Assembly: GCA_001899145.1 (NCBI GenBank)
Contig: MKVF01000021.1
Span: 310,001-374,000 of the forward strand
From: Flavobacteriia bacterium 40-80
Lineage (GTDB): Bacteria > Bacteroidota > Bacteroidia > Flavobacteriales_D > Crocinitomicaceae
Length of the DNA stretch: 64,000 nucleotides
Direction of reading: 5' to 3'
The notes beneath the pieces are model-generated. The model saw only the letters and a program-made list of their open reading frames with translations. It made no database searches and was not told where the DNA came from. The stretch's first letter is position 1; every line of letters begins with the position of its first letter. This document shows positions 1-64,000 of the stretch, piece by piece. Both the position numbers and the translations under genes were made by a program.

Positions 1-377
1 TTTCCGATGACTATATCCGCGCCCTGAAAAATAAAGACACGTTGCTCTACCATTTTGCCTTTATCATTGGCAGGTTCAATCATCAGTTCTTTTCTTCGGG
101 TAAGATGGCGCAGGGTTTTTGTCATTTCAAGAACTTCGTTATTGTCACTTCCTATATAGACAACACGCGGAGATCCTTCCTGTGAATCCGGGCATTTCAA
201 TAATATCGCCATTATCGCAGCATATGTTTTGCCGCTTCCTTTCGGAGCGATAACTAATAAATCACCTCCTTGACGGATTCGTTTCAGAATGGAAGATTGT
301 AATTCATTAGGAGGCTGAATACCGTTCTCCGTGAGCGTATTTTCAAAATGAGCATTTATTTTTTCAAAATTTTTCAT
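1..377 (-). CDS. DEAD/DEAH-box helicase-like protein, N-terminal part
   Basis: Only the first 125 codons are in the window; the gene runs off the left edge. The start is the ATG at 375-377, directly after the stop codon of the mazG-like gene, so it is the last visible gene of the rsgA operon. The protein has a Q-motif-like segment (residues 20-28), a Walker A of the form APKGSGKT (44-51) and a following strand RVVYIGS where motif Ia usually lies. This fits an RNA helicase of the DEAD-box superfamily, but Ia and Ib are not canonical and the DEAD box itself is outside the window. The ATP-binding call is firm; helicase is inferred from the layout of these motifs. Confidence 0.7.
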   Translation of the reverse strand, partial: MKNFEKINAHFENTLTENGIQPPNELQSSILKRIRQGGDLLVIAPKGSGKTYAAIMAILLKCPDSQEGSPRVVYIGSDNNEVLEMTKTLRHLTRRKELMIEPANDKGKMVEQRVFIFQGADIVIG

Positions 378-704
378 TTATTTCAGCTTTTCATTATCCA
401 GATGACGGGTGGAATCGCGTTTTGTTTTTTTGTCCAGATTACGTTGAAGAGCTTCCTGCAAATTAATACCTGTCTGATTAGCCAGGCAAATCAAAACGAA
501 CAGAACGTCCGCCATTTCATCTCCCAGATCTTTTGATTTGTCACTTTCCTTTTCACTTTGTTCTCCGTATCTGCGGGCGATGATCCGTGCGACTTCACCT
601 ACTTCCTCCGTGAGCATTGCCATATTTGTCAGTTCGTTGAAGTAACGGACTCCGAAAGTGCTGATCCAGTCATCTACTTGTTTCTGAGCTTCTTCGATTG
701 TCAT
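378..704 (-). CDS. MazG-like nucleotide pyrophosphohydrolase
   Basis: A 108-residue all-alpha protein of the single-domain MazG (YpjD-like) family, which hydrolyses nucleoside triphosphates to monophosphate and pyrophosphate and is thought to clean up non-canonical nucleotides. The Mg-binding motif is visible: EEVGE (E33, E34, E37) followed by ExxD in DEMAD (E63, D66). Its ATG overlaps the stop codon of dtd by one base, so it is translated from the same mRNA. Substrate cannot be told from the sequence. Confidence 0.88.
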   Translation of the reverse strand: MTIEEAQKQVDDWISTFGVRYFNELTNMAMLTEEVGEVARIIARRYGEQSEKESDKSKDLGDEMADVLFVLICLANQTGINLQEALQRNLDKKTKRDSTRHLDNEKLK

Positions 705-1153
705 TATTCTTTATTTTTAGAGTCAATAATAATGGTTACGGGGCCATCATTTACCAATGCTACTTTCATATCGGCGCCAAAAATTCCGGTTTGAACAGGA
801 ATTTTTGTCTTTTTAAATGCCTCAATCAGATATTCATAAAGAGGAATAGCCGTTTCAGGACGGGCCGCTTTTATGAAACTCGGTCTGTTTCCTTTTTTAG
901 TAGAAGCATGAAGAGTAAACTGGCTGATGATCAATAATTCTCCCTTTAGATCAAGGATGGATTTATTCATTTTGCCCTCTTCATCTCCGAAAATCCGCAT
1001 CTGGCTGATCTTACTAACGATCCAGTCGGCATCTTCCATTGTATCATCGGATTCGATTCCTGCCAGCAGTAAAAAGCCTTCAGCGATTTGCCCGTTGATT
1101 TTTCCTTCAATGGTAACGCTTGCTTCGGAAACACGTTGAATCACTACTCTCAT
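704..1153 (-). CDS. dtd: D-aminoacyl-tRNA deacylase
   Basis: DTD removes D-amino acids (and glycine mischarged on tRNA-Ala) from tRNA, a chiral proofreading step in the cytoplasm. The 149-residue length is typical. Both signatures are present: SQFTL at 77-81, and the NDGPVT segment (135-140) holding the Gly-cisPro pair (G137, P138) that excludes L-amino acids. It overlaps rsgA by four bases and touches the mazG-like gene, so the three are one operon of translation and nucleotide quality control. Confidence 0.96.
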   Translation of the reverse strand: MRVVIQRVSEASVTIEGKINGQIAEGFLLLAGIESDDTMEDADWIVSKISQMRIFGDEEGKMNKSILDLKGELLIISQFTLHASTKKGNRPSFIKAARPETAIPLYEYLIEAFKKTKIPVQTGIFGADMKVALVNDGPVTIIIDSKNKE

Positions 1154-2103
1154 AAACCGTAAATATTTCTTCGGTAAACATCATTCGGGTCTTCTTCCAT
1201 CAGCTGCAGATAGGTCTGATATCTTGATTCGCTGATGGAACCGTTTTCCACTGCTTCTTTGACTGCACATTGCGGCTCATTGAGATGTTTGCAGTTATGA
1301 AAACGGCATTCCCCGAGCAGTTCCCGCATTTCGGGAAAATAATGTGCAATATGCTCTTTTTCCAGATCAACGATTCCAAAAGCGCGAATTCCGGGTGTGT
1401 CAATGATATAACCACCTGAAGCCAGCTGGTGCATTTCCGCAAAAGTTGTGGTATGCTGTCCCTGCGCGTGTGCCTTTGAGATTTCACCTGTTTTCAGGTT
1501 CAGATCGGGATCGATCGCATTGACCAGTGTGCTCTTGCCAACTCCCGAATGACCGGAGATCATGACTTGTTTACCGTTTATTTCCTCTTTTAAAAATTCA
1601 ATATTCTGATTGTTTTCTGCAGAAATTTTGAAGCAGGGATAACCAATGGATTCGTAGAGATATATCAGTGCATCAGCGTACTCGTTATCTTCTTCTGAAA
1701 GTAAATCTGCTTTATTTATAAGAATGGTTGTCGGGATCCGGAAAGATTCTGCTGAAACCAGAAAACGGTCAATGAACGCCAGATGAGTCACCGGCGAGTG
1801 AATGGTGACGAGCAGATAGGCACGGTCAATATTTGCTGCCAGAATCTGCATCTGCTTACTCAGATTAGTGGATTTCCGGACAATATAATTCTGCCGTTCA
1901 TGGATTTTCGTAATTACCCGGTTTCCTTCATTATCTTCTGCCTCATCAACGTCAACAATGTCGCCAACAGCTACAGGATTTGTGGTTTTTAAACCGTCCA
2001 GCTTAAATTTTCCACGAATTCTGCAATTAATAACGGAACCGTTTTCCATCTCCACCAAATACCATTTTCCGGTTGATTTCAGTACTTTTCCGATTGCTGT
2101 CAT
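1150..2103 (-). CDS. rsgA: Small ribosomal subunit biogenesis GTPase RsgA
   Basis: Circularly permuted GTPase that acts late in 30S subunit maturation. The permutation shows in the motif order: G4 NKAD (130-133), then G1 GHSGVGKS (184-191), then G3 DTPG (235-238). An N-terminal OB fold occupies about residues 1-75. The C-terminal zinc finger has C266, C271, H273 and C279. At 317 residues it has normal family length. It is the first gene of the operon that continues into dtd, the mazG-like gene and the helicase. Confidence 0.96.
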   Translation of the reverse strand: MTAIGKVLKSTGKWYLVEMENGSVINCRIRGKFKLDGLKTTNPVAVGDIVDVDEAEDNEGNRVITKIHERQNYIVRKSTNLSKQMQILAANIDRAYLLVTIHSPVTHLAFIDRFLVSAESFRIPTTILINKADLLSEEDNEYADALIYLYESIGYPCFKISAENNQNIEFLKEEINGKQVMISGHSGVGKSTLVNAIDPDLNLKTGEISKAHAQGQHTTTFAEMHQLASGGYIIDTPGIRAFGIVDLEKEHIAHYFPEMRELLGECRFHNCKHLNEPQCAVKEAVENGSISESRYQTYLQLMEEDPNDVYRRNIYGL

Positions 2104-2183
2104 TAGAACGAAATTACGGATTTTTAATTTATTGAGAAAATGGGAAAGATGCCATCTGTTTCTAAGGTCTGCTAATTAGCTGC

Positions 2184-2861
2184 TCAGTTAAAATTTTTAA
2201 ATGATTCATCTAAATAGACACGGTCCAGATCGATTTGCTGTTTCAAAGCTTCTCTGAATTCCGCACGTTTATCTTCCGGAACTGCATCAGAGGAAATGTC
2301 CAGCTCTAGCTCTTTGATATATTCAAAAAAAAGAATGTGCTGCTGCACGCTGATTTTTCTTAACCCTGAAAAGTAAAGGATCCGTACATCCCGATCGACC
2401 AGGACTAAGGCCGTTTTTGTAATTCCGATTCTGAAAATTTTCTTAGAATGCCCGAGCCAGGCGTAAAGAAAATGATCAAAAGCAAGAAATATCAAAGCAA
2501 TTGCTACCGGAAGGGAATCTGTCGTTATACTTAAAAACACACCGGCAATAGCAAGATGAAAACATCCTTCCAACACCAGGTAGAAAATCGTTCTGCTCTG
2601 GCGTTCTTTACCGATCGGAACATTCCACTGATAACGATCCGTTTTCCGGATCAGTGCTGTTCCCATCCAGCGCTGCACGCTCCTTCTTCCGCCAATCAGA
2701 ATAAAAACTCCGGCTATTGCTATGAAGGCAACTCCTTTATAAGGAAGATATTGACCAGTTGTTCTTAGGAAATCAATGGGTAAATCTTTTCCGACAATGA
2801 CAACAAAACCTAAGGTCAGAATGGCTATAAACAGCAATACGGAATTTATGAATCTATTCAT
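2184..2861 (-). CDS. Membrane protein of unknown function
   Basis: A 225-residue protein with about four hydrophobic segments (near residues 7-25, 43-58, 92-110 and 117-135) followed by a charged C-terminal half of about 80 residues, probably cytoplasmic. I do not recognise the family. The start codon overlaps the end of the DUF349 gene by eight bases, so it is probably co-translated with it and with the PfkB kinase upstream. The C-terminal half alternates hydrophobic and basic residues in a way seen in PH-like membrane proteins, but this is only an impression. Confidence 0.75.
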   Translation of the reverse strand: MNRFINSVLLFIAILTLGFVVIVGKDLPIDFLRTTGQYLPYKGVAFIAIAGVFILIGGRRSVQRWMGTALIRKTDRYQWNVPIGKERQSRTIFYLVLEGCFHLAIAGVFLSITTDSLPVAIALIFLAFDHFLYAWLGHSKKIFRIGITKTALVLVDRDVRILYFSGLRKISVQQHILFFEYIKELELDISSDAVPEDKRAEFREALKQQIDLDRVYLDESFKNFN

Positions 2862-4563
2862 CTAAAAGTGAAAGTTTTAATTTTAAATCTTCTATTTTTT
2901 GTTTTGTATTTCTTATTTTTTGATTTATTTCTGCGATAATTGGATTAGAAGAAGTCGCATTTGAAAAGAATCCGAGATTGTTTTCATATTGAATCACATC
3001 GTGCTTCAGGGTTTGGATCTGCTGCTCGATATTTCTTCTTGTCTTATCCAGCAGCTGAGTTGAATTCGGAGCGGCTTTGATATTATCCAGCTGTGCCTGA
3101 AAGAGGGCTTTATCCTTCTCAGTACCTTCCAGCTTCAATTTATTATAATGTGCATCCAGAGCAGCTTTGAACTCATTGTAAATCGTATCCTTTACCTTGA
3201 AAGGTACTTTCCCTGCTGCATTAAATTCAGAAGCAAAATTTTTCAGATCATCCAAAATTTGTTTTTTGTCTTCTCCGGGCTGATAGGCTTTGATCTTTTC
3301 GATAATTTCCTGTTTCATCTTCAGATTGCCTTCCGCAGCAGCATCCTGTTCTTTGAAATGGGTATCTTTTGCCTGGAAAAAATCATCACAGGCTTTTCGG
3401 AATTCTTTCCATAATCCCTGCTCGTTGCGCTGGCCTGCATGACCGATCTGTTTCCATTTTTCCTGAAGATTCAGAATCTTTCCGGTAGTACTTTTCCAGT
3501 CAGTGTTGGATTTCAGCTCTTCTATCTGTCGGATCAGCTCTCGTTTTTTTTCTGCATTTATTTCAAATCTGTCTTTCAGCGTTTCAAAGAAAGCACGTTT
3601 GTTCTCAAAGAATTTGTCACATTCTCCGCGGAATTCTTTCCATAAATCTTCATTTTGTTTTTTCAGCCCGAAGCCAATGTTTTTCCATTCTTCCTGAAGG
3701 CCGATTAATATTTTTGTGGCTTGTTCCCACAATTTCGAATTGTCCAGAGATTTGTGCTCTTCAACGAATACTTTTACTTTTTCCAGCAATTCGGCTTTCT
3801 TATCAATGTTTTCCTGAAGTACAGATCTTCTTTCATTATAATGGTCGTGAATCTTCTGATATACTTCTTTTACATTTTCCCAATAAGCATCACGTACTTT
3901 TTCCCATTCTTCACGCGGAACCGGTCCTGTTTCATCAAATTCATTCTGTAATGCTTTAAGAGTAGCCTCAATGTGCTTGATACTGTCTTCTTCTTTCAGC
4001 GCTTTGATTTTCTCAATGATTTCTTCTTTGATCTGTTGGTTTTTCTTTAGATCGTACTCACGAAGCTCTTTGAAGATTTTCAGATTCGTAAAGAAAGCTT
4101 CGCGCAGGCGGGAATATTCTGATTGCAGCTCCTGGCGCTTTTCACGTATGACTTCACCTGTCGCCACCCATTTTTCGTGGATTTCCTTAGAAATATCGTA
4201 CGATGCTTTGATATTTTGCTCGTTTTCGATCAGATCTTTCAGCCGGTCTAAAAGTGTTTTTTTGATGGCGTAGTTGCTTTCCTGTTCCGTTTTCTGCTGT
4301 TTTAAAACAGAGTTTCTTTTATTCTTGAAGGCAGTATAAATATCATAAAATTCAATACGGACAGCATCCGGAATATTTGCTTCATATTCCACATTCTCAC
4401 CTCTGTCTTTTGCTTCCAGATAAGCTACCTGGCGTTTGCGGTCTTCCTCAATGGTGAAGTCTTCGAATTGAGATTTTAGTTCATTTACTTCACGACTCAC
4501 ACTTAACACGTCTTCCGCCGCTGTTAATGCTTTCAATTTTTCTAAGAACTCAGTTTTTTCCAT
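2854..4563 (-). CDS. DUF349 repeat coiled-coil protein
   Basis: A 569-residue, highly charged, almost entirely helical protein made of about five copies of the DUF349 unit. The best copies contain W-K-x-I-G, then LWKEFR, then an F-F-x-x-K segment (for example near residues 290-330 and 365-405). DUF349 proteins are common in Bacteroidota and their role is not established. There is no signal peptide, so it should be cytoplasmic. It sits 11 bases after the PfkB kinase and overlaps the membrane protein downstream. Confidence 0.88.
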   Translation of the reverse strand: MEKTEFLEKLKALTAAEDVLSVSREVNELKSQFEDFTIEEDRKRQVAYLEAKDRGENVEYEANIPDAVRIEFYDIYTAFKNKRNSVLKQQKTEQESNYAIKKTLLDRLKDLIENEQNIKASYDISKEIHEKWVATGEVIREKRQELQSEYSRLREAFFTNLKIFKELREYDLKKNQQIKEEIIEKIKALKEEDSIKHIEATLKALQNEFDETGPVPREEWEKVRDAYWENVKEVYQKIHDHYNERRSVLQENIDKKAELLEKVKVFVEEHKSLDNSKLWEQATKILIGLQEEWKNIGFGLKKQNEDLWKEFRGECDKFFENKRAFFETLKDRFEINAEKKRELIRQIEELKSNTDWKSTTGKILNLQEKWKQIGHAGQRNEQGLWKEFRKACDDFFQAKDTHFKEQDAAAEGNLKMKQEIIEKIKAYQPGEDKKQILDDLKNFASEFNAAGKVPFKVKDTIYNEFKAALDAHYNKLKLEGTEKDKALFQAQLDNIKAAPNSTQLLDKTRRNIEQQIQTLKHDVIQYENNLGFFSNATSSNPIIAEINQKIRNTKQKIEDLKLKLSLLDE

Positions 4564-4574
4564 ACTATTAGGTT

Positions 4575-5504
4575 TTAAGCAAGCTGATACGTCATTTCAA
4601 AATTCGCTAATTCAACGAATTGCTGAATGCGTTTTTGTAAGTCTTCCTGTGAAATTTCTTCCAGACGTTGTGTACCGAACTTTTCAACACAAAAAGAAGC
4701 TGTTGCAGATCCTGCGATTAAAGCACGTTTCATGTTCTCGAAAGAGATATCATTGGTTTGGGAAATATATCCCATAAAGCCTCCTGCAAATGAATCGCCG
4801 GCACCTGTCGGGTCAAATACTTCTTCTATTGGTAACGCAGGTGCAACAAAAATCTTGTCTTCATGAAATAATAAAGCACCGTGCTCTCCTTTTTTAATAA
4901 TTAAATATTTTGGTCCCATGTCGCGAATGATTCTGGAAGCAGTGACTAAAGAAGAAACTTTCGAAAGTTGTCTGGCTTCTTCATCGTTGATAATCAGAAG
5001 ATCCACTAGCTTCAAAGTTTCCCTCAGATCATCGTAGGCGATATCCATCCAGAAATTCATGGTATCCATAGCGATAAGCTTAGGGCGTTGCTTTAAGCGC
5101 CCGATTACGGTTGTCTGTACTTTTGGAGTTAAATTACCAAGCATCAGGTATTCAGTTCCCTGGTAATTGTCCGGAATAAGCGGATCAAAGTTTTCCAGAA
5201 CGTTTAATTCCGTAATCAGCGTGTCGCGGGTATTCATATCGTTGTGATATTTGCCGGACCAGAAGAAAGATTTCTCTCCTTGTTTGATTTGAAGTCCTTC
5301 CGTATCAACACCTCTGTTTTGTAATTTATTGATCATTTCCTGCGGAAAATCATCTCCGACAACCGCAACAATTTTTTGTTCTTTTTGGTACATGGAAGCT
5401 GCCAGTGAAATATATGTTGCTGCCCCACCGATAATTTTATCTGTTTTTCCGAAAGGAGTTTCAATTGCGTCGAAAGCGACGCTGCCTACAGTTAATAAAC
5501 TCAT
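4575..5504 (-). CDS. PfkB family carbohydrate or nucleoside kinase
   Basis: A ribokinase-fold kinase that phosphorylates a sugar or nucleoside with ATP. The 309-residue product starts MSLLTVGSVAFD, the first beta strand of the fold. The N-terminal GGAA signature is at 26-29 and the C-terminal signature DPTGAGDSF at 231-239, with D237 as catalytic base. I chose the ATG at 5502-5504 over an in-frame start 108 bases upstream, because the extension is unrelated to the fold and runs into the terminator hairpin at 5607-5644. The motifs do not decide between adenosine, ribose and fructose type substrates. Confidence 0.9.
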   Translation of the reverse strand: MSLLTVGSVAFDAIETPFGKTDKIIGGAATYISLAASMYQKEQKIVAVVGDDFPQEMINKLQNRGVDTEGLQIKQGEKSFFWSGKYHNDMNTRDTLITELNVLENFDPLIPDNYQGTEYLMLGNLTPKVQTTVIGRLKQRPKLIAMDTMNFWMDIAYDDLRETLKLVDLLIINDEEARQLSKVSSLVTASRIIRDMGPKYLIIKKGEHGALLFHEDKIFVAPALPIEEVFDPTGAGDSFAGGFMGYISQTNDISFENMKRALIAGSATASFCVEKFGTQRLEEISQEDLQKRIQQFVELANFEMTYQLA

Positions 5505-5606
5505 GTAATCTTTTTCTACAAATGTAATAAATATTATAACTGTTATGTTTTCGACCTGATCTGTATTTGAGAACGGGAAGTTTTTTAGGCGGTTTTGTAT
5601 TAAAAG

Positions 5607-5644
5607 AAACAAGGGAACTGATTTTAACGGGTTCCCTTGTTTTT
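5607..5644 (-). terminator. Rho-independent terminator of the ecotin gene
   Basis: A perfect 12-bp stem (5607-5618 with 5631-5642) and a 12-nt loop, flanked by T-rich sequence on both strands. It lies about 80 bases downstream of the ecotin stop codon and just upstream of the PfkB kinase start, so it should end ecotin transcription before the kinase operon begins. Confidence 0.8.
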
Positions 5645-5724
5645 ATATCGTTGATACCGAAAGTAATTCTGAATTATGCTACTTTCATCTTAGTGTTCTG
5701 AAACATCTTTTTTTTACAGGGATA

Positions 5725-6189
5725 TTATTTATTTGTTTCCAGCCATTTGTCTTTTGCTTTCCAGATACGGTATTTCACTTCCATATTTTCAGGAACATAA
5801 ATAACTACCGGCAGCTTGGAGTTGTAACGGACGATCAATTGCTCTCCTGTTATAAATTTGGTTACTTTCTCATCTGTCGGACATCCCATTTTTGTTCCTG
5901 CAATGTCTCCTTTTGATGTAAATTCATAATAATTGTAACCCCAGCCATCCAGGTTTTTTTCTTTCAGCTCTCCTATCAGGAAGTGCTTGTTACATTTATC
6001 TACCTCTACATTCTTTCCTACGGTGAATTCCAGTTTCAGAGTGTGTTCATTTTTCTTTTCCGGAAGAACAATAATGATTTTTTTATACCCCTCTTTTGGC
6101 TGGGGAAACATGGATACATCCTGGTTGTTTTGTGCAATAACGCTGCTAACAGTGGTTGCCAGAACCATTAAAAAAAATAGTGCTTTCAT
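5725..6189 (-). CDS. eco: Ecotin, periplasmic serine protease inhibitor
   Basis: The 154-residue product starts with a signal peptide (cleavage near A19) and then matches ecotin along its length: a FPQP segment near residue 28, KLEF/VEVD before the first cysteine (C66), GWGYNYYEF (82-90), C103, and RYNSKLPVVIY followed by VKYRIWKA at the end. Ecotin dimers bind and block chymotrypsin-fold proteases outside the inner membrane. C66 and C103 correspond to the disulfide of E. coli ecotin. The reactive-site P1 position, Met in E. coli, is Lys100 here, which would favour trypsin-like targets. One extra residue (K65) sits before C66. The gene is monocistronic. Confidence 0.95.
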   Translation of the reverse strand: MKALFFLMVLATTVSSVIAQNNQDVSMFPQPKEGYKKIIIVLPEKKNEHTLKLEFTVGKNVEVDKCNKHFLIGELKEKNLDGWGYNYYEFTSKGDIAGTKMGCPTDEKVTKFITGEQLIVRYNSKLPVVIYVPENMEVKYRIWKAKDKWLETNK

Positions 6190-6323
6190 CTTTAAAGTTT
6201 TTATAGCTGCGAAGGTAACAAATACTATTCCGTTAATTTGGAAAAGGGAATTATCTCTAACGTTTTTTAGCAGATTGCTTTAACGCTTTGAAGAATATAA
6301 GTTTTGGCTTAAGGTGTTCCGGT

Positions 6324-7223
6324 CTATTGTTCCGTATCCCAGTTCAAGGCCCCTTCTTTCATGGAAAAAGGACTCATCCATATTTGCCGGACATTTAATT
6401 TTTTCAGGATCCATTTTGTTTTTACGGCGGTAACCGGCCCCATCAGCTTACGGATCGGGATGATGTTAGGATGCAGCTCGCGCTGCGCTTTGTCTGATCG
6501 AATCAGCCAGTCCAATACGTTGTGCAGCTCTTCTGTATCGAACTGATAGCAATTGGATTGCGCTTCGTAATCTTTCAGGTGGATCATTTCGTAAAACGTT
6601 TCAAAGCTCCCGGAAGCTCCGATCAGTATTGGTGATTCAAAGCCGTCAAGCTGATCCCTGACCACATTGTCCAGCCATTCTTCAATAGTGTTGATATCAT
6701 TGATATTTAAGGGATCTTCTGTTTCGATCGCCTGGAAAATTCTGGAAATTCCGATATTCAGGCTGATTTTTTTTCGGATACCATTCTGATCCGCAAGAAT
6801 AAACTCCGTGCTTCCGCCGCCGATATCCATGATGAGCGCGGGTTTTTCAAAATCATACGACCATAAAACACCGTTATAGATCAGCTCGGCTTCTGTTTCT
6901 CCGGAGATCACACAAATATCAATTCCGAGCTGCGCTTTTACTTTTCGGGTGAATTCTTCTCCGTTTTCAGCATCGCGGATAGCAGATGTCCCCAAGGCGG
7001 TAATATTTTCAACCTGGTATTCATCACAAAGCTTTTTGTAGTTCTTCAGAGCATCCAGCGCGCGTTGCTGCGCATCAGGTGTAAGCTGGTTGTTGTTAAT
7101 GCCTCCCAAACCGATTCCGACACCAATTTTTGTTGAATAAAGCAATTCAAAACGATCGGGATCAACCTCTGCTATGATCAGGTTGAAAGTGTTAGTGCCC
7201 AAATCAATGACTGCTTTTCTCAT
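6324..7223 (-). CDS. Ppx/GppA family phosphatase
   Basis: A 299-residue ASKHA-fold protein that should hydrolyse polyphosphate or pppGpp. It contains the phosphate-1 loop DLGTNTFNL (7-15), the GTSAIRDA segment (about 83-90) and the phosphate-2 loop DIGGGSTEF (about 147-155). It stops after the two core domains and lacks the C-terminal HD-like domain of E. coli Ppx and GppA; this short form is usual in Bacteroidota. It follows the ABC permease by six bases, so the two are probably cotranscribed. Confidence 0.92.
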   Translation of the reverse strand: MRKAVIDLGTNTFNLIIAEVDPDRFELLYSTKIGVGIGLGGINNNQLTPDAQQRALDALKNYKKLCDEYQVENITALGTSAIRDAENGEEFTRKVKAQLGIDICVISGETEAELIYNGVLWSYDFEKPALIMDIGGGSTEFILADQNGIRKKISLNIGISRIFQAIETEDPLNINDINTIEEWLDNVVRDQLDGFESPILIGASGSFETFYEMIHLKDYEAQSNCYQFDTEELHNVLDWLIRSDKAQRELHPNIIPIRKLMGPVTAVKTKWILKKLNVRQIWMSPFSMKEGALNWDTEQ

Positions 7224-7229
7224 GATTAG

Positions 7230-8546
7230 TTATTTTCCAAAGAAGTCTTTCAGGTGAAGGCGGTGCCCGAATCGTAAAATTCCTTTTTTATAGCGGTTTC
7301 CGGCAAAAAACAAACCTCCTGCAATTGACAGAATTAAAATAGTAATACTTAAAAATAGCTGATAAATCTCATTAACGGAATATCCTTGTGAAATTTTAAC
7401 CATACAAACGACCGGAGATGTGAACGGAATATAAGCCAGCCATTTGATAAGGCTGCTTTCCGGGTAGATAATCGTGATATAACCCGAAAGCAAGGCAAAA
7501 AACAAGATGGATATAATTAAAACCACGTACTGCTGTCCGTCGCTTTCTGTTCCCATCATTGCTCCCAGGCTGGCAAAGAACGTTCCGTAGAACAGATAAC
7601 CCAGAACTAAAAATAACCCGAACCAGGTCAGCATCACCGAGAAATTAATGCGTTCAAAAACCAGCTCTACAAATTGATTGTATTCAAGCCAGCTGTTGTA
7701 TCCGAAAATGTTCTTCATTCCTGAATCAGCGGATAAGCTGCCGGAAAGAGCTTGTTCTCCTGCTGTCTGGAAGAAGCTTTCGCGAAAAATATACATTCCG
7801 ATAGCAATAAGGAAAATCCATATAGCCAGCTGAATTATAGCTGTCATTCCGATTCCGATAATTTTTCCGAGCATCAGCTGTCTTGGACGGACAGTAGCTA
7901 AAAGCACTTCTACGATACGGTTGGATTTCTCGATAGTAATGGAGCGTAAAATAGTCATCCCGAAAACAAAAATAAAGAACAGAATCATTGCTCCGAATAT
8001 CCATCCGACCCAGCTTGTCAGATCACTTTTTTGTTCTTTCGGATCAAATACATTTCTGAAAGCCAGGTTAACAGGTTGTTTGATCTCCCGGTATTTTCCT
8101 AACGACAAGTCGGTTAATTCAGCGACATATACTTCTTCCAGCCTTTTTTCCAGAAGATAATGGAGTTTCGTCTGAATCTTTAACGGTGGTTTCTCTTTGT
8201 AGAAGAAATAAGCAATTTTATTGGAAAGCACTTTTTCGTTAATTTCCAGCATACCGTCGTAAGCCTGATAACGTTTCCCTTTCAGGAAATCATCCAGCTC
8301 GAGATAATTGTTGAGAAAATCAAATTCGAATTGCTCCGAATCTGTCAGCATAATGCGGTTTTCCAGGATCATTGCAGGGTCAGTTACCAGGATTTTCCAT
8401 TTTGGTTTTTGACTTTCGCCAAAATGAAACAAGAGGAAAACCAGCAGCATCAGAACCACAGGGCCGAAAACAGCCAGGCCCCAGAAAGAAGAAGTCCGGA
8501 GACGTTCTTTCAATTCTCTTTGAATAATTATCCACGTATTTCTCAT
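7230..8546 (-). CDS. ABC-2 type exporter permease (NatB-like)
   Basis: A 438-residue membrane subunit. It has one N-terminal transmembrane helix (about 20-42), a periplasmic domain of about 150 residues, then five further helices in the C-terminal half, the usual NatB/ABC-2 layout. The start is the ATG at 8544-8546, which overlaps the TGA of the ATPase gene in an ATGA junction; a start 54 bases further up would lie inside the ATPase. With the ATPase it forms an exporter of the Na+/NatAB or multidrug class. The substrate is not evident. Confidence 0.88.
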   Translation of the reverse strand: MRNTWIIIQRELKERLRTSSFWGLAVFGPVVLMLLVFLLFHFGESQKPKWKILVTDPAMILENRIMLTDSEQFEFDFLNNYLELDDFLKGKRYQAYDGMLEINEKVLSNKIAYFFYKEKPPLKIQTKLHYLLEKRLEEVYVAELTDLSLGKYREIKQPVNLAFRNVFDPKEQKSDLTSWVGWIFGAMILFFIFVFGMTILRSITIEKSNRIVEVLLATVRPRQLMLGKIIGIGMTAIIQLAIWIFLIAIGMYIFRESFFQTAGEQALSGSLSADSGMKNIFGYNSWLEYNQFVELVFERINFSVMLTWFGLFLVLGYLFYGTFFASLGAMMGTESDGQQYVVLIISILFFALLSGYITIIYPESSLIKWLAYIPFTSPVVCMVKISQGYSVNEIYQLFLSITILILSIAGGLFFAGNRYKKGILRFGHRLHLKDFFGK

Positions 8547-9454
8547 TTTTTTGCTACTTCTTGAATAAATATTTCCTGCATGGAAGTCAGCACTTTCCAC
8601 GCTGCTTCAATTTCTACCTGACCGAGCAGGGTTCTAAGCAAATCCTCAAAAGTCGATTCGTTGCGCATTTTGACATAGGCAACGGTCGTATCTGAGGATA
8701 ATTCTTCTTTTCCTACTAATTCAAACCCGATCCAGAGTGCATTTACAAAGGCGATCATGTTTCCTCTGAACCGGATCGCATAAATATCTTCTCCTTTTTG
8801 GGAACGGAGATCATATACATTTCCTTCCAGCACTTTTTTAGACTGGTTAATCAGCACGACTTTATCACACAGCTCTTCCACACTTTTCATGTTGTGGCTG
8901 GACAAAAGAATCGTTTTTCCTTTGTCCTTCATAGCTTTTATTTCATTTTGGATCAGCTCGATATTGACGGGGTCAAATCCGCTGAACGGTTCGTCGAGGA
9001 TCAGAACATCCGGCTGATGAATAATGGTGCAGATAAACTGGACTTTCTGTGCCATGCCTTTGGAAAGCTCTTCGATACGCTTACTTTTCCAGGAACTGAT
9101 GTCGAATTTCTCTTCCCAGAATTTATAGTTGGAAGTAATATCTTCTTTGGATAATCCGCGAAGCTGTCCGATCAGCTTTATGTGCTCCCAAACGGTCATC
9201 GTTTTGTATAAACCACGTTCTTCCGGCAAATAGCCGATATGCCGTAAATGTTTTTGATTGAGGAGCTCGCCATTGAAGAAGATAGATCCTTTATCCGGAA
9301 CGAAAATGCGGTTCATCATCCTGATAATGGTGGTTTTTCCGGCACCGTTAGGCCCAAGCAATCCCAGAATCTTTCCTTTTTCCAGTGAGAAACTTACATC
9401 ATGAACAGCGATTTTCTGCTGAAATGATTTTGAAACTCCTTCAAGTGTTATCAT
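8543..9454 (-). CDS. ABC transporter ATP-binding protein (NatA-like)
   Basis: A 303-residue ATPase. Walker A GPNGAGKTT is at 34-42, the signature LSKGM at 130-134, Walker B LILDEP at 151-156 and the switch histidine at H187. A C-terminal extension of about 90 residues resembles the domain often appended to this exporter subfamily (DUF4162). The signature LSKGM instead of LSGGQ is common in NatA-type proteins. It overlaps pnuC and the permease by four bases each, which indicates one transcript. Confidence 0.93.
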   Translation of the reverse strand: MITLEGVSKSFQQKIAVHDVSFSLEKGKILGLLGPNGAGKTTIIRMMNRIFVPDKGSIFFNGELLNQKHLRHIGYLPEERGLYKTMTVWEHIKLIGQLRGLSKEDITSNYKFWEEKFDISSWKSKRIEELSKGMAQKVQFICTIIHQPDVLILDEPFSGFDPVNIELIQNEIKAMKDKGKTILLSSHNMKSVEELCDKVVLINQSKKVLEGNVYDLRSQKGEDIYAIRFRGNMIAFVNALWIGFELVGKEELSSDTTVAYVKMRNESTFEDLLRTLLGQVEIEAAWKVLTSMQEIFIQEVAKK

Positions 9455-10029
9455 TGTGCCTGAGTTTTGTTTGCTTTATATTGTTTCCACCAATCCCAGA
9501 AAGCGTTGGCAGCTAAGACAGTTAAAAATAGAAATAAAATGGCAGAATTTTTTAATCCGGTCTGAAGATAAATGTAAATACAGACTATATCAATGATAAA
9601 AAGGTAAATCCACGATTCCATTATTTTTTTGCTGATCATATACGAGGCAATCAGGCAGAAGATAAAGTTAGCCGCGTCCAGATAAGCGAGTCGCTGGACA
9701 GTATATTTTTCCGCGAGAAAAGCTAAAATAAACGTCAATACCGTCCCGAGAATAATTACAGGAATATTTTTCCAGCCGTAAAAGCGGAATGTTTTCCCAT
9801 GGCGATCTTTCCTCCATTCGAACCAGCCGTAAACTGCTATCAGAACATACGAAAAATGGAGCAGCGAAAAAAAATACAGTTGAACTTTCAGATTGATATA
9901 CACGTACAGGGAAGAGCTTATAATAGCGAACAGCCAGCCGATGATTTTATTTCTTCCTGCCAGAAAGGTATAAAGCAGGCTGGTAATTACCGCAATAATT
10001 TCAATAATGTTGTCACTGGTTATTTCCAA
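9451..10029 (-). CDS. pnuC: Nicotinamide mononucleotide/riboside transporter PnuC
   Basis: A 192-residue protein with about seven transmembrane helices. The PnuC hallmarks are a Y-G-W-x-x-W segment (VYGWFEW, about 66-72) and aromatic residues along the pore. PnuC proteins carry vitamin B3 compounds (nicotinamide riboside) by facilitated diffusion driven by intracellular phosphorylation. There is no NadR-type kinase beside it here. Related transporters for thiamine (PnuT) or riboflavin (PnuX) share the fold, so the vitamin is inferred. No riboswitch was noticed upstream. Confidence 0.85.
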   Translation of the reverse strand: MEITSDNIIEIIAVITSLLYTFLAGRNKIIGWLFAIISSSLYVYINLKVQLYFFSLLHFSYVLIAVYGWFEWRKDRHGKTFRFYGWKNIPVIILGTVLTFILAFLAEKYTVQRLAYLDAANFIFCLIASYMISKKIMESWIYLFIIDIVCIYIYLQTGLKNSAILFLFLTVLAANAFWDWWKQYKANKTQAQ

Positions 10030-10079
10030 ACAATTGTATTTTTACGCAAAGAAAACTAAAATCTTCATCCTGACAATAG

Positions 10080-10913
10080 ATGAAACACTGGAATTACTTT
10101 ATTATTGGATTGAAATCGTATGTGAAAGCTGCTGAGTATATTGTTAAAAACAAGGTCTACTGGTATGCGCTTTTTCCTGCGGTTCTGATGCTGGGAATTT
10201 ATAAATTCGGAGATTTTCTGCTGCAACACCGTTTTGAAGTGGAATTAAAAACGCTGAATGACATCATCTGGTATCAGGTATTGCTGCTGCTGGAATTATC
10301 TATTGCGATTTTATTTATGCAGTTTTCCAAATATCTGGTAGTTACAATTTTATCTCCCCTGCTTTCCTATATTTCAGTAAAGACGGAGTTTACGCTGACA
10401 GGAAACAAATATCCGTTTAACCGTCAGGAATTTATCTGGCAGATCCGGAGAGGGATTATTCTTGTTGTGCGTAATATTTTCTGGCAATATTCCATTTTCC
10501 TGCTTATTTTTCTGATCTGTTCATTTTTCTGGGATGATGTGGAGGCTTCACCTTTATTTTATCTCACCTATCTGGTCGGTTTTTACTATTATGGTTTTAG
10601 CTTTCTGGATTACATCAACGAAAGGAAAAAGATGAGTATTTATTCAAGCATCAGCCTGATGAAAAAATATGCAGCAATGACGTTTTCAATTGGGATGATT
10701 TATTCATTGCTGATCCTGCTTCCTGTAGATTTGGGAGCTTTATTTGACTGGTCCACGTTTTCAATTGATCCGATCGGAAAAATAGAGGAGTTTATTGCTC
10801 ATCTGATCCTATGGGTTTGTGCATCCTTTGCTCCGATTCTGGCAACGATTGCCTCTACAATCTGTATGCACGATGTATTTGACCTCAAGAAAGAAACGAT
10901 TGATTTTGATTAG
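10080..10913 (+). CDS. EI24-domain (CysZ-like) membrane protein
   Basis: A 277-residue inner-membrane protein with long hydrophobic hairpins near residues 30-60, 75-100, 130-160, 165-180, 200-225 and 240-262. The opening FIIGLKSYVKAAEYIVKN and the PLLSYISVKTE segment fit the EI24/CysZ family, whose best-known member takes up sulfate. No cysteine-biosynthesis genes lie near, so I do not assign sulfate transport. It is divergent from pnuC, with 50 bases between the start codons. Confidence 0.75.
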   Translation: MKHWNYFIIGLKSYVKAAEYIVKNKVYWYALFPAVLMLGIYKFGDFLLQHRFEVELKTLNDIIWYQVLLLLELSIAILFMQFSKYLVVTILSPLLSYISVKTEFTLTGNKYPFNRQEFIWQIRRGIILVVRNIFWQYSIFLLIFLICSFFWDDVEASPLFYLTYLVGFYYYGFSFLDYINERKKMSIYSSISLMKKYAAMTFSIGMIYSLLILLPVDLGALFDWSTFSIDPIGKIEEFIAHLILWVCASFAPILATIASTICMHDVFDLKKETIDFD

Positions 10914-10998
10914 GAAATTTCCGTAATGATTAATATGGAGCAAAAAGTGACCAATGGATTTCTTTTTTAAGAAATTATGATAAATCTTATTTGTCCGG

Positions 10999-11688
10999 TT
11001 ACGGTGTTGAAATCGAAACGGGAAGAATTTTTCCGTTAAAGAAAGCTGCTCCGTTTTTGGAAAAATCCACAATGTAATTTGCCATCTCTGCAGGTCGTGT
11101 TGGTGCAATATAACCCGGAAATGCCTGTTCTAGCATTTCTGTTTGTACAGCTCCAAGACAAAGACAATTCATCTTAATATTAGTTGCCTTATACTCTTCT
11201 GCGAATAATTCCGTGAAATTGCATAATGCAGCTTTGGAGGAGGAATAGGCTGCAAGTCCCGGAAACTTCATAGTCCCCTGAAATCCGCCCATGGAAGAAA
11301 TATTGACAATGTGCAGGCCATTTTCAGCAGCTTTTTTTACGACTTCCTGAGTCAGAAGCATTATACCTATAATATTTGTCTGGTAGGATGTTAAAATATC
11401 CTGATAAGTAAGATTTTCGAAAGGTTTGTTAACCAGGTATCCGGCGTTGTTTATCAGAATATCCACTGTTCCGGCTTCCTCAAGGACAGATTGCATTTGC
11501 GCTGTGATGTCCGGTTTTGAAACATCTACTTTTCTGCAATATACATTTTGAAATTCGTCTAATTTTCCGGTTCCCTGATGAAAGCGGGAGAGTGCCCATA
11601 CTTTGTTGGCAGAATCTGCCGCAAATTGTCTGACGATTTCCAGGCCGATTCCCTGGCTGCTTCCTACAACGATAATTGTTCTACTCAT
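10999..11688 (-). CDS. Short-chain dehydrogenase/reductase
   Basis: A 229-residue Rossmann-fold oxidoreductase of the classical SDR family. The cofactor loop is VGSSQGIG (8-15), the NNAG motif is at 80-83, the catalytic serine is near 131-132, and Y148 and K152 form YxxxK. It overlaps the upstream 2Fe-2S reductase by eight bases, so the two reductases and this enzyme form one operon. Substrate unknown. Confidence 0.9.
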   Translation of the reverse strand: MSRTIIVVGSSQGIGLEIVRQFAADSANKVWALSRFHQGTGKLDEFQNVYCRKVDVSKPDITAQMQSVLEEAGTVDILINNAGYLVNKPFENLTYQDILTSYQTNIIGIMLLTQEVVKKAAENGLHIVNISSMGGFQGTMKFPGLAAYSSSKAALCNFTELFAEEYKATNIKMNCLCLGAVQTEMLEQAFPGYIAPTRPAEMANYIVDFSKNGAAFFNGKILPVSISTP

Positions 11689-12754
11689 CGAATGAAACGA
11701 TTAGTTTTTCAGAGGTAGGATAAGCCTGACAGCTTAAAATGTATCCTTTTTGGATCTCAGAATCGGTCAGTGTGAAATTGATACGCATTTCTGCCGACCC
11801 TTCAATGATTTTACATTTACAGGAACTGCAAACACCTCCACGACACGAATAAGGAGCATCAGCTCCGTTTTCAAGTGCTTTCTGAAGTACGTTTGTTGTG
11901 CTGTCCATTTCAAAAGAAAATTCTTCCTGATCAACAATCACTTTAGCAGCTACCTTTCCTTTGTAGCCTTCTTTTGGAAGCTCTATTTTAGATTCATCTA
12001 CTTTTGCCTCAAACAATTCAAAGTGAATTTTCTTCTCCGGAACGCCAAATGTGGTCAATGCGCTTTTGGTGCTCTCCACCATTTCCTGTGGTCCACAAAT
12101 ATAAAAAGCATCGGCTCTCAGTATAGGAAGATCCGCTTTAACCAGATCCATAACCGCTTCCTTAGTCAATCTTCCCTCAAATGCACCTTCTACCTTTTCT
12201 CTTGAGTAATAGTAAGCTTGTTTTACAGCAGTTAATACTGCCAGCTCATCGCGAAACATGGTAGACTGAACAGATTGATTTCCGTAATACAGCTGCATTT
12301 GCTGGTTGTTCTTCTGTGCGGCTTTAGCAATGGAAAGAATGGGTGTAATACCACTTCCTGCTGCGAAAGCGATAATGGTGGAAGCTTCCTTGTTCCACTT
12401 GAAGTTTCCCATTGGCCCGGAAATCCATATTTCATCACCAGCATTAAGTTCATCAACGGCATAGGTGGAAAAAAGACCGTTTTCAATCTTTTTAATCCCG
12501 ACAGCCAGTTCTTCATCTGTTCCGCTACAGATCGAGTAGGATCGGCGGATGTCTTGTTTGTTTAATTTTACGGCTAAATTGATATATTGTCCCGGCGTGA
12601 ATTCAAATGCAGCTTTTAGTTCAGCTGGAATATCGAAAATCAATTTCACGCTGTCGGCAGTAAGTCTGATTTTTTCTTTAATCGTTACCGTGTGGAAACC
12701 TTTAGGTGCAGCCAGCTGGTCTTCTTTCTTTTTAAAAATGCTAAATAATCCCAT
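11681..12754 (-). CDS. PaaE-like ferredoxin reductase (FAD, NAD(P)H, 2Fe-2S), copy 1
   Basis: A 357-residue three-domain electron-transfer protein. It has an FAD-binding barrel (about 20-125, with the RRSYSIC flavin motif), an NAD(P)H-binding domain (about 125-240, with AAGSGITPI) and a C-terminal plant-type 2Fe-2S domain with C304, C309, C312 and C342. This is the architecture of PaaE, the reductase of the phenylacetyl-CoA epoxidase, and of related oxygenase reductases. No paaABCD genes are in the window, so the electron acceptor is unknown. It follows a paralogue by seven bases. Confidence 0.88.
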   Translation of the reverse strand: MGLFSIFKKKEDQLAAPKGFHTVTIKEKIRLTADSVKLIFDIPAELKAAFEFTPGQYINLAVKLNKQDIRRSYSICSGTDEELAVGIKKIENGLFSTYAVDELNAGDEIWISGPMGNFKWNKEASTIIAFAAGSGITPILSIAKAAQKNNQQMQLYYGNQSVQSTMFRDELAVLTAVKQAYYYSREKVEGAFEGRLTKEAVMDLVKADLPILRADAFYICGPQEMVESTKSALTTFGVPEKKIHFELFEAKVDESKIELPKEGYKGKVAAKVIVDQEEFSFEMDSTTNVLQKALENGADAPYSCRGGVCSSCKCKIIEGSAEMRINFTLTDSEIQKGYILSCQAYPTSEKLIVSFDE

Positions 12755-12761
12755 TCATCAA

Positions 12762-13817
12762 TTAATCATCAAATGATACTATCAGTTTTTCTGTAGTAGG
12801 ATGTGCCTGACAGGTTAAGATATAGCCGTTTGCCACTTCATCGGCATCCAACGCGTAATTAACGTCCATCCGGGCATTTCCTTCCAGAATTTTTGCCTTG
12901 CATGTACAGCAGACGCCTCCCTTGCAAGAGAAAGGCAGATCCGCGCCGGCAGCAATTGCCGCGTCCAGAACATTCTGTCCGGATTCCATGGAAAGGTCGA
13001 ATACGTCTCCATCCAGGATTACCCGGATATTAGACTGAATTTGTGGTTGATTATCGTCTGTTTTTTTGACAATGTTTGTTCCGAACAATTCGAAATGAAC
13101 ATTTTTTTCAGAAACATTATTCTCCAAACAGACTTTCTTCACATCCAATACCATCTCTTCCGGCCCACAAACAAATACTTCATCAATTGCAGTGCCTTTT
13201 AAGAAAGCATTCAGAAGTGTCTGAAACTTTTCCGCGTTAATTCTTCCTTTTTGAATGGTATTCCCCAAACTTTCGCGGGAAAGTACATGAACCACCCGGA
13301 AGTTTTCTATATACTTGTTTTTAAGTGCTTCGATCTGTTCCCGGAAAATGATGGAGCCAAAACCTCTGTTTCCGTAGAACAGGGTCACATTGCTGTTCGG
13401 TTCTTTCATCAGGATCTCCTTTGCCAGAGAAATAATCGGCGTGATACCGCTGCCCACCGCTACCAATACATATTCTTTGGTGTTTTTTTCATCCAGATCA
13501 ACTGTAAAATTCCCCATCGGAGTCATTACCTCCAGAATATCATTTACTTTCAGTGAAGTATTTGCAAAGGAAGAAAAACGCCCGTTGTCCACTTGTTTAA
13601 CAGCAACTCTCCACTCGTTTTCAAAAGGTGAGGAGCACAAAGAGTAGGAACGTCTGATTTCCTCTCCTTCAATTATTGTCTTTAAGCTCAGGTATTGTCC
13701 CGGCTTAAAAGTGTATTCTGCTATTAGTTCCTGGGGTATTTCAAAAGCAATAGAAACACATTCGTCTGTTTCCCTGCGAATGTCTTTGATTACAAGTGGA
13801 TGAAACTTTGGAGTCAT
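12762..13817 (-). CDS. PaaE-like ferredoxin reductase (FAD, NAD(P)H, 2Fe-2S), copy 2
   Basis: A 351-residue paralogue of the next gene, with the same order: FAD domain with RRSYSLC, NAD domain with AVGSGITPI, and a C-terminal 2Fe-2S domain with C298, C303, C306 and C336. The second cysteine is followed by another cysteine (CKGGVCCTC), unlike copy 1. I chose the ATG at 13815-13817, because a TAATTTTG promoter element lies at 13836-13843 and a start 30 bases higher would lie upstream of it. First gene of the three-gene reductase operon. Confidence 0.88.
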   Translation of the reverse strand: MTPKFHPLVIKDIRRETDECVSIAFEIPQELIAEYTFKPGQYLSLKTIIEGEEIRRSYSLCSSPFENEWRVAVKQVDNGRFSSFANTSLKVNDILEVMTPMGNFTVDLDEKNTKEYVLVAVGSGITPIISLAKEILMKEPNSNVTLFYGNRGFGSIIFREQIEALKNKYIENFRVVHVLSRESLGNTIQKGRINAEKFQTLLNAFLKGTAIDEVFVCGPEEMVLDVKKVCLENNVSEKNVHFELFGTNIVKKTDDNQPQIQSNIRVILDGDVFDLSMESGQNVLDAAIAAGADLPFSCKGGVCCTCKAKILEGNARMDVNYALDADEVANGYILTCQAHPTTEKLIVSFDD

Positions 13818-13835
13818 TTTTCGATATTTGATACG

Positions 13836-13843
13836 CAAAATTA
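13836..13843 (-). promoter_or_regulatory. -7 element of the reductase operon promoter
   Basis: On the minus strand the sequence reads TAATTTTG, matching the Bacteroidota -7 consensus TAnnTTTG, 18 bases before the chosen start codon. A TTTG lies 15 bases upstream, shorter than the usual spacing, so only the -7 box is well supported. Confidence 0.45.
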
Positions 13844-13888
13844 ACAAATTATCGCTATCAAATTATACGAATCTGCAAAGTTTCAAAT

Positions 13889-14767
13889 TTAAACACCGGC
13901 AATAAACGAAGTCATTGTCAGTGAACCTGCAACAGCGATGTCATTGAAGATTTTTATTTCTTCGTTTTTATCAATTGTTCCTAAAGTGTACATTAAAGGA
14001 TAATAATGATCCGGAGTCGGGATGGCCAGCTGAAAAGCCTGACCGTATTTCTGGTAATCAAACAGAGCTGTAAATTCATGACCGGTGACCAGCGCTTTCA
14101 TTTTTTCATTTGCTTCGATAGCCCAGTCATAACCAAAAGGGCTGTTTATTTTGTCCCAGGCAACCATCCTCAGGTTGTGAACTATATTTCCGCTGCCTAC
14201 AATTAAAACACCTTTATTCCGCAATTTTTTAAGGTATTGTGCGATTTCAAAATGATAAGAAGCAGGTTTTCTGTAATCAATGCTGATTTGAATAACAGGA
14301 ACATCCGCCAGCGGATACATGTGTTTTAAAACAGACCACGTACCATGATCCAGTCCCCATTCGAAATCCAGGTGCATTAAATCCTCCGGAAAAAGCTTTT
14401 GTGTTTCTTTTGCCAGCTCAGGTAATCCCGGTGCGGGATATTGAACATCGAACAACGCCTGAGGAAAACCGCCAAAATCATGGATCGTTACCGGATTTTC
14501 AACAGCTGTAACGTAAGTTCCGTTGGTGAGCCAGTGTGCGGAAACACATATAATCGCTTTGGGCTTTTCAAATGTTCCGGCGACTTTGGACCATTCTCTT
14601 GAAAATACGTTCTCTTCAATTGCGTTCATCGGAGAACCGTGGCCGACAAATAGCACAGGCATTTTTTTCGCTGTTGTTTTTTCATCGAATAGCCATTGTA
14701 ATGAACTGAGTCCAAAAAGTGTAAGTGTGCCTCCTGCTGCCATTTTTAAAAATTGTTTTCTTTCCAT
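13889..14767 (-). CDS. 4,5-DOPA extradiol dioxygenase-like protein (LigB superfamily), probably exported
   Basis: A 292-residue protein with the class III extradiol dioxygenase fold. Metal-binding candidates are H43 (in GHGSPMNA) and H78 (in SAHW), with a third histidine probably among H96 (IHDFGG), H141 (DHGTW) and the PDHYYP segment near residue 250. It resembles YgiD/DODA proteins, which open catechol rings such as DOPA. The first 35 residues are an added leader: RKQFLK followed by a hydrophobic stretch, similar to a Tat or Sec signal. The E. coli homologue has no such leader, so a periplasmic location is inferred. Natural substrate unknown. Confidence 0.82.
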   Translation of the reverse strand: MERKQFLKMAAGGTLTLFGLSSLQWLFDEKTTAKKMPVLFVGHGSPMNAIEENVFSREWSKVAGTFEKPKAIICVSAHWLTNGTYVTAVENPVTIHDFGGFPQALFDVQYPAPGLPELAKETQKLFPEDLMHLDFEWGLDHGTWSVLKHMYPLADVPVIQISIDYRKPASYHFEIAQYLKKLRNKGVLIVGSGNIVHNLRMVAWDKINSPFGYDWAIEANEKMKALVTGHEFTALFDYQKYGQAFQLAIPTPDHYYPLMYTLGTIDKNEEIKIFNDIAVAGSLTMTSFIAGV

Positions 14768-14942
14768 TGTTTGTTGGTAACAAGGTAAATGTAATTAAAA
14801 TATTTTACAGGGTAAATATTATTAACGATTCATTGTATAATTACCGTTTTACAAAAAGTACAAAGACATAAAAATGAATGTTAGGCAGGGAATTCCTCAC
14901 TATATTAACGGATGGGTATTACAAAACTTTAGAAAGTACAAA

Positions 14943-14974
14943 TTTGCTTATAAAGAGTAATACCGTTATATTTG
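14943..14974 (+). promoter_or_regulatory. Bacteroidota-type promoter of the ybaB operon
   Basis: TTTG (14943-14946), a 20-nt spacer and TATATTTG (14967-14974), matching the Bacteroidota -33/-7 consensus. Transcription should begin about seven bases further on, near 14981, only 14 bases before the ATG at 14995. This fixes that ATG as the YbaB start. Confidence 0.65.
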
Positions 14975-14994
14975 AGAGATTAAAATCAAGAAAT

Positions 14995-15294
14995 ATGTTC
15001 GGACCTGATCAATTGGCCTTAATGCAGGAAATGCAGCGAAAACTGGAGGAGAGTAAAGTCAGATTAGCTAACAGTACGGTAGAAGGAGAAGCCGGAAACG
15101 GCCTGATCAGAGTGACGCTTTCCGGAGACAGAAAATTGAAAAAGCTCGAAATTAATGCTGACCTTCACAACTTTGATAAAGACGACCTGGAAGATTTAAT
15201 TTCTGTTGCGCTGTCGAAAGCGCTGGAAAAGGCAGATGCTTTGAATGAGACAGAAATGGCGCAATCGGCAAGTCAGTTTTTACCCAAATTTTAA
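14995..15294 (+). CDS. YbaB/EbfC family nucleoid-associated protein
   Basis: A 99-residue protein of the YbaB/EbfC family, small dimers that bind DNA with little sequence preference. The N-terminal helix (LMQEMQRKLEESK) and the central strands (VTLSGDRKLKKLEI) followed by a DLEDLI helix match the family. An in-frame ATG 117 bases upstream is rejected, because the promoter at 14943-14974 would lie inside that extension. The next gene begins five bases after the stop. In many bacteria ybaB sits with dnaX and recR; that is not so here. Confidence 0.88.
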   Translation: MFGPDQLALMQEMQRKLEESKVRLANSTVEGEAGNGLIRVTLSGDRKLKKLEINADLHNFDKDDLEDLISVALSKALEKADALNETEMAQSASQFLPKF

Positions 15295-15298
15295 CTTT

Positions 15299-15871
15299 AT
15301 GAGGAAGGATGAACTACGAAAAATATTTTTGGAAAAAAGAGCGCAGCTGAGCGATTTAGAAACATTTGAATTGACAAGAGAAATCAGCGGGCAGGTGTTT
15401 GAAAATTTTTCTTTTGCAAATAAGACCGTTAGTTTATTTCTTTCTATTACCAATAAAAAAGAAGTAAATACCTCTTTGATTCTGAGGGAGCTACTGGATG
15501 ATAATTGCAGGATAGCCATTCCGAGATCAGATTTTTCCACTTCTGAAATAGAACATTTTCTGTACGAAGGAGAGGAGCAGCTGGAGATCAATAAATACGG
15601 CATACCTGAACCTCAATATGGAACAACAGTTCGTCCGGAAGAATTTGATATTGTGTTTGTCCCGCTTTTATGCTTTGATGAGAAAGGATACAGAGTAGGT
15701 TACGGAAAAGGCTTTTACGACCGGTTTTTGTCGCAATGTAAAAAGGAATGTATGATCATTGGATTGAGCTTCTTTGAAGCGGTAGAGGAAATCGAAGGAA
15801 TACACGAAAACGATGTTCCATTGCAGTATTGTGTGACACCGCATCATTTATATCATTTCGATGGAGAATAA
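15299..15871 (+). CDS. 5-formyltetrahydrofolate cyclo-ligase
   Basis: A 190-residue enzyme that converts 5-formyl-THF to 5,10-methenyl-THF with ATP, returning folate to one-carbon metabolism. The family signature near the C-terminal third is clear: FVPLLCFDEKGYRVGYGKGFYDRF, with the GxGxGxYDR-like loop. The N-terminal helix R-K-x-x-R (about 8-14) is also typical. The start is the ATG at 15299; an earlier in-frame start would overlap ybaB by 50 bases. It overlaps the small membrane gene at its 3' end. Confidence 0.93.
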   Translation: MRKDELRKIFLEKRAQLSDLETFELTREISGQVFENFSFANKTVSLFLSITNKKEVNTSLILRELLDDNCRIAIPRSDFSTSEIEHFLYEGEEQLEINKYGIPEPQYGTTVRPEEFDIVFVPLLCFDEKGYRVGYGKGFYDRFLSQCKKECMIIGLSFFEAVEEIEGIHENDVPLQYCVTPHHLYHFDGE

Positions 15872-16016
15872 ACATCAGGGAAAATTCCATTTGCTGACTA
15901 TTTTTTTGATTCCTACATTGATCATTTCTTTTGCTTTCATTAAGAACTACTACCTTTTAGCAGCTTTGGTAGTAGTTGCAATAATTCTTGTGTATTATGT
16001 TTTTAAGAAATTATAG
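15861..16016 (+). CDS. Small membrane protein, 51 residues
   Basis: A short reading frame that starts inside the last codons of the cyclo-ligase gene (11-base overlap) and ends 20 bases into the next gene. The product begins MENKHQGKF and then has two hydrophobic stretches (about 11-27 and 31-47) separated by KNYY, with a KK end, a plausible two-helix membrane hairpin. The overlap on both sides and the composition favour a real, translationally coupled gene, but I recognise no family. Confidence 0.5.
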   Translation: MENKHQGKFHLLTIFLIPTLIISFAFIKNYYLLAALVVVAIILVYYVFKKL

Positions 16017-16572
16017 ATCCGTTTTATTGAAAATCACAGTGATTTTCTTCTTTTTCATTTCATTTTCAGGAACTGGTTACCAGGAAGCCAGGCCGGTTTT
16101 TGGTGTTGCTTTTGGGTATAACCAGATGAATGAATTTTATCATCTTGTAGCTTATCAGCGGGTTGGGAGCAATCTTATTAATAAGCGGATTTTGAGAAGA
16201 GATGAGTTCATCTACTATTTTTCAGGTTTTTATCCAAGTAAGTATAATCCAAACAGAATCAATTATTTTGATAAATATGAGATCTGGGGAGGAATTTATG
16301 TTGATTCGCTTTCCGGAGAAAAAATTCCGTATTGTCCTGCGCTTGATTCTCTATGGAAAATCCGTTATTCAGAATATCCTGTCGGTGGAAGCCGTGAGCG
16401 CGGCTGGTCAAACAGTGATCTGAATCCTTCCGGAGGACAAATGCAGTACCTGAATCAGCGTTATCACGTGAAGGATATCCGGAACGAATATATCATTGAT
16501 ACCAATTTCGTGCAGCTACTTCGCGATCTGACAGACAGCCTTTGGATAGAGGAGTACAAGCGTGTAAATTGA
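15997..16572 (+). CDS. Secreted or membrane-anchored protein of unknown function
   Basis: A 191-residue product with a basic N-terminus and a hydrophobic run (about 10-27), a signal peptide or anchor, and then a polar, aromatic-rich body with no motif I recognise. I prefer the ATG at 15997 to a TTG nine bases earlier. It overlaps the small membrane gene by 20 bases and so belongs to the ybaB-cyclo-ligase transcript. Function unknown. Confidence 0.65.
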   Translation: MFLRNYRSVLLKITVIFFFFISFSGTGYQEARPVFGVAFGYNQMNEFYHLVAYQRVGSNLINKRILRRDEFIYYFSGFYPSKYNPNRINYFDKYEIWGGIYVDSLSGEKIPYCPALDSLWKIRYSEYPVGGSRERGWSNSDLNPSGGQMQYLNQRYHVKDIRNEYIIDTNFVQLLRDLTDSLWIEEYKRVN

Positions 16573-16649
16573 TAGAGTAATGTGATGAACATATCTGACT
16601 AACTACAGATGTGTGATCACTTTTTGATATTTGTTGTTCCATAAGGATG

Positions 16650-16712
16650 ACACAGATTATTGAACACGAGTGTATAATCAATTCTCGTACTTTCGATTTT
16701 GTAAATCTGTGT
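16650..16712. repeat. Interrupted inverted repeat between convergent genes
   Basis: ACACAGATT (16650-16658) is matched by its reverse complement AATCTGTGT (16704-16712), and AAGGA and TCCTT lie just outside. It fills much of the 164-base gap between two converging genes. Similar CAGATTAACACAGATT-type sequences are, from memory, scattered in intergenic regions of many bacteria. It could be a repetitive element or a weak bidirectional terminator; there is no U-tract. Confidence 0.4.
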
Positions 16713-16736
16713 TAATCTGGTCCTTGTGACTATAAA

Positions 16737-18635
16737 TCAACCTTTATACTTCAATTCTTTAACTCCGTTAAAGAAGATCACTCCGTAACCGATCGCCATC
16801 ATAGCATGGAACGGAACCATACCTAAGTCGCCATAAATAGCACGGTTAATTGCTGTAAATCCGAAAATCACCATCAATACGCCTTCCAGAATGGTTAACA
16901 AGCTGATTTTCTTTTTATCATATTTATTTCCCTGGAAATCTGACTTTGAATTTACGTTGAATTTAGGGGTTCTTACAAAAGAGGATTTTATCCCGAAATA
17001 ACCTTCTAATACCGCAACGGTATTGTTCAGGGTTAATCCCATGATGATGGTCAGATACTTGAAGAACATCCATGTATAAGAAAAGAAAGATTTAATCTTG
17101 TTTTCTGTTTTCCCGCGATAGCCGACCCAATAATAAACAAATAGCAATACGGTACTGATAATAAAGAAGGAGCCAAACTGAATAACGAAATTCAGATCCT
17201 GGAAACTGTCCTTAATCTGTAATACCACGATGCTCAGCAGAGACATTGTCATGATGAACAGGAACACAGACGAGTTGAACAAGTGGGAAATTCCATGTAA
17301 TTTATCTGTGAAACGGACGTCTTTTGCAAACAATAAACGTTTCCACATTTTTTTGAAACATTCCGCACCTCCCTTCATCCAGCGGTGCTGCTGATTTTTC
17401 AGCGCGGATACCGTGATCGGCAGCTCCGCAGGAGAAACAACATCTTCCAGGTATTTGAATTTCCAGCCTTTCATTTGTGCACGGTAAGACAAATCAAGAT
17501 CTTCCGTCAGGGTATCGTGCTCCCATCCACCGGCAGAGTAAATAGTCTCTTTTCTCCATACACCGGCTGTTCCGTTGAAGTTAATAAAATGGTTGGCAGC
17601 TGTTCTTCCGCTTTGTTCTACGGAAAAATGCCCGTCCAGACCGAATGCCTGAAGCTCAGTTAACAAAGAGTAATCTTTGTTGATATGTCCCCAACGTGTC
17701 TGAACAACACCAATCTTAGGATCTTCGAAATAAGGAATAGTTTTCTTTAAGAAATCAACGGAAGGCATGAAGTCAGCGTCAAAGATCGCTATAAACTCTC
17801 CTTCAACCTGATCCATCGCAGCATCCAGAGCTCCCGCTTTGTAGCCTGTTCTGTCCACCCGGTGAATGTGTTTGATGTTGATTCCCTGAGCGGCAATTTC
17901 AGCTACTTTTTTTGCGATTATATCTTTGGTCTCATCCGTAGAGTCGTCCAGCACCTGGATTTCAAACTGTTCTCTCGGATAATCAATTTTCGCGGTTTCT
18001 TCAATGATACGTTCAGCAACATACATTTCGTTGAACATAGGTAGCTGTATTGTTACTTTAGGAACGTAATGTCCGTCGAATACAGCCGGTTTTTCTGCTG
18101 TTTTCTGTTTTTTGCCGCGGACATAAGCCATTGCTAACGAAAATTGCATTAAACTGTAGAAAAACACCATCAGCAGACAGATTCCGTAGATGACTAATAA
18201 TATTCGGGCAACCAGGTGAGAAGTAGGGTGCAAATAGGAAACATTTCCATTTTTATCTACTTTTCTCACAACTTTTCCCCAGTCGAACATCCAGGAAACG
18301 TTTTTGGACAATTCGAATTTTAAATCGGGTGCATGTGTAGGTGTAACCTCAAAATTAAATTTTTTATAGTGGAATTCCTGATTATCAACAAGCAGGGTGT
18401 ATTTTCCTTCAGGAATATTCTTAAACACAAAATTTCCTTTCAGATCCGATGTTGCAGATGCTGTGAATGCTTCTGAAGAATCCTGATGGATGATAGTGAC
18501 AGGAACATTTTTCATTCCTCTTTTGGTATTCATATCAATTACTCTACCGTCAAGAGACTGAATGTTCTCTGCTAATAAGATGTTGGAAAAAACCAACATT
18601 GACAGAAGTAGAAAAAGACTTCTTCTAACAATCAT
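16737..18635 (-). CDS. Processive family 2 glycosyltransferase with N-terminal periplasmic beta domain
   Basis: A 632-residue membrane protein. Order: signal-like segment (1-22); a CarboxypepD_reg-like beta-sandwich (about 25-110, with the G-x-V and G-x-Y-T-L-x-V pattern); a transmembrane helix (about 140-170); a cytoplasmic GT2 domain (about 190-430); then about five helices. The catalytic signature of cellulose synthase-like enzymes is complete: D230/D231, DAD (286-288), TED (377-379) and QQHRW (415-419). Such enzymes make and export beta-linked polymers or glycosylate lipids. No bcsB- or pgaB-like partner lies next to it, so the product is unknown. A TATCTTTG promoter box lies at 18665-18672. 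Confidence 0.87.
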   Translation of the reverse strand: MIVRRSLFLLLSMLVFSNILLAENIQSLDGRVIDMNTKRGMKNVPVTIIHQDSSEAFTASATSDLKGNFVFKNIPEGKYTLLVDNQEFHYKKFNFEVTPTHAPDLKFELSKNVSWMFDWGKVVRKVDKNGNVSYLHPTSHLVARILLVIYGICLLMVFFYSLMQFSLAMAYVRGKKQKTAEKPAVFDGHYVPKVTIQLPMFNEMYVAERIIEETAKIDYPREQFEIQVLDDSTDETKDIIAKKVAEIAAQGINIKHIHRVDRTGYKAGALDAAMDQVEGEFIAIFDADFMPSVDFLKKTIPYFEDPKIGVVQTRWGHINKDYSLLTELQAFGLDGHFSVEQSGRTAANHFINFNGTAGVWRKETIYSAGGWEHDTLTEDLDLSYRAQMKGWKFKYLEDVVSPAELPITVSALKNQQHRWMKGGAECFKKMWKRLLFAKDVRFTDKLHGISHLFNSSVFLFIMTMSLLSIVVLQIKDSFQDLNFVIQFGSFFIISTVLLFVYYWVGYRGKTENKIKSFFSYTWMFFKYLTIIMGLTLNNTVAVLEGYFGIKSSFVRTPKFNVNSKSDFQGNKYDKKKISLLTILEGVLMVIFGFTAINRAIYGDLGMVPFHAMMAIGYGVIFFNGVKELKYKG

Positions 18636-18664
18636 TTTAAATGTGTTTAATCAATAATAAGGGA

Positions 18665-18672
18665 CAAAGATA
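18665..18672 (-). promoter_or_regulatory. -7 element upstream of the glycosyltransferase gene
   Basis: The minus strand reads TATCTTTG, an exact TAnnTTTG match, 30 bases before the start codon. No TTTG occurs at the ideal distance; a GTTG lies 15 bases upstream. Confidence 0.45.
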
Positions 18673-18713
18673 AACTGAAATTTTTTGCAACAGCAGAATG
18701 ACTCATAAAATTA

Positions 18714-19430
18714 TCAATCCCCGTAAATCTTTTTGACAATTGTTTCTAAATCAGCGTTTGCAGGCTGGATCAACGGAACTATGGTTTTGGAATGTGTATC
18801 AATAAAAGTGATTTGATCGTATCGCTTTACCAGATATTCAATATCATGCGTTACTACAATGATTCCCATATTTTTTTCTCTGCTCAGCTGCTCAGCCAGC
18901 CGGAAGATCCGGACTTTGTTATAATAGTCAAGAAAAGCCGTGGGCTCATCCAGCAGCAGATAGTCCACTTCCTGAACCAGTGCCCGTCCGATGGAGACCA
19001 GCTGCTGTTGTCCGTCACTGAGCTGATGAATAAATTGAGTCCGCAACTCCTCAATCTGAAGTAGACGAAGGGTTTGATTTACTAATTCTTCATCCTGCCG
19101 GCTGCTGCCTGAAAAAGGTTTTCCATACGGATAACGTCCCATCATCAGAAAATCTTCGACACGTGTAAAATCATTCAGTTGGATTTTAGAAGGAACATAG
19201 GCAATTTTTTTTGCCAGCTCTTTTGGTGTCCATGACCGGCTTGGTTTGCCCTCGATGAGGTATGTTTGCTCTTCTGCCGTATGACGGATTAGTGATTTTA
19301 AAAACGTTGATTTTCCGGATCCGTTCTTTCCGACTAAAAAGCAGATTTCTCCTTTTTCAATGGAAAACCGTTCCGCTCTGAATAGCAGTTTTCCGCCTGC
19401 CTTTACTTTGTAATCCTTTAATTGAATCAT
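18714..19430 (-). CDS. Iron-siderophore/cobalamin-type ABC transporter ATPase
   Basis: A 238-residue ATPase of the FecE/FepC/BtuD class. Walker A GKNGSGKST is at 34-42, the signature reads LSDGQ, and Walker B is YLLLDEPTAFLD, followed by a VTHD switch. It overlaps the permease gene by four bases. It energises import through the FecCD-type permease. The signature LSDGQ is a usual variant in this class. Confidence 0.92.
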   Translation of the reverse strand: MIQLKDYKVKAGGKLLFRAERFSIEKGEICFLVGKNGSGKSTFLKSLIRHTAEEQTYLIEGKPSRSWTPKELAKKIAYVPSKIQLNDFTRVEDFLMMGRYPYGKPFSGSSRQDEELVNQTLRLLQIEELRTQFIHQLSDGQQQLVSIGRALVQEVDYLLLDEPTAFLDYYNKVRIFRLAEQLSREKNMGIIVVTHDIEYLVKRYDQITFIDTHSKTIVPLIQPANADLETIVKKIYGD

Positions 19431-20371
19431 CGCGCCTGTTTAAAAATGATCCAGATAATAAACGGTACGCCAAACAATGCTGTCATGGAATTGATCGGCA
19501 GAATGAAATAATTGTCCAGCAGGAGAATCAAGCCGTCGCATAGGAGCAGCAGTACCGGCCCGAAAATCAGGCATCCGATGATCAGGATTTTACTGTTTGC
19601 AGTTTTAAGTACTATCCGTACCAGATTTGGAACGGCAATCCCGACAAAAGAAACCGGCCCGCAATAAGCAGTGGTTACGGCTACAGCCAATGAGGTGACG
19701 ATAATGATCAGCCAGCGTAGCCTGCTGACGTTGACTCCCAAATAGGAAGCAAACTCTTCTCCCTGGGCAAACACAGTCAGATCCCGGTGAATGTATAATG
19801 TAAAGAGTAAAACAACGAGCAGTGCCAGAAAGAACGAAACCAGCTCCGTTCCGTTTACTTGTTGGAGTGATCCCATTCCCCACAGGGTGAAATATTTTAA
19901 TTTAGCTTCCTGTGCGTAGACTTGTAAAATTTCAATAAAGGCATTTGTAAAGCTGCTAAGCATAATTCCGACTAGCAGCAGGGAAGTAGTGGATTTAACA
20001 AATCGGCCGACTAAAAGCAGCAGGATACTATAAGAAAGCGCACCGATAAAGGACGCAGTCGAGATCCCGAAAGTGTTGACACCTAGGATGATTGCTATGG
20101 CCACACCCAGGCTGGCGCCGGAGCTGATCCCTAAAATGGAAGGACCCGCAAGAGGATTGGAGAACAGAATTTGCAGCAGCAATCCTGAAACTGCCAATAA
20201 GATTCCGCAGAACAATGCTGAAAATGTTCGCGGAAGACGGATAGATTGGAGAATGACATCGTCTTTCAGAAATGAAAAATCCCATTCCCAGGACATCAGA
20301 TGAAGGAAAGCCAGCAGCAGTAAAAGTGCTGCTCCTGACACGATCCAATATTTCTGATGTGCTGTTCTCAT
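19427..20371 (-). CDS. FecCD-type ABC importer permease
   Basis: A 314-residue permease with about ten transmembrane helices, of the BtuCD/FecCD family. Family segments include SIRLPRTFSALFCGILLAVSG near residue 45, followed by NPLAGPSILGISSGAS, and the C-terminal GPVSFVGIAVPNLVR. It sits between the lipoprotein and the ATPase with four-base overlaps on both sides, making a complete BCD-type importer. The real substrate could be a ferric siderophore, haem or cobalamin. Confidence 0.93.
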   Translation of the reverse strand: MRTAHQKYWIVSGAALLLLLAFLHLMSWEWDFSFLKDDVILQSIRLPRTFSALFCGILLAVSGLLLQILFSNPLAGPSILGISSGASLGVAIAIILGVNTFGISTASFIGALSYSILLLLVGRFVKSTTSLLLVGIMLSSFTNAFIEILQVYAQEAKLKYFTLWGMGSLQQVNGTELVSFFLALLVVLLFTLYIHRDLTVFAQGEEFASYLGVNVSRLRWLIIIVTSLAVAVTTAYCGPVSFVGIAVPNLVRIVLKTANSKILIIGCLIFGPVLLLLCDGLILLLDNYFILPINSMTALFGVPFIIWIIFKQAR

Positions 20372-21444
20372 TTAACTTTTGTGTAAAAATAAAGGTTCTG
20401 AGGATTTTCCGAGGAAAAAATATGAACCAGGTCATTCAGCAGCAGGTGCGGTTTTACCGGAGCTTCTTCAAAATATCGGAGCATTTCATGGTGATAGGTA
20501 AATATTCTCCCGGACTTGAATGCGTCGAAATATTTGTATCCGTCATAAAGTGCCAGCATTTCTTTTTTTGTTTTAGCATCAACATTGATCCAGATCGGTG
20601 CATGCAGGTATTTTTTATATACCTGCTCAAAAGTAAGCGACTGGCTTCCGGTGGATGGATCATCTTTTAAGACATAATTACCACCTGCATCCTTGATGAA
20701 CTTTGCCATATAGGAATTTCCTCCGGGTAAGTACCAGATATCCTGAAACATCATGCTTGTCAGCACTTTCTGATCTTTCAGCACTTTTTCAGCTGCTGAA
20801 TCTTTTATTTTATTGTATTCCTTTTCTATGGCAGCAAACTTCTTTTCTGCCAGCTCGAAACAGCCGTAAATAACGCCATACATCTTAATCCATTCCGCTT
20901 TTCCGAGTGGATGCTGTTCTTTCCATTCCAGCAAAGGAATTGCTGTAATTTCCAGTTTTTTTAATTTCTCATCCAGCGGATTTAGCTCAGGGCCGTAGAG
21001 ACTATAAAACACGGTGTTGACGCGGTCTTTTCTTAATTTTTCCGGATTAACGAGTGAATAATCGACATATTCTTTGATCTTCCCCTGTTTGATTTGTTCA
21101 TTGAGCTTTGGGTTATAGACGCCGTTCAGCTTCTCAACACCAATGACGGTTTGAAGTTGGTTCAGCTCCTCCAGATAACCAATCACCGTAGATGAAAATA
21201 AAGCAGCTTTAGGCGGTGCTGTTATCTGCTTTGGGAATAAATAAGAGCTGATGGCCTTTCCATTGGTCTCATCGGTAATTTCGAGCTTGAAATTGTTGTT
21301 GTCTTCAAACAAGCGGAAAGATTTCGCATATTTAAGAGGAATTACACGAAATATTTGTTCGTTAGTTGTTGTACTACCGTTGTTATCTTGTTTACAGGAA
21401 GTAACAAGAATCAGTAAAAATAAAAAGAACCAAGAGTTTCTCAT
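20368..21444 (-). CDS. Lipoprotein substrate-binding subunit of the FecCD importer
   Basis: A 358-residue product starting with a lipoprotein signal (lipobox ending LVTSC, C17). The body fits a type III periplasmic binding protein: KAALFSSTVIGYLEELNQLQTVIGV near 90-115 is the usual first-lobe strand and helix. Bacteroidota commonly use lipid-anchored versions. First gene of the three-gene importer operon; no Fur box or cobalamin riboswitch was recognised upstream, so the ligand is open. Confidence 0.85.
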   Translation of the reverse strand: MRNSWFFLFLLILVTSCKQDNNGSTTTNEQIFRVIPLKYAKSFRLFEDNNNFKLEITDETNGKAISSYLFPKQITAPPKAALFSSTVIGYLEELNQLQTVIGVEKLNGVYNPKLNEQIKQGKIKEYVDYSLVNPEKLRKDRVNTVFYSLYGPELNPLDEKLKKLEITAIPLLEWKEQHPLGKAEWIKMYGVIYGCFELAEKKFAAIEKEYNKIKDSAAEKVLKDQKVLTSMMFQDIWYLPGGNSYMAKFIKDAGGNYVLKDDPSTGSQSLTFEQVYKKYLHAPIWINVDAKTKKEMLALYDGYKYFDAFKSGRIFTYHHEMLRYFEEAPVKPHLLLNDLVHIFSSENPQNLYFYTKVK

Positions 21445-21502
21445 GTTGGATAATTATGCACCGAAGTTACGGATTTCTTGTGTTTTTGAAGAATGGAAAA
21501 TT

Positions 21503-21538
21503 AAAAAAGGGAGAACACTAAAATATTCCCCCTTTTTT
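21503..21538 (-). terminator. Hairpin upstream of the importer operon
   Basis: A 13-bp stem with one mismatch (21503-21515 against 21526-21538) with an A6 arm giving a T-run on either strand. It lies 60-95 bases upstream of the importer start and after a better hairpin at 21595-21620, so it is either a backup terminator or part of the importer leader. Confidence 0.5.
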
Positions 21539-21594
21539 AATGATAGTTGTAGATTATTTTTCTTTTTGCAAAGAACCTCACTAAATAGGAATAA

Positions 21595-21620
21595 AAAAAT
21601 ACCTAATTCAAGGTATTTTT
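21595..21620 (-). terminator. Terminator of the secreted-protein block
   Basis: A perfect 10-bp stem (21595-21604 with 21611-21620) with a six-base loop and T/A-rich arms. It lies 20 bases beyond the stop of the WG-repeat fragment, where the minus-strand transcript from 25604 should end. Confidence 0.7.
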
Positions 21621-21640
21621 GCTGAATCTGAAATCCTCTG

Positions 21641-21823
21641 TTATGTCTGAAGAGATATATTTCTACTTATTTTGCCAGTAAATCCCCATTTATCATTCAA
21701 GATTAATTGGTACAAAATTCTCTGAAAATCCATGACATGATTGTATTTAAATGGAATTATTACCAGTTCAGGAGTAGCTATAAGTGCTTGTGTCCTGATA
21801 CATTTTTTCTTTAATCCCACCAT
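21641..21823 (-). pseudogene. WG-repeat fragment or small WG protein
   Basis: A 60-codon frame that begins inside the stop region of the upstream gene (13-base overlap). It reads IIPFKYNHVMDF, then eight residues later NDKWGFTGK. This is the layout of the WG (KWG) repeat, where a Y-D pair is followed 19 residues later by the W of N-G-K-W-G-F. Only one repeat is present, there is no signal peptide, and the frame stops soon after, so a remnant of a larger WG protein is more likely than a functional gene. A translated, coupled mini-protein is the alternative. Confidence 0.4.
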
Positions 21824-22308
21824 TCTCCTTTTCTGACGGTATAGCCTGCTTTTTTGAAAGCTTCTACGAGTTCATCTCCAAGATATTCATTACTTTTTTC
21901 CGCCGATAAACAGGTGAAGAACAGGTCGGAATAATAGGTTTTAATGTGTTTTTGTTTGTCTGTCCGAGTGATTTTTACAGCATTGCTTTCAGTGACAAAC
22001 AAAATATTTATGTCTTTTTCTATACTTTGTATATCATGTATGCTGACTTCTCTTTTTTCAATAAAATAGGTGCTTCCAGCTTCTTTCGGTTTGATTTTTA
22101 TTTCTAAACTCAATGTATCATTTTGGATATGGAATCCTTGGATTATTTCAAACTGATCTCCGTAATATTCTTTAGAATGCTTTTTAATAAAATCAGCTTC
22201 TTTCTCCAATTTATCATTCAGTATTTTTTCAATTTCACTGATTTGTGAAAAGGAAGATAAGTTATACGATAAGACTATAATTGTAAAAATTAATTTAATG
22301 TAGTTCAT
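21811..22308 (-). CDS. Small secreted protein of unknown function
   Basis: A 165-residue product with a signal peptide (about 1-22, ending SSFSQ) and a mature part of mixed helix and strand. It has alternating charged residues, a single cysteine near residue 133 and a K-G-E-W-W-D end. I recognise no family. It follows the MORN-barrel gene by 27 bases on the same strand and is likely cotranscribed. Base composition is more A+T rich than that of genes on either side of the block. Confidence 0.7.
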   Translation of the reverse strand: MNYIKLIFTIIVLSYNLSSFSQISEIEKILNDKLEKEADFIKKHSKEYYGDQFEIIQGFHIQNDTLSLEIKIKPKEAGSTYFIEKREVSIHDIQSIEKDINILFVTESNAVKITRTDKQKHIKTYYSDLFFTCLSAEKSNEYLGDELVEAFKKAGYTVRKGEWWD

Positions 22309-22335
22309 GTTTTGTCGCTTTGAAAGAATTAATTA

Positions 22336-24216
22336 TTAAAAAAGAAAACCAAGTCTAAACCCAAACAAATTTCTTTGCCCGCTAATATTGTTTATGTATA
22401 AGTGTTGAGTATAATCATATTGATATTCGTATAAGGTAGTTGAATACCCTTGTTGCCCGCTTTTTATAATATATTGATCATCTGATGTAGATACAATTTT
22501 TGTATTGGTTTTGTCTGTGATAAATGATACTTTATAAAAAAATCCGATTACGAAAGATTTAAATCGAAACATTATTTCTGGCTGGATACTGTGTGAAAGA
22601 ATATGTCCTGAATAAATGTGATTACCAGATTCTTCTCTTGACGTTGTTGCGACCCCATTGCTATTTCTTTCATAGTAAATACCATCTGTTTGCTTTCCTT
22701 TTAGTGAAAAATCGAAAACATAATTACATTTTATAATAAAATGATCAAACAATTCCATGTTTAATCCCGCATTGGTATTAAAATTAACAGTATTTCGGCT
22801 TCTTTCTTTTTTTGAGAGATTAACTGTTGCAGGTTCGTACCATCCGTAGTAATTCGGGTTTTGTCCCCAGTTCCATGTGCCACTGCTATGATAATCGATA
22901 CTGATATCAACATCGCCGTTGTAATAATTTTGCTGATTAAAAAGTCCAGGTAGAGAGAAGCCTAAATTAAACCATTTCCAATAGTGACTATATTCTATAA
23001 CATTAAAAATATTTGTACCCTGCTCTAAGCCTGCATAGGAAGTTCCTATATAATCCTTGCTCCGCATCGTAAACACCTTATCCATGTAAAAGTACTTTTT
23101 TGTATCATTTCGTTCATCATTCTTCCAATTGCCTGTTATCTCATATCGATATGTTTTTAATACTCCGTATCCATGTTTTTTACCGTTTGAAATATCTCCA
23201 ATATATGATGTTCCGTCAGTATATTTTATTTCTGCTTTTCCCGTGTATTCATAGTTAATGTAATCACCTTCATATAATGCCCCGTTTGGGAATGTTGTTT
23301 TGATGTCTCCCGTTTTGAATACACCGGTCATATCAAATTCTCCTTTTTGGTAATTTCCATTTTTTTGAACGAATTCTCCCCTTATCAACTTACCGGTTTC
23401 ATTAAATATTCCATTATAAGTATCCTGATTTTCTGTTGTTAATTTTCCATCTCTGAACAAATTATTCTGCCATTCCCCTGTAAATCTGTCTCCGTTGTAA
23501 AATGCCATTTCTCCTTTCCCGTTTTTAACACCTTCAGACCAATGACCAGTGTAAATATCTCCATTATTGTATCTCATTGTTCCATATCCATGAGGTTTTC
23601 CATCCCTTAATTCCCCTGTGTAAACACCATCAGGCAATGTCAGCTGTATCTCTTTGAAATCAGACAGTTTAATTCCTAATTTCTCCAGATCTTTAGCTTC
23701 TTTTCCCAGTTGTGATTGCAGATCGGTTGAAGCGTTTCTTGTTAAAATAGCTTCAATTGATTTTTTGTGGGTAGTTATCGTTTCGTTTTTCTTTATATTT
23801 TCCTGAGTTTCCTTTTGGTTTATAATTTTATTCGCCTCATTAGATCGTTGTTTATCTACTTTTTCTATGACTTTCTTATCTTCTGAAGTTATAAGGGCGT
23901 CGATTCGTTTGTTGATTTCTATAATGTCTTTGTGCGCTTGTGTAGATGTATATTCAGGTGAAATAAGATCGAAGTAACGGATGAGTGCAATTTTTGTGTT
24001 TTTCACATCGCCTAAAGCATCGTGACAGAATATACGGAGTGTTTCTATTCTTGGATTTGCACCTTTTATGTTTTCTGCTTTACCTAAATAAAGCAGTGCA
24101 TCCGGATAATTCGCACTTTCGTAACTTTCAACCGCTTTCTTAAAAAAGAAGGTTGCATCCTGACCGAACGAATTGGCGGTAAGAAGCAAGAAGAGTATGG
24201 TTATAATTTGTTTCAT
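22336..24216 (-). CDS. MORN-repeat protein with C-terminal outer-membrane beta-barrel
   Basis: A 626-residue exported protein in four parts. Signal peptide 1-19. A helical TPR-like unit (about 20-110) and charged linker (about 110-165). A run of MORN units (about 195-370), the best being DGVYTGELRDGKPHGYGTM and GDIYTGHWSEGVKNGKGEM. Finally a C-terminal part (about 400-626) of alternating aromatic and polar strands ending in GFRLGFLF, the usual closing strand of an outer-membrane barrel. Bacterial MORN proteins are usually soluble or surface proteins; joining them to a barrel would place the repeats in the periplasm or on the surface. Function unknown. Confidence 0.8.
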   Translation of the reverse strand: MKQIITILFLLLTANSFGQDATFFFKKAVESYESANYPDALLYLGKAENIKGANPRIETLRIFCHDALGDVKNTKIALIRYFDLISPEYTSTQAHKDIIEINKRIDALITSEDKKVIEKVDKQRSNEANKIINQKETQENIKKNETITTHKKSIEAILTRNASTDLQSQLGKEAKDLEKLGIKLSDFKEIQLTLPDGVYTGELRDGKPHGYGTMRYNNGDIYTGHWSEGVKNGKGEMAFYNGDRFTGEWQNNLFRDGKLTTENQDTYNGIFNETGKLIRGEFVQKNGNYQKGEFDMTGVFKTGDIKTTFPNGALYEGDYINYEYTGKAEIKYTDGTSYIGDISNGKKHGYGVLKTYRYEITGNWKNDERNDTKKYFYMDKVFTMRSKDYIGTSYAGLEQGTNIFNVIEYSHYWKWFNLGFSLPGLFNQQNYYNGDVDISIDYHSSGTWNWGQNPNYYGWYEPATVNLSKKERSRNTVNFNTNAGLNMELFDHFIIKCNYVFDFSLKGKQTDGIYYERNSNGVATTSREESGNHIYSGHILSHSIQPEIMFRFKSFVIGFFYKVSFITDKTNTKIVSTSDDQYIIKSGQQGYSTTLYEYQYDYTQHLYINNISGQRNLFGFRLGFLF

Positions 24217-24272
24217 TTTTTAATTTGTATCCGAGTCAATATGTAAGAGTATTTTTTGTATGGTTAATTTTA

Positions 24273-25604
24273 TCATCTGATAATTGCTCCTGTTTTTTTG
24301 TTTATTATAACAAAATTCTTGTTTAGCAGGATTTGTTCGGCATTATAAATAAAGGCAGAATGAAGCATTTTGTATCCTTTCCAGGTTATTCCATCAAGTC
24401 GATCTTTTGCAGAAGAATAACTTTCGAAAAACGGAGGGTAATGCTCCCCAAATTCCAGAAAACCGGGAACATCTCTATTATATAATTGATCTGATGTAAG
24501 AACTATAAGTTGTATACTATTCTCATCTTCGTTAATATGACTAAACGAATCATTTCCTTGAAAACTCAATACTTGTCCTTTCGATGTCATAATTTGATAG
24601 TTGTTTAATTGTTCAGTTTCTAACCTCACCAACCATTTATCGGTATTTTCAATTTTTTTAATTGATGAATAGGCTTCCTTTGGAAATTGCTTAATGATTT
24701 TATTTCCATTTTTCACGACATATAATTTTAATTCCTGCGAATACTCGATAGTGTAGTTGCTGGAGTTGTCCTCAAAGGGTAGAGACCATTCATCATCTGT
24801 GTTATACGTTTTTAGATCTTTCTTTTCATTTTCTATTTCTTCCGAAAGCGTTTTGTAGCCTTCTTTTTCGTATTTCTCGTATAAGTTGGCTATTTCCGCC
24901 CAGATTTCATAAGGATTTTCTATGCTCAATGTGTTATTATACAAGGCTGTTTCTGAATCATTGTAAGTTAGGGAAATCAATTTGCTCCATACAGATTTGA
25001 TTTCATCTTCGTTTAACGTAGCCCCTGATCCGGAACTCATACCTTGTCTCCATATTTTACTCATACTTATCCGATCTTTAAACTTATTTGGACTGCCTGG
25101 AGTTCTATATGAAATTTCTCCATTTCTCCACGCTGCAACGATATCATTATCTGAAATAAAAAAAGACAATTTATATTCATTCTGTTCATTGTCTTTGACA
25201 TTAAAATATAAAGTCATGTTCCATTTGTTCGTGGGGCCGGCTACATCGAGGCGTTTTATCAGGTCAGGATATTTTGCCAATTTAGACCTATCCAGTTCAT
25301 AAATTTTGTTTTCATGAAAAAAAGAAAACTTATCTCTTAATTCCCATTTCACACCGTTATTGTAAACCAATTGTCCCATCAGTGTCCACCAATCACTGTA
25401 TATAACCAAACTTTTGTAAGGAGAAACAATGCCTTTAAATAAAGCGACTGGTCCACTAGTTGATTTATAATCATCGGGTTCTGGTTTATTATCACCATAT
25501 ACTATCCGGAAGGAGATTTTTCCTTTTTCAGTAATTGTTATTTGGGAATAACTATCGGATATGATGATTACTAAGAAGAAAATTATTATTTGTATTTTTT
25601 TCAT
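24273..25604 (-). CDS. Secreted protein of unknown function, first gene of the block
   Basis: A 443-residue product with a signal peptide (about 1-20, ending SDSYSQ). The mature part is rich in beta-forming and aromatic residues, with a short charged helical stretch near 240-270 (EIANLYEKYEKEG). It has no cysteine-rich or enzymatic motif I can name. It is divergent from the PAS-LuxR gene, 57 bases upstream of the MORN-barrel gene, and its promoter region holds a palindrome (25695-25720). I infer that it heads a block controlled by that regulator. Confidence 0.7.
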   Translation of the reverse strand: MKKIQIIIFFLVIIISDSYSQITITEKGKISFRIVYGDNKPEPDDYKSTSGPVALFKGIVSPYKSLVIYSDWWTLMGQLVYNNGVKWELRDKFSFFHENKIYELDRSKLAKYPDLIKRLDVAGPTNKWNMTLYFNVKDNEQNEYKLSFFISDNDIVAAWRNGEISYRTPGSPNKFKDRISMSKIWRQGMSSGSGATLNEDEIKSVWSKLISLTYNDSETALYNNTLSIENPYEIWAEIANLYEKYEKEGYKTLSEEIENEKKDLKTYNTDDEWSLPFEDNSSNYTIEYSQELKLYVVKNGNKIIKQFPKEAYSSIKKIENTDKWLVRLETEQLNNYQIMTSKGQVLSFQGNDSFSHINEDENSIQLIVLTSDQLYNRDVPGFLEFGEHYPPFFESYSSAKDRLDGITWKGYKMLHSAFIYNAEQILLNKNFVIINKKTGAIIR

Positions 25605-25685
25605 TTTAAAGTTGTAACTGTTTTCTTTATTTTTGATAGTCTAATTTGATGTTCAATCAAAACCATTGGAAATAAATTATTAGAA

Positions 25686-25693
25686 CAAAATTA
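25686..25693 (-). promoter_or_regulatory. Putative -7 element of the secreted-protein block
   Basis: The minus strand reads TAATTTTG, an exact TAnnTTTG match. The palindrome at 25695-25720 fills the space where the spacer and -33 region would be, so a bound protein would cover this promoter. No TTTG is seen at the -33 position. Confidence 0.4.
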
Positions 25694-25694
25694 T

Positions 25695-25720
25695 AGTGAC
25701 TTTTCTAGAAAAAAGTCACT
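25695..25720. promoter_or_regulatory. Perfect 10-bp palindrome, likely operator
   Basis: AGTGACTTTT (25695-25704) and its exact reverse complement AAAAGTCACT (25711-25720) flank six bases. A third, near-identical half-site AGTGATTTT follows at 25727-25735. The site lies in the 197-base gap between the divergent PAS-LuxR gene and the secreted-protein block, beside promoter-like boxes for both. LuxR-type regulators bind such dyads as dimers; the pairing with this regulator is inferred. Confidence 0.5.
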
Positions 25721-25752
25721 ATTTGTAGTGATTTTCAGCCTATTTTAATGGA

Positions 25753-25782
25753 TTTGATTTTACAATTCAGATTTTATTATTG
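25753..25782 (+). promoter_or_regulatory. Promoter of the PAS-LuxR gene
   Basis: TTTG (25753-25756), an 18-nt spacer and TATTATTG (25775-25782), one mismatch from TAnnTTTG. Transcription would start near 25789, 13 bases before the GTG start codon. Confidence 0.5.
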
Positions 25783-25801
25783 TTAGATTTATAACTATAG
25801 C

Positions 25802-26578
25802 GTGGATAGTAATACCGTTGTTTTTTACAATCAAGTCAGAAAAGTCTGGGAGGAAATAGCTAGAGAAGGTTCTCATGTGGGAACTAATTTTCAATTAGAA
25901 GTACATAAAAAGCTTTTGAATATATTTCAGCCAGGAGCGTATTATTATTTTATATTTAATGTAGGAAGTGCCGAATTCGAATTTGTAAGCGATCAGATTC
26001 AGGATATTTTAGGATATGATCCGGAGAATCTGAAAGCAGCTTCATTTCTGGATAATATCCACCCGGACGATCAGCTTTATTTCATCCAATTTGAACAAAA
26101 ACTGGCAATTTTTTTTCGGGAATTATCAATTGAAAAAATTCTGAAGTACAAAGTACAATATGACTTTAGAATTAAAGATATTAATGGTAAGTACAAACGA
26201 ATATTGCACCAATTGACTATTATTGAACATGATGAGTATAAAAATCTATTACGCTCGTTTGGCATTCATACAGATATTTCCCATATTAAAAAAGATGGAA
26301 AACCAGAACTCTCATTTATAGGTTTTGACGGAGAACCTTCTTTTCATAATATTCCTGTGGAATCTACTCTTTTTCTTCCTGCAAAAGAATTATTTACTAA
26401 ACGGGAAAAAGAAGTATTAAAACTGGTTGTAAATGGGTTTCTGTCCTCAGAAATAGCAGAACGATTATTTATTTCGCTACACACGGTGAATACACACCGA
26501 AAAAATATTCTCAGAAAATCGAATTGTTCCACATTACCGGAACTCATCTCCAAAACCATTAAGGAAGGCTGGGTATAA
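25802..26578 (+). CDS. PAS domain LuxR-type transcription regulator
   Basis: A 258-residue DNA-binding regulator. A PAS fold covers about 45-160 (IQDILGYDPENL and NIHPDD are typical PAS and PAC elements). A LuxR/FixJ-type helix-turn-helix covers 198-255 (FTKREKEVLKLV, then EIAERLFISLHTVNTHRKNI). There is no receiver domain, so the PAS domain probably senses a small molecule or partner directly. The start is a GTG; no ATG occurs in frame before the PAS domain, and the promoter at 25753-25782 fits this start. It faces a block of exported proteins across a palindrome. Confidence 0.88.
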   Translation: MDSNTVVFYNQVRKVWEEIAREGSHVGTNFQLEVHKKLLNIFQPGAYYYFIFNVGSAEFEFVSDQIQDILGYDPENLKAASFLDNIHPDDQLYFIQFEQKLAIFFRELSIEKILKYKVQYDFRIKDINGKYKRILHQLTIIEHDEYKNLLRSFGIHTDISHIKKDGKPELSFIGFDGEPSFHNIPVESTLFLPAKELFTKREKEVLKLVVNGFLSSEIAERLFISLHTVNTHRKNILRKSNCSTLPELISKTIKEGWV

Positions 26579-26603
26579 TCAGTATTACGTAATGATAAAG
26601 AAG

Positions 26604-28241
26604 CTATTTTTTCTCAATCTCTTTCAGATTTTCCATTTTCTTTTTGGCAAGAAATCCTTTGATATCTTCAAAATGTTCTACAACTCTTTTGTTGGTGAAT
26701 TCAAATACTTTCTCTGCCAGTCCGTCCAGAAAGTCACGGTCGTGTGAAACCAGAATCACAGTTCCTTCAAATGTTTTTAAAGCATCCTTGATAATGTCCT
26801 TGGTTTTGAGATCTAAGTGATTGGTTGGTTCATCGAGAACCAGAACATTATAAGGTTCCAGCAATAGTTTAACCATTGCCAGACGTGTTTTTTCTCCTCC
26901 GGATAATACTTTTACTTTTTTCTGGATATCATCTCCTGAGAACATAAATGCTCCCAGAATATTTTTTATCTGTGTACGAATTTCTCCTTCTGCCACACGA
27001 TCAACAGTATCAAAAATAGTAGCATTTTCATCCAGTAAAGAAGCTTGATTTTGTGCAAAATACCCGATTTTGACATTGTGCCCGACTTCCATTTTGCCTT
27101 TGTCTGACTGAATTTCATTCATGATCAGTTTGACCATGGTTGATTTTCCCTCACCGTTTTTTCCAACTAAAGCAACTTTTTCTCCTCGTTCAATAACCAT
27201 TCTCGCATCATTGAATACAACGTGATTTCCATAAGATTTAGACAGTTCTTCAACGGCAACGGGATACTGACCACTTCTGGCTGCTGGTGGAAATTTTAGT
27301 TTCAAAGCGGAAGTATCTACTTCGTCAACTTCGATTATATCCAGTTTTTCCAGCATTTTTACACGAGACTGAACTTGTAGCGTTTTAGAGTAAGTTCCTT
27401 TGAATCTCTCAATGAATTCTTTCGTTTCCGCAATGAATTTCTGTTGTTCTTCGTATTGTTTTTGCTGTTGTTCCCGTCGTTCTTTTCTTAACTCCAGATA
27501 ATGGGAATAATTCGCTTTATAATCGTAGATCCTACCCATTGTTACCTCAATGGTACGGTTGGTGATGTTGTCCACAAAAGCACGGTCGTGGGAGATTACA
27601 ATGACTGCTTTTGCTGAATTAATAAGGAATTCTTCCAGCCATTGAATTGACTCAATATCCAGATGGTTTGTCGGCTCATCTAACAGAATCAGATCCGGTT
27701 TCCGGAGTAGAATTTTTGCAAGTTCGATCCGCATTCTCCATCCTCCGGAGAAATCAGATGTAGGGCGATCCAGATCCTCCTGCGTGAATCCCATCCCCTT
27801 TAAAACTTTCTCTACATCAGCATCATAATTACTTTCCTCGATAGAATAAAATTTTTCGCTCAGTTCCGAAACGCGTTCGATTAATTTCATGTATTCATCA
27901 CTCTCATAATCAGTACGAACCGTTAATTCATGATTTAACTGTTCAATTTCATCGCGCATTGCGAAAATTTCTTTGAATGCTTTTGCAGCTTCATTACGTA
28001 CAGTAGCATTATCTTCCGTAAGCAAATGTTGTGGAAGATAGGCGATAACACCATCTTTCGGAGCACTGATCTGACCGCGGGAAGGTTTATTGATTCCGGC
28101 AATGATTTTCATCAGGGTGGATTTACCTGCACCGTTTTTCCCCATTAAGGCGATTTTATCCGTTTCGTTAATGGCAAACGTTACCTCACTGAACAATGTT
28201 CTTCCTCCAAACTCAACCGCGATGTCATTTACTGTGATCAT
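26604..28241 (-). CDS. ABC-F family ATPase
   Basis: A 545-residue soluble protein with two ABC ATPase domains and no membrane segments. Domain 1 has GKNGAGKST (about 34-42), FSGGWRMR and LLLDEPTNHLD; domain 2 has GKNGEGKST, LSGGEKTR and LVLDEPTNHLD. A charged linker with many Glu, Lys and Arg (about 240-310, the P-site tRNA interaction motif) joins them. ABC-F proteins act on the ribosome in translation or antibiotic protection. The layout resembles housekeeping YbiT/Uup types more than resistance types, though this is not certain. Confidence 0.93.
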   Translation of the reverse strand: MITVNDIAVEFGGRTLFSEVTFAINETDKIALMGKNGAGKSTLMKIIAGINKPSRGQISAPKDGVIAYLPQHLLTEDNATVRNEAAKAFKEIFAMRDEIEQLNHELTVRTDYESDEYMKLIERVSELSEKFYSIEESNYDADVEKVLKGMGFTQEDLDRPTSDFSGGWRMRIELAKILLRKPDLILLDEPTNHLDIESIQWLEEFLINSAKAVIVISHDRAFVDNITNRTIEVTMGRIYDYKANYSHYLELRKERREQQQKQYEEQQKFIAETKEFIERFKGTYSKTLQVQSRVKMLEKLDIIEVDEVDTSALKLKFPPAARSGQYPVAVEELSKSYGNHVVFNDARMVIERGEKVALVGKNGEGKSTMVKLIMNEIQSDKGKMEVGHNVKIGYFAQNQASLLDENATIFDTVDRVAEGEIRTQIKNILGAFMFSGDDIQKKVKVLSGGEKTRLAMVKLLLEPYNVLVLDEPTNHLDLKTKDIIKDALKTFEGTVILVSHDRDFLDGLAEKVFEFTNKRVVEHFEDIKGFLAKKKMENLKEIEKK

Positions 28242-28258
28242 TCAAACAAAATTTGCCG

Positions 28259-28266
28259 CAAAGGTA
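28259..28266 (-). promoter_or_regulatory. -7 element of the ABC-F gene
   Basis: The minus strand reads TACCTTTG, an exact TAnnTTTG match, 17 bases before the start codon. No TTTG is seen at the -33 distance. Confidence 0.5.
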
Positions 28267-28339
28267 ATCAACAATTGACACATTTAGTAATTTGTCGTGC
28301 TAATTGATTGTGTCCCGACGTCAAAGCGAAAAAATCCTT

Positions 28340-28347
28340 TATTTTTG
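28340..28347 (+). promoter_or_regulatory. -7 element of the TPR lipoprotein gene
   Basis: TATTTTTG, an exact TAnnTTTG match, lies 15 bases before the ATG at 28363. It argues against a start 66 bases further upstream, which would lie before the promoter. Confidence 0.5.
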
Positions 28348-28362
28348 TGGAAAACGAATAAA

Positions 28363-29391
28363 ATGCGGACACTTTATATAACCTTATTATTTCTATCTGT
28401 TATTGTTTCCTGTACCGGTAATAAAGCAGAACAGGAAAAACCGATAGAGAAAATGTCACTGAAAGAACTGGATTCCCTTGTAAATAAAGATCCCGAGAAC
28501 ATTGAATATTTAAAAATTTACGGTTCCAGGCTACTGGATGACCTCCGCGGAGATGATGCGTTACCGTTGCTTGCAAAGGCATATCGCCTTAATCCGAAGG
28601 ATATCCGGATCAAGCAATTATATGCAAGCGCGCTGATTAACCGGATTGAGAAAAATGCGAGTGAAGTGGAAACGGGAATTCAGAAGCTGAAAGAGATTAT
28701 AAAGAAAGAACCCGGAAACAAAAAAGCATATCTGGACCTGGCAACAGCATACAGCTTCTTCCAGGATTACGAAAACACATTTAAATATGTAAATGAAGCA
28801 TTGAGAATTGATCCGAAATACAGGGATGCTTACGTCATAAAAGGAGGAACTTATTACAAAATGGGAAATATGAAATTTGCCAAATCCTCCTTTGAAACCG
28901 CAGTTCAGCAGGACCCGGATTTCTTTCTGGGGTATCTTCAGCTCGGATGGCTTTATACCGAAACGGAAGAGTACAAGCATGCGCTGGAGTATTTTATTAC
29001 CGCGGCGCAGCTGGAAAGTAAATCTACAGATGCTTTATATGGTGTGGCCTACAGCGAGCAGATGCTGGGCAAATCAGGAGATGCGCTGAACAGCTACCGT
29101 AATTTACTGGAAGTTGATTCTGCTTATTATCTGGCTTATTTCAATCAGGGATATATCAAACAATATGACCAGCAGGAAATAGACAGTGCTGTTTATTACT
29201 ACAAGAAATCACTGGCGTTACAGCCGGAATTTGTAAAAGGATGGCACCAACTGGGAATGTGCTATCTGGATAAAGGGAATAAACCGACAGCGTTGGTTGC
29301 TTTTAAAAAAGCGCTCGAATATAATCCTGAATTTGAATTAACAAAAGACATCCTTCGTAAAAATTACAAGAACTACAATGCAGGCGAATAA
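28363..29391 (+). CDS. TPR-repeat lipoprotein
   Basis: A 342-residue lipoprotein (signal with lipobox LSVIVSC, cysteine near residue 17) followed by about seven tetratricopeptide repeats, for instance AYLDLATAYSFFQDYENTFKYVNEALRIDP and YLAYFNQGYIKQ. TPR solenoids are protein-binding scaffolds; in Bacteroidota such lipoproteins often belong to outer-membrane assemblies. The start is the ATG at 28363, placed by the lipobox and the promoter box. The next gene overlaps by 14 bases. Confidence 0.85.
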   Translation: MRTLYITLLFLSVIVSCTGNKAEQEKPIEKMSLKELDSLVNKDPENIEYLKIYGSRLLDDLRGDDALPLLAKAYRLNPKDIRIKQLYASALINRIEKNASEVETGIQKLKEIIKKEPGNKKAYLDLATAYSFFQDYENTFKYVNEALRIDPKYRDAYVIKGGTYYKMGNMKFAKSSFETAVQQDPDFFLGYLQLGWLYTETEEYKHALEYFITAAQLESKSTDALYGVAYSEQMLGKSGDALNSYRNLLEVDSAYYLAYFNQGYIKQYDQQEIDSAVYYYKKSLALQPEFVKGWHQLGMCYLDKGNKPTALVAFKKALEYNPEFELTKDILRKNYKNYNAGE

Positions 29392-29977
29392 GCGCGTGTT
29401 GATTATCGGGGAAGCGCTGATTCCTTTGCTGGGCTATTTCTTCTGGAACTGGAACCTTTATTTTATCTTCCTGTTTATGTTTCTGGATCTGAGCGCCTAT
29501 AATGTTCTCTATTTTTTTAAGTACAGGAATATTTTAAAATATAATCAGTTACCTGACAATAATTTCCTGCTCCTGTCTCATTTGTTGGCCTTATTTTTGT
29601 TAAGTATATTGATGTTTTTCGGCTATACGTACGTATTGAATGCCGTTCAACAGACTTTTTACAGATTGGAGATTATCCGTTTTTTAAAGTATGAAGACAT
29701 GGGATTTGCCCAGGGATATATCCTTCTGCCGCTGATTGTGCTCACCGCTTTTATGAATTACAAAACGGAGTTTATATTGCAGAGACAATTTGAAAAACTT
29801 AGAATAAGAGAGCTGTTTATGAGTTATCTGAAAGATAATTTTGCTGCAGTTATACTGTTGCTGGGATTCCTTTTGAGCTATGCTTTGGGAATAAAAAATG
29901 AGCAGTTTTTCTTTTATACAGGTCTCGGTATATATTTTGGCTATCGTTTTTTTTCATTAAGAAAAGAAGAGGGTTAA
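29378..29977 (+). CDS. Membrane protein of unknown function
   Basis: A 199-residue protein with about five transmembrane segments (near 8-22, 27-45, 62-85, 110-128 and 150-190) and short charged loops. I recognise no family. It overlaps the TPR lipoprotein gene by 14 bases, which implies coupling. The histidine kinase gene follows 72 bases on. Confidence 0.65.
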   Translation: MQANKRVLIIGEALIPLLGYFFWNWNLYFIFLFMFLDLSAYNVLYFFKYRNILKYNQLPDNNFLLLSHLLALFLLSILMFFGYTYVLNAVQQTFYRLEIIRFLKYEDMGFAQGYILLPLIVLTAFMNYKTEFILQRQFEKLRIRELFMSYLKDNFAAVILLLGFLLSYALGIKNEQFFFYTGLGIYFGYRFFSLRKEEG

Positions 29978-30049
29978 AATAAGTTAAACACCATGGTAAG
30001 TATTAATAAATAAAGTAAATTCGAGCCTTCAATTGAGCTTGTCAACAAA

Positions 30050-31609
30050 TTGAATCGAAAGAAGTTAAAATACATTATTTTTCTTGTCTGCTTTGGGTTA
30101 ATTGCCCTTATTGGCATTCAGCTGTTTCAGATTATTGAGCTCTCCAAACGGAAAAATGCCCGGATCGGAGGTTTGATTGATGTTATGGGAAAAGATGTTT
30201 CCGTTGAATACAATCAGATCAATAATAAGATTTTCGAAAATTACTTTTTAAATGACGATGCGAAGTATGCGGAAAATGTTTCCATTAAAGATACGCTGAT
30301 TAATATCGGAAACAGGATTCAACCGTTTTTACTGATCACCGGAACGACTATTGATTCCGCTACTTTTTCAAAATCGGAGCTGAGGGTGGTTTTAGATGCG
30401 GAGGATATTGAGATATTAAATGAGCGCGTTAAAACCGGCGGTGGGTCCGCAGAACTGACGGTCAATCTGGATGATCAGAAAACGAACCAGTTGTTTTCAC
30501 GATCATTGAAATTAAACCGGATGGTGCTGAATGATTTTCTGCTCTATAAATTTTCCAATTACAAGAACGGATTCAATCATAAAACAATAGATTCCCTGAT
30601 AGTAAGCTATATTAACAATAATGAACTTCCCCAGGGATTTTATTACAAGCTGAAAGCAGGAAATACAGATCTCTTATTTGAAAAAAGATATATATACTAT
30701 AAAGCCGGATTGAATGAAGAACAGTGCTTCAGGACAAATTTATTCCTTCAGGGAACAAATGGAGACTCCATTCAACTGTATGTTTCTTTTCCCGACAAGT
30801 CAGGATTTATTTTGAAAGAGATCTTTGTAAATTTATTATTGAGCGTAGGATTGATCGTTTTATTGGCAATCTCTGTCATTTTACTTATCAGAACCTTGTT
30901 TTTTCAGGAAGAATTAAACCGTTCCAAAAATGACTTTATTTCCAATATGTCACATGAGTTTAAAACGCCGATTTCCACTATTTCTCTTGCATGCCAGGCA
31001 CTTGAGGACAAATCCCTTGTGAACGATGTAGAAACCATTCAGCCGTATATCTCCATTATCAGTGAAGAAAATAAAAGGCTCCAGCAGCTTATTGAAGAGA
31101 TCATCCACATTTCGGAAATGAGCGCAAACGAGCTGAAAATGAGCTTTCAAAGAGAAGATCTGGTGGAGATTATGCTGGATGTAGCTGGAGAATTTTCCCC
31201 AAAAATAAGCGAGCTGAACGGAAAGCTTTTAGTAAATATACCGGAAACTGACGAGGAAATCGAAGTAATTGTTGATCGTGCGCATATTGAGAAAGCAATT
31301 AATGCGATTTTAGATAATGCCCTTAAATATTCCAGAGGAATTCCGGAAGTGGAGATCTCTTTGAAGCGCACCAGAAAAAATTCCCAAATAATTATAAAAG
31401 ATAAAGGAATCGGCATTTCTAAAGACTATCTGGACAAAATTTTTGATAAATTGTACCGGATTCCGAAAGGGAATCTGCATAGTGTAAAAGGATTTGGTAT
31501 TGGACTGAGCTTTGCGAAGTCCGTTTTCGATTTACATAATTGGCAGATAAAAGTAAAAAGTATCGTTAATTTTGGGACAACGGTAACAATAACCATTAAA
31601 AAATTATGA
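30050..31609 (+). CDS. Sensor histidine kinase, two-transmembrane type
   Basis: A 519-residue membrane kinase. Helices near 8-28 and 260-285 enclose a periplasmic sensor of about 230 residues. The HisKA box SHEFKTPIS holds the phospho-acceptor H302; the ATPase part has ILDNALKYS (N box), DKGIGI (G1) and GFGIGLSF (G2). The start codon is TTG: no ATG or GTG precedes the first helix in this frame. It overlaps the response-regulator gene by four bases. The layout and 230-residue periplasmic domain match RprX-type kinases of Bacteroidota. Signal unknown. Confidence 0.88.
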   Translation: MNRKKLKYIIFLVCFGLIALIGIQLFQIIELSKRKNARIGGLIDVMGKDVSVEYNQINNKIFENYFLNDDAKYAENVSIKDTLINIGNRIQPFLLITGTTIDSATFSKSELRVVLDAEDIEILNERVKTGGGSAELTVNLDDQKTNQLFSRSLKLNRMVLNDFLLYKFSNYKNGFNHKTIDSLIVSYINNNELPQGFYYKLKAGNTDLLFEKRYIYYKAGLNEEQCFRTNLFLQGTNGDSIQLYVSFPDKSGFILKEIFVNLLLSVGLIVLLAISVILLIRTLFFQEELNRSKNDFISNMSHEFKTPISTISLACQALEDKSLVNDVETIQPYISIISEENKRLQQLIEEIIHISEMSANELKMSFQREDLVEIMLDVAGEFSPKISELNGKLLVNIPETDEEIEVIVDRAHIEKAINAILDNALKYSRGIPEVEISLKRTRKNSQIIIKDKGIGISKDYLDKIFDKLYRIPKGNLHSVKGFGIGLSFAKSVFDLHNWQIKVKSIVNFGTTVTITIKKL

Positions 31610-32301
31610 CTATGAGTAAGAAGATTAGTATTCTTCTGGCAGAAGATGATGATAACCTGGGACAGCTACTTCATTCATTATTGAAATCAAGAGGTTTTGA
31701 CGTAGAGTTGGTAAGAAACGGAAAAATAGCATTTGAACGTTTCAATACTTCCACTTTTGATTTCTGTATCCTTGATGTAATGATGCCGGAGATGGACGGC
31801 TTTACGCTGGCGAAAGAAATCCGGGAGATCGACAAAAAAGTTCCGATTTTGTTCCTGACAGCAAAAGCATTAAAAGAAGATAAGCTGGAAGGATTTTCTC
31901 TTGGTGCCGATGACTACATGACCAAGCCTTTTTCTATGGATGAATTGATCGCACGTATTGAGGCGATTCTGAGAAGAGCAGGAGTGTTTGAGGAAGAGGA
32001 AGAAGCACATTTCATGATAGGTAAAATCAAATACGATCCGGTTTCCCGCTTGCTTTATACTGCTGAAGAGCCTGTAAAGCTCACAACCAAAGAAAATCAA
32101 TTGCTGCGTTTGCTTTGTAAAAATAAAAATGAGGTACTTGACCGGCAGGCGACACTTCGTGCTATCTGGGGAGATGATAATTATTTCAACGGACGAAGCA
32201 TGGATGTTTACATCGCTAAATTAAGAAAGTTGCTAAAAGCGGATGAAAGTGTGGAAATTCTGAATGTACATGGAAAAGGCTTTCAGATGTTAATTAAGTA
32301 A
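31606..32301 (+). CDS. OmpR-family response regulator (RprY-like)
   Basis: A 231-residue regulator with a receiver domain (about 5-120, phospho-acceptor D57 in LDVMMPEMDG, lysine in TKPF) and a winged-helix DNA-binding domain (about 133-230, with KLTTKENQLLRLL and RSMDVYIAKLRKLL). Its ATG overlaps the stop of the kinase, so the pair is one unit. The start may be the first ATG or the ATG two codons on. Targets cannot be read here. Confidence 0.92.
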   Translation: MTMSKKISILLAEDDDNLGQLLHSLLKSRGFDVELVRNGKIAFERFNTSTFDFCILDVMMPEMDGFTLAKEIREIDKKVPILFLTAKALKEDKLEGFSLGADDYMTKPFSMDELIARIEAILRRAGVFEEEEEAHFMIGKIKYDPVSRLLYTAEEPVKLTTKENQLLRLLCKNKNEVLDRQATLRAIWGDDNYFNGRSMDVYIAKLRKLLKADESVEILNVHGKGFQMLIK

Positions 32302-32324
32302 GAGAAATAGCATGAATCATAAAT

Positions 32325-32352
32325 AAAAAATCCGCTGCAAAGCGGATTTTTT
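32325..32352. terminator. Bidirectional terminator between the response regulator and prpE
   Basis: A 12-bp perfect stem (32325-32336 with 32341-32352) with a GCAA tetraloop and A/T arms that give U-runs on both strands. It stands between two converging genes. Confidence 0.85.
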
Positions 32353-32373
32353 ATTTATATTCCGATTCCGGAA

Positions 32374-34254
32374 TTATTTTTTTTGTTCGAAAAGTCCAAG
32401 AAGTTCATCAACTACAGTAGCATCCTCAATGGTGGAAGGGATTTGAAATTCTTTTCCGTCCGCAATGGTGCGGATTAATTTGCGGAGAATTTTTCCTGAC
32501 CGCGTTTTGGGAAGGCGGTCAACTTCAATCACCCGTTTAAATGAAGTAACAGCACCGATTCGGTCTCTTATCAGTTGTACTAATTCATACTCCAGCTGGA
32601 AATGCTCAATATCTGCATTTTTCTTCCTGATTACTAGCGCTAAAGGGATTTGGCCTTTTAATTCATCTTGTATTCCCACAACGGCACATTCCGCTACAGC
32701 AGGATGAGAAGAAATGTTTTCTTCCATATCGGCAGTTGATAACCGGTGTCCGGCAACATTTATCACGTCGTCTACACGACCTGTTATAAATATATTTCCG
32801 TTTTCATCTTTATAGCCGCCATCACCAGTGAAGAAATAACCATTATACTGTGAAAGGTAACCGGAAACAAATCGTTCGTGATCGTTCCATAGATCAAGTA
32901 GTGTTCCCGGAGGAAGTGGTAGCTTTGTGACAACATATCCTTCCTGATTCGGGCCTAACTCTTGTCCTTCTTCATTTAAGATCTGCAAATTATATCCACA
33001 AACAGGCTTGCCCACAGATCCCAATACAACAGGCAATTCTTCAATTCCAATCATTGGTGCGGCCATTGCCCAGCCTGTTTCTGTCTGCCAGAAATGATCC
33101 AGTGCGGGAATCGGAACATGTTGCTTGAACCAGTTAATAGTTGCAATATCACAGCGTTCACCTGCAAGAAATAACGTACGGAATGCAGATAAATCATATT
33201 GTTTGATGAATTCCCCTTCCGGATCATCTTGTTTTATTGCTCTGATAGCTGTTGGTGCAACAAATAATACACTCACTTTGTGTTCTTCTATTACCCTCCA
33301 GAAGGTAGAGGCATTCGGAGTTCTTACAGGTTTTCCTTCGAACACAACGGTTGTATTTCTGTTGAATAAAGGTCCGTAAGTGATATAGCTGTGACCTACG
33401 ACCCATCCGACATCTGAAGCTGCCCAGAATACTTCGCCCGGTTTCATATTATAAATGCTGGTCATGGAGAATTTCAAAGCAGTGACATAACCTCCCGTAT
33501 CACGGACAATACCTTTCGGTTTTCCTGTTGTACCTGAAGTATAAAGAATATAAAGAGGATGTGTCGATGCTACCGGGATGCACTCTGCTTCTTCGGATTC
33601 GTAAATAAGTGTTCCGTAATCTATATCGTAATGTTTTGCCGGAATTTTTGCGCCTAGTTTCCTGTTAAATAAAATTACCTTATCAGGTTTATGAATTGCC
33701 AGTTCAATAGCTTCATCTACAAGAGGTTTATAAGCGATTAAACGGCTGACTTCTATTCCGGAAGAAGCTGTAATAATTACTTTTGGCTTACAATCGTCAA
33801 TCCGGACAGCTAATTCGTTCGGCGCAAATCCGCCGAATACAACAGAATGAGTAACACCTATTCTGGCACAAGCAAGCATAGCAAATAATGCCTGAGGAAT
33901 CATCGGCATATAAACAACAGCCGTATCTCCTTTTTTCAAACCTAATGAAAGTAATCCGCCGGCTAGTTTTGCTACTTCTGTTTTGACATCGTTAAATGTG
34001 TATTTTTTTACTGTTTGTGTTACAGGTGAGTCATAAATGATAGCCTCTGAATCGCCGTAACCATCTTTTATGTGCTTATCGATTGCAAGGTAGCAGGCAT
34101 TTAATTCGCCATCAGCGAACCACTGTGGATAGTTGTACTCATTTTGAGAAAGGATAGTAGCTGGATTTTTGAACCATTCTAATTGGTCTGCCTGTTCTCG
34201 CCAGAAAGATTCCGGGTTTTCGATACTTTGTTTGAATAGATGGGAGTAATTCAT
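32374..34254 (-). CDS. prpE: Propionyl-CoA synthetase (PrpE/ACSS3-like)
   Basis: A 626-residue AMP-forming acyl-CoA synthetase that activates a short carboxylate via acyl-AMP. It has YTSGTTGKPKG (P-loop-like), an ASDVGWVVGHSY segment and the C-terminal PKTRSGKI with the regulatory lysine K588. Segments such as LNACYLAIDKH, IIYDSPVT and SGIEVSRLIAYKPL fit the propionyl-CoA synthetase branch better than Acs. A distinct acetyl-CoA synthetase is encoded at 41431-43329. Divergent from the zinc-ribbon/HTH gene across 150 bases. Propionate as substrate is inferred. Confidence 0.82.
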   Translation of the reverse strand: MNYSHLFKQSIENPESFWREQADQLEWFKNPATILSQNEYNYPQWFADGELNACYLAIDKHIKDGYGDSEAIIYDSPVTQTVKKYTFNDVKTEVAKLAGGLLSLGLKKGDTAVVYMPMIPQALFAMLACARIGVTHSVVFGGFAPNELAVRIDDCKPKVIITASSGIEVSRLIAYKPLVDEAIELAIHKPDKVILFNRKLGAKIPAKHYDIDYGTLIYESEEAECIPVASTHPLYILYTSGTTGKPKGIVRDTGGYVTALKFSMTSIYNMKPGEVFWAASDVGWVVGHSYITYGPLFNRNTTVVFEGKPVRTPNASTFWRVIEEHKVSVLFVAPTAIRAIKQDDPEGEFIKQYDLSAFRTLFLAGERCDIATINWFKQHVPIPALDHFWQTETGWAMAAPMIGIEELPVVLGSVGKPVCGYNLQILNEEGQELGPNQEGYVVTKLPLPPGTLLDLWNDHERFVSGYLSQYNGYFFTGDGGYKDENGNIFITGRVDDVINVAGHRLSTADMEENISSHPAVAECAVVGIQDELKGQIPLALVIRKKNADIEHFQLEYELVQLIRDRIGAVTSFKRVIEVDRLPKTRSGKILRKLIRTIADGKEFQIPSTIEDATVVDELLGLFEQKK

Positions 34255-34289
34255 TGTTATTGTCTGTTTTATGTTATAAAAATTTTGTC

Positions 34290-34315
34290 TGACTAGTTAA
34301 AAATCCTAACAGTCA
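34290..34315. promoter_or_regulatory. Imperfect inverted repeat between prpE and the zinc-ribbon/HTH gene
   Basis: TGACTAGTTA (34290-34299) faces TAACAGTCA (34307-34315) across seven bases; the arms pair except for one bulged A, and flanking ATTTT and AAAAT extend the symmetry. It is a possible operator for a divergent regulator, 36 bases before the prpE start. No clear TAnnTTTG box is present in this gap. Confidence 0.35.
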
Positions 34316-34404
34316 AAAATAACTTTTTTATGTTTTTTTATTATCTTTTCGTCATATATAATTGCAAAATTGATATATTTATGCTAAATAAATATATCTT
34401 ATTT

Positions 34405-34827
34405 ATGCCATTACAAAAAAAATGCCCGAAATGCAGCTCATTTTCACTTATAAAAAGTGGAATTATAGGAAACAGGCAGCGGTATAAATGTAAAGAATGT
34501 GCTTATTATTTCACTGTCGACAAGATTGGAAAAGAAATTGATAATTACTTTGTTGTAAAAGCATTACAGCTCTATATTGAGGGATTAAGTTTCAGAGAAT
34601 CAGAAAGAATACTGGGAATAAGTCATGTTACCATTTCCAACTGGATTAAAAAATATAATATCAAGCGACCGATAAATGCAACGTATCATCCCACATATAA
34701 GATTTTGTCAGAGTCGGAATTGCAGGAATATTTTAAAAGCAGAGAAAATTTAAAGGGAAAAGGTATGATTATCACGGAAGTCGGAGATAAATTTATGCTG
34801 ATAAAATGGGATCGGTTTAAAGATTGA
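34405..34827 (+). CDS. Zinc-ribbon/helix-turn-helix protein related to IS1-type InsA
   Basis: A 140-residue protein with a C4 zinc ribbon (C7, C10, C29, C32) like the N-terminal domain of IS1-family transposases, followed by a helix-turn-helix (GLSFRESERILGISHVTISNW, about 65-87) and a C-terminal tail of about 50 residues. No DDE nuclease reading frame and no terminal repeats accompany it, so it is not an active element. The start is the ATG at 34405; upstream codons look like non-coding A/T sequence. It is the only DNA-binding protein in the carboxylate locus and is divergent from prpE, so a regulator derived from a transposase is my inference. Confidence 0.7.
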   Translation: MPLQKKCPKCSSFSLIKSGIIGNRQRYKCKECAYYFTVDKIGKEIDNYFVVKALQLYIEGLSFRESERILGISHVTISNWIKKYNIKRPINATYHPTYKILSESELQEYFKSRENLKGKGMIITEVGDKFMLIKWDRFKD

Positions 34828-34949
34828 AATATTTTTAATTAATTTATTATTAGTGTTTTAATTTGATTAAAAGTATATATATTACCATATAAATACATAT
34901 TATTTTTTCTTTTACTTTCTTTTTCTTCACTTAGCCGAAATCAAAAACG

Positions 34950-36275
34950 ATGGTTATGAAGATAAAAGACTACTGCTTAATCGCACTTTTGATAGTTGTT
35001 TTTTCTGGTAATTTCCTGGCGCAGGGTTATCAGGACTACGAAACAGGATTAAAAGTAAAAATCAATGAATCTGGTTCTCGTTACTTCAGACTTCTTGCAT
35101 GGAATCAAATATGGCTGAAATATAACGAAAATAATACCGGAAGCACTCTTGCCGGTAAACCTGAAAATACAGCTGTTGATTTATCATTACGGCGAATTCG
35201 TTTACTTATGTATGCCCAATTGACAGATAAATTCATTATCGTAACGCATTTTGGGATAAACAATCAGAATACTTTCAGCGGAGGAGCTCCCGGGCAAGGA
35301 GGTAAAAAGCCACAGCTGTTTATGCACGATGCTTACGCAGAGCACAAGATATGGAAGAATTATATTTCGCTCGGAGCTGGTCTGCATTACTGGAACGGTA
35401 TTTCCAGATCGACAAATGCAAGTACGTTGAATTTCCTTGCGATTGATGCACCGATCTTTAACTGGACAAATATTGATAAGAGTGATCAGTTTGGCAGGTA
35501 TCTTGGAATTTATGCAAAAGGAAAAATAAAAAAGTTTGATTACCGAATTGCAGCCAATGATGCTTTTCAGGCAAATGATTCAAAAGTAATTTTTGATAAT
35601 GCCGCAGAATACAATCCACATGCTAAGTGGATGACGGCAGGGTATTTTAATTACCAGTTCTTCGATGAAGAATCTAATTTGCTTCCCTACATGGTTGGTA
35701 CTTATCTTGGAAGTAAGAAAGTGCTGACTGTCGGAGCAGGATTTCAACATCAGAAAAATGCGATGTGGATGAGAAATTCAGCCGGAGATACTGTTAATCA
35801 GGATCAGCTTTTACTTAGCGGCGATGTATTTCTGGATTTGCCTTTGAGCAAAAAACACAAAGACGCAATAACATTCTATGGGGTATATTACAATTACAAC
35901 ATGGGTACGAACTATGTTCGTCATATAGGGATTCTTAATCCGTCAGATGGTGGCGGAGTATTGAGAGGAAATGCCGTTCCGACAATTGGTACGGGTTCTA
36001 TATTATACGGTCAGTTGGGTTATCTGGTTCCTGAATTTTCATCTAAGCTTAGAATCCAGCCGTATGCAGCATTTTCTCATGCACGTTTTAAGGGACTCCG
36101 AGATGCAAATGATAAAATTGTCCCTGTAAATATTCTGGATGCAGGTATAAACTTTTATATGGCAGGACATCATCTGAAGTGGACTGTAAATTACCGACTT
36201 AGACCTGATTTTGCAGATGTGAATAATCTGAAAAACAGAAATGAGCTAACACTACAACTAATGGTATATCTATAA
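34950..36275 (+). CDS. Outer-membrane porin
   Basis: A 441-residue protein with a signal peptide (about 1-25, ending FLAQ) and a body of amphipathic strands with many aromatic residues, ending in NELTLQLMVYL, as in porin-type barrels. The layout is like phosphate-selective porins of the OprP/OprO family and other carboxylate-associated porins. It is followed after 25 bases by the MHS transporter. It probably lets small carboxylates across the outer membrane; this is inferred from context. Confidence 0.75.
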   Translation: MVMKIKDYCLIALLIVVFSGNFLAQGYQDYETGLKVKINESGSRYFRLLAWNQIWLKYNENNTGSTLAGKPENTAVDLSLRRIRLLMYAQLTDKFIIVTHFGINNQNTFSGGAPGQGGKKPQLFMHDAYAEHKIWKNYISLGAGLHYWNGISRSTNASTLNFLAIDAPIFNWTNIDKSDQFGRYLGIYAKGKIKKFDYRIAANDAFQANDSKVIFDNAAEYNPHAKWMTAGYFNYQFFDEESNLLPYMVGTYLGSKKVLTVGAGFQHQKNAMWMRNSAGDTVNQDQLLLSGDVFLDLPLSKKHKDAITFYGVYYNYNMGTNYVRHIGILNPSDGGGVLRGNAVPTIGTGSILYGQLGYLVPEFSSKLRIQPYAAFSHARFKGLRDANDKIVPVNILDAGINFYMAGHHLKWTVNYRLRPDFADVNNLKNRNELTLQLMVYL

Positions 36276-36300
36276 ACATCACTAATAAAAACGAGTAACT

Positions 36301-37815
36301 ATGAGTACAGAAAACAAAAACAGTATTGTAAAGGTTATCGGTGCGTCGTCCTTGGGCACGCTGATCGAATGGTATGACTTTTACATTTTTGGAAGTTTGG
36401 CGACTATTATCGGATCTAAATTATTTCCTTCCGACGCCGGTGCGTCTGCTTTAATTAACACATTGGCAATTTTTGCTGCAGGATTTATTGTCCGTCCGTT
36501 CGGAGCATTGGTATTCGGACGCCTTGGAGATTTAATCGGAAGGAAGTACACCTTTCTTTTGACTTTGGTTTTGATGGGAGGATCTACCTTTCTTATTGGT
36601 TTGATACCTTCTTATGAAACAATTGGTTACGCAGCTCCGATTCTCGTTCTGATTCTTCGTTTGGTTCAGGGACTTGCACTTGGAGGAGAGTATGGTGGTG
36701 CGGCAACATATGTGGCAGAACACGCTCCAAAAGGAAAACGAGGTTATTTCACAAGTTGGATTCAGACAACTGCTACTTTAGGATTGTTCATCTCTCTGGG
36801 AGTTATTGTTGTAACTAAAAATACATTAGGGAATGAAATGTTCTCAGACTGGGGTTGGAGAGTGCCGTTCCTTCTTTCTATCCTTTTGGTAGTGGTGTCG
36901 ATTTATATTCGTATGAAAATGCATGAATCACCTGAATTTACACGCCTTAAGTCCGAAGGAAAAGTTTCTAAAAATCCATTGAAAGACAGCTTCAGCAAAA
37001 AAGAGAACTTCAAAATGGTGTTACTGGCATTGTTCGGTGCTGCGATGGGACAAGGCGTTATCTGGTACACAGGGCAGTTTTACGCGCAGTCATTCATCGA
37101 AAATACGTGTAAAGTAGATTTTAATGACTCCCGTTATATTCTATTGTGGGCAATCGCATTTGCAACACCTTTCTTTGTGGTGTTCGGTTCATTAAGTGAT
37201 AAAGTAGGCAGAAAATGGATTATGATGCTGGGAATGTTACTGGGAATTTTGTTTTACCGGCCGATTTACCAAAACTTCCTTGACAGCACAGACTATGCAA
37301 AACTGGAACAAACAGAATTAAAATCAGCGGAGGCTCCGTCTGTAGTGAGAGCACTTGCGCCGAATGGTGCAGATAGTACAATTACCACTACGACATTAAA
37401 AACGCTTAACAGCGGAGCAACTTACAAAGAGATCAAGACAACAACTGTCTTCGCTGATTCTTCTTTAGAACCAGCAGAAACAGTTGTATTAAAGGACAAA
37501 ACGTTAGCTGCGGCGACATTCTGGAAATTCGTTGCACTGGTGTTTTTTCAGGTGCTTTTAGTAACCATGGTGTATGGACCAATTGCTGCATTTTTAGTAG
37601 AATTATTCCCGACAAAAATCCGATATACTTCCATGTCTCTGCCTTATCACATTGGAAATGGAGTGTTTGGTGGACTGGTTCCGTTTATTGCAACATTGAT
37701 TATCAGTTATCAGGGATCCACACCACTTTCCGGCTTATGGTATCCGATCGGAGTTGCTGCCGTATGTCTAATCATCGGATCCATTTATTTAAGTAATAAT
37801 ACACATAAACGCTAA
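36301..37815 (+). CDS. MHS-type MFS transporter with a large loop insert
   Basis: A 504-residue 12-helix permease of the metabolite:proton symporter group. Motifs include GTLIEWYDFYIFG (helix 1), RPFGALVFGRLGDLIGRKYT (loop 2-3) and GLALGGEYGGAATYVAEHAP. Between helices 9 and 10 (about residues 320-402) it carries a polar Ser/Thr-rich insert of some 80 residues that ordinary members of about 430 residues lack. Members import carboxylates, proline/betaine or shikimate. Its position between a porin and acyl-CoA synthetase genes favours a short-chain carboxylate. Confidence 0.88.
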   Translation: MSTENKNSIVKVIGASSLGTLIEWYDFYIFGSLATIIGSKLFPSDAGASALINTLAIFAAGFIVRPFGALVFGRLGDLIGRKYTFLLTLVLMGGSTFLIGLIPSYETIGYAAPILVLILRLVQGLALGGEYGGAATYVAEHAPKGKRGYFTSWIQTTATLGLFISLGVIVVTKNTLGNEMFSDWGWRVPFLLSILLVVVSIYIRMKMHESPEFTRLKSEGKVSKNPLKDSFSKKENFKMVLLALFGAAMGQGVIWYTGQFYAQSFIENTCKVDFNDSRYILLWAIAFATPFFVVFGSLSDKVGRKWIMMLGMLLGILFYRPIYQNFLDSTDYAKLEQTELKSAEAPSVVRALAPNGADSTITTTTLKTLNSGATYKEIKTTTVFADSSLEPAETVVLKDKTLAAATFWKFVALVFFQVLLVTMVYGPIAAFLVELFPTKIRYTSMSLPYHIGNGVFGGLVPFIATLIISYQGSTPLSGLWYPIGVAAVCLIIGSIYLSNNTHKR

Positions 37816-37833
37816 TTATAAAATCAATAGATT

Positions 37834-38085
37834 ATGAACGCATTAAAAAAAATATTGGGTATTGTGTGGATTGTACTTGCACCAGTATCCATCATCGTTA
37901 TGATTATCCAGATGATAGAAAAAATTTCGCTTGCTGCACCGGGGATCGATCGGACAAATACAACACTGCAATGGGGAATTATTCTTTTTATTTTTATTCC
38001 GATTGCAATGGGATTGTTGATTTTCGGACTATATTCTCTGAAAGGAGAGTATAATGATATTGACGTACTGGAAGATAACGATTAA
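37834..38085 (+). CDS. Small two-helix membrane protein after the MHS transporter
   Basis: An 83-residue protein with two transmembrane helices (about 8-27 and 48-70) and an acidic tail (EDND). It follows the transporter by 18 bases and is followed by a terminator at 38106-38133, so porin, transporter and this gene make one unit. I recall small proteins of this kind (possibly DUF6814) next to MHS transporters in Bacteroidota, but cannot confirm. It may be a transporter subunit or stabiliser. Confidence 0.7.
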   Translation: MNALKKILGIVWIVLAPVSIIVMIIQMIEKISLAAPGIDRTNTTLQWGIILFIFIPIAMGLLIFGLYSLKGEYNDIDVLEDND

Positions 38086-38105
38086 AATCTTTTTGTAAAT
38101 TTGAT

Positions 38106-38133
38106 AGCCTGCCGTTGTTCGGCGGGCTTTTAT
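38106..38133 (+). terminator. Terminator of the porin-transporter unit
   Basis: A 9-bp stem (38106-38114 with 38120-38128, one G-T pair), a TTGTT loop and a following T-rich run. It separates the transporter unit from the sensor unit beginning at 38145. Confidence 0.8.
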
Positions 38134-38144
38134 TCCTTAGAGGT

Positions 38145-38336
38145 ATGAATAAGCGGAAATTACAATCATTTTATATTTTTATCGGTCTATTTGCACTGAT
38201 ACTGGTTAATTATCCTATCATTGCGAGTATAGCAGGCGGAAAGGCACAAAAAATACCGGTAATTCTGCTATATCTTTTTGTAGTTGCTTTGTTTGTCAGC
38301 CTGGCTGGCTTTATTCTCGAAAAAAAGGATAAATAG
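38145..38336 (+). CDS. Small membrane protein coupled to the SSS-histidine kinase
   Basis: A 63-residue protein with two transmembrane helices (about 10-28 and 38-57), containing NYPII and an IPVILLYLFVV segment. Its stop codon directly touches the ATG of the SSS-kinase gene, so translation is probably coupled. A comparable small gene (cbrX) precedes the SSS-kinase cbrA in Pseudomonas. The start is the ATG at 38145; a longer reading frame would run through the terminator hairpin. Confidence 0.75.
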   Translation: MNKRKLQSFYIFIGLFALILVNYPIIASIAGGKAQKIPVILLYLFVVALFVSLAGFILEKKDK

Positions 38337-41030
38337 ATGGTTGGAGGTTTCATTTTTGTTGTATTGATTTTGTATCTGGCAGTGCTGTTCTGGATTGCTT
38401 ACAGGATTGATTTATCAAAAAAATGGAGAAAACGAATTGCGGGAAGCCCCGTGATTTATGCATTGACACTCGCTGTTTACTGTTCCGCCTGGACATTTTT
38501 CGGAAGTGTCGGAGCTGCGTCCACTTACAGCATTGAATTTTTGACGATTTACATTGGTCCGCTTATTGCCACTCCTTTTTTATGGATCGTTTACCGCAAG
38601 ATTATCCGTATTTCTAAAACGCAGGGAATTTCTTCCATTGCAGACTTTATATCAACCCGTTATAACAAAAACAGTTTATTAAACAGACTGGTAACTATTT
38701 TTCTGGTGGTTGGCATCATTCCTTATATTGCGTTACAGATTACAGGTATTGAACGAAGCCTGGAAACCTGTATTTCGTGGGGAAGTGAGGTAAATAAAGG
38801 AATCACGTTCTTTGGAATGATCGACATGGCATTAATTGTGACTATTGGCCTGGGGTTATTCTTAATTGCCTTTACAACGAGGCAATTACAGGATAATACT
38901 CAGAATAAAGGATTGATTGGAGCAATTGCCTTTGAATCTGTTGTTAAGCTGGTTGTTTTTCTCATTTTTGGTATTTATGTCTGTTATTATATTTTTAATA
39001 ACCAGTCAGATGTGTATAATTTATTACCCGAAAAAGGACTTTTGGTAAATCCGGATAATAGTTATTCCCAATGGTTTGGAATGATAGTGCTTTCAGGATT
39101 TGCGTTCTTTTTCCTTCCTCGTCAGTTCGAAGTTGGGGTGTTTGCTTCCGGTAATGAGCAGCAGTTGAAAAAAGCAATGTGGATGTTTCCTCTTTATTTG
39201 ATTTTAATTAATCTGTTTGTTATTCCGATTGCGATTGCCGGAAATTATTTTTTTGCCGAAACAGAAGTAAATAAAGATACATACATGCTTGCAATACCAC
39301 TGTTACACCAGCATTTTGGTATGGCATTACTGGTATTGCTCGGGGGATTTTCTGCGGCGAGCGGAATGATTATTGTTTCTACACATGCGATCAGCAAAAT
39401 GGTCGCTAATTCCATTTTAATTCCTGCTTTTATTGACAGTGGATTTATTCTTAGACGATTTAAAGGAAAGCATCATAAAATCCCTGTTTTCTTTAGAAGA
39501 ATAAGCATTTTGATTGTACTGCTGATGGCTTATTTTTATTACAAGCTTGTAGCTGTTGAATATTCGCTGATTTCTATTGGTCTCGTATCATTTATAGCTG
39601 TTTCCCAATTTGCACCGGCCATTCTCGGAGGTATTTTCTGGAAATACGGAAGTGTGAAAGGAGCATTTGCTGGTATAATCAGTGGATTTACAATCTGGTT
39701 TTTCTTTTTGGTGGTTCCGACTATTTTCGGCGGAGAAATAAACAAGAATTATATTCAGCTGATTACGGATTCTTTCGCGGAAAATCACGGAGCAATTATT
39801 ACTACGGTTTTCTTCTGGTCTATGTTTGCAAATAGCTCGCTCTACATCGTTGTGTCATTGCTGACCAGGCAAAGTCCTCTGGAACGAAATCAGGCAGAAT
39901 TATTTGTAAATATTTACAATTATTCCGAATCGCTCGAATCTTCTGTTTTGTGGAAAGGAAAAGCATTTTTTCCTGATATCCAGTCTTTGTTAGCTCGTTT
40001 TCTTGGTGAACAACGAGCAAATTATGAACTGTTGACATTTACAGAAAAAAACAACATTAGTCTGGATGAAAAAGAAGAGCTTGATTCAAGAGTTATTCTT
40101 CACGCGGAAAAATTACTGAGTAATATGATCGGTTCTTCCTCTGCCCGTATCTTGGTTTCTTCTGTTGCAAAAGAAGATCAGATTTCCATGGAGGACGTTG
40201 TCGGAATTCTGGAAGAATCGCATAAGCTGATGCAGCTGAATAAAGAATTAAACCAGACTTCGCAGGAACTCAAGCGCCTTTCGAATGTTTTAAAATCAAC
40301 TAATTTAAAGCTGAAGAAAAATGATTTATTGAAAGATGAATTTCTATACACCGTGACGCACGAGCTGAGAACTCCTCTGACAAGTATAAAAGCATTGAGT
40401 GAGCTGCTGGCGGACGATGACAAAATGCCGGAAGAAATAAAAAAAGAATTTCTACAGACGATCCTGAAAGAAACAAATCGGATGACGCGGTTGATTTCTC
40501 AGGTGCTGGATCTGGAAAATTTTGAGTCAGGTAAACATCAGTTGCGGATTTCGTATTCGGACATTAATGAACTGGTAATTTACTGTACAAATGCGATGGA
40601 AGAAATTTTCAAGAAAAAAAATATCCGCCTGTATATTATTCTGGATGATGCCATTCCGACAATCGAATTGGATTATGACCGTATAACGCAGGTAGTAATT
40701 AACCTGCTGACCAATGCATCCAATCACTGCAACAATGAAAAGGGAGAGATCTGGATCAGCACAAAAAAGCACCATAATAATGTGGTGGTAGAAGTAGCTG
40801 ATAATGGAGCAGGAGTTGAAGAAGGCATGGAGCAGGCTATTTTTGAGAAATTTTTTCAGGCCGATAATAAGGGAGTCCGTAAATCAAAAGGAAGTGGATT
40901 GGGACTTGCAATTTCAAAAAAAATTATCCAGCTGCATGAAGGAAAAATATGGACGGAAAAACATGAACCGGAAGGAGCAGCGTTTATTTTTACAATACCG
41001 TTCGAACAAAATAAATATATAGTGGCATGA
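38337..41030 (+). CDS. Sodium:solute symporter-histidine kinase fusion (CbrA-like)
   Basis: An 897-residue fusion. The first 550 residues form a 12-13 helix sodium:solute symporter (SSS) domain. A short coiled linker (about 600-660, LNKELNQTSQELKRL) follows, then a histidine kinase with phospho-acceptor H675 in THELRTPLTS, N box NLLTNASNHC, G1 DNGAGV and G2 GSGLGLA. There is no PAS domain. Fusions of this kind, such as CbrA, link transport or occupancy of a substrate site to signalling. The gene overlaps the receiver protein by four bases and is followed by acs, so acetate or a related acid is the likely ligand. Confidence 0.92.
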   Translation: MVGGFIFVVLILYLAVLFWIAYRIDLSKKWRKRIAGSPVIYALTLAVYCSAWTFFGSVGAASTYSIEFLTIYIGPLIATPFLWIVYRKIIRISKTQGISSIADFISTRYNKNSLLNRLVTIFLVVGIIPYIALQITGIERSLETCISWGSEVNKGITFFGMIDMALIVTIGLGLFLIAFTTRQLQDNTQNKGLIGAIAFESVVKLVVFLIFGIYVCYYIFNNQSDVYNLLPEKGLLVNPDNSYSQWFGMIVLSGFAFFFLPRQFEVGVFASGNEQQLKKAMWMFPLYLILINLFVIPIAIAGNYFFAETEVNKDTYMLAIPLLHQHFGMALLVLLGGFSAASGMIIVSTHAISKMVANSILIPAFIDSGFILRRFKGKHHKIPVFFRRISILIVLLMAYFYYKLVAVEYSLISIGLVSFIAVSQFAPAILGGIFWKYGSVKGAFAGIISGFTIWFFFLVVPTIFGGEINKNYIQLITDSFAENHGAIITTVFFWSMFANSSLYIVVSLLTRQSPLERNQAELFVNIYNYSESLESSVLWKGKAFFPDIQSLLARFLGEQRANYELLTFTEKNNISLDEKEELDSRVILHAEKLLSNMIGSSSARILVSSVAKEDQISMEDVVGILEESHKLMQLNKELNQTSQELKRLSNVLKSTNLKLKKNDLLKDEFLYTVTHELRTPLTSIKALSELLADDDKMPEEIKKEFLQTILKETNRMTRLISQVLDLENFESGKHQLRISYSDINELVIYCTNAMEEIFKKKNIRLYIILDDAIPTIELDYDRITQVVINLLTNASNHCNNEKGEIWISTKKHHNNVVVEVADNGAGVEEGMEQAIFEKFFQADNKGVRKSKGSGLGLAISKKIIQLHEGKIWTEKHEPEGAAFIFTIPFEQNKYIVA

Positions 41031-41398
41031 GTAGCAGCAAAAAAATATTAATAGTTGATGATGAGCCAAGTATTGTTCTCTCTCTGGATTATCTGATGCG
41101 TAAAAACGGTTTTCAGCCGTTTATTGCCAGAAACGGGGAAGAAGCGTTAGTGATATCGAAAAAAGAAATGCCGGCATTGATTATTCTGGATATTATGATG
41201 CCCGGAATAGACGGGTATCAGGTGTGTGAACAACTTAAAGGTAATCCCGAAACTGCGGGAATCAAGATTATTTTCCTGTCCGCAAAATCAGGAAAAGAAG
41301 CGATAGAAAAAGGACTAAACGTCGGAGCAGATAAATATTTAACCAAACCATTTAATACAAAACAAATCATGCAGGAAGTGTTAGACTTGCTGCAATAA
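41027..41398 (+). CDS. Receiver-only response regulator
   Basis: A 123-residue CheY-like protein with the acidic pair D11/D12, phospho-acceptor D55 (LDIMMPG), S85 and K107 (TKPF). It has no output domain, so it must pass the signal to another protein. It overlaps the SSS-kinase gene by four bases and is its obvious partner. acs starts 32 bases after it. Confidence 0.92.
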   Translation: MSSSKKILIVDDEPSIVLSLDYLMRKNGFQPFIARNGEEALVISKKEMPALIILDIMMPGIDGYQVCEQLKGNPETAGIKIIFLSAKSGKEAIEKGLNVGADKYLTKPFNTKQIMQEVLDLLQ

Positions 41399-41430
41399 AA
41401 ATGAATAGTATTAATTAAAAACAATATGCT

Positions 41431-43329
41431 ATGAGTAAATTACAAATCAAATCATTCGAAGAGTACAAAGAAAAGTACAAACAAAGTATTGAGCATCCGG
41501 AAGAATTCTGGGCGGAAGTAGCAGAAGAATTTCAATGGATAAAAAAATGGGACAAAGTGCTCGAATGGAATTTCCAGGAGCCTAAAGTAGAATGGTTTAA
41601 AGGAGCAAAATTAAATATTACGGAAAATGCACTGGATCGTCACTTGGCAACGAGAGGTAATAAATTAGCGTTGATATGGGAGCCTAATGATCCAAAACAG
41701 CGTTTTATACGATATACTTATCGAGAATTATATGAGCACGTGTGCCAATTCGCCAATGCCTTAAAAGAAAAAGGAATAGGTAAGGGAGATCGTGTTTGTA
41801 TCTATATGCCCATGATTCCCGAGCTGGCGATAGCAGTACTGGCTTGTGCCAGAATCGGTGCAATACATTCTGTTGTATTTGCGGGGTTTTCATCTTCTGC
41901 TCTTGCAGATAGAATTAATGACGCAGAAGCAAAAGCCGTGATTACGTCTGATGGTTTGAATCGCGGAGCGAAGCAGATCCCGGTTAAACGTGTTGTGGAT
42001 GAAGCATTGGAGTCTTGCAGTTCGATTGAAAGTGTGATTGTTTTTGATTGTTTGGGATGGATGCCTAATATGCAGGAAGGACGTGATTATTGGTGGCATG
42101 AAGTTGTTGCAGGGCAGCCAAAATCTTGTCAGCCGGAACCGATGGACGCGGAAGATGAGTTGTTTATTTTATATACCTCCGGATCAACAGGAAAGCCTAA
42201 AGGTGTTGTGCATACATGTGGAGGATATATGGTAGGAGCAGCCTACACATTCCAGAATGTTTACCAATGTGATGAGTCAGATATTTATTGGTGTACTGCG
42301 GATGTTGGCTGGATTACAGGACATACTTACATTGTTTATGGTCCGCTTATTTCAGGAACAACAAGTGTTATGTTTGAGGGAATTCCGACTTATCCGGATC
42401 CGGGACGTTTCTGGCAGGTAATTGATAAGCACAGTGTCAATCAGTTTCTAACAGCACCTACGGCAATCCGCTCATTGATGGCTCATGGAGAAGACCACGT
42501 TTTATCCTATAGCTTAGATTCGTTGAAGGTATTGGGTTCTGTTGGTGAGCCGATTAACGATGAGGCATGGAAATGGTATCATTTACACGTAGGAAAAGAA
42601 AGGTGTCCGATTGTGGATAACTGGTGGCAGACAGAAACAGGTGCCATTATGATCTCAGGGATTGGGAATATATCGCCGATGAAACCCACTTATGCAGGTT
42701 ACCCGCTTCCGGGAGTAAATCCGGTTCTGCTTAATCAGGAAGGAAAAGAAATAGAAGGAGCGGATGAGGAAGGTTATTTGTGTATCAAATCACCGTGGCC
42801 TTCAATGCTGCGTACGACATGGGGAGATCATGAACGTTGCCGTGTAACGTATTTCTCTACTTATGACGGGTACTATTTTACGGGCGATGGAGCAAAACGC
42901 GATCAGAGCGGAATGTACCGTATTATCGGACGGGTGGATGACGTGATAAATGTTTCGGGACATCGCTTTGGTACAGCAGAAATAGAAAGTGCGATTAACA
43001 CAAGTGATAATGTGGTTGAATCAGCGGTTGTCGGTTTTCCTCATCCGGTAAAAGGACAATCAATTTATGCTTTTGTGGTTTGTGAGAAAGCTCCTGAAGA
43101 TGAGATTCATGCAAAAGGAGAAATTGTAGAGTCTGTTGTGGCGGAAATTGGTAAAATAGCTATTCCGGAGAAAATTCAGTTCGTCAGCGGTTTGCCTAAA
43201 ACACGATCAGGGAAAATTATGAGACGTATCCTTCGTAAAATCGCTGAAGGTGAAGTTGCTAATTTGGGAGATACAAGTACATTGCTTGATCCGAATGTAG
43301 TAGATGAGCTGATAGAAGGAAGATTGTAG
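41431..43329 (+). CDS. acs: Acetyl-CoA synthetase
   Basis: A 632-residue AMP-forming synthetase making acetyl-CoA from acetate, ATP and CoA. The YTSGSTGKPKG loop begins at Y248. The conserved ADVGWITGHTY and the C-terminal PKTRSGKIMRR with K595 (the lysine acetylated in Acs) are intact. N-terminal features (EEFWAEVAEEFQW, WFKGAKLNITENALDRH) match Acs rather than PrpE. It ends the sensor unit, after which a strong terminator stands at 43361-43388. Confidence 0.95.
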   Translation: MSKLQIKSFEEYKEKYKQSIEHPEEFWAEVAEEFQWIKKWDKVLEWNFQEPKVEWFKGAKLNITENALDRHLATRGNKLALIWEPNDPKQRFIRYTYRELYEHVCQFANALKEKGIGKGDRVCIYMPMIPELAIAVLACARIGAIHSVVFAGFSSSALADRINDAEAKAVITSDGLNRGAKQIPVKRVVDEALESCSSIESVIVFDCLGWMPNMQEGRDYWWHEVVAGQPKSCQPEPMDAEDELFILYTSGSTGKPKGVVHTCGGYMVGAAYTFQNVYQCDESDIYWCTADVGWITGHTYIVYGPLISGTTSVMFEGIPTYPDPGRFWQVIDKHSVNQFLTAPTAIRSLMAHGEDHVLSYSLDSLKVLGSVGEPINDEAWKWYHLHVGKERCPIVDNWWQTETGAIMISGIGNISPMKPTYAGYPLPGVNPVLLNQEGKEIEGADEEGYLCIKSPWPSMLRTTWGDHERCRVTYFSTYDGYYFTGDGAKRDQSGMYRIIGRVDDVINVSGHRFGTAEIESAINTSDNVVESAVVGFPHPVKGQSIYAFVVCEKAPEDEIHAKGEIVESVVAEIGKIAIPEKIQFVSGLPKTRSGKIMRRILRKIAEGEVANLGDTSTLLDPNVVDELIEGRL

Positions 43330-43360
43330 AACCAGAAGTTATCCGATCTGATTATTACAC

Positions 43361-43388
43361 AACGGCAGTCAATCGACTGCCGTTTTTT
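43361..43388 (+). terminator. Terminator of acs
   Basis: A perfect 10-bp G+C-rich stem (43361-43370 with 43375-43384), a four-base loop and a run of T residues. Confidence 0.88.
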
Positions 43389-43489
43389 GTTTTGAAAAGC
43401 ATTATCAACTTGTTCATAAATTATCTTTAAACAGTGTTAGATAAAAAAAGAAAGTCCGTAATTTTATAGTTCCTAAAAAATCTCGACAG

Positions 43490-46400
43490 ATGTACTTAAT
43501 ATTTGATACGGAAACAACTGGTTTACCACGCGATTGGAATTTAGATTACACGCATTCGGATAACTGGCCGAGAGCCGTACAGATAGCATGGCAATTACAT
43601 GATGATTTGGGGAATCTGTTAGAGGCAAAGGACTATCTGGTAAAACCGGAAGGATTTAATATTCCTTACGATGCTGAGCGTATTCATGGTATTTCCACGG
43701 ATCTGGCAATAGAAGCAGGAGAATCACTGGATTTTGTCCTGCAGGCTTTTTATGAAGCTGTAAATAAAGCGGATTTTATAGTTGGTCATAATGTCGGATT
43801 CGATATCAATATCATGTCCGCGGAATACTATCGTCAGAATCCGGAGAGACCGTTTCTGCTTGAAAAAACCGTTTTAGATACCTGTACGGAGAAAACAGCT
43901 GAACTATGTAAACTTCCCGGAGGTCGAGGAGGCCGTTACAAGCTGCCGACACTGACAGAATTAAATCAGTTCCTGTTTCAGGAATCATTTGCCGAAGCGC
44001 ATAATGCAACTGCTGACGTTGAAGCAACGACGCGTTGTTTCCTTGAATTAGTTCGCCGGGAAGAATTTTCCGTTGAAGAATTAAGACAGGATAACGATTA
44101 TTTCAACAGATATAAGGCGAACAATCCGGTTTCGATCCGCCCGGTAGGATTGAAGCATCTGAACCTGAAAGAAGCAAGTCAGCTGCTGAAAAAAGAGAAA
44201 GGAGCGGCGGAAACGAAAGCTCCTGTTGAAAAAGCGGATATCACAGCCTTACAGAATATTCCTTTTGCACACCTGCACAATCACTCCCAATTCACCATTC
44301 TGCAATCAACAACAACGATCAGAGATCTGGTGAACCTCACGATTCAGAATAACCTTCCGGCAGTTGCTTTAACAGACAACGGGAATATGATGGGAGCTTT
44401 TCACTTTGAAAAAGCGATCAGCGAATACAATAAAAAAGTAAAAGCGGAAAAGGCCGCCGCGGAAGAGAAAGGAGAACCGTATGACAAGCAGCCGATTCTG
44501 CCGGTTATCGGCTGTGAGTTTAACGTTTGTAAAGATCATACTGATAAAAGCCAGAAAGACAACGGGTACCAGATTGTCCTGCTGGCAAAAAATAAGACAG
44601 GGTATCAAAACCTTATCAAAATGGCATCCATTGCTTATACGCAGGGAATGTATTACGTTCCGCGTATTGACAAAAATGTCATCCGCCAATATAAAGAAGA
44701 AGTTATTGTCCTTTCAGGAAATTTATACGGGGAAATTCCGAATCTGATTTTAAATGTCGGAGAAGTTCAGGCGGAGGAAGCACTGCTTTGGTGGAAAGAA
44801 CAGTTTGGAGAAGATTTTTACCTGGAGATCATGCGCCACGGACAGGAGGATGAGGACCGTGTCAATGAAACGTTAATCCGTTTCTCGGAAAAGCATCAGG
44901 TAAAATTAGTAGCAACTAATAATACATATTACCCGAAAGAAAGCGATGCGGTTTCCCATGACATTCTTTTATGTGTGAAGGAAAATGAGCTGCAATCTAC
45001 TCCGATTGGAAAGGGAAGAGGATTCCGCTATGGTTTTCCGAATGATAAATACTATTACCGGACAGCAGATGAAATGCGTCGGCTTTTTGCTGACCTGCCT
45101 CAGGCGCTGGAAAGTGTTGCTGAAATTATTTCCAAAATTGAACCATATCAGCTAAGCCGTGACGTATTGCTTCCGGCTTTTGAAATTCCTGAACAATTTC
45201 GTGATTCCCGGGATCTGGAAGACGGAGGGAAACGAGGTGAAAATAATTATTTGCGCTACCTTACTTACGAGGGAGCGAAAAAACGATACAAAGAGATCAC
45301 GGAAGAGCTCAAAGAGCGGCTGGATTTTGAATTAGCGACGATTGAGCGTACCGGTTATCCGGGTTACTTCCTTATTGTGCAGGACTTTTGCCAGGCAGCA
45401 AGAGATATGGGAGTTTCCGTAGGGCCGGGGCGTGGCTCCGCTGCCGGTTCCGCAGTAGCCTATTGCATTGGAATAACAAATGTCGATCCTATTGAGTATG
45501 ACCTCCTTTTTGAGCGTTTCCTGAATCCTGACCGTATTTCCATGCCCGATATTGATATTGACTTTGATGATGAGGGGCGCGGGCGTGTAATTGATTGGGT
45601 AATCAACAAATACGGAGCGAACCAGGTTGCACAGATTATTACGTACGGGACGATGGCAGCCAAATCTTCTATCAGAGATACTGCCCGCGTGATGGACTTA
45701 CCGCTTTTTGAAGCGGATAAAATCGCCAAGCTGATTCCTGACCTGTCATTAAATAAGATTTTTACACTTGATGAACCGACGCTTCACGATAAGCTGAAAA
45801 ATAAACAGGAAGATATCCAGGCCGTTAACGAGCTGAAGCGTATTCGTGAAGGCGGTGGAAAACCTGCGGAAGTCATAGAGCAGGCGATTAAGCTGGAAGG
45901 CTCCATGCGGAATACGGGAATCCACGCTTGCGGTGTAATCATCACACCGGATGACATTACCAATTATGTTCCTGTCGCGACGGCGAAAGATTCCGACATG
46001 TGGTGTACGCAATTCGATAACTCTGTGGCGGAGCAGGCCGGATTGCTGAAGATGGACTTCCTTGGGCTGAAAACACTGACATTGATCAAGCATGCTGTCC
46101 GGAACATAAAAGAACGTCATGGTACGGAGCTGGATCCGGATAATTTTCCGATTGATGACGTTCCGACGTATGAGCTTTTCCAACGGGGTGAAACCATCGG
46201 GATCTTCCAGTACGAGTCCGCCGGAATGCAGAAATACATGCGTGAGCTGAAACCAACTGTATTTGCCGACTTGATCGCGATGAACGCATTGTATCGTCCG
46301 GGACCTCTGGAGTACATTCCGTCGTTTATCCGGAGAAAAAATGGAGAAGAGCTTATTGAATACGACCTTGAGGCATCCGAAGAATACCTGAAAGAAACGT

Positions 46401-47869
46401 ATGGTATCACCGTTTACCAGGAGCAGGTGATGCTTTTATCCCAGAAGCTGGCGAATTTTACGAAAGGCGAAGCGGACGTGCTGCGTAAGGCGATGGGTAA
46501 AAAGCAAAAGGACGTTTTGGATAAAATGAAGCCGAAGTTCATCGAACAGGCCTCTTCCGTGAACGGACATAATAAGGAAAAGCTGGAAAAGATCTGGAAA
46601 GACTGGGAAGCATTTGCAGCCTACGCTTTCAACAAGTCCCATTCCACCTGTTATGCCTGGGTGGCCTATCAGACAGCTTACTTAAAAGCGAATTACCCGG
46701 CGGAATACATGGCTTCGGTGCTGTCTAATAACATGAATGATATCAAGCAGGTATCCATGTTTATGGAAGAATGCCGGCGTATGGGAATTGAAGTGCTTGG
46801 ACCGGATGTTAACGAATCGTCCTATTATTTTACGGTAAATAAAGCGGGCGCGGTCCGTTTCGGGCTTGGAGCCGTTAAAGGACTGGGAAGTGCGCCGGTA
46901 GAAGCGATCATCAAAGAACGGAATGAAAATGGGAATTTTACATCTATTTTTGATTTTGTACGGAGAATCAGCCTGAGAGCGTGTAACAAAAAGGCGCTGG
47001 AAAGCCTGGCGTATGCCGGCGGATTTGATTCATTTAAAGAAGCGACGCGGTCACAGCTTTTTAAAGAAGACGGAACAGGCAGAACATTTATAGAGCAATT
47101 GATCCGTTACGGAAACTCCTTCCAGGAGAGTATTAATTCTTCCCAGGCTTCGCTTTTTGGTGAAGGAAGCGCTGTTGCGATGCCGGAACCTTCCGTTCCG
47201 AGATCGGAAGAATGGCCGTCTCTGTATAAGCTGAACAAAGAAAAAGAAGTGATAGGAATTTTTATTTCCGGTCATCCTCTGGATGATTACAAGCTGGAAA
47301 TTGAATCGTTTTGCACAGGAAACGTTGGAATGTTGAGCGCTCCGCACGAACATCTGAATAAAGAAATTTTACTTGCCGGAATCGTCACGGAATGTTCCGA
47401 AAGAATGTCTAAAAACAATTCCATGTTCGGGATCATGACAATTGAAGATTACAATGATTCTTACCAGCTGTTCATGTTCAGTGAGAACTACCAGCGCTTT
47501 AAGCCGTTTTTCAATCAGAATAATTTTGTTGCTATCCGTGGAAAATTTGAAGTTCCGCAATATCGTAAAGACCCTGAATTCAGAGTGATCAGCATGGAAC
47601 GTCTTCAGGAATTGAAAGATAAGATGGCGCATGACCTTCAGATCAGAGTTTCCAACAAACGGTTAGACCAGTTGCTGATCAGCGATCTGAACAGCCTGTT
47701 CGTGCAGAATCCCGGAAAATGTAATCTGACTTTCCAGGTGTATGATCCGTTAGATGAAGGATTATGTGTGGATATGAATTCCAGGAATATCCGTGTAAAC
47801 CCAACCAAAGAGCTGGTTCAGCAGCTGGCAGGGATGGAAGTGGAATTCAGGTTAAAATCGAAGAGATGA
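43490..47869 (+). CDS. dnaE: DNA polymerase III alpha subunit fused to a DnaQ-type exonuclease
   Basis: A 1459-residue replicative polymerase. Residues 1-190 form a DEDDh 3'-5' exonuclease with D6, E8, D105, H171 and D176 all present. A PHP domain starts near 258 (HLHNHS, H261, H263, H265). The polymerase core has the catalytic aspartates of PDIDIDF (D687, D689, with D691 nearby). A beta-clamp binding motif QASLF is at 1219-1223, and a C-terminal OB fold and tail follow. Proofreading is thus built into the same chain. Its length exceeds the E. coli protein (1160) mainly by this N-terminal domain. Confidence 0.95.
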   Translation: MYLIFDTETTGLPRDWNLDYTHSDNWPRAVQIAWQLHDDLGNLLEAKDYLVKPEGFNIPYDAERIHGISTDLAIEAGESLDFVLQAFYEAVNKADFIVGHNVGFDINIMSAEYYRQNPERPFLLEKTVLDTCTEKTAELCKLPGGRGGRYKLPTLTELNQFLFQESFAEAHNATADVEATTRCFLELVRREEFSVEELRQDNDYFNRYKANNPVSIRPVGLKHLNLKEASQLLKKEKGAAETKAPVEKADITALQNIPFAHLHNHSQFTILQSTTTIRDLVNLTIQNNLPAVALTDNGNMMGAFHFEKAISEYNKKVKAEKAAAEEKGEPYDKQPILPVIGCEFNVCKDHTDKSQKDNGYQIVLLAKNKTGYQNLIKMASIAYTQGMYYVPRIDKNVIRQYKEEVIVLSGNLYGEIPNLILNVGEVQAEEALLWWKEQFGEDFYLEIMRHGQEDEDRVNETLIRFSEKHQVKLVATNNTYYPKESDAVSHDILLCVKENELQSTPIGKGRGFRYGFPNDKYYYRTADEMRRLFADLPQALESVAEIISKIEPYQLSRDVLLPAFEIPEQFRDSRDLEDGGKRGENNYLRYLTYEGAKKRYKEITEELKERLDFELATIERTGYPGYFLIVQDFCQAARDMGVSVGPGRGSAAGSAVAYCIGITNVDPIEYDLLFERFLNPDRISMPDIDIDFDDEGRGRVIDWVINKYGANQVAQIITYGTMAAKSSIRDTARVMDLPLFEADKIAKLIPDLSLNKIFTLDEPTLHDKLKNKQEDIQAVNELKRIREGGGKPAEVIEQAIKLEGSMRNTGIHACGVIITPDDITNYVPVATAKDSDMWCTQFDNSVAEQAGLLKMDFLGLKTLTLIKHAVRNIKERHGTELDPDNFPIDDVPTYELFQRGETIGIFQYESAGMQKYMRELKPTVFADLIAMNALYRPGPLEYIPSFIRRKNGEELIEYDLEASEEYLKETYGITVYQEQVMLLSQKLANFTKGEADVLRKAMGKKQKDVLDKMKPKFIEQASSVNGHNKEKLEKIWKDWEAFAAYAFNKSHSTCYAWVAYQTAYLKANYPAEYMASVLSNNMNDIKQVSMFMEECRRMGIEVLGPDVNESSYYFTVNKAGAVRFGLGAVKGLGSAPVEAIIKERNENGNFTSIFDFVRRISLRACNKKALESLAYAGGFDSFKEATRSQLFKEDGTGRTFIEQLIRYGNSFQESINSSQASLFGEGSAVAMPEPSVPRSEEWPSLYKLNKEKEVIGIFISGHPLDDYKLEIESFCTGNVGMLSAPHEHLNKEILLAGIVTECSERMSKNNSMFGIMTIEDYNDSYQLFMFSENYQRFKPFFNQNNFVAIRGKFEVPQYRKDPEFRVISMERLQELKDKMAHDLQIRVSNKRLDQLLISDLNSLFVQNPGKCNLTFQVYDPLDEGLCVDMNSRNIRVNPTKELVQQLAGMEVEFRLKSKR

Positions 47870-47906
47870 CGAATAGCTCACCTGCTGTCGTCTTGCTCAG
47901 TGGTTA

Positions 47907-49001
47907 CTATTTTTTTCCTGAAATTGCCTTTTGATAAACGAACTCTATCTGTTTACTGGTGCTTTCTATGCCGTACAGCTCTGATAAATGATCGTATATA
48001 AACGGGTTTTCATCATTTTTTAGAAATGTATCTATCTGATCAAAGGCTTTCTGTGCATTTACTTCAAAGCTTCTGATACCTTGTTTTATGTCCCCGAAGT
48101 TACTGTCTATCGCATCCTGAATATTGTCGTTGCTGAGCAAGCCGTGCATTTCTGCTTCACCAATTGCAAATATCGCTTTTTTTAGCATTAACGCTTCAAT
48201 GGCTACGCGGCCTCCGCCAATGATAAGATCAGAAGATAACATGATACTTTTTACGTCCTTTGTATATCCGTTATGAATTATCCGATCTTTATACTGATCA
48301 GAAAGCTTGGAGAAAGCAGCTTTACCTTCTTCGGGAAGCACATCCCATTCCGGGCCGACCAACCTGATCGACAAATGTTCATACTTTTCTAACAGCAAAG
48401 GAAATACATTGCAGATAAAGGAAGAGAAATTCTGACCTTTTGGCCCGTTGAACCGACCGATCACAGAAATTGTTTTTCTGCCTTCCGGAAGATTACTATC
48501 CGAGTTGGTATCCTCAGTAAAGGAACTGTCTATACCATTATGAATGACAGAGATCTTTTTGCCGGATAACCGGACTTCATTGATAAGCTGTTGCGCAAGA
48601 TTTTTACAGATACATATGATCTGATCTCCATAAACATCCACCCTTTTTAATGTCAGACGGCTTGTTTTTTTCTGTATTCCATGGATGGAAGATACCATGG
48701 CGATCTTCTTCCTTCTCACTGCATAGTAAGCTACCCAGGAAGCCGCTCTCGAATGTGCATGAACAACATCAATCTTTCTTTCAATAGCTAATTCCTTGAT
48801 GATCGCTACGTTTTTGATCCTGTTCTTGTACTTTCTGTTGGAAATAGGTACCGTTATACATAAATGTTCCAGGCCATTCAATGGATTATCCGTCATAATA
48901 AGAATTTCATGACCGTCTTCCAGCTGCTTTTTTACAAGTACTGAAACATAGGCTACCGCACCTGAGTAAAAATCGGAAGATAATATATGTAATATTTTCA
49001 T
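47907..49001 (-). CDS. Family 4 glycosyltransferase
   Basis: A 364-residue GT-B enzyme. The N-terminal lobe starts MKILHILSSDFYSGA and contains DVVHAHSRAASW; a linker region ends with VIHNGID; the C-terminal lobe has SVIGRFNGPKG and a donor-site region VAIEALMLKK preceded by GGGR. Such enzymes add a sugar in lipopolysaccharide, capsule or glycolipid synthesis. No surface-polysaccharide cluster surrounds it, so donor and acceptor are unknown. Confidence 0.85.
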   Translation of the reverse strand: MKILHILSSDFYSGAVAYVSVLVKKQLEDGHEILIMTDNPLNGLEHLCITVPISNRKYKNRIKNVAIIKELAIERKIDVVHAHSRAASWVAYYAVRRKKIAMVSSIHGIQKKTSRLTLKRVDVYGDQIICICKNLAQQLINEVRLSGKKISVIHNGIDSSFTEDTNSDSNLPEGRKTISVIGRFNGPKGQNFSSFICNVFPLLLEKYEHLSIRLVGPEWDVLPEEGKAAFSKLSDQYKDRIIHNGYTKDVKSIMLSSDLIIGGGRVAIEALMLKKAIFAIGEAEMHGLLSNDNIQDAIDSNFGDIKQGIRSFEVNAQKAFDQIDTFLKNDENPFIYDHLSELYGIESTSKQIEFVYQKAISGKK

Positions 49002-49109
49002 TTATAAATGCTTATTGATAGATAATCCTGTATTTTATCCTTTATTGCTGTAAACTTACAATATACGAGAAATAAAATACAATAATAAAAAGAAAGTCAA
49101 TCCGCTCTT

Positions 49110-50462
49110 TTATTCCGGCAGATTAAAATCTTTCATATCGATCTCGAAAATATCCATGCTTGATTTTAAGCCTGCTTTTACCAGTGAAGCGAACATTGCC
49201 AGCTTCAGAGCCGGATAGTATTGGAAATGCGTGTCGTTATTGACAGAGTTAATAGCAGCTCCCAGATTTACAGGTTTTGTCCAGTTGTTGCTTCCCAGGT
49301 TTTTGGAGACAAAAATGTCATAACCACCCATCCCTTTGTGAGTATCGGAGCTGAAGAACAAATATTTTCCGTCAGGAGTAATGTAGGGAGTTGTTTCATT
49401 TCCGGCAGTGTTCACTGTATCTGAAAGCGCGATTGGCAATCCCCAGGATTTTCCGTTTTTCTGCGCCATATAGATATCAGAACCTTTTTTCAGATTTCTG
49501 TCAGAAACAAAATACATTGTATTCCCATCTGCCGTAATAGTTGCACAAGCGTCAAATCCGGAAGAGTTAATTCCTTGGGCGGAAATAGTTTTGGGAGCGT
49601 TCCATTTTCCTTTGGAGCTGAAATTTATCTCAAAAATATCAGAACTGCTGGTTTCTATTTTTTCGTCAACAGCCTCGTTGTTAATTGTAATGTATGCTTT
49701 CAATCCGTCAGGACTTAACCATGACATTGATTCAAAGCCGTTCCCGTTCACACGGTCAAGAATTTCAAGATTGGTCACACTGTCCCAGATCTTGTCTTCT
49801 TCGTTCCATTTTGCTACGTAAATATCTTCATAAAACAACTCATCATATGGATTTTGTCCTCCTCCGGTGGTATTGTTCCTTCTGGAAGTAAAATAAAGCG
49901 TTTTACCATCCTGGGAAAGCACTGGCCCGTAATCATTATGCCCCGAGTTTACTTCTCCGGAAACCAGCTTTTTCTCTGCAAATAATGGTTTCATGGCTGC
50001 TTCAGAAGCATATACTGCCTGATTGTATTTTTTTTCGATTTCCAACGCGTCAGCATCCCGCTTGTTAAAGACACGGAGGCAAGTCTCATAGTAAGAGATG
50101 GCTTGTTCTAATTCTCCCAATCGGTGATAAGATTCTGCAAATAGCAAATAGATTTCTTTGTCTATGGAAACAGAATCTTTTGCCCAGGCTTTCTTAGTGT
50201 AATCCAGGCTGTAGCCGAAATTGTTCAGTTTGTAATGCGTTTTTGCAAGCCAGAACAGAGGCTTCCAGGAATACGGATCTTTTGCAGCCGCATTTCTGAA
50301 CGTCTGGATAGCTTTCAGATAGTTATTATCGTTTAATAATGTCTTGCCCTGTTCCAATTGCAGCAATGCCGCGGATTTATCAAAGAAAGTAATGGTGGAA
50401 TCACCCTGAGAAAAAGCATTTAACGCGAATAACAGTGAAAAGGCGAACAAATAAAAACGCAT
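49110..50462 (-). CDS. TPR/PD40-repeat exported protein
   Basis: A 450-residue protein with a signal peptide (1-18), TPR-type helices (about 25-150) and a beta-propeller made of PD40/WD40-like units (about 170-440). The units have the pattern D-G-K-T-L-Y-F-T-S, as in SQDGKTLYFTSRRN and TPDGKYLFFSSDTHKGMGGYDI. Its relatives in Bacteroidota usually continue into a carboxypeptidase-regulatory and OmpA domain; here the protein stops after the propeller. It may work as a soluble periplasmic partner of a surface complex; inferred only. Confidence 0.82.
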   Translation of the reverse strand: MRFYLFAFSLLFALNAFSQGDSTITFFDKSAALLQLEQGKTLLNDNNYLKAIQTFRNAAAKDPYSWKPLFWLAKTHYKLNNFGYSLDYTKKAWAKDSVSIDKEIYLLFAESYHRLGELEQAISYYETCLRVFNKRDADALEIEKKYNQAVYASEAAMKPLFAEKKLVSGEVNSGHNDYGPVLSQDGKTLYFTSRRNNTTGGGQNPYDELFYEDIYVAKWNEEDKIWDSVTNLEILDRVNGNGFESMSWLSPDGLKAYITINNEAVDEKIETSSSDIFEINFSSKGKWNAPKTISAQGINSSGFDACATITADGNTMYFVSDRNLKKGSDIYMAQKNGKSWGLPIALSDTVNTAGNETTPYITPDGKYLFFSSDTHKGMGGYDIFVSKNLGSNNWTKPVNLGAAINSVNNDTHFQYYPALKLAMFASLVKAGLKSSMDIFEIDMKDFNLPE

Positions 50463-50683
50463 GATATTAAATTAAGATTTTACCGCACAATGATACGGAA
50501 AAAACGCTTTTTAAAGAAAGGAAAGCGCTGTGAAGTTTTCAAAAGAAGGTTTTTAATTATCCAATATTTATTGCCGGAAAAAAAGAGGATGTTATAGATT
50601 GTGCTGGCAGGTAGTGATTTGCAATTTACAAGAAGTTTGCGCGTTTTCTTTCAGGGGTTATTCCGTCTGAATTAAAAAGGCAT

Positions 50684-50691
50684 TATATTTG
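50684..50691 (+). promoter_or_regulatory. -7 element of the DUF4783-like gene
   Basis: TATATTTG, an exact TAnnTTTG match, 24 bases before the ATG at 50716. It lies across the more upstream in-frame start at 50689, which is therefore unlikely. Confidence 0.45.
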
Positions 50692-50715
50692 CTGAGACAA
50701 CCGAAAAATACGACG

Positions 50716-51099
50716 ATGAAATTAATCATTACATTAACATATTTTATTTTGACCCTGATCAGCCCGTTACAGTCGATTCCTTTTTCGGAACTGGAGCAGG
50801 CAGTAATCCAGGCGGATGTAAATAAAATTGTTTCGTATGGTGCAGAGAAAATATTAGTATCTGTTAATAACAAAGAATCCATTTACAGTAAATCACAGGC
50901 GGCGATCGTTTTAAAAGATTTTTTTTCCAAGAAACCTGCTGATTCCTTTAAAATATCTGTAAAATCCCAGAAGCAGGAAAATATTTCGTTCGCTGCCGGA
51001 GAATACCTTTCGAAAGGTGCTAAATACCGGATTTCCTTTCAATTCAAAAAAGTGGACGAACAGTTCAAGATCGATAAAATAGTAATAGCAGAAATCTGA
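50716..51099 (+). CDS. DUF4783-like exported protein
   Basis: A 127-residue product with a signal peptide (about 1-20) and a small alpha-beta domain. It has the N-S-I-Y-S-K-S-Q-A-type strand and helix (NKESIYSKSQAAIVLKDFF) that I associate with DUF4783 of Bacteroidota, a cystatin/NTF2-like fold of unknown role. The gene stands alone between two promoters; miaB follows after 144 bases with its own promoter. Confidence 0.72.
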   Translation: MKLIITLTYFILTLISPLQSIPFSELEQAVIQADVNKIVSYGAEKILVSVNNKESIYSKSQAAIVLKDFFSKKPADSFKISVKSQKQENISFAAGEYLSKGAKYRISFQFKKVDEQFKIDKIVIAEI

Positions 51100-51192
51100 T
51101 TTTTAAAAATCCTGCTAATTTGTGCGAGATCAGACGGTTTCCTTTTTACTTAGCAAATGATGTGTTATATTTTGGTATCTGTTGTCTGACAT

Positions 51193-51223
51193 TTTGACAC
51201 TATCCGGATTTTTCCTATTTTTG
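51193..51223 (+). promoter_or_regulatory. Promoter of the miaB operon
   Basis: TTTG (51193-51196), a 19-nt spacer and TATTTTTG (51216-51223), a full match to the Bacteroidota consensus, 20 bases before the miaB start. Confidence 0.7.
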
Positions 51224-51243
51224 CACTCCTTATAGTTGACTGA

Positions 51244-52689
51244 ATGAGTACAGAAAATATGCATGAGACAGAAACACATGACGAATCCCGTCAGGGAGAA
51301 GCTTTGATATTGGATATTCCGATGATTAACCCGGTGAAGAAGCTATATGTTGAAAGTTACGGTTGTGCAATGAATTTTTCGGATAGCGAGGTGGTTGCAT
51401 CCATTATGTCCAAAGAAGGCTATGCGACAACCCGTGACATTGAGGAGGCGGATGTGATCCTGATCAATACCTGTTCTATTCGTGACAATGCCGAGCAGCG
51501 CGTTCGTAACCGCCTGACTGATTTTAAAAAGAAAAAACGTGAAAATCCTGAGCTGGTAGTCGGGATTCTCGGTTGTATGGCGGAGCGCTTAAAGAAAAAT
51601 TTGCTGGAAGAAGAAAAATTAGTGGATCTTGTTGCCGGACCGGATTCGTACCGTAGTCTTCCTTCTATGATCGAAGAGGTCGGTACGGGACAAAAAGCAG
51701 TGAATGTTTTACTCTCAAGAGATGAAACGTACGCGGATATCAGCCCGGTACGTCTGGATAAAGGCGGTGTTTCTGCATTCGTGAGCATCACAAGAGGTTG
51801 TGATAATATGTGCTCCTTCTGTGTAGTACCATTTACAAGAGGAAGAGAACGTTCCCGAGATCCGCAAACGATTGTAAAGGAATGTCAGGAGATTTTCGAT
51901 AAAGGATACAGAGAAGTTACCTTATTGGGACAGAACGTGGACAGCTATCGCTGGAACATGAGCAGCAAGGGAGAAATTAAAGATCCTTCCAGGGAAACGA
52001 TGAATTTCGCGCAGCTGATGGAATCGGTGGCACAGATTGATCCTAAATTACGGATCCGTTTCTCCACTTCCCATCCGAAAGACATGACAGATGAGTTCCT
52101 GGAAGTCATGGCAAAATACGACAATATCTGTAAATATATCCATTTGCCGGTGCAGTCCGGAAGTACTTCCATGCTGGAGAAAATGAATCGTGGCTATACC
52201 AGAGAATGGTATCTGGAGCGTATTGAAGCTATTCGGAACATTGTAAAAGAAGTTTCTATTTCTACTGATATTATTGCAGGATTCTGTGGCGAAACAGAAG
52301 AACAGCACCAGGATACACTTTCCTTGATGGAAGCGGTAAAATATGATTTTGCCTATATGTATGAATATTCCGAGCGGCCTAAAACACTGGCGGAACGAAA
52401 ATACGAGGATGATATTCCGAAAGAGGTAAAAAACAGGCGCCTGACGGAAATTATTGACTTACAGCGGGAGCATGGCTTACTGGCAAATCAGCGTCAGATC
52501 GGCCAGGTTCAGGAAATCCTGGTGGAAGGAAATTCAAAACGTTCCGATACGGAGCTGGCCGGGCGTAATACATTCAATACAAAAGTGGTATTTCCGAAAA
52601 TGCCGGAAATCAAGCCAGGCGATTACGTAATGGTGAAAATCGTTAACTGTACATCAGCAACCCTATTCGGAGAAATCGTTCAAATTTAA
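51244..52689 (+). CDS. miaB: tRNA-2-methylthio-N6-dimethylallyladenosine synthase MiaB
   Basis: A 481-residue radical-SAM methylthiotransferase that adds a methylthio group to i6A37 in tRNA. The N-terminal cluster ligands are C41, C77 and C111; the radical-SAM cluster is C186, C190 and C193 (CxxxCxxC). A TRAM domain closes the protein (about 415-480). It has about 30 extra residues before the first domain. It heads a run that continues into the sigma-54 activator, lptE, a TPR protein and secG with almost no gaps. Confidence 0.96.
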
Positions 52690-52695
52690 TTCAAC

Positions 52696-53976
52696 ATGGA
52701 TATCCAGCAGATAAAACAGCGTTTCGGGATCATTGGTAATGCACCTCAGCTAAACAGAGCATTGGAGGTGGCTGCTCAGGTTGCTCCGACGGATATTTCT
52801 GTTTTAGTGATGGGAGAAAGCGGAACAGGTAAAGAAATTATTCCGCAGGTGATCCATCAGCTAAGCGCCCGCAAGCACGGAGCATATATTGCTGTGAACT
52901 GCGGAGCGATTCCGGAAGGGACAATTGATTCCGAGCTGTTCGGACATGAGAAAGGTTCTTTTACCGGTGCGACAGGGAGCAGAGATGGTTATTTCCAGGT
53001 AGCTGACGGCGGTACGATTTTTCTGGATGAGGTGGCAGAGCTGCCGATGCAGACACAGGTACGTTTACTTCGTGTGCTGGAAACAGGAGAATTTATTAAA
53101 GTCGGTTCATCGAAAGTGTTGAAGACGAATGTGCGTGTTATCGCAGCGACGAACGAGAATATGCAGCAGGCTGTCCGTTCCGGGAAATTCCGGGAAGATC
53201 TGCTGTATCGCTTGAGTACGGTTCCGATCCATCTTCCGCCGTTACGGGAACGAAAAGACGATATTCATCTGCTGTTCCGTAAATTTGCGAATGACTTTGC
53301 TGATAAATATAAAATGCCGGCAATAAAGCTAACCAATGACGGTGTGAACTATCTTCAGAAATATTCCTGGCCGGGAAATATCCGCCAGCTGAAAAACCTG
53401 GTAGAACAATTATCAGTGATCGAAAAAACAAGAGATATCAGCGCAGAGCTGCTGACAACTTATCTGGATATTTCGGAAGAAACTGTGCCGAACGTGGTAA
53501 GCAAACAATCCGCAGGAGATAATTTTTCAGAAAGAGAATTGATGTACAAATTTCTTTTTGAAATGAAAAATGACCTGAACGAGCTGAAAAAGCTGGTAGG
53601 AGAATTAATTACGCACGGACCTTCGGATTATAAGTTGACAGCAGATCAGACGGCTTTGGTCAGCCGTATGTATAAAGACCCTATCGAAGACACTGCCCAT
53701 TTGCTGGCAGCGCCGTCTTCAGTGGCGAATATGGCAACACCGATAGCCGAGAAACCAGAAAACCATGGTGATGAAGATTTTGACCATGTGGTGGACTCTG
53801 ATTTTGAAGAGCACGAAGAGGTAGAAGATTCCCTTTCTTTGAACGACCTTGAAAAAGAAATGATTCTCCGGGCGTTACAGAAGCATCGCGGAAAAAGAAA
53901 ATATGCGGCGCAGGATTTGGGAATTTCTGAACGTACACTGTATCGTAAAATCAAAGAATATAATCTGAGTATCTGA
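52696..53976 (+). CDS. Sigma-54 interacting transcription activator
   Basis: A 426-residue activator with an AAA+ domain (about 10-235) and a C-terminal Fis-type helix-turn-helix (about 383-425, GKRKYAAQDLGISERTLYRKI). Walker A GESGTGKE is at 40-47, the sigma-54 contact loop reads GSFTGA (87-92; GAFTGA in most homologues) and Walker B is IFLDEV. No N-terminal sensor domain is present, so control must be at the level of expression or via a partner. It has an acidic stretch of about 30 residues before the DNA-binding end. Confidence 0.9.
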   Translation: MDIQQIKQRFGIIGNAPQLNRALEVAAQVAPTDISVLVMGESGTGKEIIPQVIHQLSARKHGAYIAVNCGAIPEGTIDSELFGHEKGSFTGATGSRDGYFQVADGGTIFLDEVAELPMQTQVRLLRVLETGEFIKVGSSKVLKTNVRVIAATNENMQQAVRSGKFREDLLYRLSTVPIHLPPLRERKDDIHLLFRKFANDFADKYKMPAIKLTNDGVNYLQKYSWPGNIRQLKNLVEQLSVIEKTRDISAELLTTYLDISEETVPNVVSKQSAGDNFSERELMYKFLFEMKNDLNELKKLVGELITHGPSDYKLTADQTALVSRMYKDPIEDTAHLLAAPSSVANMATPIAEKPENHGDEDFDHVVDSDFEEHEEVEDSLSLNDLEKEMILRALQKHRGKRKYAAQDLGISERTLYRKIKEYNLSI

Positions 53977-54506
53977 TGAGATTTCCGTTATTGTTTGTCG
54001 CGCTTTCGTTCCTTCTGGCTTCCTGCTGGCCTACCAGCGTTTCCTTTAAAGATAAGGGTTCCATGGATGCCCGCTGGCAGAAATTCTATGTGACGACACT
54101 GGAAAGCAATGCACCTACCGCCGCGTTGTATTATCCGTCACGTCTGACAGAAGACCTGAAGGACGGTATTCAGAACAATACACGTTTGAAGCTGGGGACC
54201 AATAAAGATTCCTGTCAGGTAGTTATTGAAGGGATTATTGTCGGTTACAATGTTTCTCCGGCAGCGATCCAGCAGGGCGATAATGCCGCAAAAAGCCGTC
54301 TGAATGTTTCCGTTAAGTTCACTATATTTAACAACGTGACACCGAAGGAAGGAGAAATCGTGGAAGAAGTAATGGAGATGACCGCCACGCGTTTCGTGGA
54401 TTTTAGCGCAAATGATGATTTTACGTCCGTGGAAGCCAGCTTAATTGAAGAGATCAACAAACAGATCGTACAAGATGTAATTAATAAATTAATGTCAAAC
54501 TGGTAA
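53976..54506 (+). CDS. lptE: LPS-assembly lipoprotein LptE (Bacteroidota type)
   Basis: A 176-residue lipoprotein (lipobox LLASC, C17) with the alpha/beta fold pattern of LptE, which plugs the LptD translocon in the outer membrane. The segment ESNAPTAALYYPSRLTEDLKDGIQNNTRL is the family's usual first helix and strand. One-base overlaps with the gene on either side show a tight operon. Assignment rests on this and on the neighbourhood. Confidence 0.8.
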   Translation: MRFPLLFVALSFLLASCWPTSVSFKDKGSMDARWQKFYVTTLESNAPTAALYYPSRLTEDLKDGIQNNTRLKLGTNKDSCQVVIEGIIVGYNVSPAAIQQGDNAAKSRLNVSVKFTIFNNVTPKEGEIVEEVMEMTATRFVDFSANDDFTSVEASLIEEINKQIVQDVINKLMSNW

Positions 54507-55618
54507 TGGACAGCGTAGCAATAGCGGATATCGTCTCCGGAAAACGGGAACCTGCTTTTACAGATGTCGGAGCGTTAAAAATGCTCGCCGATAAATATCC
54601 GTATGCGCAATTATTTGCTATTCTTTACCTGAAAGCACTGTCCGATTCTAAAAGCTTTGAATTTGAAGAAGCGCTCAATAAATATGCCTACAGGGTGACC
54701 GACCGCATGAAATTATATGAGATAATTCATGCGCAGCCGGAAGATATTCAGGAACAGGAACCGGTGGGTGACGCAGCAGAAGCTGTTACTTCCCCTATGG
54801 TTGTGAATGTTGATTTTAAAGCGGCGAGTGAAACGGAAATTGAAAGCGCTGTTGAGGAAGAGATTCCCGAAGAAGCCATATTTGGTCAGGAAGAAATATC
54901 CGAATTACATGAAGAAATCTCAGAAACAGAGGAATATAATACGATTGAAGAAGAGATAAAAGAACAGGTTGAACCGGAGATATTTGCCGGAACAGAAGAA
55001 ACTTCAGCGAACACGGAAGTGCCGGCAGAAGAAATTATTTCGGATGAAGAAGAGAAAACACTGGAAATGAATATTCTGTCCAGTGTAATTGAAAATGTAT
55101 ATTCTCAGGTACTAGAAAATACGGTAATAGAAGCAGATCCGGAGGTTTCTCAGGAAATTGAAGAAGAAACAGCATCTGCGGAAGCAGTGCAACAACAGCC
55201 GGAGCAGGACCGGGAAGCCGTTATTCAGACTTTTGTTTCATGGCTGACAAAAGGGAAGAACGAAGAGCTGCGATCCGCTAAAGCAATGGCTTCTCCGGAA
55301 GCGAAAACGGAAGAGCAAGCATCTGCAAAAATAAATGAGGATCAAAAAAATCAGATAATTGATAAATTTATTGAAGAGGAACCCTCCATTTCAAGACCTA
55401 AAAAAGAATTTTTTTCACCCTCCAAAAAAGCGAAGGAAAGCATTGATGAATCAGGCCTGATGTACAGTGAAACACTGGCGAATATTTACGTTCTTCAGGG
55501 GAATTTTCCATTGGCGATAAAAGCTTATGAACAATTATGCTTGACAAATCCCGAAAAAAGCGTAATATTTGCACAAAAAATAGAAGAACTAAAAGAAAAA
55601 TTAAACAGTTTAAAATAA
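54506..55618 (+). CDS. Acidic protein with C-terminal TPR-like end, unknown function
   Basis: A 370-residue, strongly acidic protein. The first 75 residues are helical; then comes a low-complexity Glu/Thr/Ala-rich middle (about 80-280), and a C-terminal helix pair with YSETLANIYVLQGNFPLAIKAYEQL, which is a TPR unit. No signal peptide is visible, so it is cytoplasmic. It lies between lptE and secG in the conserved cluster. Role unknown; a scaffold is a guess. Confidence 0.75.
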   Translation: MDSVAIADIVSGKREPAFTDVGALKMLADKYPYAQLFAILYLKALSDSKSFEFEEALNKYAYRVTDRMKLYEIIHAQPEDIQEQEPVGDAAEAVTSPMVVNVDFKAASETEIESAVEEEIPEEAIFGQEEISELHEEISETEEYNTIEEEIKEQVEPEIFAGTEETSANTEVPAEEIISDEEEKTLEMNILSSVIENVYSQVLENTVIEADPEVSQEIEEETASAEAVQQQPEQDREAVIQTFVSWLTKGKNEELRSAKAMASPEAKTEEQASAKINEDQKNQIIDKFIEEEPSISRPKKEFFSPSKKAKESIDESGLMYSETLANIYVLQGNFPLAIKAYEQLCLTNPEKSVIFAQKIEELKEKLNSLK

Positions 55619-55622
55619 AAAT

Positions 55623-55922
55623 ATGAGTACGCTTATTTCCATTTTGATAATTTTAGCCAGCATCCTGCTGGTTGTATTAGTATTTGTTCAGAATCCGAAA
55701 GGAGGAGGCTTGTCTTCCGACTTTGGGGTTGCTAACCAGTTAGGTGGTGTTCAGAAAACAAACGATTTTGTTGATAAAGCAACATGGTCTTTGGCAGGAA
55801 TCATAGCTGTTTGCAGTATTGTACTTACAGTTTATTTAACACCGAAAGTAGAAAAAGCGCCGGCTGCTGCCAATCAGGAACAGGCAGAAGTTCCTTCGGG
55901 AGACTTACCGGACGCAGAATAA
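55623..55922 (+). CDS. secG: Preprotein translocase subunit SecG
   Basis: A 99-residue protein with two membrane helices (about 4-22 and 55-72) and the SecG signature FVQNPKGGGLSSDFG in the loop, followed by a short Ala/Glu-rich tail. SecG stimulates SecYEG-dependent export. A terminator follows at 55948-55980. Confidence 0.93.
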   Translation: MSTLISILIILASILLVVLVFVQNPKGGGLSSDFGVANQLGGVQKTNDFVDKATWSLAGIIAVCSIVLTVYLTPKVEKAPAAANQEQAEVPSGDLPDAE

Positions 55923-55947
55923 TATCAGCATAATTTGAGAACTTTTG

Positions 55948-55980
55948 AAGTCAGGTTTGTATTGCATTCCTGACTTTTTA
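55948..55980 (+). terminator. Terminator after secG
   Basis: An 8-bp stem (55948-55955 with 55969-55976), a 13-base loop and a TTTTA run after it. It ends the miaB-secG transcript before the desaturase gene. Confidence 0.7.
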
Positions 55981-56026
55981 TTTTTTATTTACAGCAGGGC
56001 AATAGGCTCTGCAGGAGAATTTTTAG

Positions 56027-57133
56027 ATGAGAATAAAAGAAATCCGATTTTCAAAATCACACAATTCAGAGTTTTATAAAACGCTGCAACAAAAAGTAAG
56101 AAATTATTTCAAAGAGAATAATTTGTCACAAAAAGCAAATTCCGAGATGGTGCTCAAAACGATCTTCATGTTATTGCTCTACATAACCCCATTTGTTTTT
56201 ATGCTTACAATGGTTGAAACAGGATGGGTATCTTTGCTTTTATGGATAGTTATGGGAGTGGGAATGGCAGGGATCGGTTTGTCCGTTATGCACGACGCGA
56301 ATCACGGTGCTTATTCCTCGAATGCGAAGATCAATAACCTGATTGAAAGAGTAATGCTCATAATCGGAGGAAGCCGTATTAACTGGAAGATCCAGCACAA
56401 TGTCCTGCATCACACTTATACCAATATTTCCGGGATGGATGAAGATATTGACGCAGGGATCATGCTGCGGTTCTCTCCCCATGAAAAAAGATATTTTTTC
56501 CACCGGTTCCAGTTCATTTACGCTTGGTTTTTATATGGCTTTCTGACCATTCTATGGTGTACGTCAAAGGATTTTCAGCAGGCGATCAGGTATCACAAGC
56601 TGGATTTGCTGAGAACGCAGCAGATTACCCTTTCAAAGCACCTGACACATATCCTGCTCAGCAAAATTTTCTATTTCGGAATGTTGATTGCCTTGCCGGT
56701 TATTTTCTCTCCACTGGATTGGAAATGGACGGTACTTGGTTTTTTAGCTATGCAATTCGTTTCCGGATTTATTTTGTCCATCATCTTCCAGCCGGCACAC
56801 GTTGTTCCTTCATCCAGTTTTCCAAAACCTACTGAAAGCGGAGATATTGAAGCGGACTGGGCGGTAAATCAATTGTACAATACCTGTAATTTTGCACAGC
56901 GTTCAAAGCTGTTTTCATGGTATGTCGGCGGATTGAATATGCAGATTGAACACCATTTATTTCCGAATATCTGTCACGTTCATTATCGTAAAATCTCGAA
57001 GCTGGTTCAGGAAACCGCTTCTGAGTATAATTTACCCTATTATTCCAAAAAGACATTTATATCCGCTTTGGTTTACCACATGAAAATGCTTTATACGCTC
57101 GGAAAAAAAGACAGATTTCCGCAATTTGCATAA
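56027..57133 (+). CDS. Membrane fatty acid desaturase
   Basis: A 368-residue di-iron desaturase of the acyl-lipid/acyl-CoA group. All three histidine boxes are seen: HDANHG (H89, H93), HNVLHH (H124, H128, H129) and IEHHLF (H309, H310). Four or more membrane helices lie near 50-85 and 165-250. It introduces a double bond into a membrane fatty acid; position and substrate are not readable. It splits secG from groES and has its own neighbours' terminator before it. Confidence 0.9.
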   Translation: MRIKEIRFSKSHNSEFYKTLQQKVRNYFKENNLSQKANSEMVLKTIFMLLLYITPFVFMLTMVETGWVSLLLWIVMGVGMAGIGLSVMHDANHGAYSSNAKINNLIERVMLIIGGSRINWKIQHNVLHHTYTNISGMDEDIDAGIMLRFSPHEKRYFFHRFQFIYAWFLYGFLTILWCTSKDFQQAIRYHKLDLLRTQQITLSKHLTHILLSKIFYFGMLIALPVIFSPLDWKWTVLGFLAMQFVSGFILSIIFQPAHVVPSSSFPKPTESGDIEADWAVNQLYNTCNFAQRSKLFSWYVGGLNMQIEHHLFPNICHVHYRKISKLVQETASEYNLPYYSKKTFISALVYHMKMLYTLGKKDRFPQFA

Positions 57134-57266
57134 TTACATTTTGTCATAGCCATTTTGGACAGGCATTAATTGTTTGTCAGTTTGTCACTTTTTTTCCGTT
57201 TCTGTGGATTGGCATATTTTTCGCAAAAGCAGAGACGTAAAAATTAATCTTTAAAATCATTATAAT

Positions 57267-57545
57267 ATGTCTATTTCATTTAAACCATTATCGGATCGCG
57301 TTCTGGTAGAAACAGCGCCGGCAGAAGAAAAAACAGCAAGCGGGATCTTTATTCCGGACACAGCTAAGGAAAAGCCGTTGAAAGGTACGATCGTTGCTGT
57401 CGGTCAGGGGAAAAAAGAGGAGCCAATGACGGTTAAAGTGGGTGATTCAGTAATTTACGGACAGTATTCCGGAACTGAAATCTCCATCGAAGGTAGAAAA
57501 TACCTGATAATGAAAGAATCGGATATTTATGGAATTATTGGTTAA
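57267..57545 (+). CDS. groES: Co-chaperonin GroES
   Basis: A 92-residue GroES with the N-terminal KPLSDRVLV and the mobile loop (about residues 16-32, [12 protein letters not shown]) that docks on GroEL. It is 19 bases upstream of groEL. I saw no exact CIRCE element in the 133 bases upstream; a TATTTTTC sequence there is one base off the -7 consensus. Confidence 0.97.
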
Positions 57546-57558
57546 TCTAAAAAATTAA

Positions 57559-59199
<1,641 letters not shown>

Positions 59200-59320
59200 T
59201 AAAAGACATTAGATATTAAGATATTAGACGAAAGACGGGAAATCTGGTTTTCTGAATTGAAGTTGTATATTAAGTCTTTCTTCTTCGTCTTTAAAAAATA
59301 ATATCTTTGTAATTATTACT

Positions 59321-59348
59321 AAAAGGTCGCTGGAAAGCGGCCTTTTTT
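59321..59348 (+). terminator. First terminator after groEL
   Basis: An 11-bp stem with one G-T pair (59321-59331 with 59336-59346), a GGAA loop and a T-run. Confidence 0.85.
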
Positions 59349-59396
59349 CCGTCTTTACTTCCTGATTTATTCAGATAGATAAAGACGTCCATATAT

Positions 59397-59429
59397 AAAA
59401 ACCTCATCCTTTACGGATGAGGTTTTTTT
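59397..59429 (+). terminator. Second terminator after groEL
   Basis: A 13-bp stem (59397-59409 with 59415-59427) with a TTTAC loop, followed by T residues. The A and T arms make it work in either direction. Confidence 0.85.
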
Positions 59430-59525
59430 CTTTAAAAGAAAATATAAGAGATTATTCAGTAGAAGAAATAAATTCTTTTTTGGCTGAAAATTTATTGGAT
59501 TCCGGTTTTTTCATAAATTGCAGAG

Positions 59526-60167
59526 ATGAATATGCTTCTTAATATGAAAAACAACTATTTCTGGTACTTGCTGTTTACGGGAATTTTACTGTTCTCTTGC
59601 AATAAGAAAGAGGGAAATGGCAAAGATCAAATCCTGTATAAATCCTTTTCCCCAATTATCGACATACAATCAGTGAGATATGATACGGTGCAGAATCATA
59701 CTATTTGTAGTGTTGTTGTCCCTGTTCCGTCTGACTCTTCGATCAGTTATGATTTAGATTTGAATGATGATCAGACTGCAGACTTTAGGTTAGTAGTTGC
59801 TCATAGTGAATATAATGGTGGATATTGCGGACATTGCAGCGTATTTACCTATAATATATATGTAACAGGATTGTCTGAGGAAAATAAAATTGCAAACTCA
59901 GGTGATTATTCAGTTGCCAGAATCTTTAATGAATCAGCCGTTATTGATCTGAATAATAATTGGTCTTCACGTGGGGATTTGCTTTTGCAGGGCGGATGCG
60001 CATTACCTGTTTCAGCTTCTTTTGAAGAAGGATATTTTGGAGTAAGGATAAAAGATGCTGTTGGGTATATAAAAATAAAACGACTCGATAAGAATGGAAT
60101 CAGAATTATTGAACAAGGATTCAATAAGACAAAAAACAGCGGAATAATATGCGGACAGCAGGAATGA
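59526..60167 (+). CDS. Lipoprotein of unknown function
   Basis: A 213-residue lipoprotein with a hydrophobic leader and lipobox LLFSC (C25 from the first ATG; a start six codons on is also possible). The mature part is beta-rich with two cysteine pairs near the middle (CGHC) and a DLDLNDDQTADF stretch, like a small calcium-binding loop found in secreted Bacteroidota proteins. I recognise no family. It stands alone. Confidence 0.68.
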   Translation: MNMLLNMKNNYFWYLLFTGILLFSCNKKEGNGKDQILYKSFSPIIDIQSVRYDTVQNHTICSVVVPVPSDSSISYDLDLNDDQTADFRLVVAHSEYNGGYCGHCSVFTYNIYVTGLSEENKIANSGDYSVARIFNESAVIDLNNNWSSRGDLLLQGGCALPVSASFEEGYFGVRIKDAVGYIKIKRLDKNGIRIIEQGFNKTKNSGIICGQQE

Positions 60168-60252
60168 AAAAATGTATCAAATCAGAGACATTACCGGAAA
60201 TAGAGCATAGAATACAATAGATTTTTTCCTTTATGCCAGGTGAAATTTCGGA

Positions 60253-61941
60253 TTACCTCAACAGGTGAATAAATCCGTGTCGTTGAATTCCCTCATACGT
60301 CAGCTTGTAAAAATAAGTGCCGTCAACCAAGTTGTGGCCTTTGCTGTCTTTTCCGTTAAATACGGCTCCGTTTTTGAAAACGAGATTTCCCCAACGGTTG
60401 AAAATTGAAATTTCATATTCAATACAACCGCCAAAAATTGCCTCAAAATCAATTTCGTCATTGGCACCATCGTTATTTGGTGTGATCACATTCGGCATTT
60501 CAAAATTCGCATTGAACAGCTGGTTGACCGTAATCGGAATAATTGTAAAAGCAGAGCTGCATGTTCCGTTATCTGCACTCACATAAATTGTTACGGTATT
60601 TTCATCAATGATTTTCGTAAATTTTTCACCTTGCCCGGCTGCTGTGCCATTTGTGTCAACATACCACCGATAGGTAAGCGCTGTATTTGGATTTAAGATT
60701 TCACCTGTGAATTCCTGATTGTAGCACGGAACAGGCAAGTTGGTTACCACTTCAGGCCTGTTTGGTGGATTTATAACCGCTAAATTCAGGGTGATCACAG
60801 AATCACAGCCTTGCAGGCTGGTTATGTTTGCAGTATAAGTTCCCGGAGCAGTCAATGAGCTTCCGTTAAAAAGATAGGTTGAACCTGCACAAATGGTATC
60901 AAAAATTTCCGTCAACGGAATGGCTGGTAAAACATTCAGATTCAAAACAAGAATACTGTCACAGGAAGTTGAAACAGCTGTTAGCGTATCGGTGTAAGTT
61001 CCCGAGGCAGTCAATAAATTCCCTCCGAAGTTATAGTGGCCGCCGTGGCAGATGCTCGCACTGATCGTATCCGTTAAATACGGCAGGACATCCAACGTAG
61101 TTGTAACAATACTATCTGCGCCATTAGCAGCCAGAAGTGTGTCTGTGTATATTCCGCTTGTATTTACAACTGTTCCGCCGGGCAATGTAATTGTCTCACC
61201 TGCGCAAATAGTCAGGTTCTGGGAAACGTGATATACTGTGTCGGAAGGCGTGGTTGTTGTGTCGTGAATCGCGCTGCAATCTCCGTTTGGGTCAAGTACC
61301 ACACGAACATCATCGATCCAGTAATAAGCACCGCCGGAAACATGGCTCGTTAAATTATCCGCAAAAAAGTTGCCCAGCATAATATAACGATAGGCAGAAT
61401 CGGCAACGAATGAACCGCTCACGGTTGTCCAGCTTGTATCGGTTATGACAGTATTGGAAAATACGTGTGCATAGTTCGTTAATGCTTCATAAGGATTGCT
61501 GCTATTATACTCCACATTCGTAAATAATGCCCCGATTTTATCAGATACGAAAGAAGGACTCAATGGAGAAACTTTAAAGCTTACACAGTAGGTAGAACCC
61601 ACGTTAAGCGGAGTCACCAAGGTGCCTCGTACAAATTCGTGAAAATTAGTAATTCCGCTTGGATACGTCTGAGTGCTGCTGTAGGTAGCCAATCCGAAAA
61701 GCGCGTTGCCGTGATAAGGCATTTTACTGAGATTAGGAAGCGGAGGGCAGGTGATATTGTAATAATCAGAACTATGTCCGTTTGTCTGACAGGGATTTAC
61801 CCAACCGACAACATAATCATTATACAAAAAATTAGTTGTATTGCATTGTGTAATTTCCTCAAAGCTTCCATTATAAACCAGGTTTTGAGCGTTGCAAAGT
61901 TGTGTGGTAAGAAAAATAAAAATGAAAAAACGGAGTAGCAT
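60253..61941 (-). CDS. T9SS-secreted protein with type B sorting domain and three internal repeats
   Basis: A 562-residue exported protein. Signal peptide 1-18. An N-terminal domain (about 20-215) starts LVYNGSFEE with Cys and Trp residues like a carbohydrate-binding or lectin-type fold. Three repeats of about 48 residues (240-287, 288-339, 342-391) share I-C-x-G, G-x-x-L/T, GTYTD and CDSI elements. The C-terminal type B sorting domain reads FNRWGNLVFKNG and ends FIHLLR. The C-terminal domain directs secretion through the type IX system and attachment to the cell surface. Ligand unknown. Confidence 0.85.
   Translation of the reverse strand: MLLRFFIFIFLTTQLCNAQNLVYNGSFEEITQCNTTNFLYNDYVVGWVNPCQTNGHSSDYYNITCPPLPNLSKMPYHGNALFGLATYSSTQTYPSGITNFHEFVRGTLVTPLNVGSTYCVSFKVSPLSPSFVSDKIGALFTNVEYNSSNPYEALTNYAHVFSNTVITDTSWTTVSGSFVADSAYRYIMLGNFFADNLTSHVSGGAYYWIDDVRVVLDPNGDCSAIHDTTTTPSDTVYHVSQNLTICAGETITLPGGTVVNTSGIYTDTLLAANGADSIVTTTLDVLPYLTDTISASICHGGHYNFGGNLLTASGTYTDTLTAVSTSCDSILVLNLNVLPAIPLTEIFDTICAGSTYLFNGSSLTAPGTYTANITSLQGCDSVITLNLAVINPPNRPEVVTNLPVPCYNQEFTGEILNPNTALTYRWYVDTNGTAAGQGEKFTKIIDENTVTIYVSADNGTCSSAFTIIPITVNQLFNANFEMPNVITPNNDGANDEIDFEAIFGGCIEYEISIFNRWGNLVFKNGAVFNGKDSKGHNLVDGTYFYKLTYEGIQRHGFIHLLR
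60769..61224 (-). repeat. Three tandem protein-coding repeats
   Basis: Three units of about 48 residues in the T9SS protein, each with a Cys-Gly pair near the start, a GTYTD-like turn and a closing S-I-x-x-x-L-x-L strand. They read as stacked beta modules. Confidence 0.65.
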
Positions 61942-62122
61942 ATTATTTAATAATCAAGGTAGATTGAGACAAATTTACAACAACTTTTCCAATGCTGAAC
62001 TATAAAATCAACCTTTTCTATTCACTTATGAAGGGATTTAAATTTTTCAGGATCAATCCTGAAAGCTGGGGGAAAATATGCTTGGCCCTGCGCTTATCAA
62101 AAAGAGAACATAAGTATTTTAA

Positions 62123-63337
62123 TTAAACAGTATTCTCCGGAACAAGTGTAATCACCGTTATTTCCGGCCGGATCCCTATTCTTCCCATATATCCGAGGCA
62201 ACCCAGTCCTCTGTTGACATAGACCTGCTGCTGCCCTTTTTTGTACAATCCCGCCCATTGCTTATAGATATACTGTGAAGGGCTCCATTTGATATACCCT
62301 GGAATTTCGATGCCGAACTGAAAGCCATGTGTGTGTCCTGATAAGGTCAGGCAGATATCTTTATAGCTTTCCGTCACTTCCGTGTCAAAGTGGGAAGGAT
62401 CATGTGAAAGCAGGATTTTCACATCTTCTCCGGAAAGACCCTGGTATGCTTCGTTCAGCTTTCCGTATTTCGGAAAGTGCAGATTAGCTCCCCAGTTTTC
62501 CACGCCCAGGAAAACAATTTTTTCCCCGTCTTTTTCAACGGGAATATGACGGTTTAATAATAAATTCCATCCTAATTTCCGGTGAACATCCACCATCTCC
62601 GCGAGATTTTGCTTTTTGGCCTCTTCCGAAACCCAGGTTTCGTAATCTCCGTAATCGTGGTTTCCTAAAACACTTAATATACCATGAGGAGCGTTTAATT
62701 TCTTCAGATCTTCCATATACGGATATACTTCATCCGTTCTGTTATTGACCAGGTCTCCCGTGAAGCAAATGATGTCAGGATGCTGCTCCTGAACAATTTC
62801 GATGGCTTTTTGTAATTGGTGATGCGTTTGCAGGCTTCCGGTGTGAATATCGGAAATCTGGACTATTTTAAAGCCTTCAAACGCTTTTGGTAAACCCGGA
62901 ATTTTTATTTTCTCTTCCTGCACCCTGAAGTTATAGGCAGTTCTGAATAGTCCCCAGTTTAAAGAAAAGAAAGGGATTGTTGCAGCTCCCAAAGCGAGAT
63001 TACTATTGAACTTCCTTCTGGACAGATCTGTTTCCTGTGATGATTTCCGGATCGTTTGCTTAGAGATACGGATGAATTCCGAGATGACAAATGACAGCGC
63101 GACCGCCAGCTTAGTGAAGATAATGATCGCAAAAATATTAACATACCAGTTTCTGGTGTAATTGGCAAAAACTGCTCGCGTCAGGAAAAATCCGGAATAT
63201 AAAAACGCCACAGAGACCCACCAGTACCATTTGAATTTCTTTTTGTTTTTACTGAGCCGTTTGATAGCGAAGTAGCTGAAAATTTCTGAGAAGAGAACAA
63301 CACTCAGTAAAATTAAAGGAGCAATTAATCGTTGCAT
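62123..63337 (-). CDS. Membrane-anchored metallophosphoesterase
   Basis: A 404-residue protein with about four N-terminal membrane helices (within 1-130) and a calcineurin-like phosphoesterase domain (about 150-400). All metal-binding motifs are present: SDIHTG, GDLVNNR, GNHDYG, SHDPSHFD and GHTHGFQ. YaeI/YkuE-type relatives act on lipid or cyclic nucleotide phosphoesters. The start codon is placed just beyond a terminator at 63338-63370. Substrate unknown. Confidence 0.9.
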   Translation of the reverse strand: MQRLIAPLILLSVVLFSEIFSYFAIKRLSKNKKKFKWYWWVSVAFLYSGFFLTRAVFANYTRNWYVNIFAIIIFTKLAVALSFVISEFIRISKQTIRKSSQETDLSRRKFNSNLALGAATIPFFSLNWGLFRTAYNFRVQEEKIKIPGLPKAFEGFKIVQISDIHTGSLQTHHQLQKAIEIVQEQHPDIICFTGDLVNNRTDEVYPYMEDLKKLNAPHGILSVLGNHDYGDYETWVSEEAKKQNLAEMVDVHRKLGWNLLLNRHIPVEKDGEKIVFLGVENWGANLHFPKYGKLNEAYQGLSGEDVKILLSHDPSHFDTEVTESYKDICLTLSGHTHGFQFGIEIPGYIKWSPSQYIYKQWAGLYKKGQQQVYVNRGLGCLGYMGRIGIRPEITVITLVPENTV

Positions 63338-63370
63338 AAAAAAGCGTAAACTTTTTCAAATTTACGCTTT
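63338..63370 (-). terminator. Terminator of the T9SS type A cargo gene
   Basis: A perfect 10-bp stem (63341-63350 with 63361-63370), a ten-base loop and a T-run on the minus strand that reaches the metallophosphoesterase ATG. It separates the two minus-strand genes. Confidence 0.82.
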
Positions 63371-63413
63371 CAAAACAGTTTTTAAAAGAAATTCCGTGCG
63401 AATAACAATTTGT

Positions 63414-64000
63414 TTATTGCTTGATGAATTTTACTTTCTGAACAGTATTTCCAACCTGAACGTTTAGAATGTACATTCCGTCCGGAAGTGACCTAATGGA
63501 AATTTCTTTGGAAGGATTGTTCTCTGTCAGCATCAGCTGGCCTGCCACATTATAAATGGAGACAGCTTCGATATTCTGTTCAGCGCTGATGTTAAGAAGA
63601 TCTTTTGCCGGGTTCGGATAAACATCCAATGAAATAGTATTGACAGATGCTGTCGCTAAGATATCACCATATTTAATATTTAATACCGGCTGAAAATCGG
63701 CGTCTGAAGAATTTGCAAACCGGATTATTCCATCTCCCTGTCCCGTGTATCTGATGCGGATCTGCGCTTTTGTCCGGCGGATCTGATCTGTAAAAGAAGC
63801 AGGCAGCTCCAGACGAACCCATTTGCCTGCGGTAGCATTTCCGAATACACACGCATTTCCTGATGCTGAAGCTGCGTTAGAATAGTCTTCACTTTCCAGC
63901 GAAGAAGAATTACCGAATTTCTCATTTGCAATTTCCACTATAAATTCACCTGATGAAAGAAAATTCGTGTTGGTAATCTCTTCGATTTTCAGGAAAAGAC
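63414..64000 (-). CDS. T9SS type A cargo protein, C-terminal part
   Basis: The gene runs off the right edge. The visible frame is open to the window end and continues upstream of a GTG at 63938, so that GTG is not its start. The visible part has a beta-sandwich with FLKIEEITNTNFLSSGEFIVEIAN, like the DNRLRE/CBM96-type modules, then the type A sorting domain (last 80 residues, DVYPNPAKDLLNI, GQLMLTE, LPDGMYILNVQ, KFIKQ). It is a secreted surface protein; the catalytic or binding part lies outside the window. Confidence 0.85.
   Translation of the reverse strand, partial: LFLKIEEITNTNFLSSGEFIVEIANEKFGNSSSLESEDYSNAASASGNACVFGNATAGKWVRLELPASFTDQIRRTKAQIRIRYTGQGDGIIRFANSSDADFQPVLNIKYGDILATASVNTISLDVYPNPAKDLLNISAEQNIEAVSIYNVAGQLMLTENNPSKEISIRSLPDGMYILNVQVGNTVQKVKFIKQ

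Follow-up and report, generated by a model that had tools for sequence, protein, structure and literature searches.

A conserved NarL-like box between a PAS-LuxR gene and divergent genes for exported proteins: a candidate activator site in a Flavobacteriia bacterium

The window analyzed here is a stretch of 64,000 nucleotides from the 3.52-Mb genome of Flavobacteriia bacterium 40-80, a member of the family Crocinitomicaceae (Bacteroidota). Between a minus-strand gene for a 443-aa protein, whose start is at 25604, and a plus-strand regulator gene lies the intergenic region 25605-25801 (Table 1). Pfam gives two domains for the regulator, PAS_3 (residues 61-154) and GerE (PF00196, residues 198-250, E 6e-16), and no receiver domain. 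The protein belongs to the GerE DNA-binding class and to the PAS-LuxR class, in which an N-terminal PAS domain is joined to a C-terminal LuxR helix-turn-helix (HTH). It falls outside the NarL/FixJ two-component response regulators, a class that calls for a receiver, and the NCBIfam response-regulator models match its HTH part alone, far below cut-off. Its best match among solved structures is PDB 3clo (residues 84-242, E 4.6e-10), which we take to be a Bacteroides transcriptional regulator and for which we know of no DNA site or target. A third PAS-LuxR copy, 36% identical and interrupted by one TAA, is found elsewhere in the same genome (L022 1501-2238, C22:25698-26435).

On the minus strand, the 443-aa protein has no Pfam or NCBIfam match, and homologues of its gene were found in none of the 239 other genomes of the family (1/240, the window's own genome only). 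Judging by strand and spacing, the second and third genes would belong to the same operon.

Table 1. Genes and sequence features around the intergenic region (window coordinates)
Feature	Position	Strand	Remark
Regulator gene, GTG start, 258 aa	25802-26578	+	PAS_3 + GerE/LuxR
Predicted first operon gene, exported 443-aa protein	24273-25604	-	
Second gene, 626 aa, signal-like N-terminus, MORN repeats	22336-24216	-	56 nt after first
Third gene, 165 aa, signal-like N-terminus	21811-22308	-	27 nt after second
Terminator-like hairpin downstream of operon	21500-21541	-	Weak: 1 found, 1.0 expected in shuffles
-7 box TAATTTTG (TAnnTTTG) of divergent promoter	25686-25693	-	26 bp from putative operator
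Perfect inverted repeat 12-6-12, ATAGTGACTTTT-CTAGAA-AAAAGTCACTAT	25693-25722	none	All pairs match
Left arm of the repeat, extra half-site ATAGTGACTTTT	25693-25704	+	-12 to -23 of minus-strand promoter; seen only in the window; followed by 6-nt spacer
Right arm of the repeat, AAAAGTCACTAT	25711-25722		
Putative operator, GerE / NarL-like box AAAGTCACTA-TTTG-TAGTGATTTT	25712-25735	none	Conserved in homologues
Third half-site TAGTGATTTT	25726-25735		Beyond right arm of palindrome

The dyad that an earlier sequence-only reading had described between the divergent genes is exact in the sequence, with arms of 12 bp rather than 10. The further half-site, given there as AGTGATTTT (25727-25735), is also present and lies six bases after the 10-bp arm, not eight. 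The palindrome is more than a chance occurrence. The window contains nine perfect dyads with 12-bp arms and spacers of 0-12 (overlapping registers counted), several of the others having a terminator-like look, whereas 20 order-1 Markov sequences had 0.05 on average, and a score of at least 12 was reached in 9 of 2,000 simulated intergenic sequences of 197 bp. A second dyad, which had been missed, is imperfect (9/10 pairs) and joins the right arm to the third half-site: AAAGTCACTA-TTTG-TAGTGATTTT. Two other repeats were seen: an 18-nt inverted repeat (83%; 25650-25667 and 25747-25764) concentric with the palindrome, and, at 32319-32358 just after a response-regulator gene, a terminator-like repeat with perfect 18-bp arms that is stronger than any other inverted repeat in the window.

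Relatives of the regulator, at most 51% identical, were found in 9 other genomes of the 240 in the family (E <= 1e-45). When contigs of the wider genome collection were searched with the single regulator protein, no relatives were obtained; an alignment-based search of that collection gave 157, and the best 80 of the 157 loci were kept. The core TNNCTAN4TAGNNA occurred within 300 bp upstream of the PAS-LuxR gene at 16 of 81 loci, 15 of them independent since two are near-identical, compared with 8/1152 flanking stretches of equal length and 0/162 coding stretches (Fisher test of upstream regions against flanks, 1e-14). A position weight matrix (PWM) with the consensus AAAATCCCTA-N4-TAGGGATTTT scored at least 10 in 31 of 83 upstream regions, or 30 without L066, a near-copy of L083 that was dropped from the counts; the other 52 of the 83 scored below 10. 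Only 16 of 1,167 control stretches reached the same score. The window's box ranked 12th of the 83 with a matrix made without the window. Its core, TCACTAT-TT-GTAGTGA at 25716-25731, has the NarL-like 7-2-7 arrangement of inverted heptamers with two bases between them.

The perfect palindrome was not found upstream of the homologous regulator genes at the loci of the wider collection. Judged by this comparison, the conserved site is the overlapping box, made of the right arm together with the "third half-site," instead of the perfect palindrome. The sequence-only reading had made its case depend on conservation of the dyad in related genomes; the palindrome did not pass that test, and the box that overlaps it did. 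The most striking palindrome of a region thus need not be its conserved site.

We then examined the position of the box relative to the divergent promoter. The minus-strand start is predicted at about 25681, with a leader of 77 nt, placing the window's box at -31 to -54 and its center (25723.5) at -42.5. Read on the opposite strand, CAAA gives TTTG, the conserved terminal part of the -7 box TAnnTTTG. On the side away from luxR, CAAA was found 26-27 nt from the box at 20 of the 30 loci with PWM scores of at least 10 (L066 dropped), or 19/29 with the window left out, and the proportion was 18/25 at scores of at least 14 and 16/18 at scores of at least 20; the matrix had been made without regard to the promoter. 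In a hand-chosen set of 30 loci (the top PWM rows except L066, L101, and L133, plus L104 and L123, which were included once their flanks had been inspected), CAAA fell in one 4-nt span at 21/30, whereas shuffles gave at most 8/30 in 500 trials. With the Bacteroidota -7 box at -12 to -5, as placed in PMC9723704, the box center lies near -43 across loci. A fixed promoter distance and a center near -41.5 characterize class II activator sites, and the box has both, relative to the predicted start.

These data uphold the earlier suggestion of a putative operator between the LuxR-type gene and the divergent block of exported proteins, as the box is conserved beside homologous regulators at a fixed distance from the -7 element. 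The proposed overlap with the minus-strand promoter also holds, with the upstream part of that promoter being covered. Autoregulation, which had been suggested as well, may occur, but nothing speaks for it independently: in the hand-chosen 30 loci, the luxR side of the box shows no clustered element. In Pedobacter duraquae (L089/L154), unlike at the other loci, a -7 box at the fixed distance faces the regulator gene, as if serving autoactivation.

The nearest relatives of the regulator, in Pedobacter chitinilyticus (L057, 59% identity) and Flavobacterium supellecticarium (L058, 58%), have degraded boxes with 2-3 core mismatches and no CAAA at the fixed distance. The PAS domains of these two relatives are nearly the same (tree branch lengths 0.013 and 0.025), and their hosts belong to different families, which suggests that the gene was transferred recently. 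A Bacteroidota-type PAS-LuxR gene is present in a record titled as a Bifidobacterium breve metagenome-assembled genome (L081), which is probably a binning or naming error. We also looked at the recognition helix: Asn or Asp went with half-site type at 9/4 against 3/11 (p 0.02), both classes having been assigned by hand from the half-site table. That covariation vanished once kinship was corrected for on the tree, from which 3 of 82 proteins were left out as too short.

The genes across from the regulators were compared at loci with and without a box, using a simple, self-written ORF caller and signal-peptide rule. Among 29 box loci, 22 had a divergent neighbor, 4 a same-strand neighbor, and 3 none within 450 bp; the corresponding numbers for 53 loci without a box were 13, 31, and 9. 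The divergent protein was signal-like at 13/22 box loci, compared with 4/13 loci without a box and 116/419 background ORFs (13/22 against background, p 0.003), and four further proteins of the 22 were judged exported by eye. Exported divergent neighbors are in excess at box loci. The divergent proteins belong to different families. Ten of them were scanned for domains: three carried a T9SS sorting tail, one a Fib_succ_major domain, and one a lipocalin-like domain, and nothing was found in five. On the tree, the association of the box with a divergent arrangement was a tendency only (a mean of 4.2 pairs for and 0.9 against, median p 0.375). At L079 and L101, the gene across the box from the regulator also resembles PAS-LuxR, as identified by profile and by eye, respectively.

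The left arm of the palindrome gave a different picture. In the window it matches the box half at 10/10 positions, and no spacer half-site with a match of at least 9/10 was found at the 29 other loci, so that the palindrome as a whole, which had been put forward as the operator, lacks a counterpart for this arm in their spacers. By this comparison, the left arm is a feature of the window's own genome. Its distance from the distal half of the box, which has the same orientation, is 32 bp, or about three turns of the helix. A protein bound at this position of the promoter should hinder RNA polymerase, and a reasonable guess is that the left arm may be a brake on the promoter at high regulator level.

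Searches away from the regulator began with the window's own genome. The search for further AGTGACTTTT dyads that had been proposed gained nothing, the word occurring 11 times, compared with 31 for the reversed control, and TCACTANNNNTAGTGA occurred exactly once. AGTGAN{20,40}TCACT was found 37 times per strand (45 in the control), the box with up to two mismatches 82 times per strand (183 in the control), and the A/T-flanked pattern 3 times (7 in the control). Neither those three A/T-flanked sites nor three one-mismatch sites had a convincing promoter. As the word, dyad, and box patterns were all below control, these searches revealed no second target in the window's genome.

A looser compound pattern, applied to 26 genomes whose regulator has a box (L125 left out), gave 35 matches compared with 25 in the control, indicating that many of them are due to chance. 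Seventeen of these matches, counted by hand, had the strict form: nine are the regulator's own site, and eight further ones all come from four genomes. Seven of these eight were examined in their context. Two of them, in Flavobacterium soli (L147 and L162), precede lipoprotein genes by 16 and 25 nt, and the regulator is absent from the surrounding 1.5 kb. Another (L158) lies 255 nt before a gene for an exported protein, L165 precedes a lipoprotein gene facing another PAS-LuxR gene, and in Taishania (L164) there is a second full box-plus-promoter near the regulator. L153 and L155 have no fitting gene start close by.

Across the class, the strict pattern gave 16 sites in 395 genomes compared with 4 in the control, 15 of them in the 394 genomes other than the window's. 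At the 14 loci examined besides the window (L173 left out), there was no PAS-LuxR gene beside the site (0/14), and at 12/14 a suitably oriented start codon lay at a distance of 5-39 nt from CAAA. Some of these targets are presumably flavodoxin-like, FeoAB-like, and cation-transporter-like genes, going by their N-termini alone. At L170, L171, L172, and L178 to L181, the sites lie 18-39 nt before genes of these three kinds or for lipoproteins, and L170 is near a NarL-like gene. As far as these patterns tell, promoters of the box layout are more widespread than the PAS-LuxR regulator. Since several of the class-wide sites precede iron or metal genes without a PAS-LuxR gene, another protein may read such boxes.

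The closest parallel among known systems is NarL. Its 7-2-7 sites at napF and yeaR of Escherichia coli have inverted heptamers two bases apart, as in the box, and its heptamer consensus is TACYYMT. Boxes of the homologues are often of the type TACCTAT-NN-ATAGGTA, from which the window's heptamers depart, and the regulator shares the GerE output domain with NarL. The NarL sites at napF and yeaR are centered at about -42 to -45, like the box, according to PMC4549865. In contrast to NarL, the regulator contains a PAS domain but lacks a receiver, the box includes A/T flanks (AAAA/TTTT), and the promoter follows the Bacteroidota pattern TAnnTTTG. The PAS-LuxR activators of Streptomyces, PimM and its kin, resemble the window's regulator in joining a PAS domain to a LuxR-type HTH, and the promoters that they regulate carry a 16-bp palindrome in the -35 region, as described in PMC9774167. 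The PimM site given there, CTVGGGAWWTCCCBAG, has GGGA inside, whereas the conserved box is of the TCCCTA...TAGGGA type with CTA inside and the half-sites reversed; the box is thus not an operator of the PimM type. PimM and its kin also come from Actinomycetota and antibiotic clusters, in contrast to the Bacteroidota regulator studied here. In the open-access literature searched, no operator was found for a Bacteroidota PAS-LuxR protein.

What the computations show directly is the box, the fact that it recurs upstream of genes for homologous regulators, its fixed distance from the -7 element, and the excess of exported proteins among the divergent neighbors. The reading that we favor, and consider probable though far from assured, is that a PAS-LuxR dimer bound at 25712-25735 activates the exported-protein operon from a class II position. 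The cytosolic regulator, whose PAS domain would sense a signal, would bind the 24-bp NarL-like box as a dimer. Sitting beside RNA polymerase, centered 42.5 bp before the start, it would activate the minus-strand operon, which would span 25604 to about 21811. The extra half-site may allow additional protein to be bound and the promoter to be slowed. That the PAS-LuxR protein binds the box, and that it acts as an activator, is what we infer from this arrangement; activation is likelier than repression because of the fixed distance and the class II activator position.

If the regulator were instead a repressor that blocks RNA polymerase from the same box, the block being strengthened by the extra half-site, the coverage of the -33 region and the position of the extra half-site between -23 and -12 would fit, and NarL too represses from sites near the start (PMC4549865). 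A repressor would not need the near-constant -7 distance of the best boxes, however, and the extra half-site is missing from the spacers of the 29 other loci, so that we regard repression as unlikely while keeping it in view. We consider it decidedly unlikely that the box is read by some other protein, either a metal-dependent one of the DtxR type or a different GerE protein, with the PAS-LuxR gene being just a target or neighbor. The class-wide sites before FeoAB-, flavodoxin-, and cation-transporter-like genes without PAS-LuxR speak for such a reader, as do the TACCTA/TAGGTA words, which we take to resemble DtxR sites. Yet the box is strongly associated with PAS-LuxR genes, the 7-2-7 geometry fits GerE proteins, with L170 near a NarL-like gene, and the strict sites other than the regulator's own number eight in 26 regulator genomes against 15 in 394 others.

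The perfect palindrome is very unlikely to be the working operator, with its overlap with the conserved box being secondary in the window's species. Its perfection is beyond chance, and among the 30 loci its left arm ranks first as a spacer half-site, but that arm is not conserved, and the half-sites face each other across a long gap rather than in the 7-2-7 arrangement. It is more improbable still that the palindrome is not a protein site at all but an RNA or DNA hairpin, a terminator, or the end of a mobile element. A weak terminator-like stem was called on the minus strand, and the concentric outer 18-nt imperfect repeat is in keeping with a hairpin; however, there were no Rfam matches in the window and no other copies in the genome, no terminator is needed between divergent starts, and it is not the hairpin that is conserved.

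Promoters in Bacteroidota are unlike E. coli promoters, and to our knowledge few activator sites have been described for this phylum. It is possible, although we propose it only tentatively, that the window represents an undescribed Bacteroidota-wide module in which a PAS-LuxR regulator and a NarL-like box 26-27 bp from the -7 element are kept as a switch while the fast-changing divergent cargo that it turns on, a gene for a surface or secreted protein, is swapped, with the third half-site in the window making the promoter self-limiting. The box at a fixed -7 distance provides a testable rule that would tie many orphan PAS-LuxR proteins to concrete targets, which are mostly exported proteins of unknown function.

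Follow-up and report, generated by a model that had tools for sequence, protein, structure and literature searches.

An InsA-like protein as the probable regulator of an acetate and propionate gene cluster in Flavobacteriales and related Bacteroidota

The window (the whole stretch of DNA that was analysed, 64 kb in length) contains at 34405-34827 a gene for a 140-residue protein, hereafter TF. Its description in the original prediction as a C4 zinc ribbon followed by an HTH is borne out at exactly these coordinates (Table 1). Translation starts at ATG 34405, as backed by the N-termini of relatives; an in-frame ATG at 34384, which would fall inside the conserved operator described below, is an unlikely start. 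As had been proposed, TF is divergent from a prpE-like gene and heads a series of genes that reads porin, MFS symporter, SSF-transporter/histidine-kinase fusion (SSF-kinase), stand-alone receiver and acs. The SSF-kinase is made up of PF00474, HisKA and HATPase_c domains, and its Pfam and NCBIfam matches include no STAC model. The receiver was correctly described as having no output domain. The further claim that TF is the only local candidate for DNA binding calls for a correction: an OmpR/PhoB-like regulator (31606-32301) and a LuxR-like regulator (25802-26578), both recognized by eye, are encoded nearby, but TF is the only one that is conserved with the cluster. Directly downstream of acs, at 43490-47869, lies a gene for a DnaE-like polymerase that seems to carry an exonuclease domain at its N-terminus (it starts MYLIFDTETTGLP); this gene was not seen downstream of acs in a related locus, L164.

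Table 1. Features of TF and of the gene cluster around it in the window
Feature	Position	Strand	Remarks
TF	34405..34827	+	140-aa zinc-ribbon and HTH protein, a putative regulator, probably derived from IS1 InsA
C4 zinc ribbon of TF	34423..34500	+	Cys 7, 10, 29 and 32, all invariant
HTH domain of TF	34543..34653	+	residues 47-83; three helices in the predicted model
Conserved C-terminal tail of TF	34693..34824	+	residues 97-140; InsA frame-0 tail matched to about residue 127
Candidate tandem operator	34362..34397	+	TTGCAAAATTGATATATTTATGCTAAATAAATATAT; units 34363-34378 and 34382-34397
Propionate/acetate-CoA ligase, PrpE-like	32374..34254	-	divergent from TF; putative operator region in common with TF
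Outer-membrane porin-like protein	34950..36275	+	weak ExtI porin match
MFS metabolite:H+ symporter	36301..37815	+	in some relatives DUF4212 and a VC_2705-type sodium/solute symporter instead
SSF-transporter/histidine-kinase fusion	38337..41030	+	domain order CrbS/CbrA-like
Stand-alone receiver (REC)	41027..41398	+	123 aa, without output domain
Acetyl-CoA synthetase (acs)	41431..43329	+	

The zinc-ribbon cysteines (C7-C10-C29-C32) and the HTH core, where S73, H74, V75, N79 and W80 are the invariant residues, show no variation in an alignment of 36 TF relatives. The match of TF to the NCBIfam IS1 transposase model NF033558 covers positions 1-117 of 199 with 68 bits, which is below the cut-off of 100; with the model for the IS1/IS1595 zinc domain, NF050000, TF scores above the cut-off. 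The NF033558 match stops at 117 and TF has no DDE part, in agreement with the earlier claim that no transposase is present. Where the first catalytic Asp would be expected, TF has another residue, and no insB-like or nuclease ORF adjoins the gene in the ORF list. Likewise, the reported absence of terminal repeats is upheld, no inverted repeat of at least 12 bp being found in 34000-35200. The gene occurs once in the genome, the next match having E = 0.01. A separate, true IS1-like transposase is encoded on another contig of this genome (C18:192887), and a degenerate IS1-like remnant containing stop codons lies at G000:C10:21318-21582 (L104, L105). The predicted model of TF has a mean pLDDT of 82 and a pTM of 0.52; a fold search of the PDB with this model gave no match at E < 0.001. 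TF is under strong purifying selection: dN is 0.02-0.09 in most pairs and dS 0.7-1.3 where measurable (it is saturated in more distant pairs), so that dN/dS is near 0.02-0.03 wherever dS can be measured. One very close pair has a dN of 0 and a dS of 0.16.

In the IS1 element of E. coli, InsA represses the promoter of the insertion sequence, and its zinc-finger and HTH motifs are needed for binding (PMC12428005). The resemblance of TF to this InsA half of IS1, on which the original prediction was built, proves firm and extends over nearly the full length of the protein. TF is about 35-38% identical over residues 6-135/140 to the frame-0 InsA proteins of ELDEM-type IS1, and its alignment with the frame-0 InsA encoded by Methylobacter, Methanomethylovorans and Tenacibaculum elements reaches residue 127-140 of TF. 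The ELDEM motif of InsA is aligned with ILxxxEL in TF, the Asp being lost. A profile of the TF tail (residues 97-140) favours frame 0, with 15.3 bits versus a best score of 5.0 in 1800 decoys; the tail past the frameshift site, taken alone, gives a weak 5.1 bits versus a decoy maximum of 4.6. It is suggestive, from these alignments, that TF may have kept the out-of-frame tail of InsA. InsA has nothing that corresponds to the last 13 residues of TF, DKFMLIKWERFKD, which are strongly conserved. In a maximum-likelihood tree, which is unrooted and has few columns and long branches, all TF sequences group in a single clade (94/92), next to the ELDEM-type IS1 proteins. The latter are present in archaea, Gammaproteobacteria and Bacteroidota; the TF clade was found in this analysis only in Bacteroidota. 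That TF is an exapted InsA, present in many Flavobacteriales and related Bacteroidota, is thus a well-supported reading of the sequences; a single capture of InsA in Bacteroidota appears to have been followed by its fixation as the regulator of the module.

Two other proteins carry related domains. A LacI-type regulator (G312, L143:5054-6238) has the same IS1/InsA-like zinc ribbon fused to its N-terminus, which suggests repeated reuse of this ribbon in regulators of Bacteroidota. In addition, locus L015 (G037) encodes a 180-residue zinc-ribbon and HTH protein without a DDE domain, InsA-like and stand-alone but not TF, together with an integrase-like protein.

A genome scan gave 471 TF relatives. 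The synteny figures refer to the best 80 of these 471, a sample biased towards close relatives and consisting mostly of Flavobacteriales and their kin. Relatives that are 59-84% identical to TF head the same cluster, in the order TF, porin, transporter, SSF-kinase, receiver and acs/prpE. The porin gene is directly downstream of TF in 78/80 loci; where 6.5 kb of flank is available, SSF-kinase and receiver follow TF in 74/75 loci, and 73/75 contain acs or prpE. In other families the module is the same with swaps, the MFS carrier being replaced by DUF4212 and a VC_2705-type symporter; as the divergent ligase, acs can take the place of prpE. No DNA-binding protein other than TF is conserved with the module in the loci of these best 80 of 471 relatives. 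The synteny with acs or prpE, which the original prediction had singled out for checking, is therefore strong and conserved across relatives. Linkage to mobile elements was not seen: neither phage records nor viral contigs yielded a TF-type relative, and the plasmid matches found by tblastn are all below 60% identity and are mostly annotated as IS1 transposases. With a single copy and this synteny, the reading of TF as a domesticated regulator is well supported.

TF and the SSF-kinase tend to be present together. Of 150 genomes of the order, 18 encode TF, and precisely these 18 encode the SSF-kinase; acs is present in 134. In the presence tables of seven genera with mixed presence, the two genes always change together. 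In two genomes (G148, L198; G015, L199), TF and SSF-kinase have been lost together, and the MFS carrier and acs remain side by side. In a sample of the phylum, TF is present in all 28 genomes of the class that have the SSF-kinase. In one genome of the class (G328, L139), a full-length TF lies near acs and the SSF-kinase is missing; conversely, 13 genomes that belong to other classes encode an SSF-kinase but no TF. The two proteins thus do not strictly need each other, and their co-occurrence may in part result from the block inheritance and loss of one gene cluster. The SSF-kinase loci of the other classes, read for a replacement regulator, contain no clear DNA-binding gene; the neighbours look by eye PAS/kinase-like or kinase/exonuclease-like. 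In two of these loci without TF (L135 and L145), SSF-kinase and receiver are followed by a protein of about 717 residues with a kinase-like part and then a C-terminal exonuclease-like part bearing a DLETTGLNP motif.

The region 34255-34404, proposed earlier as the place where TF binds, does contain a conserved element, a 36-bp tandem motif that is a presumptive binding site. In 92/92 loci, the stretch directly in front of TF contains a match to TTGCTAAATTAnTATATTTATGCTAAATTAnTATAT, in which two GCTAA-N5-TATA units follow one another with a 19-bp period. Its core columns hold near 2 bits, whereas the 100 columns upstream average 0.30 bits each. The site in the window scores 49 bits, the next best within the 64 kb scoring -1.9, and with up to 3 mismatches it occurs once in the genome (control 0). 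In most loci its end is at most 8 bp from the TF start codon; as the site reaches up to the start codon, it may in part be a promoter or ribosome-binding signal. A site of the same form can be read by eye in L165 and in the GC-rich TF locus L139; the full 36-bp matrix gives no score in the divergent TF loci L139, L140 and L160. In L148-L150, where the porin operon has moved away from TF, a second tandem copy is found about 220-240 bp before that operon. No tandem site is present in 10/11 acs loci without TF, and in G015 (L199:5975-6010) the tandem operator has been kept between the MFS gene and acs after the loss of TF, porin and SSF-kinase. A reverse-oriented unit stands right after the TF stop codon in 28/91 loci versus 0.4 expected in shuffles; this porin-side site is not detectable in the window (0.1 bit), though real across relatives. 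Finally, a scan with a 15-mer single unit gave eight matches, two of which are the operator itself. We claim no wider TF regulon, because the other six fall mostly inside genes.

The best overall explanation of these data, and one that we hold to be likely, is that a domesticated InsA is dedicated to the regulation of a short-chain-acid module by way of the tandem site. TF very probably controls the acetate/propionate cluster through the conserved site in front of its own gene, as far as can be judged from sequence. It would bind the 36-bp tandem site that ends just before its start codon and from there control its own promoter, as InsA does, presumably by repression. It would also control the porin-to-acs operon and, in the window, the divergent prpE. 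The SSF-kinase may sense acetate and propionate or their transport, and would phosphorylate the stand-alone receiver. This receiver probably acts via TF, because it has no DNA-binding domain. A relay from kinase to receiver to TF is the natural hypothesis, given a receiver without output and a TF that is the sole DNA-binding protein conserved with the module. We propose tentatively, rating the chance as slightly below even, that the InsA-derived TF replaced the DNA-binding output of a CrbS-like two-component system in Bacteroidia, acting on tandem operators. TF may also be able to work alone, since L139 has it without the kinase.

Indeed, TF could regulate the uptake/acs operon independently of kinase and receiver, for instance with its C-terminal tail as the sensor of a ligand or acyl-CoA, the receiver acting elsewhere. 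Such independence would suit L139, which pairs TF with acs and has no SSF-kinase, and the SSF-kinase/REC pairs that occur outside the class without TF. It would also suit the last 13 residues, whose conservation without an InsA counterpart is as expected of a sensing or dimerisation element. We nevertheless think it rather unlikely, in view of the 18/18 co-occurrence with the SSF-kinase, the joint loss of the two while transporter and acs stay, and a receiver that has no output domain in a cluster with which no other DNA-binding gene is conserved. Still less probable is that the 36-bp site mainly serves as a promoter and start-codon signal or is bound by another regulator, TF acting elsewhere or only on itself. 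A tandem repeat with a 19-bp period would be an unusual promoter layout; moreover, the porin operon that has moved away in L148-L150 has a second copy in front of it, and the site occurs once in the genome and is absent at 10/11 acs loci without TF. These observations outweigh the facts that the site in most loci borders directly on the start codon of TF, contains a TAnnTTTG-like element and persists in L199, where TF was lost.

As to the origin of TF, the protein might never have been mobile: a host zinc-ribbon/HTH protein would then be the common ancestor of TF and of the InsA of IS1, and the element would have captured it. The unrooted tree is compatible with this course of events, as is the similar zinc ribbon on the LacI-type regulator of L143. 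It is made improbable by the spread of ELDEM-type IS1 proteins over archaea, Gammaproteobacteria and Bacteroidota, against a single TF clade seen here only in Bacteroidota, and by the alignment of the TF tail with the frame-0 reading of InsA in a segment close to the frameshift site. A decaying IS1 remnant or functionless passenger might be imagined from the homology to IS1 transposase and the missing DDE domain. Conservation across families with a dN/dS near 0.02-0.03 contradicts this, as do invariant zinc and HTH residues, a single copy and fixed synteny, and we give it next to no probability. Descent from a captured InsA is thus the origin that we prefer.

Like InsA, TF is a small, in its case presumed, DNA-binding protein with a C4 zinc ribbon and an HTH and without a catalytic domain, and it presumably has its site at the start of its own gene. 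Unlike InsA, it lies outside any element, is single-copy and fixed beside acs/prpE, has lost the catalytic Asp position and carries a C-terminus of 13 residues of its own; it presumably recognizes a tandem direct repeat instead of terminal inverted repeats. The cluster, for its part, resembles a known system. In Gammaproteobacteria, acs is controlled by the SSF-kinase CrbS and the LuxR-type regulator CrbR (PMC5715377). As in CrbS/CrbR (MxtR/ErdR), which is a two-component system that regulates acetate use, an SSF/histidine-kinase fusion is tied in the window to acs and carboxylate transport. However, CrbR is a receiver-HTH activator of the LuxR family that needs an imperfect inverted repeat, and the window encodes a stand-alone REC; the DNA-binding role would fall here to an InsA-derived TF with a direct-repeat site.

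Transcription factors derived from mobile genetic elements are an already known kind. TldR is reportedly a host regulator derived from the mobile-element protein TnpB. Mu Ner and SfsB are further mobile-element proteins that were reused as host regulators (PMC8987985); the same review of such regulators mentions neither IS1 nor InsA. TF shares with TldR and Ner/SfsB an origin in mobile elements, but its own source would be the IS1 repressor InsA. In the literature searched, outside which most subscription literature lies, we found no description of a CrbS-like acetate module that has a readable tandem operator and is regulated by a descendant of InsA, and no regulator of acetate or propionate use in Flavobacteriales and their relatives. 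Genes of the TF type may be annotated as IS1 transposases and hence overlooked. TF would represent a clean and ancient case of an insertion-sequence repressor turned host regulator, with a presumed operator that can be read in more than 90 loci. It points to a way in which a two-component system might operate when its receiver lacks an output domain, and it offers a proposal for the control of acetate and propionate use in Flavobacteriales and their relatives.
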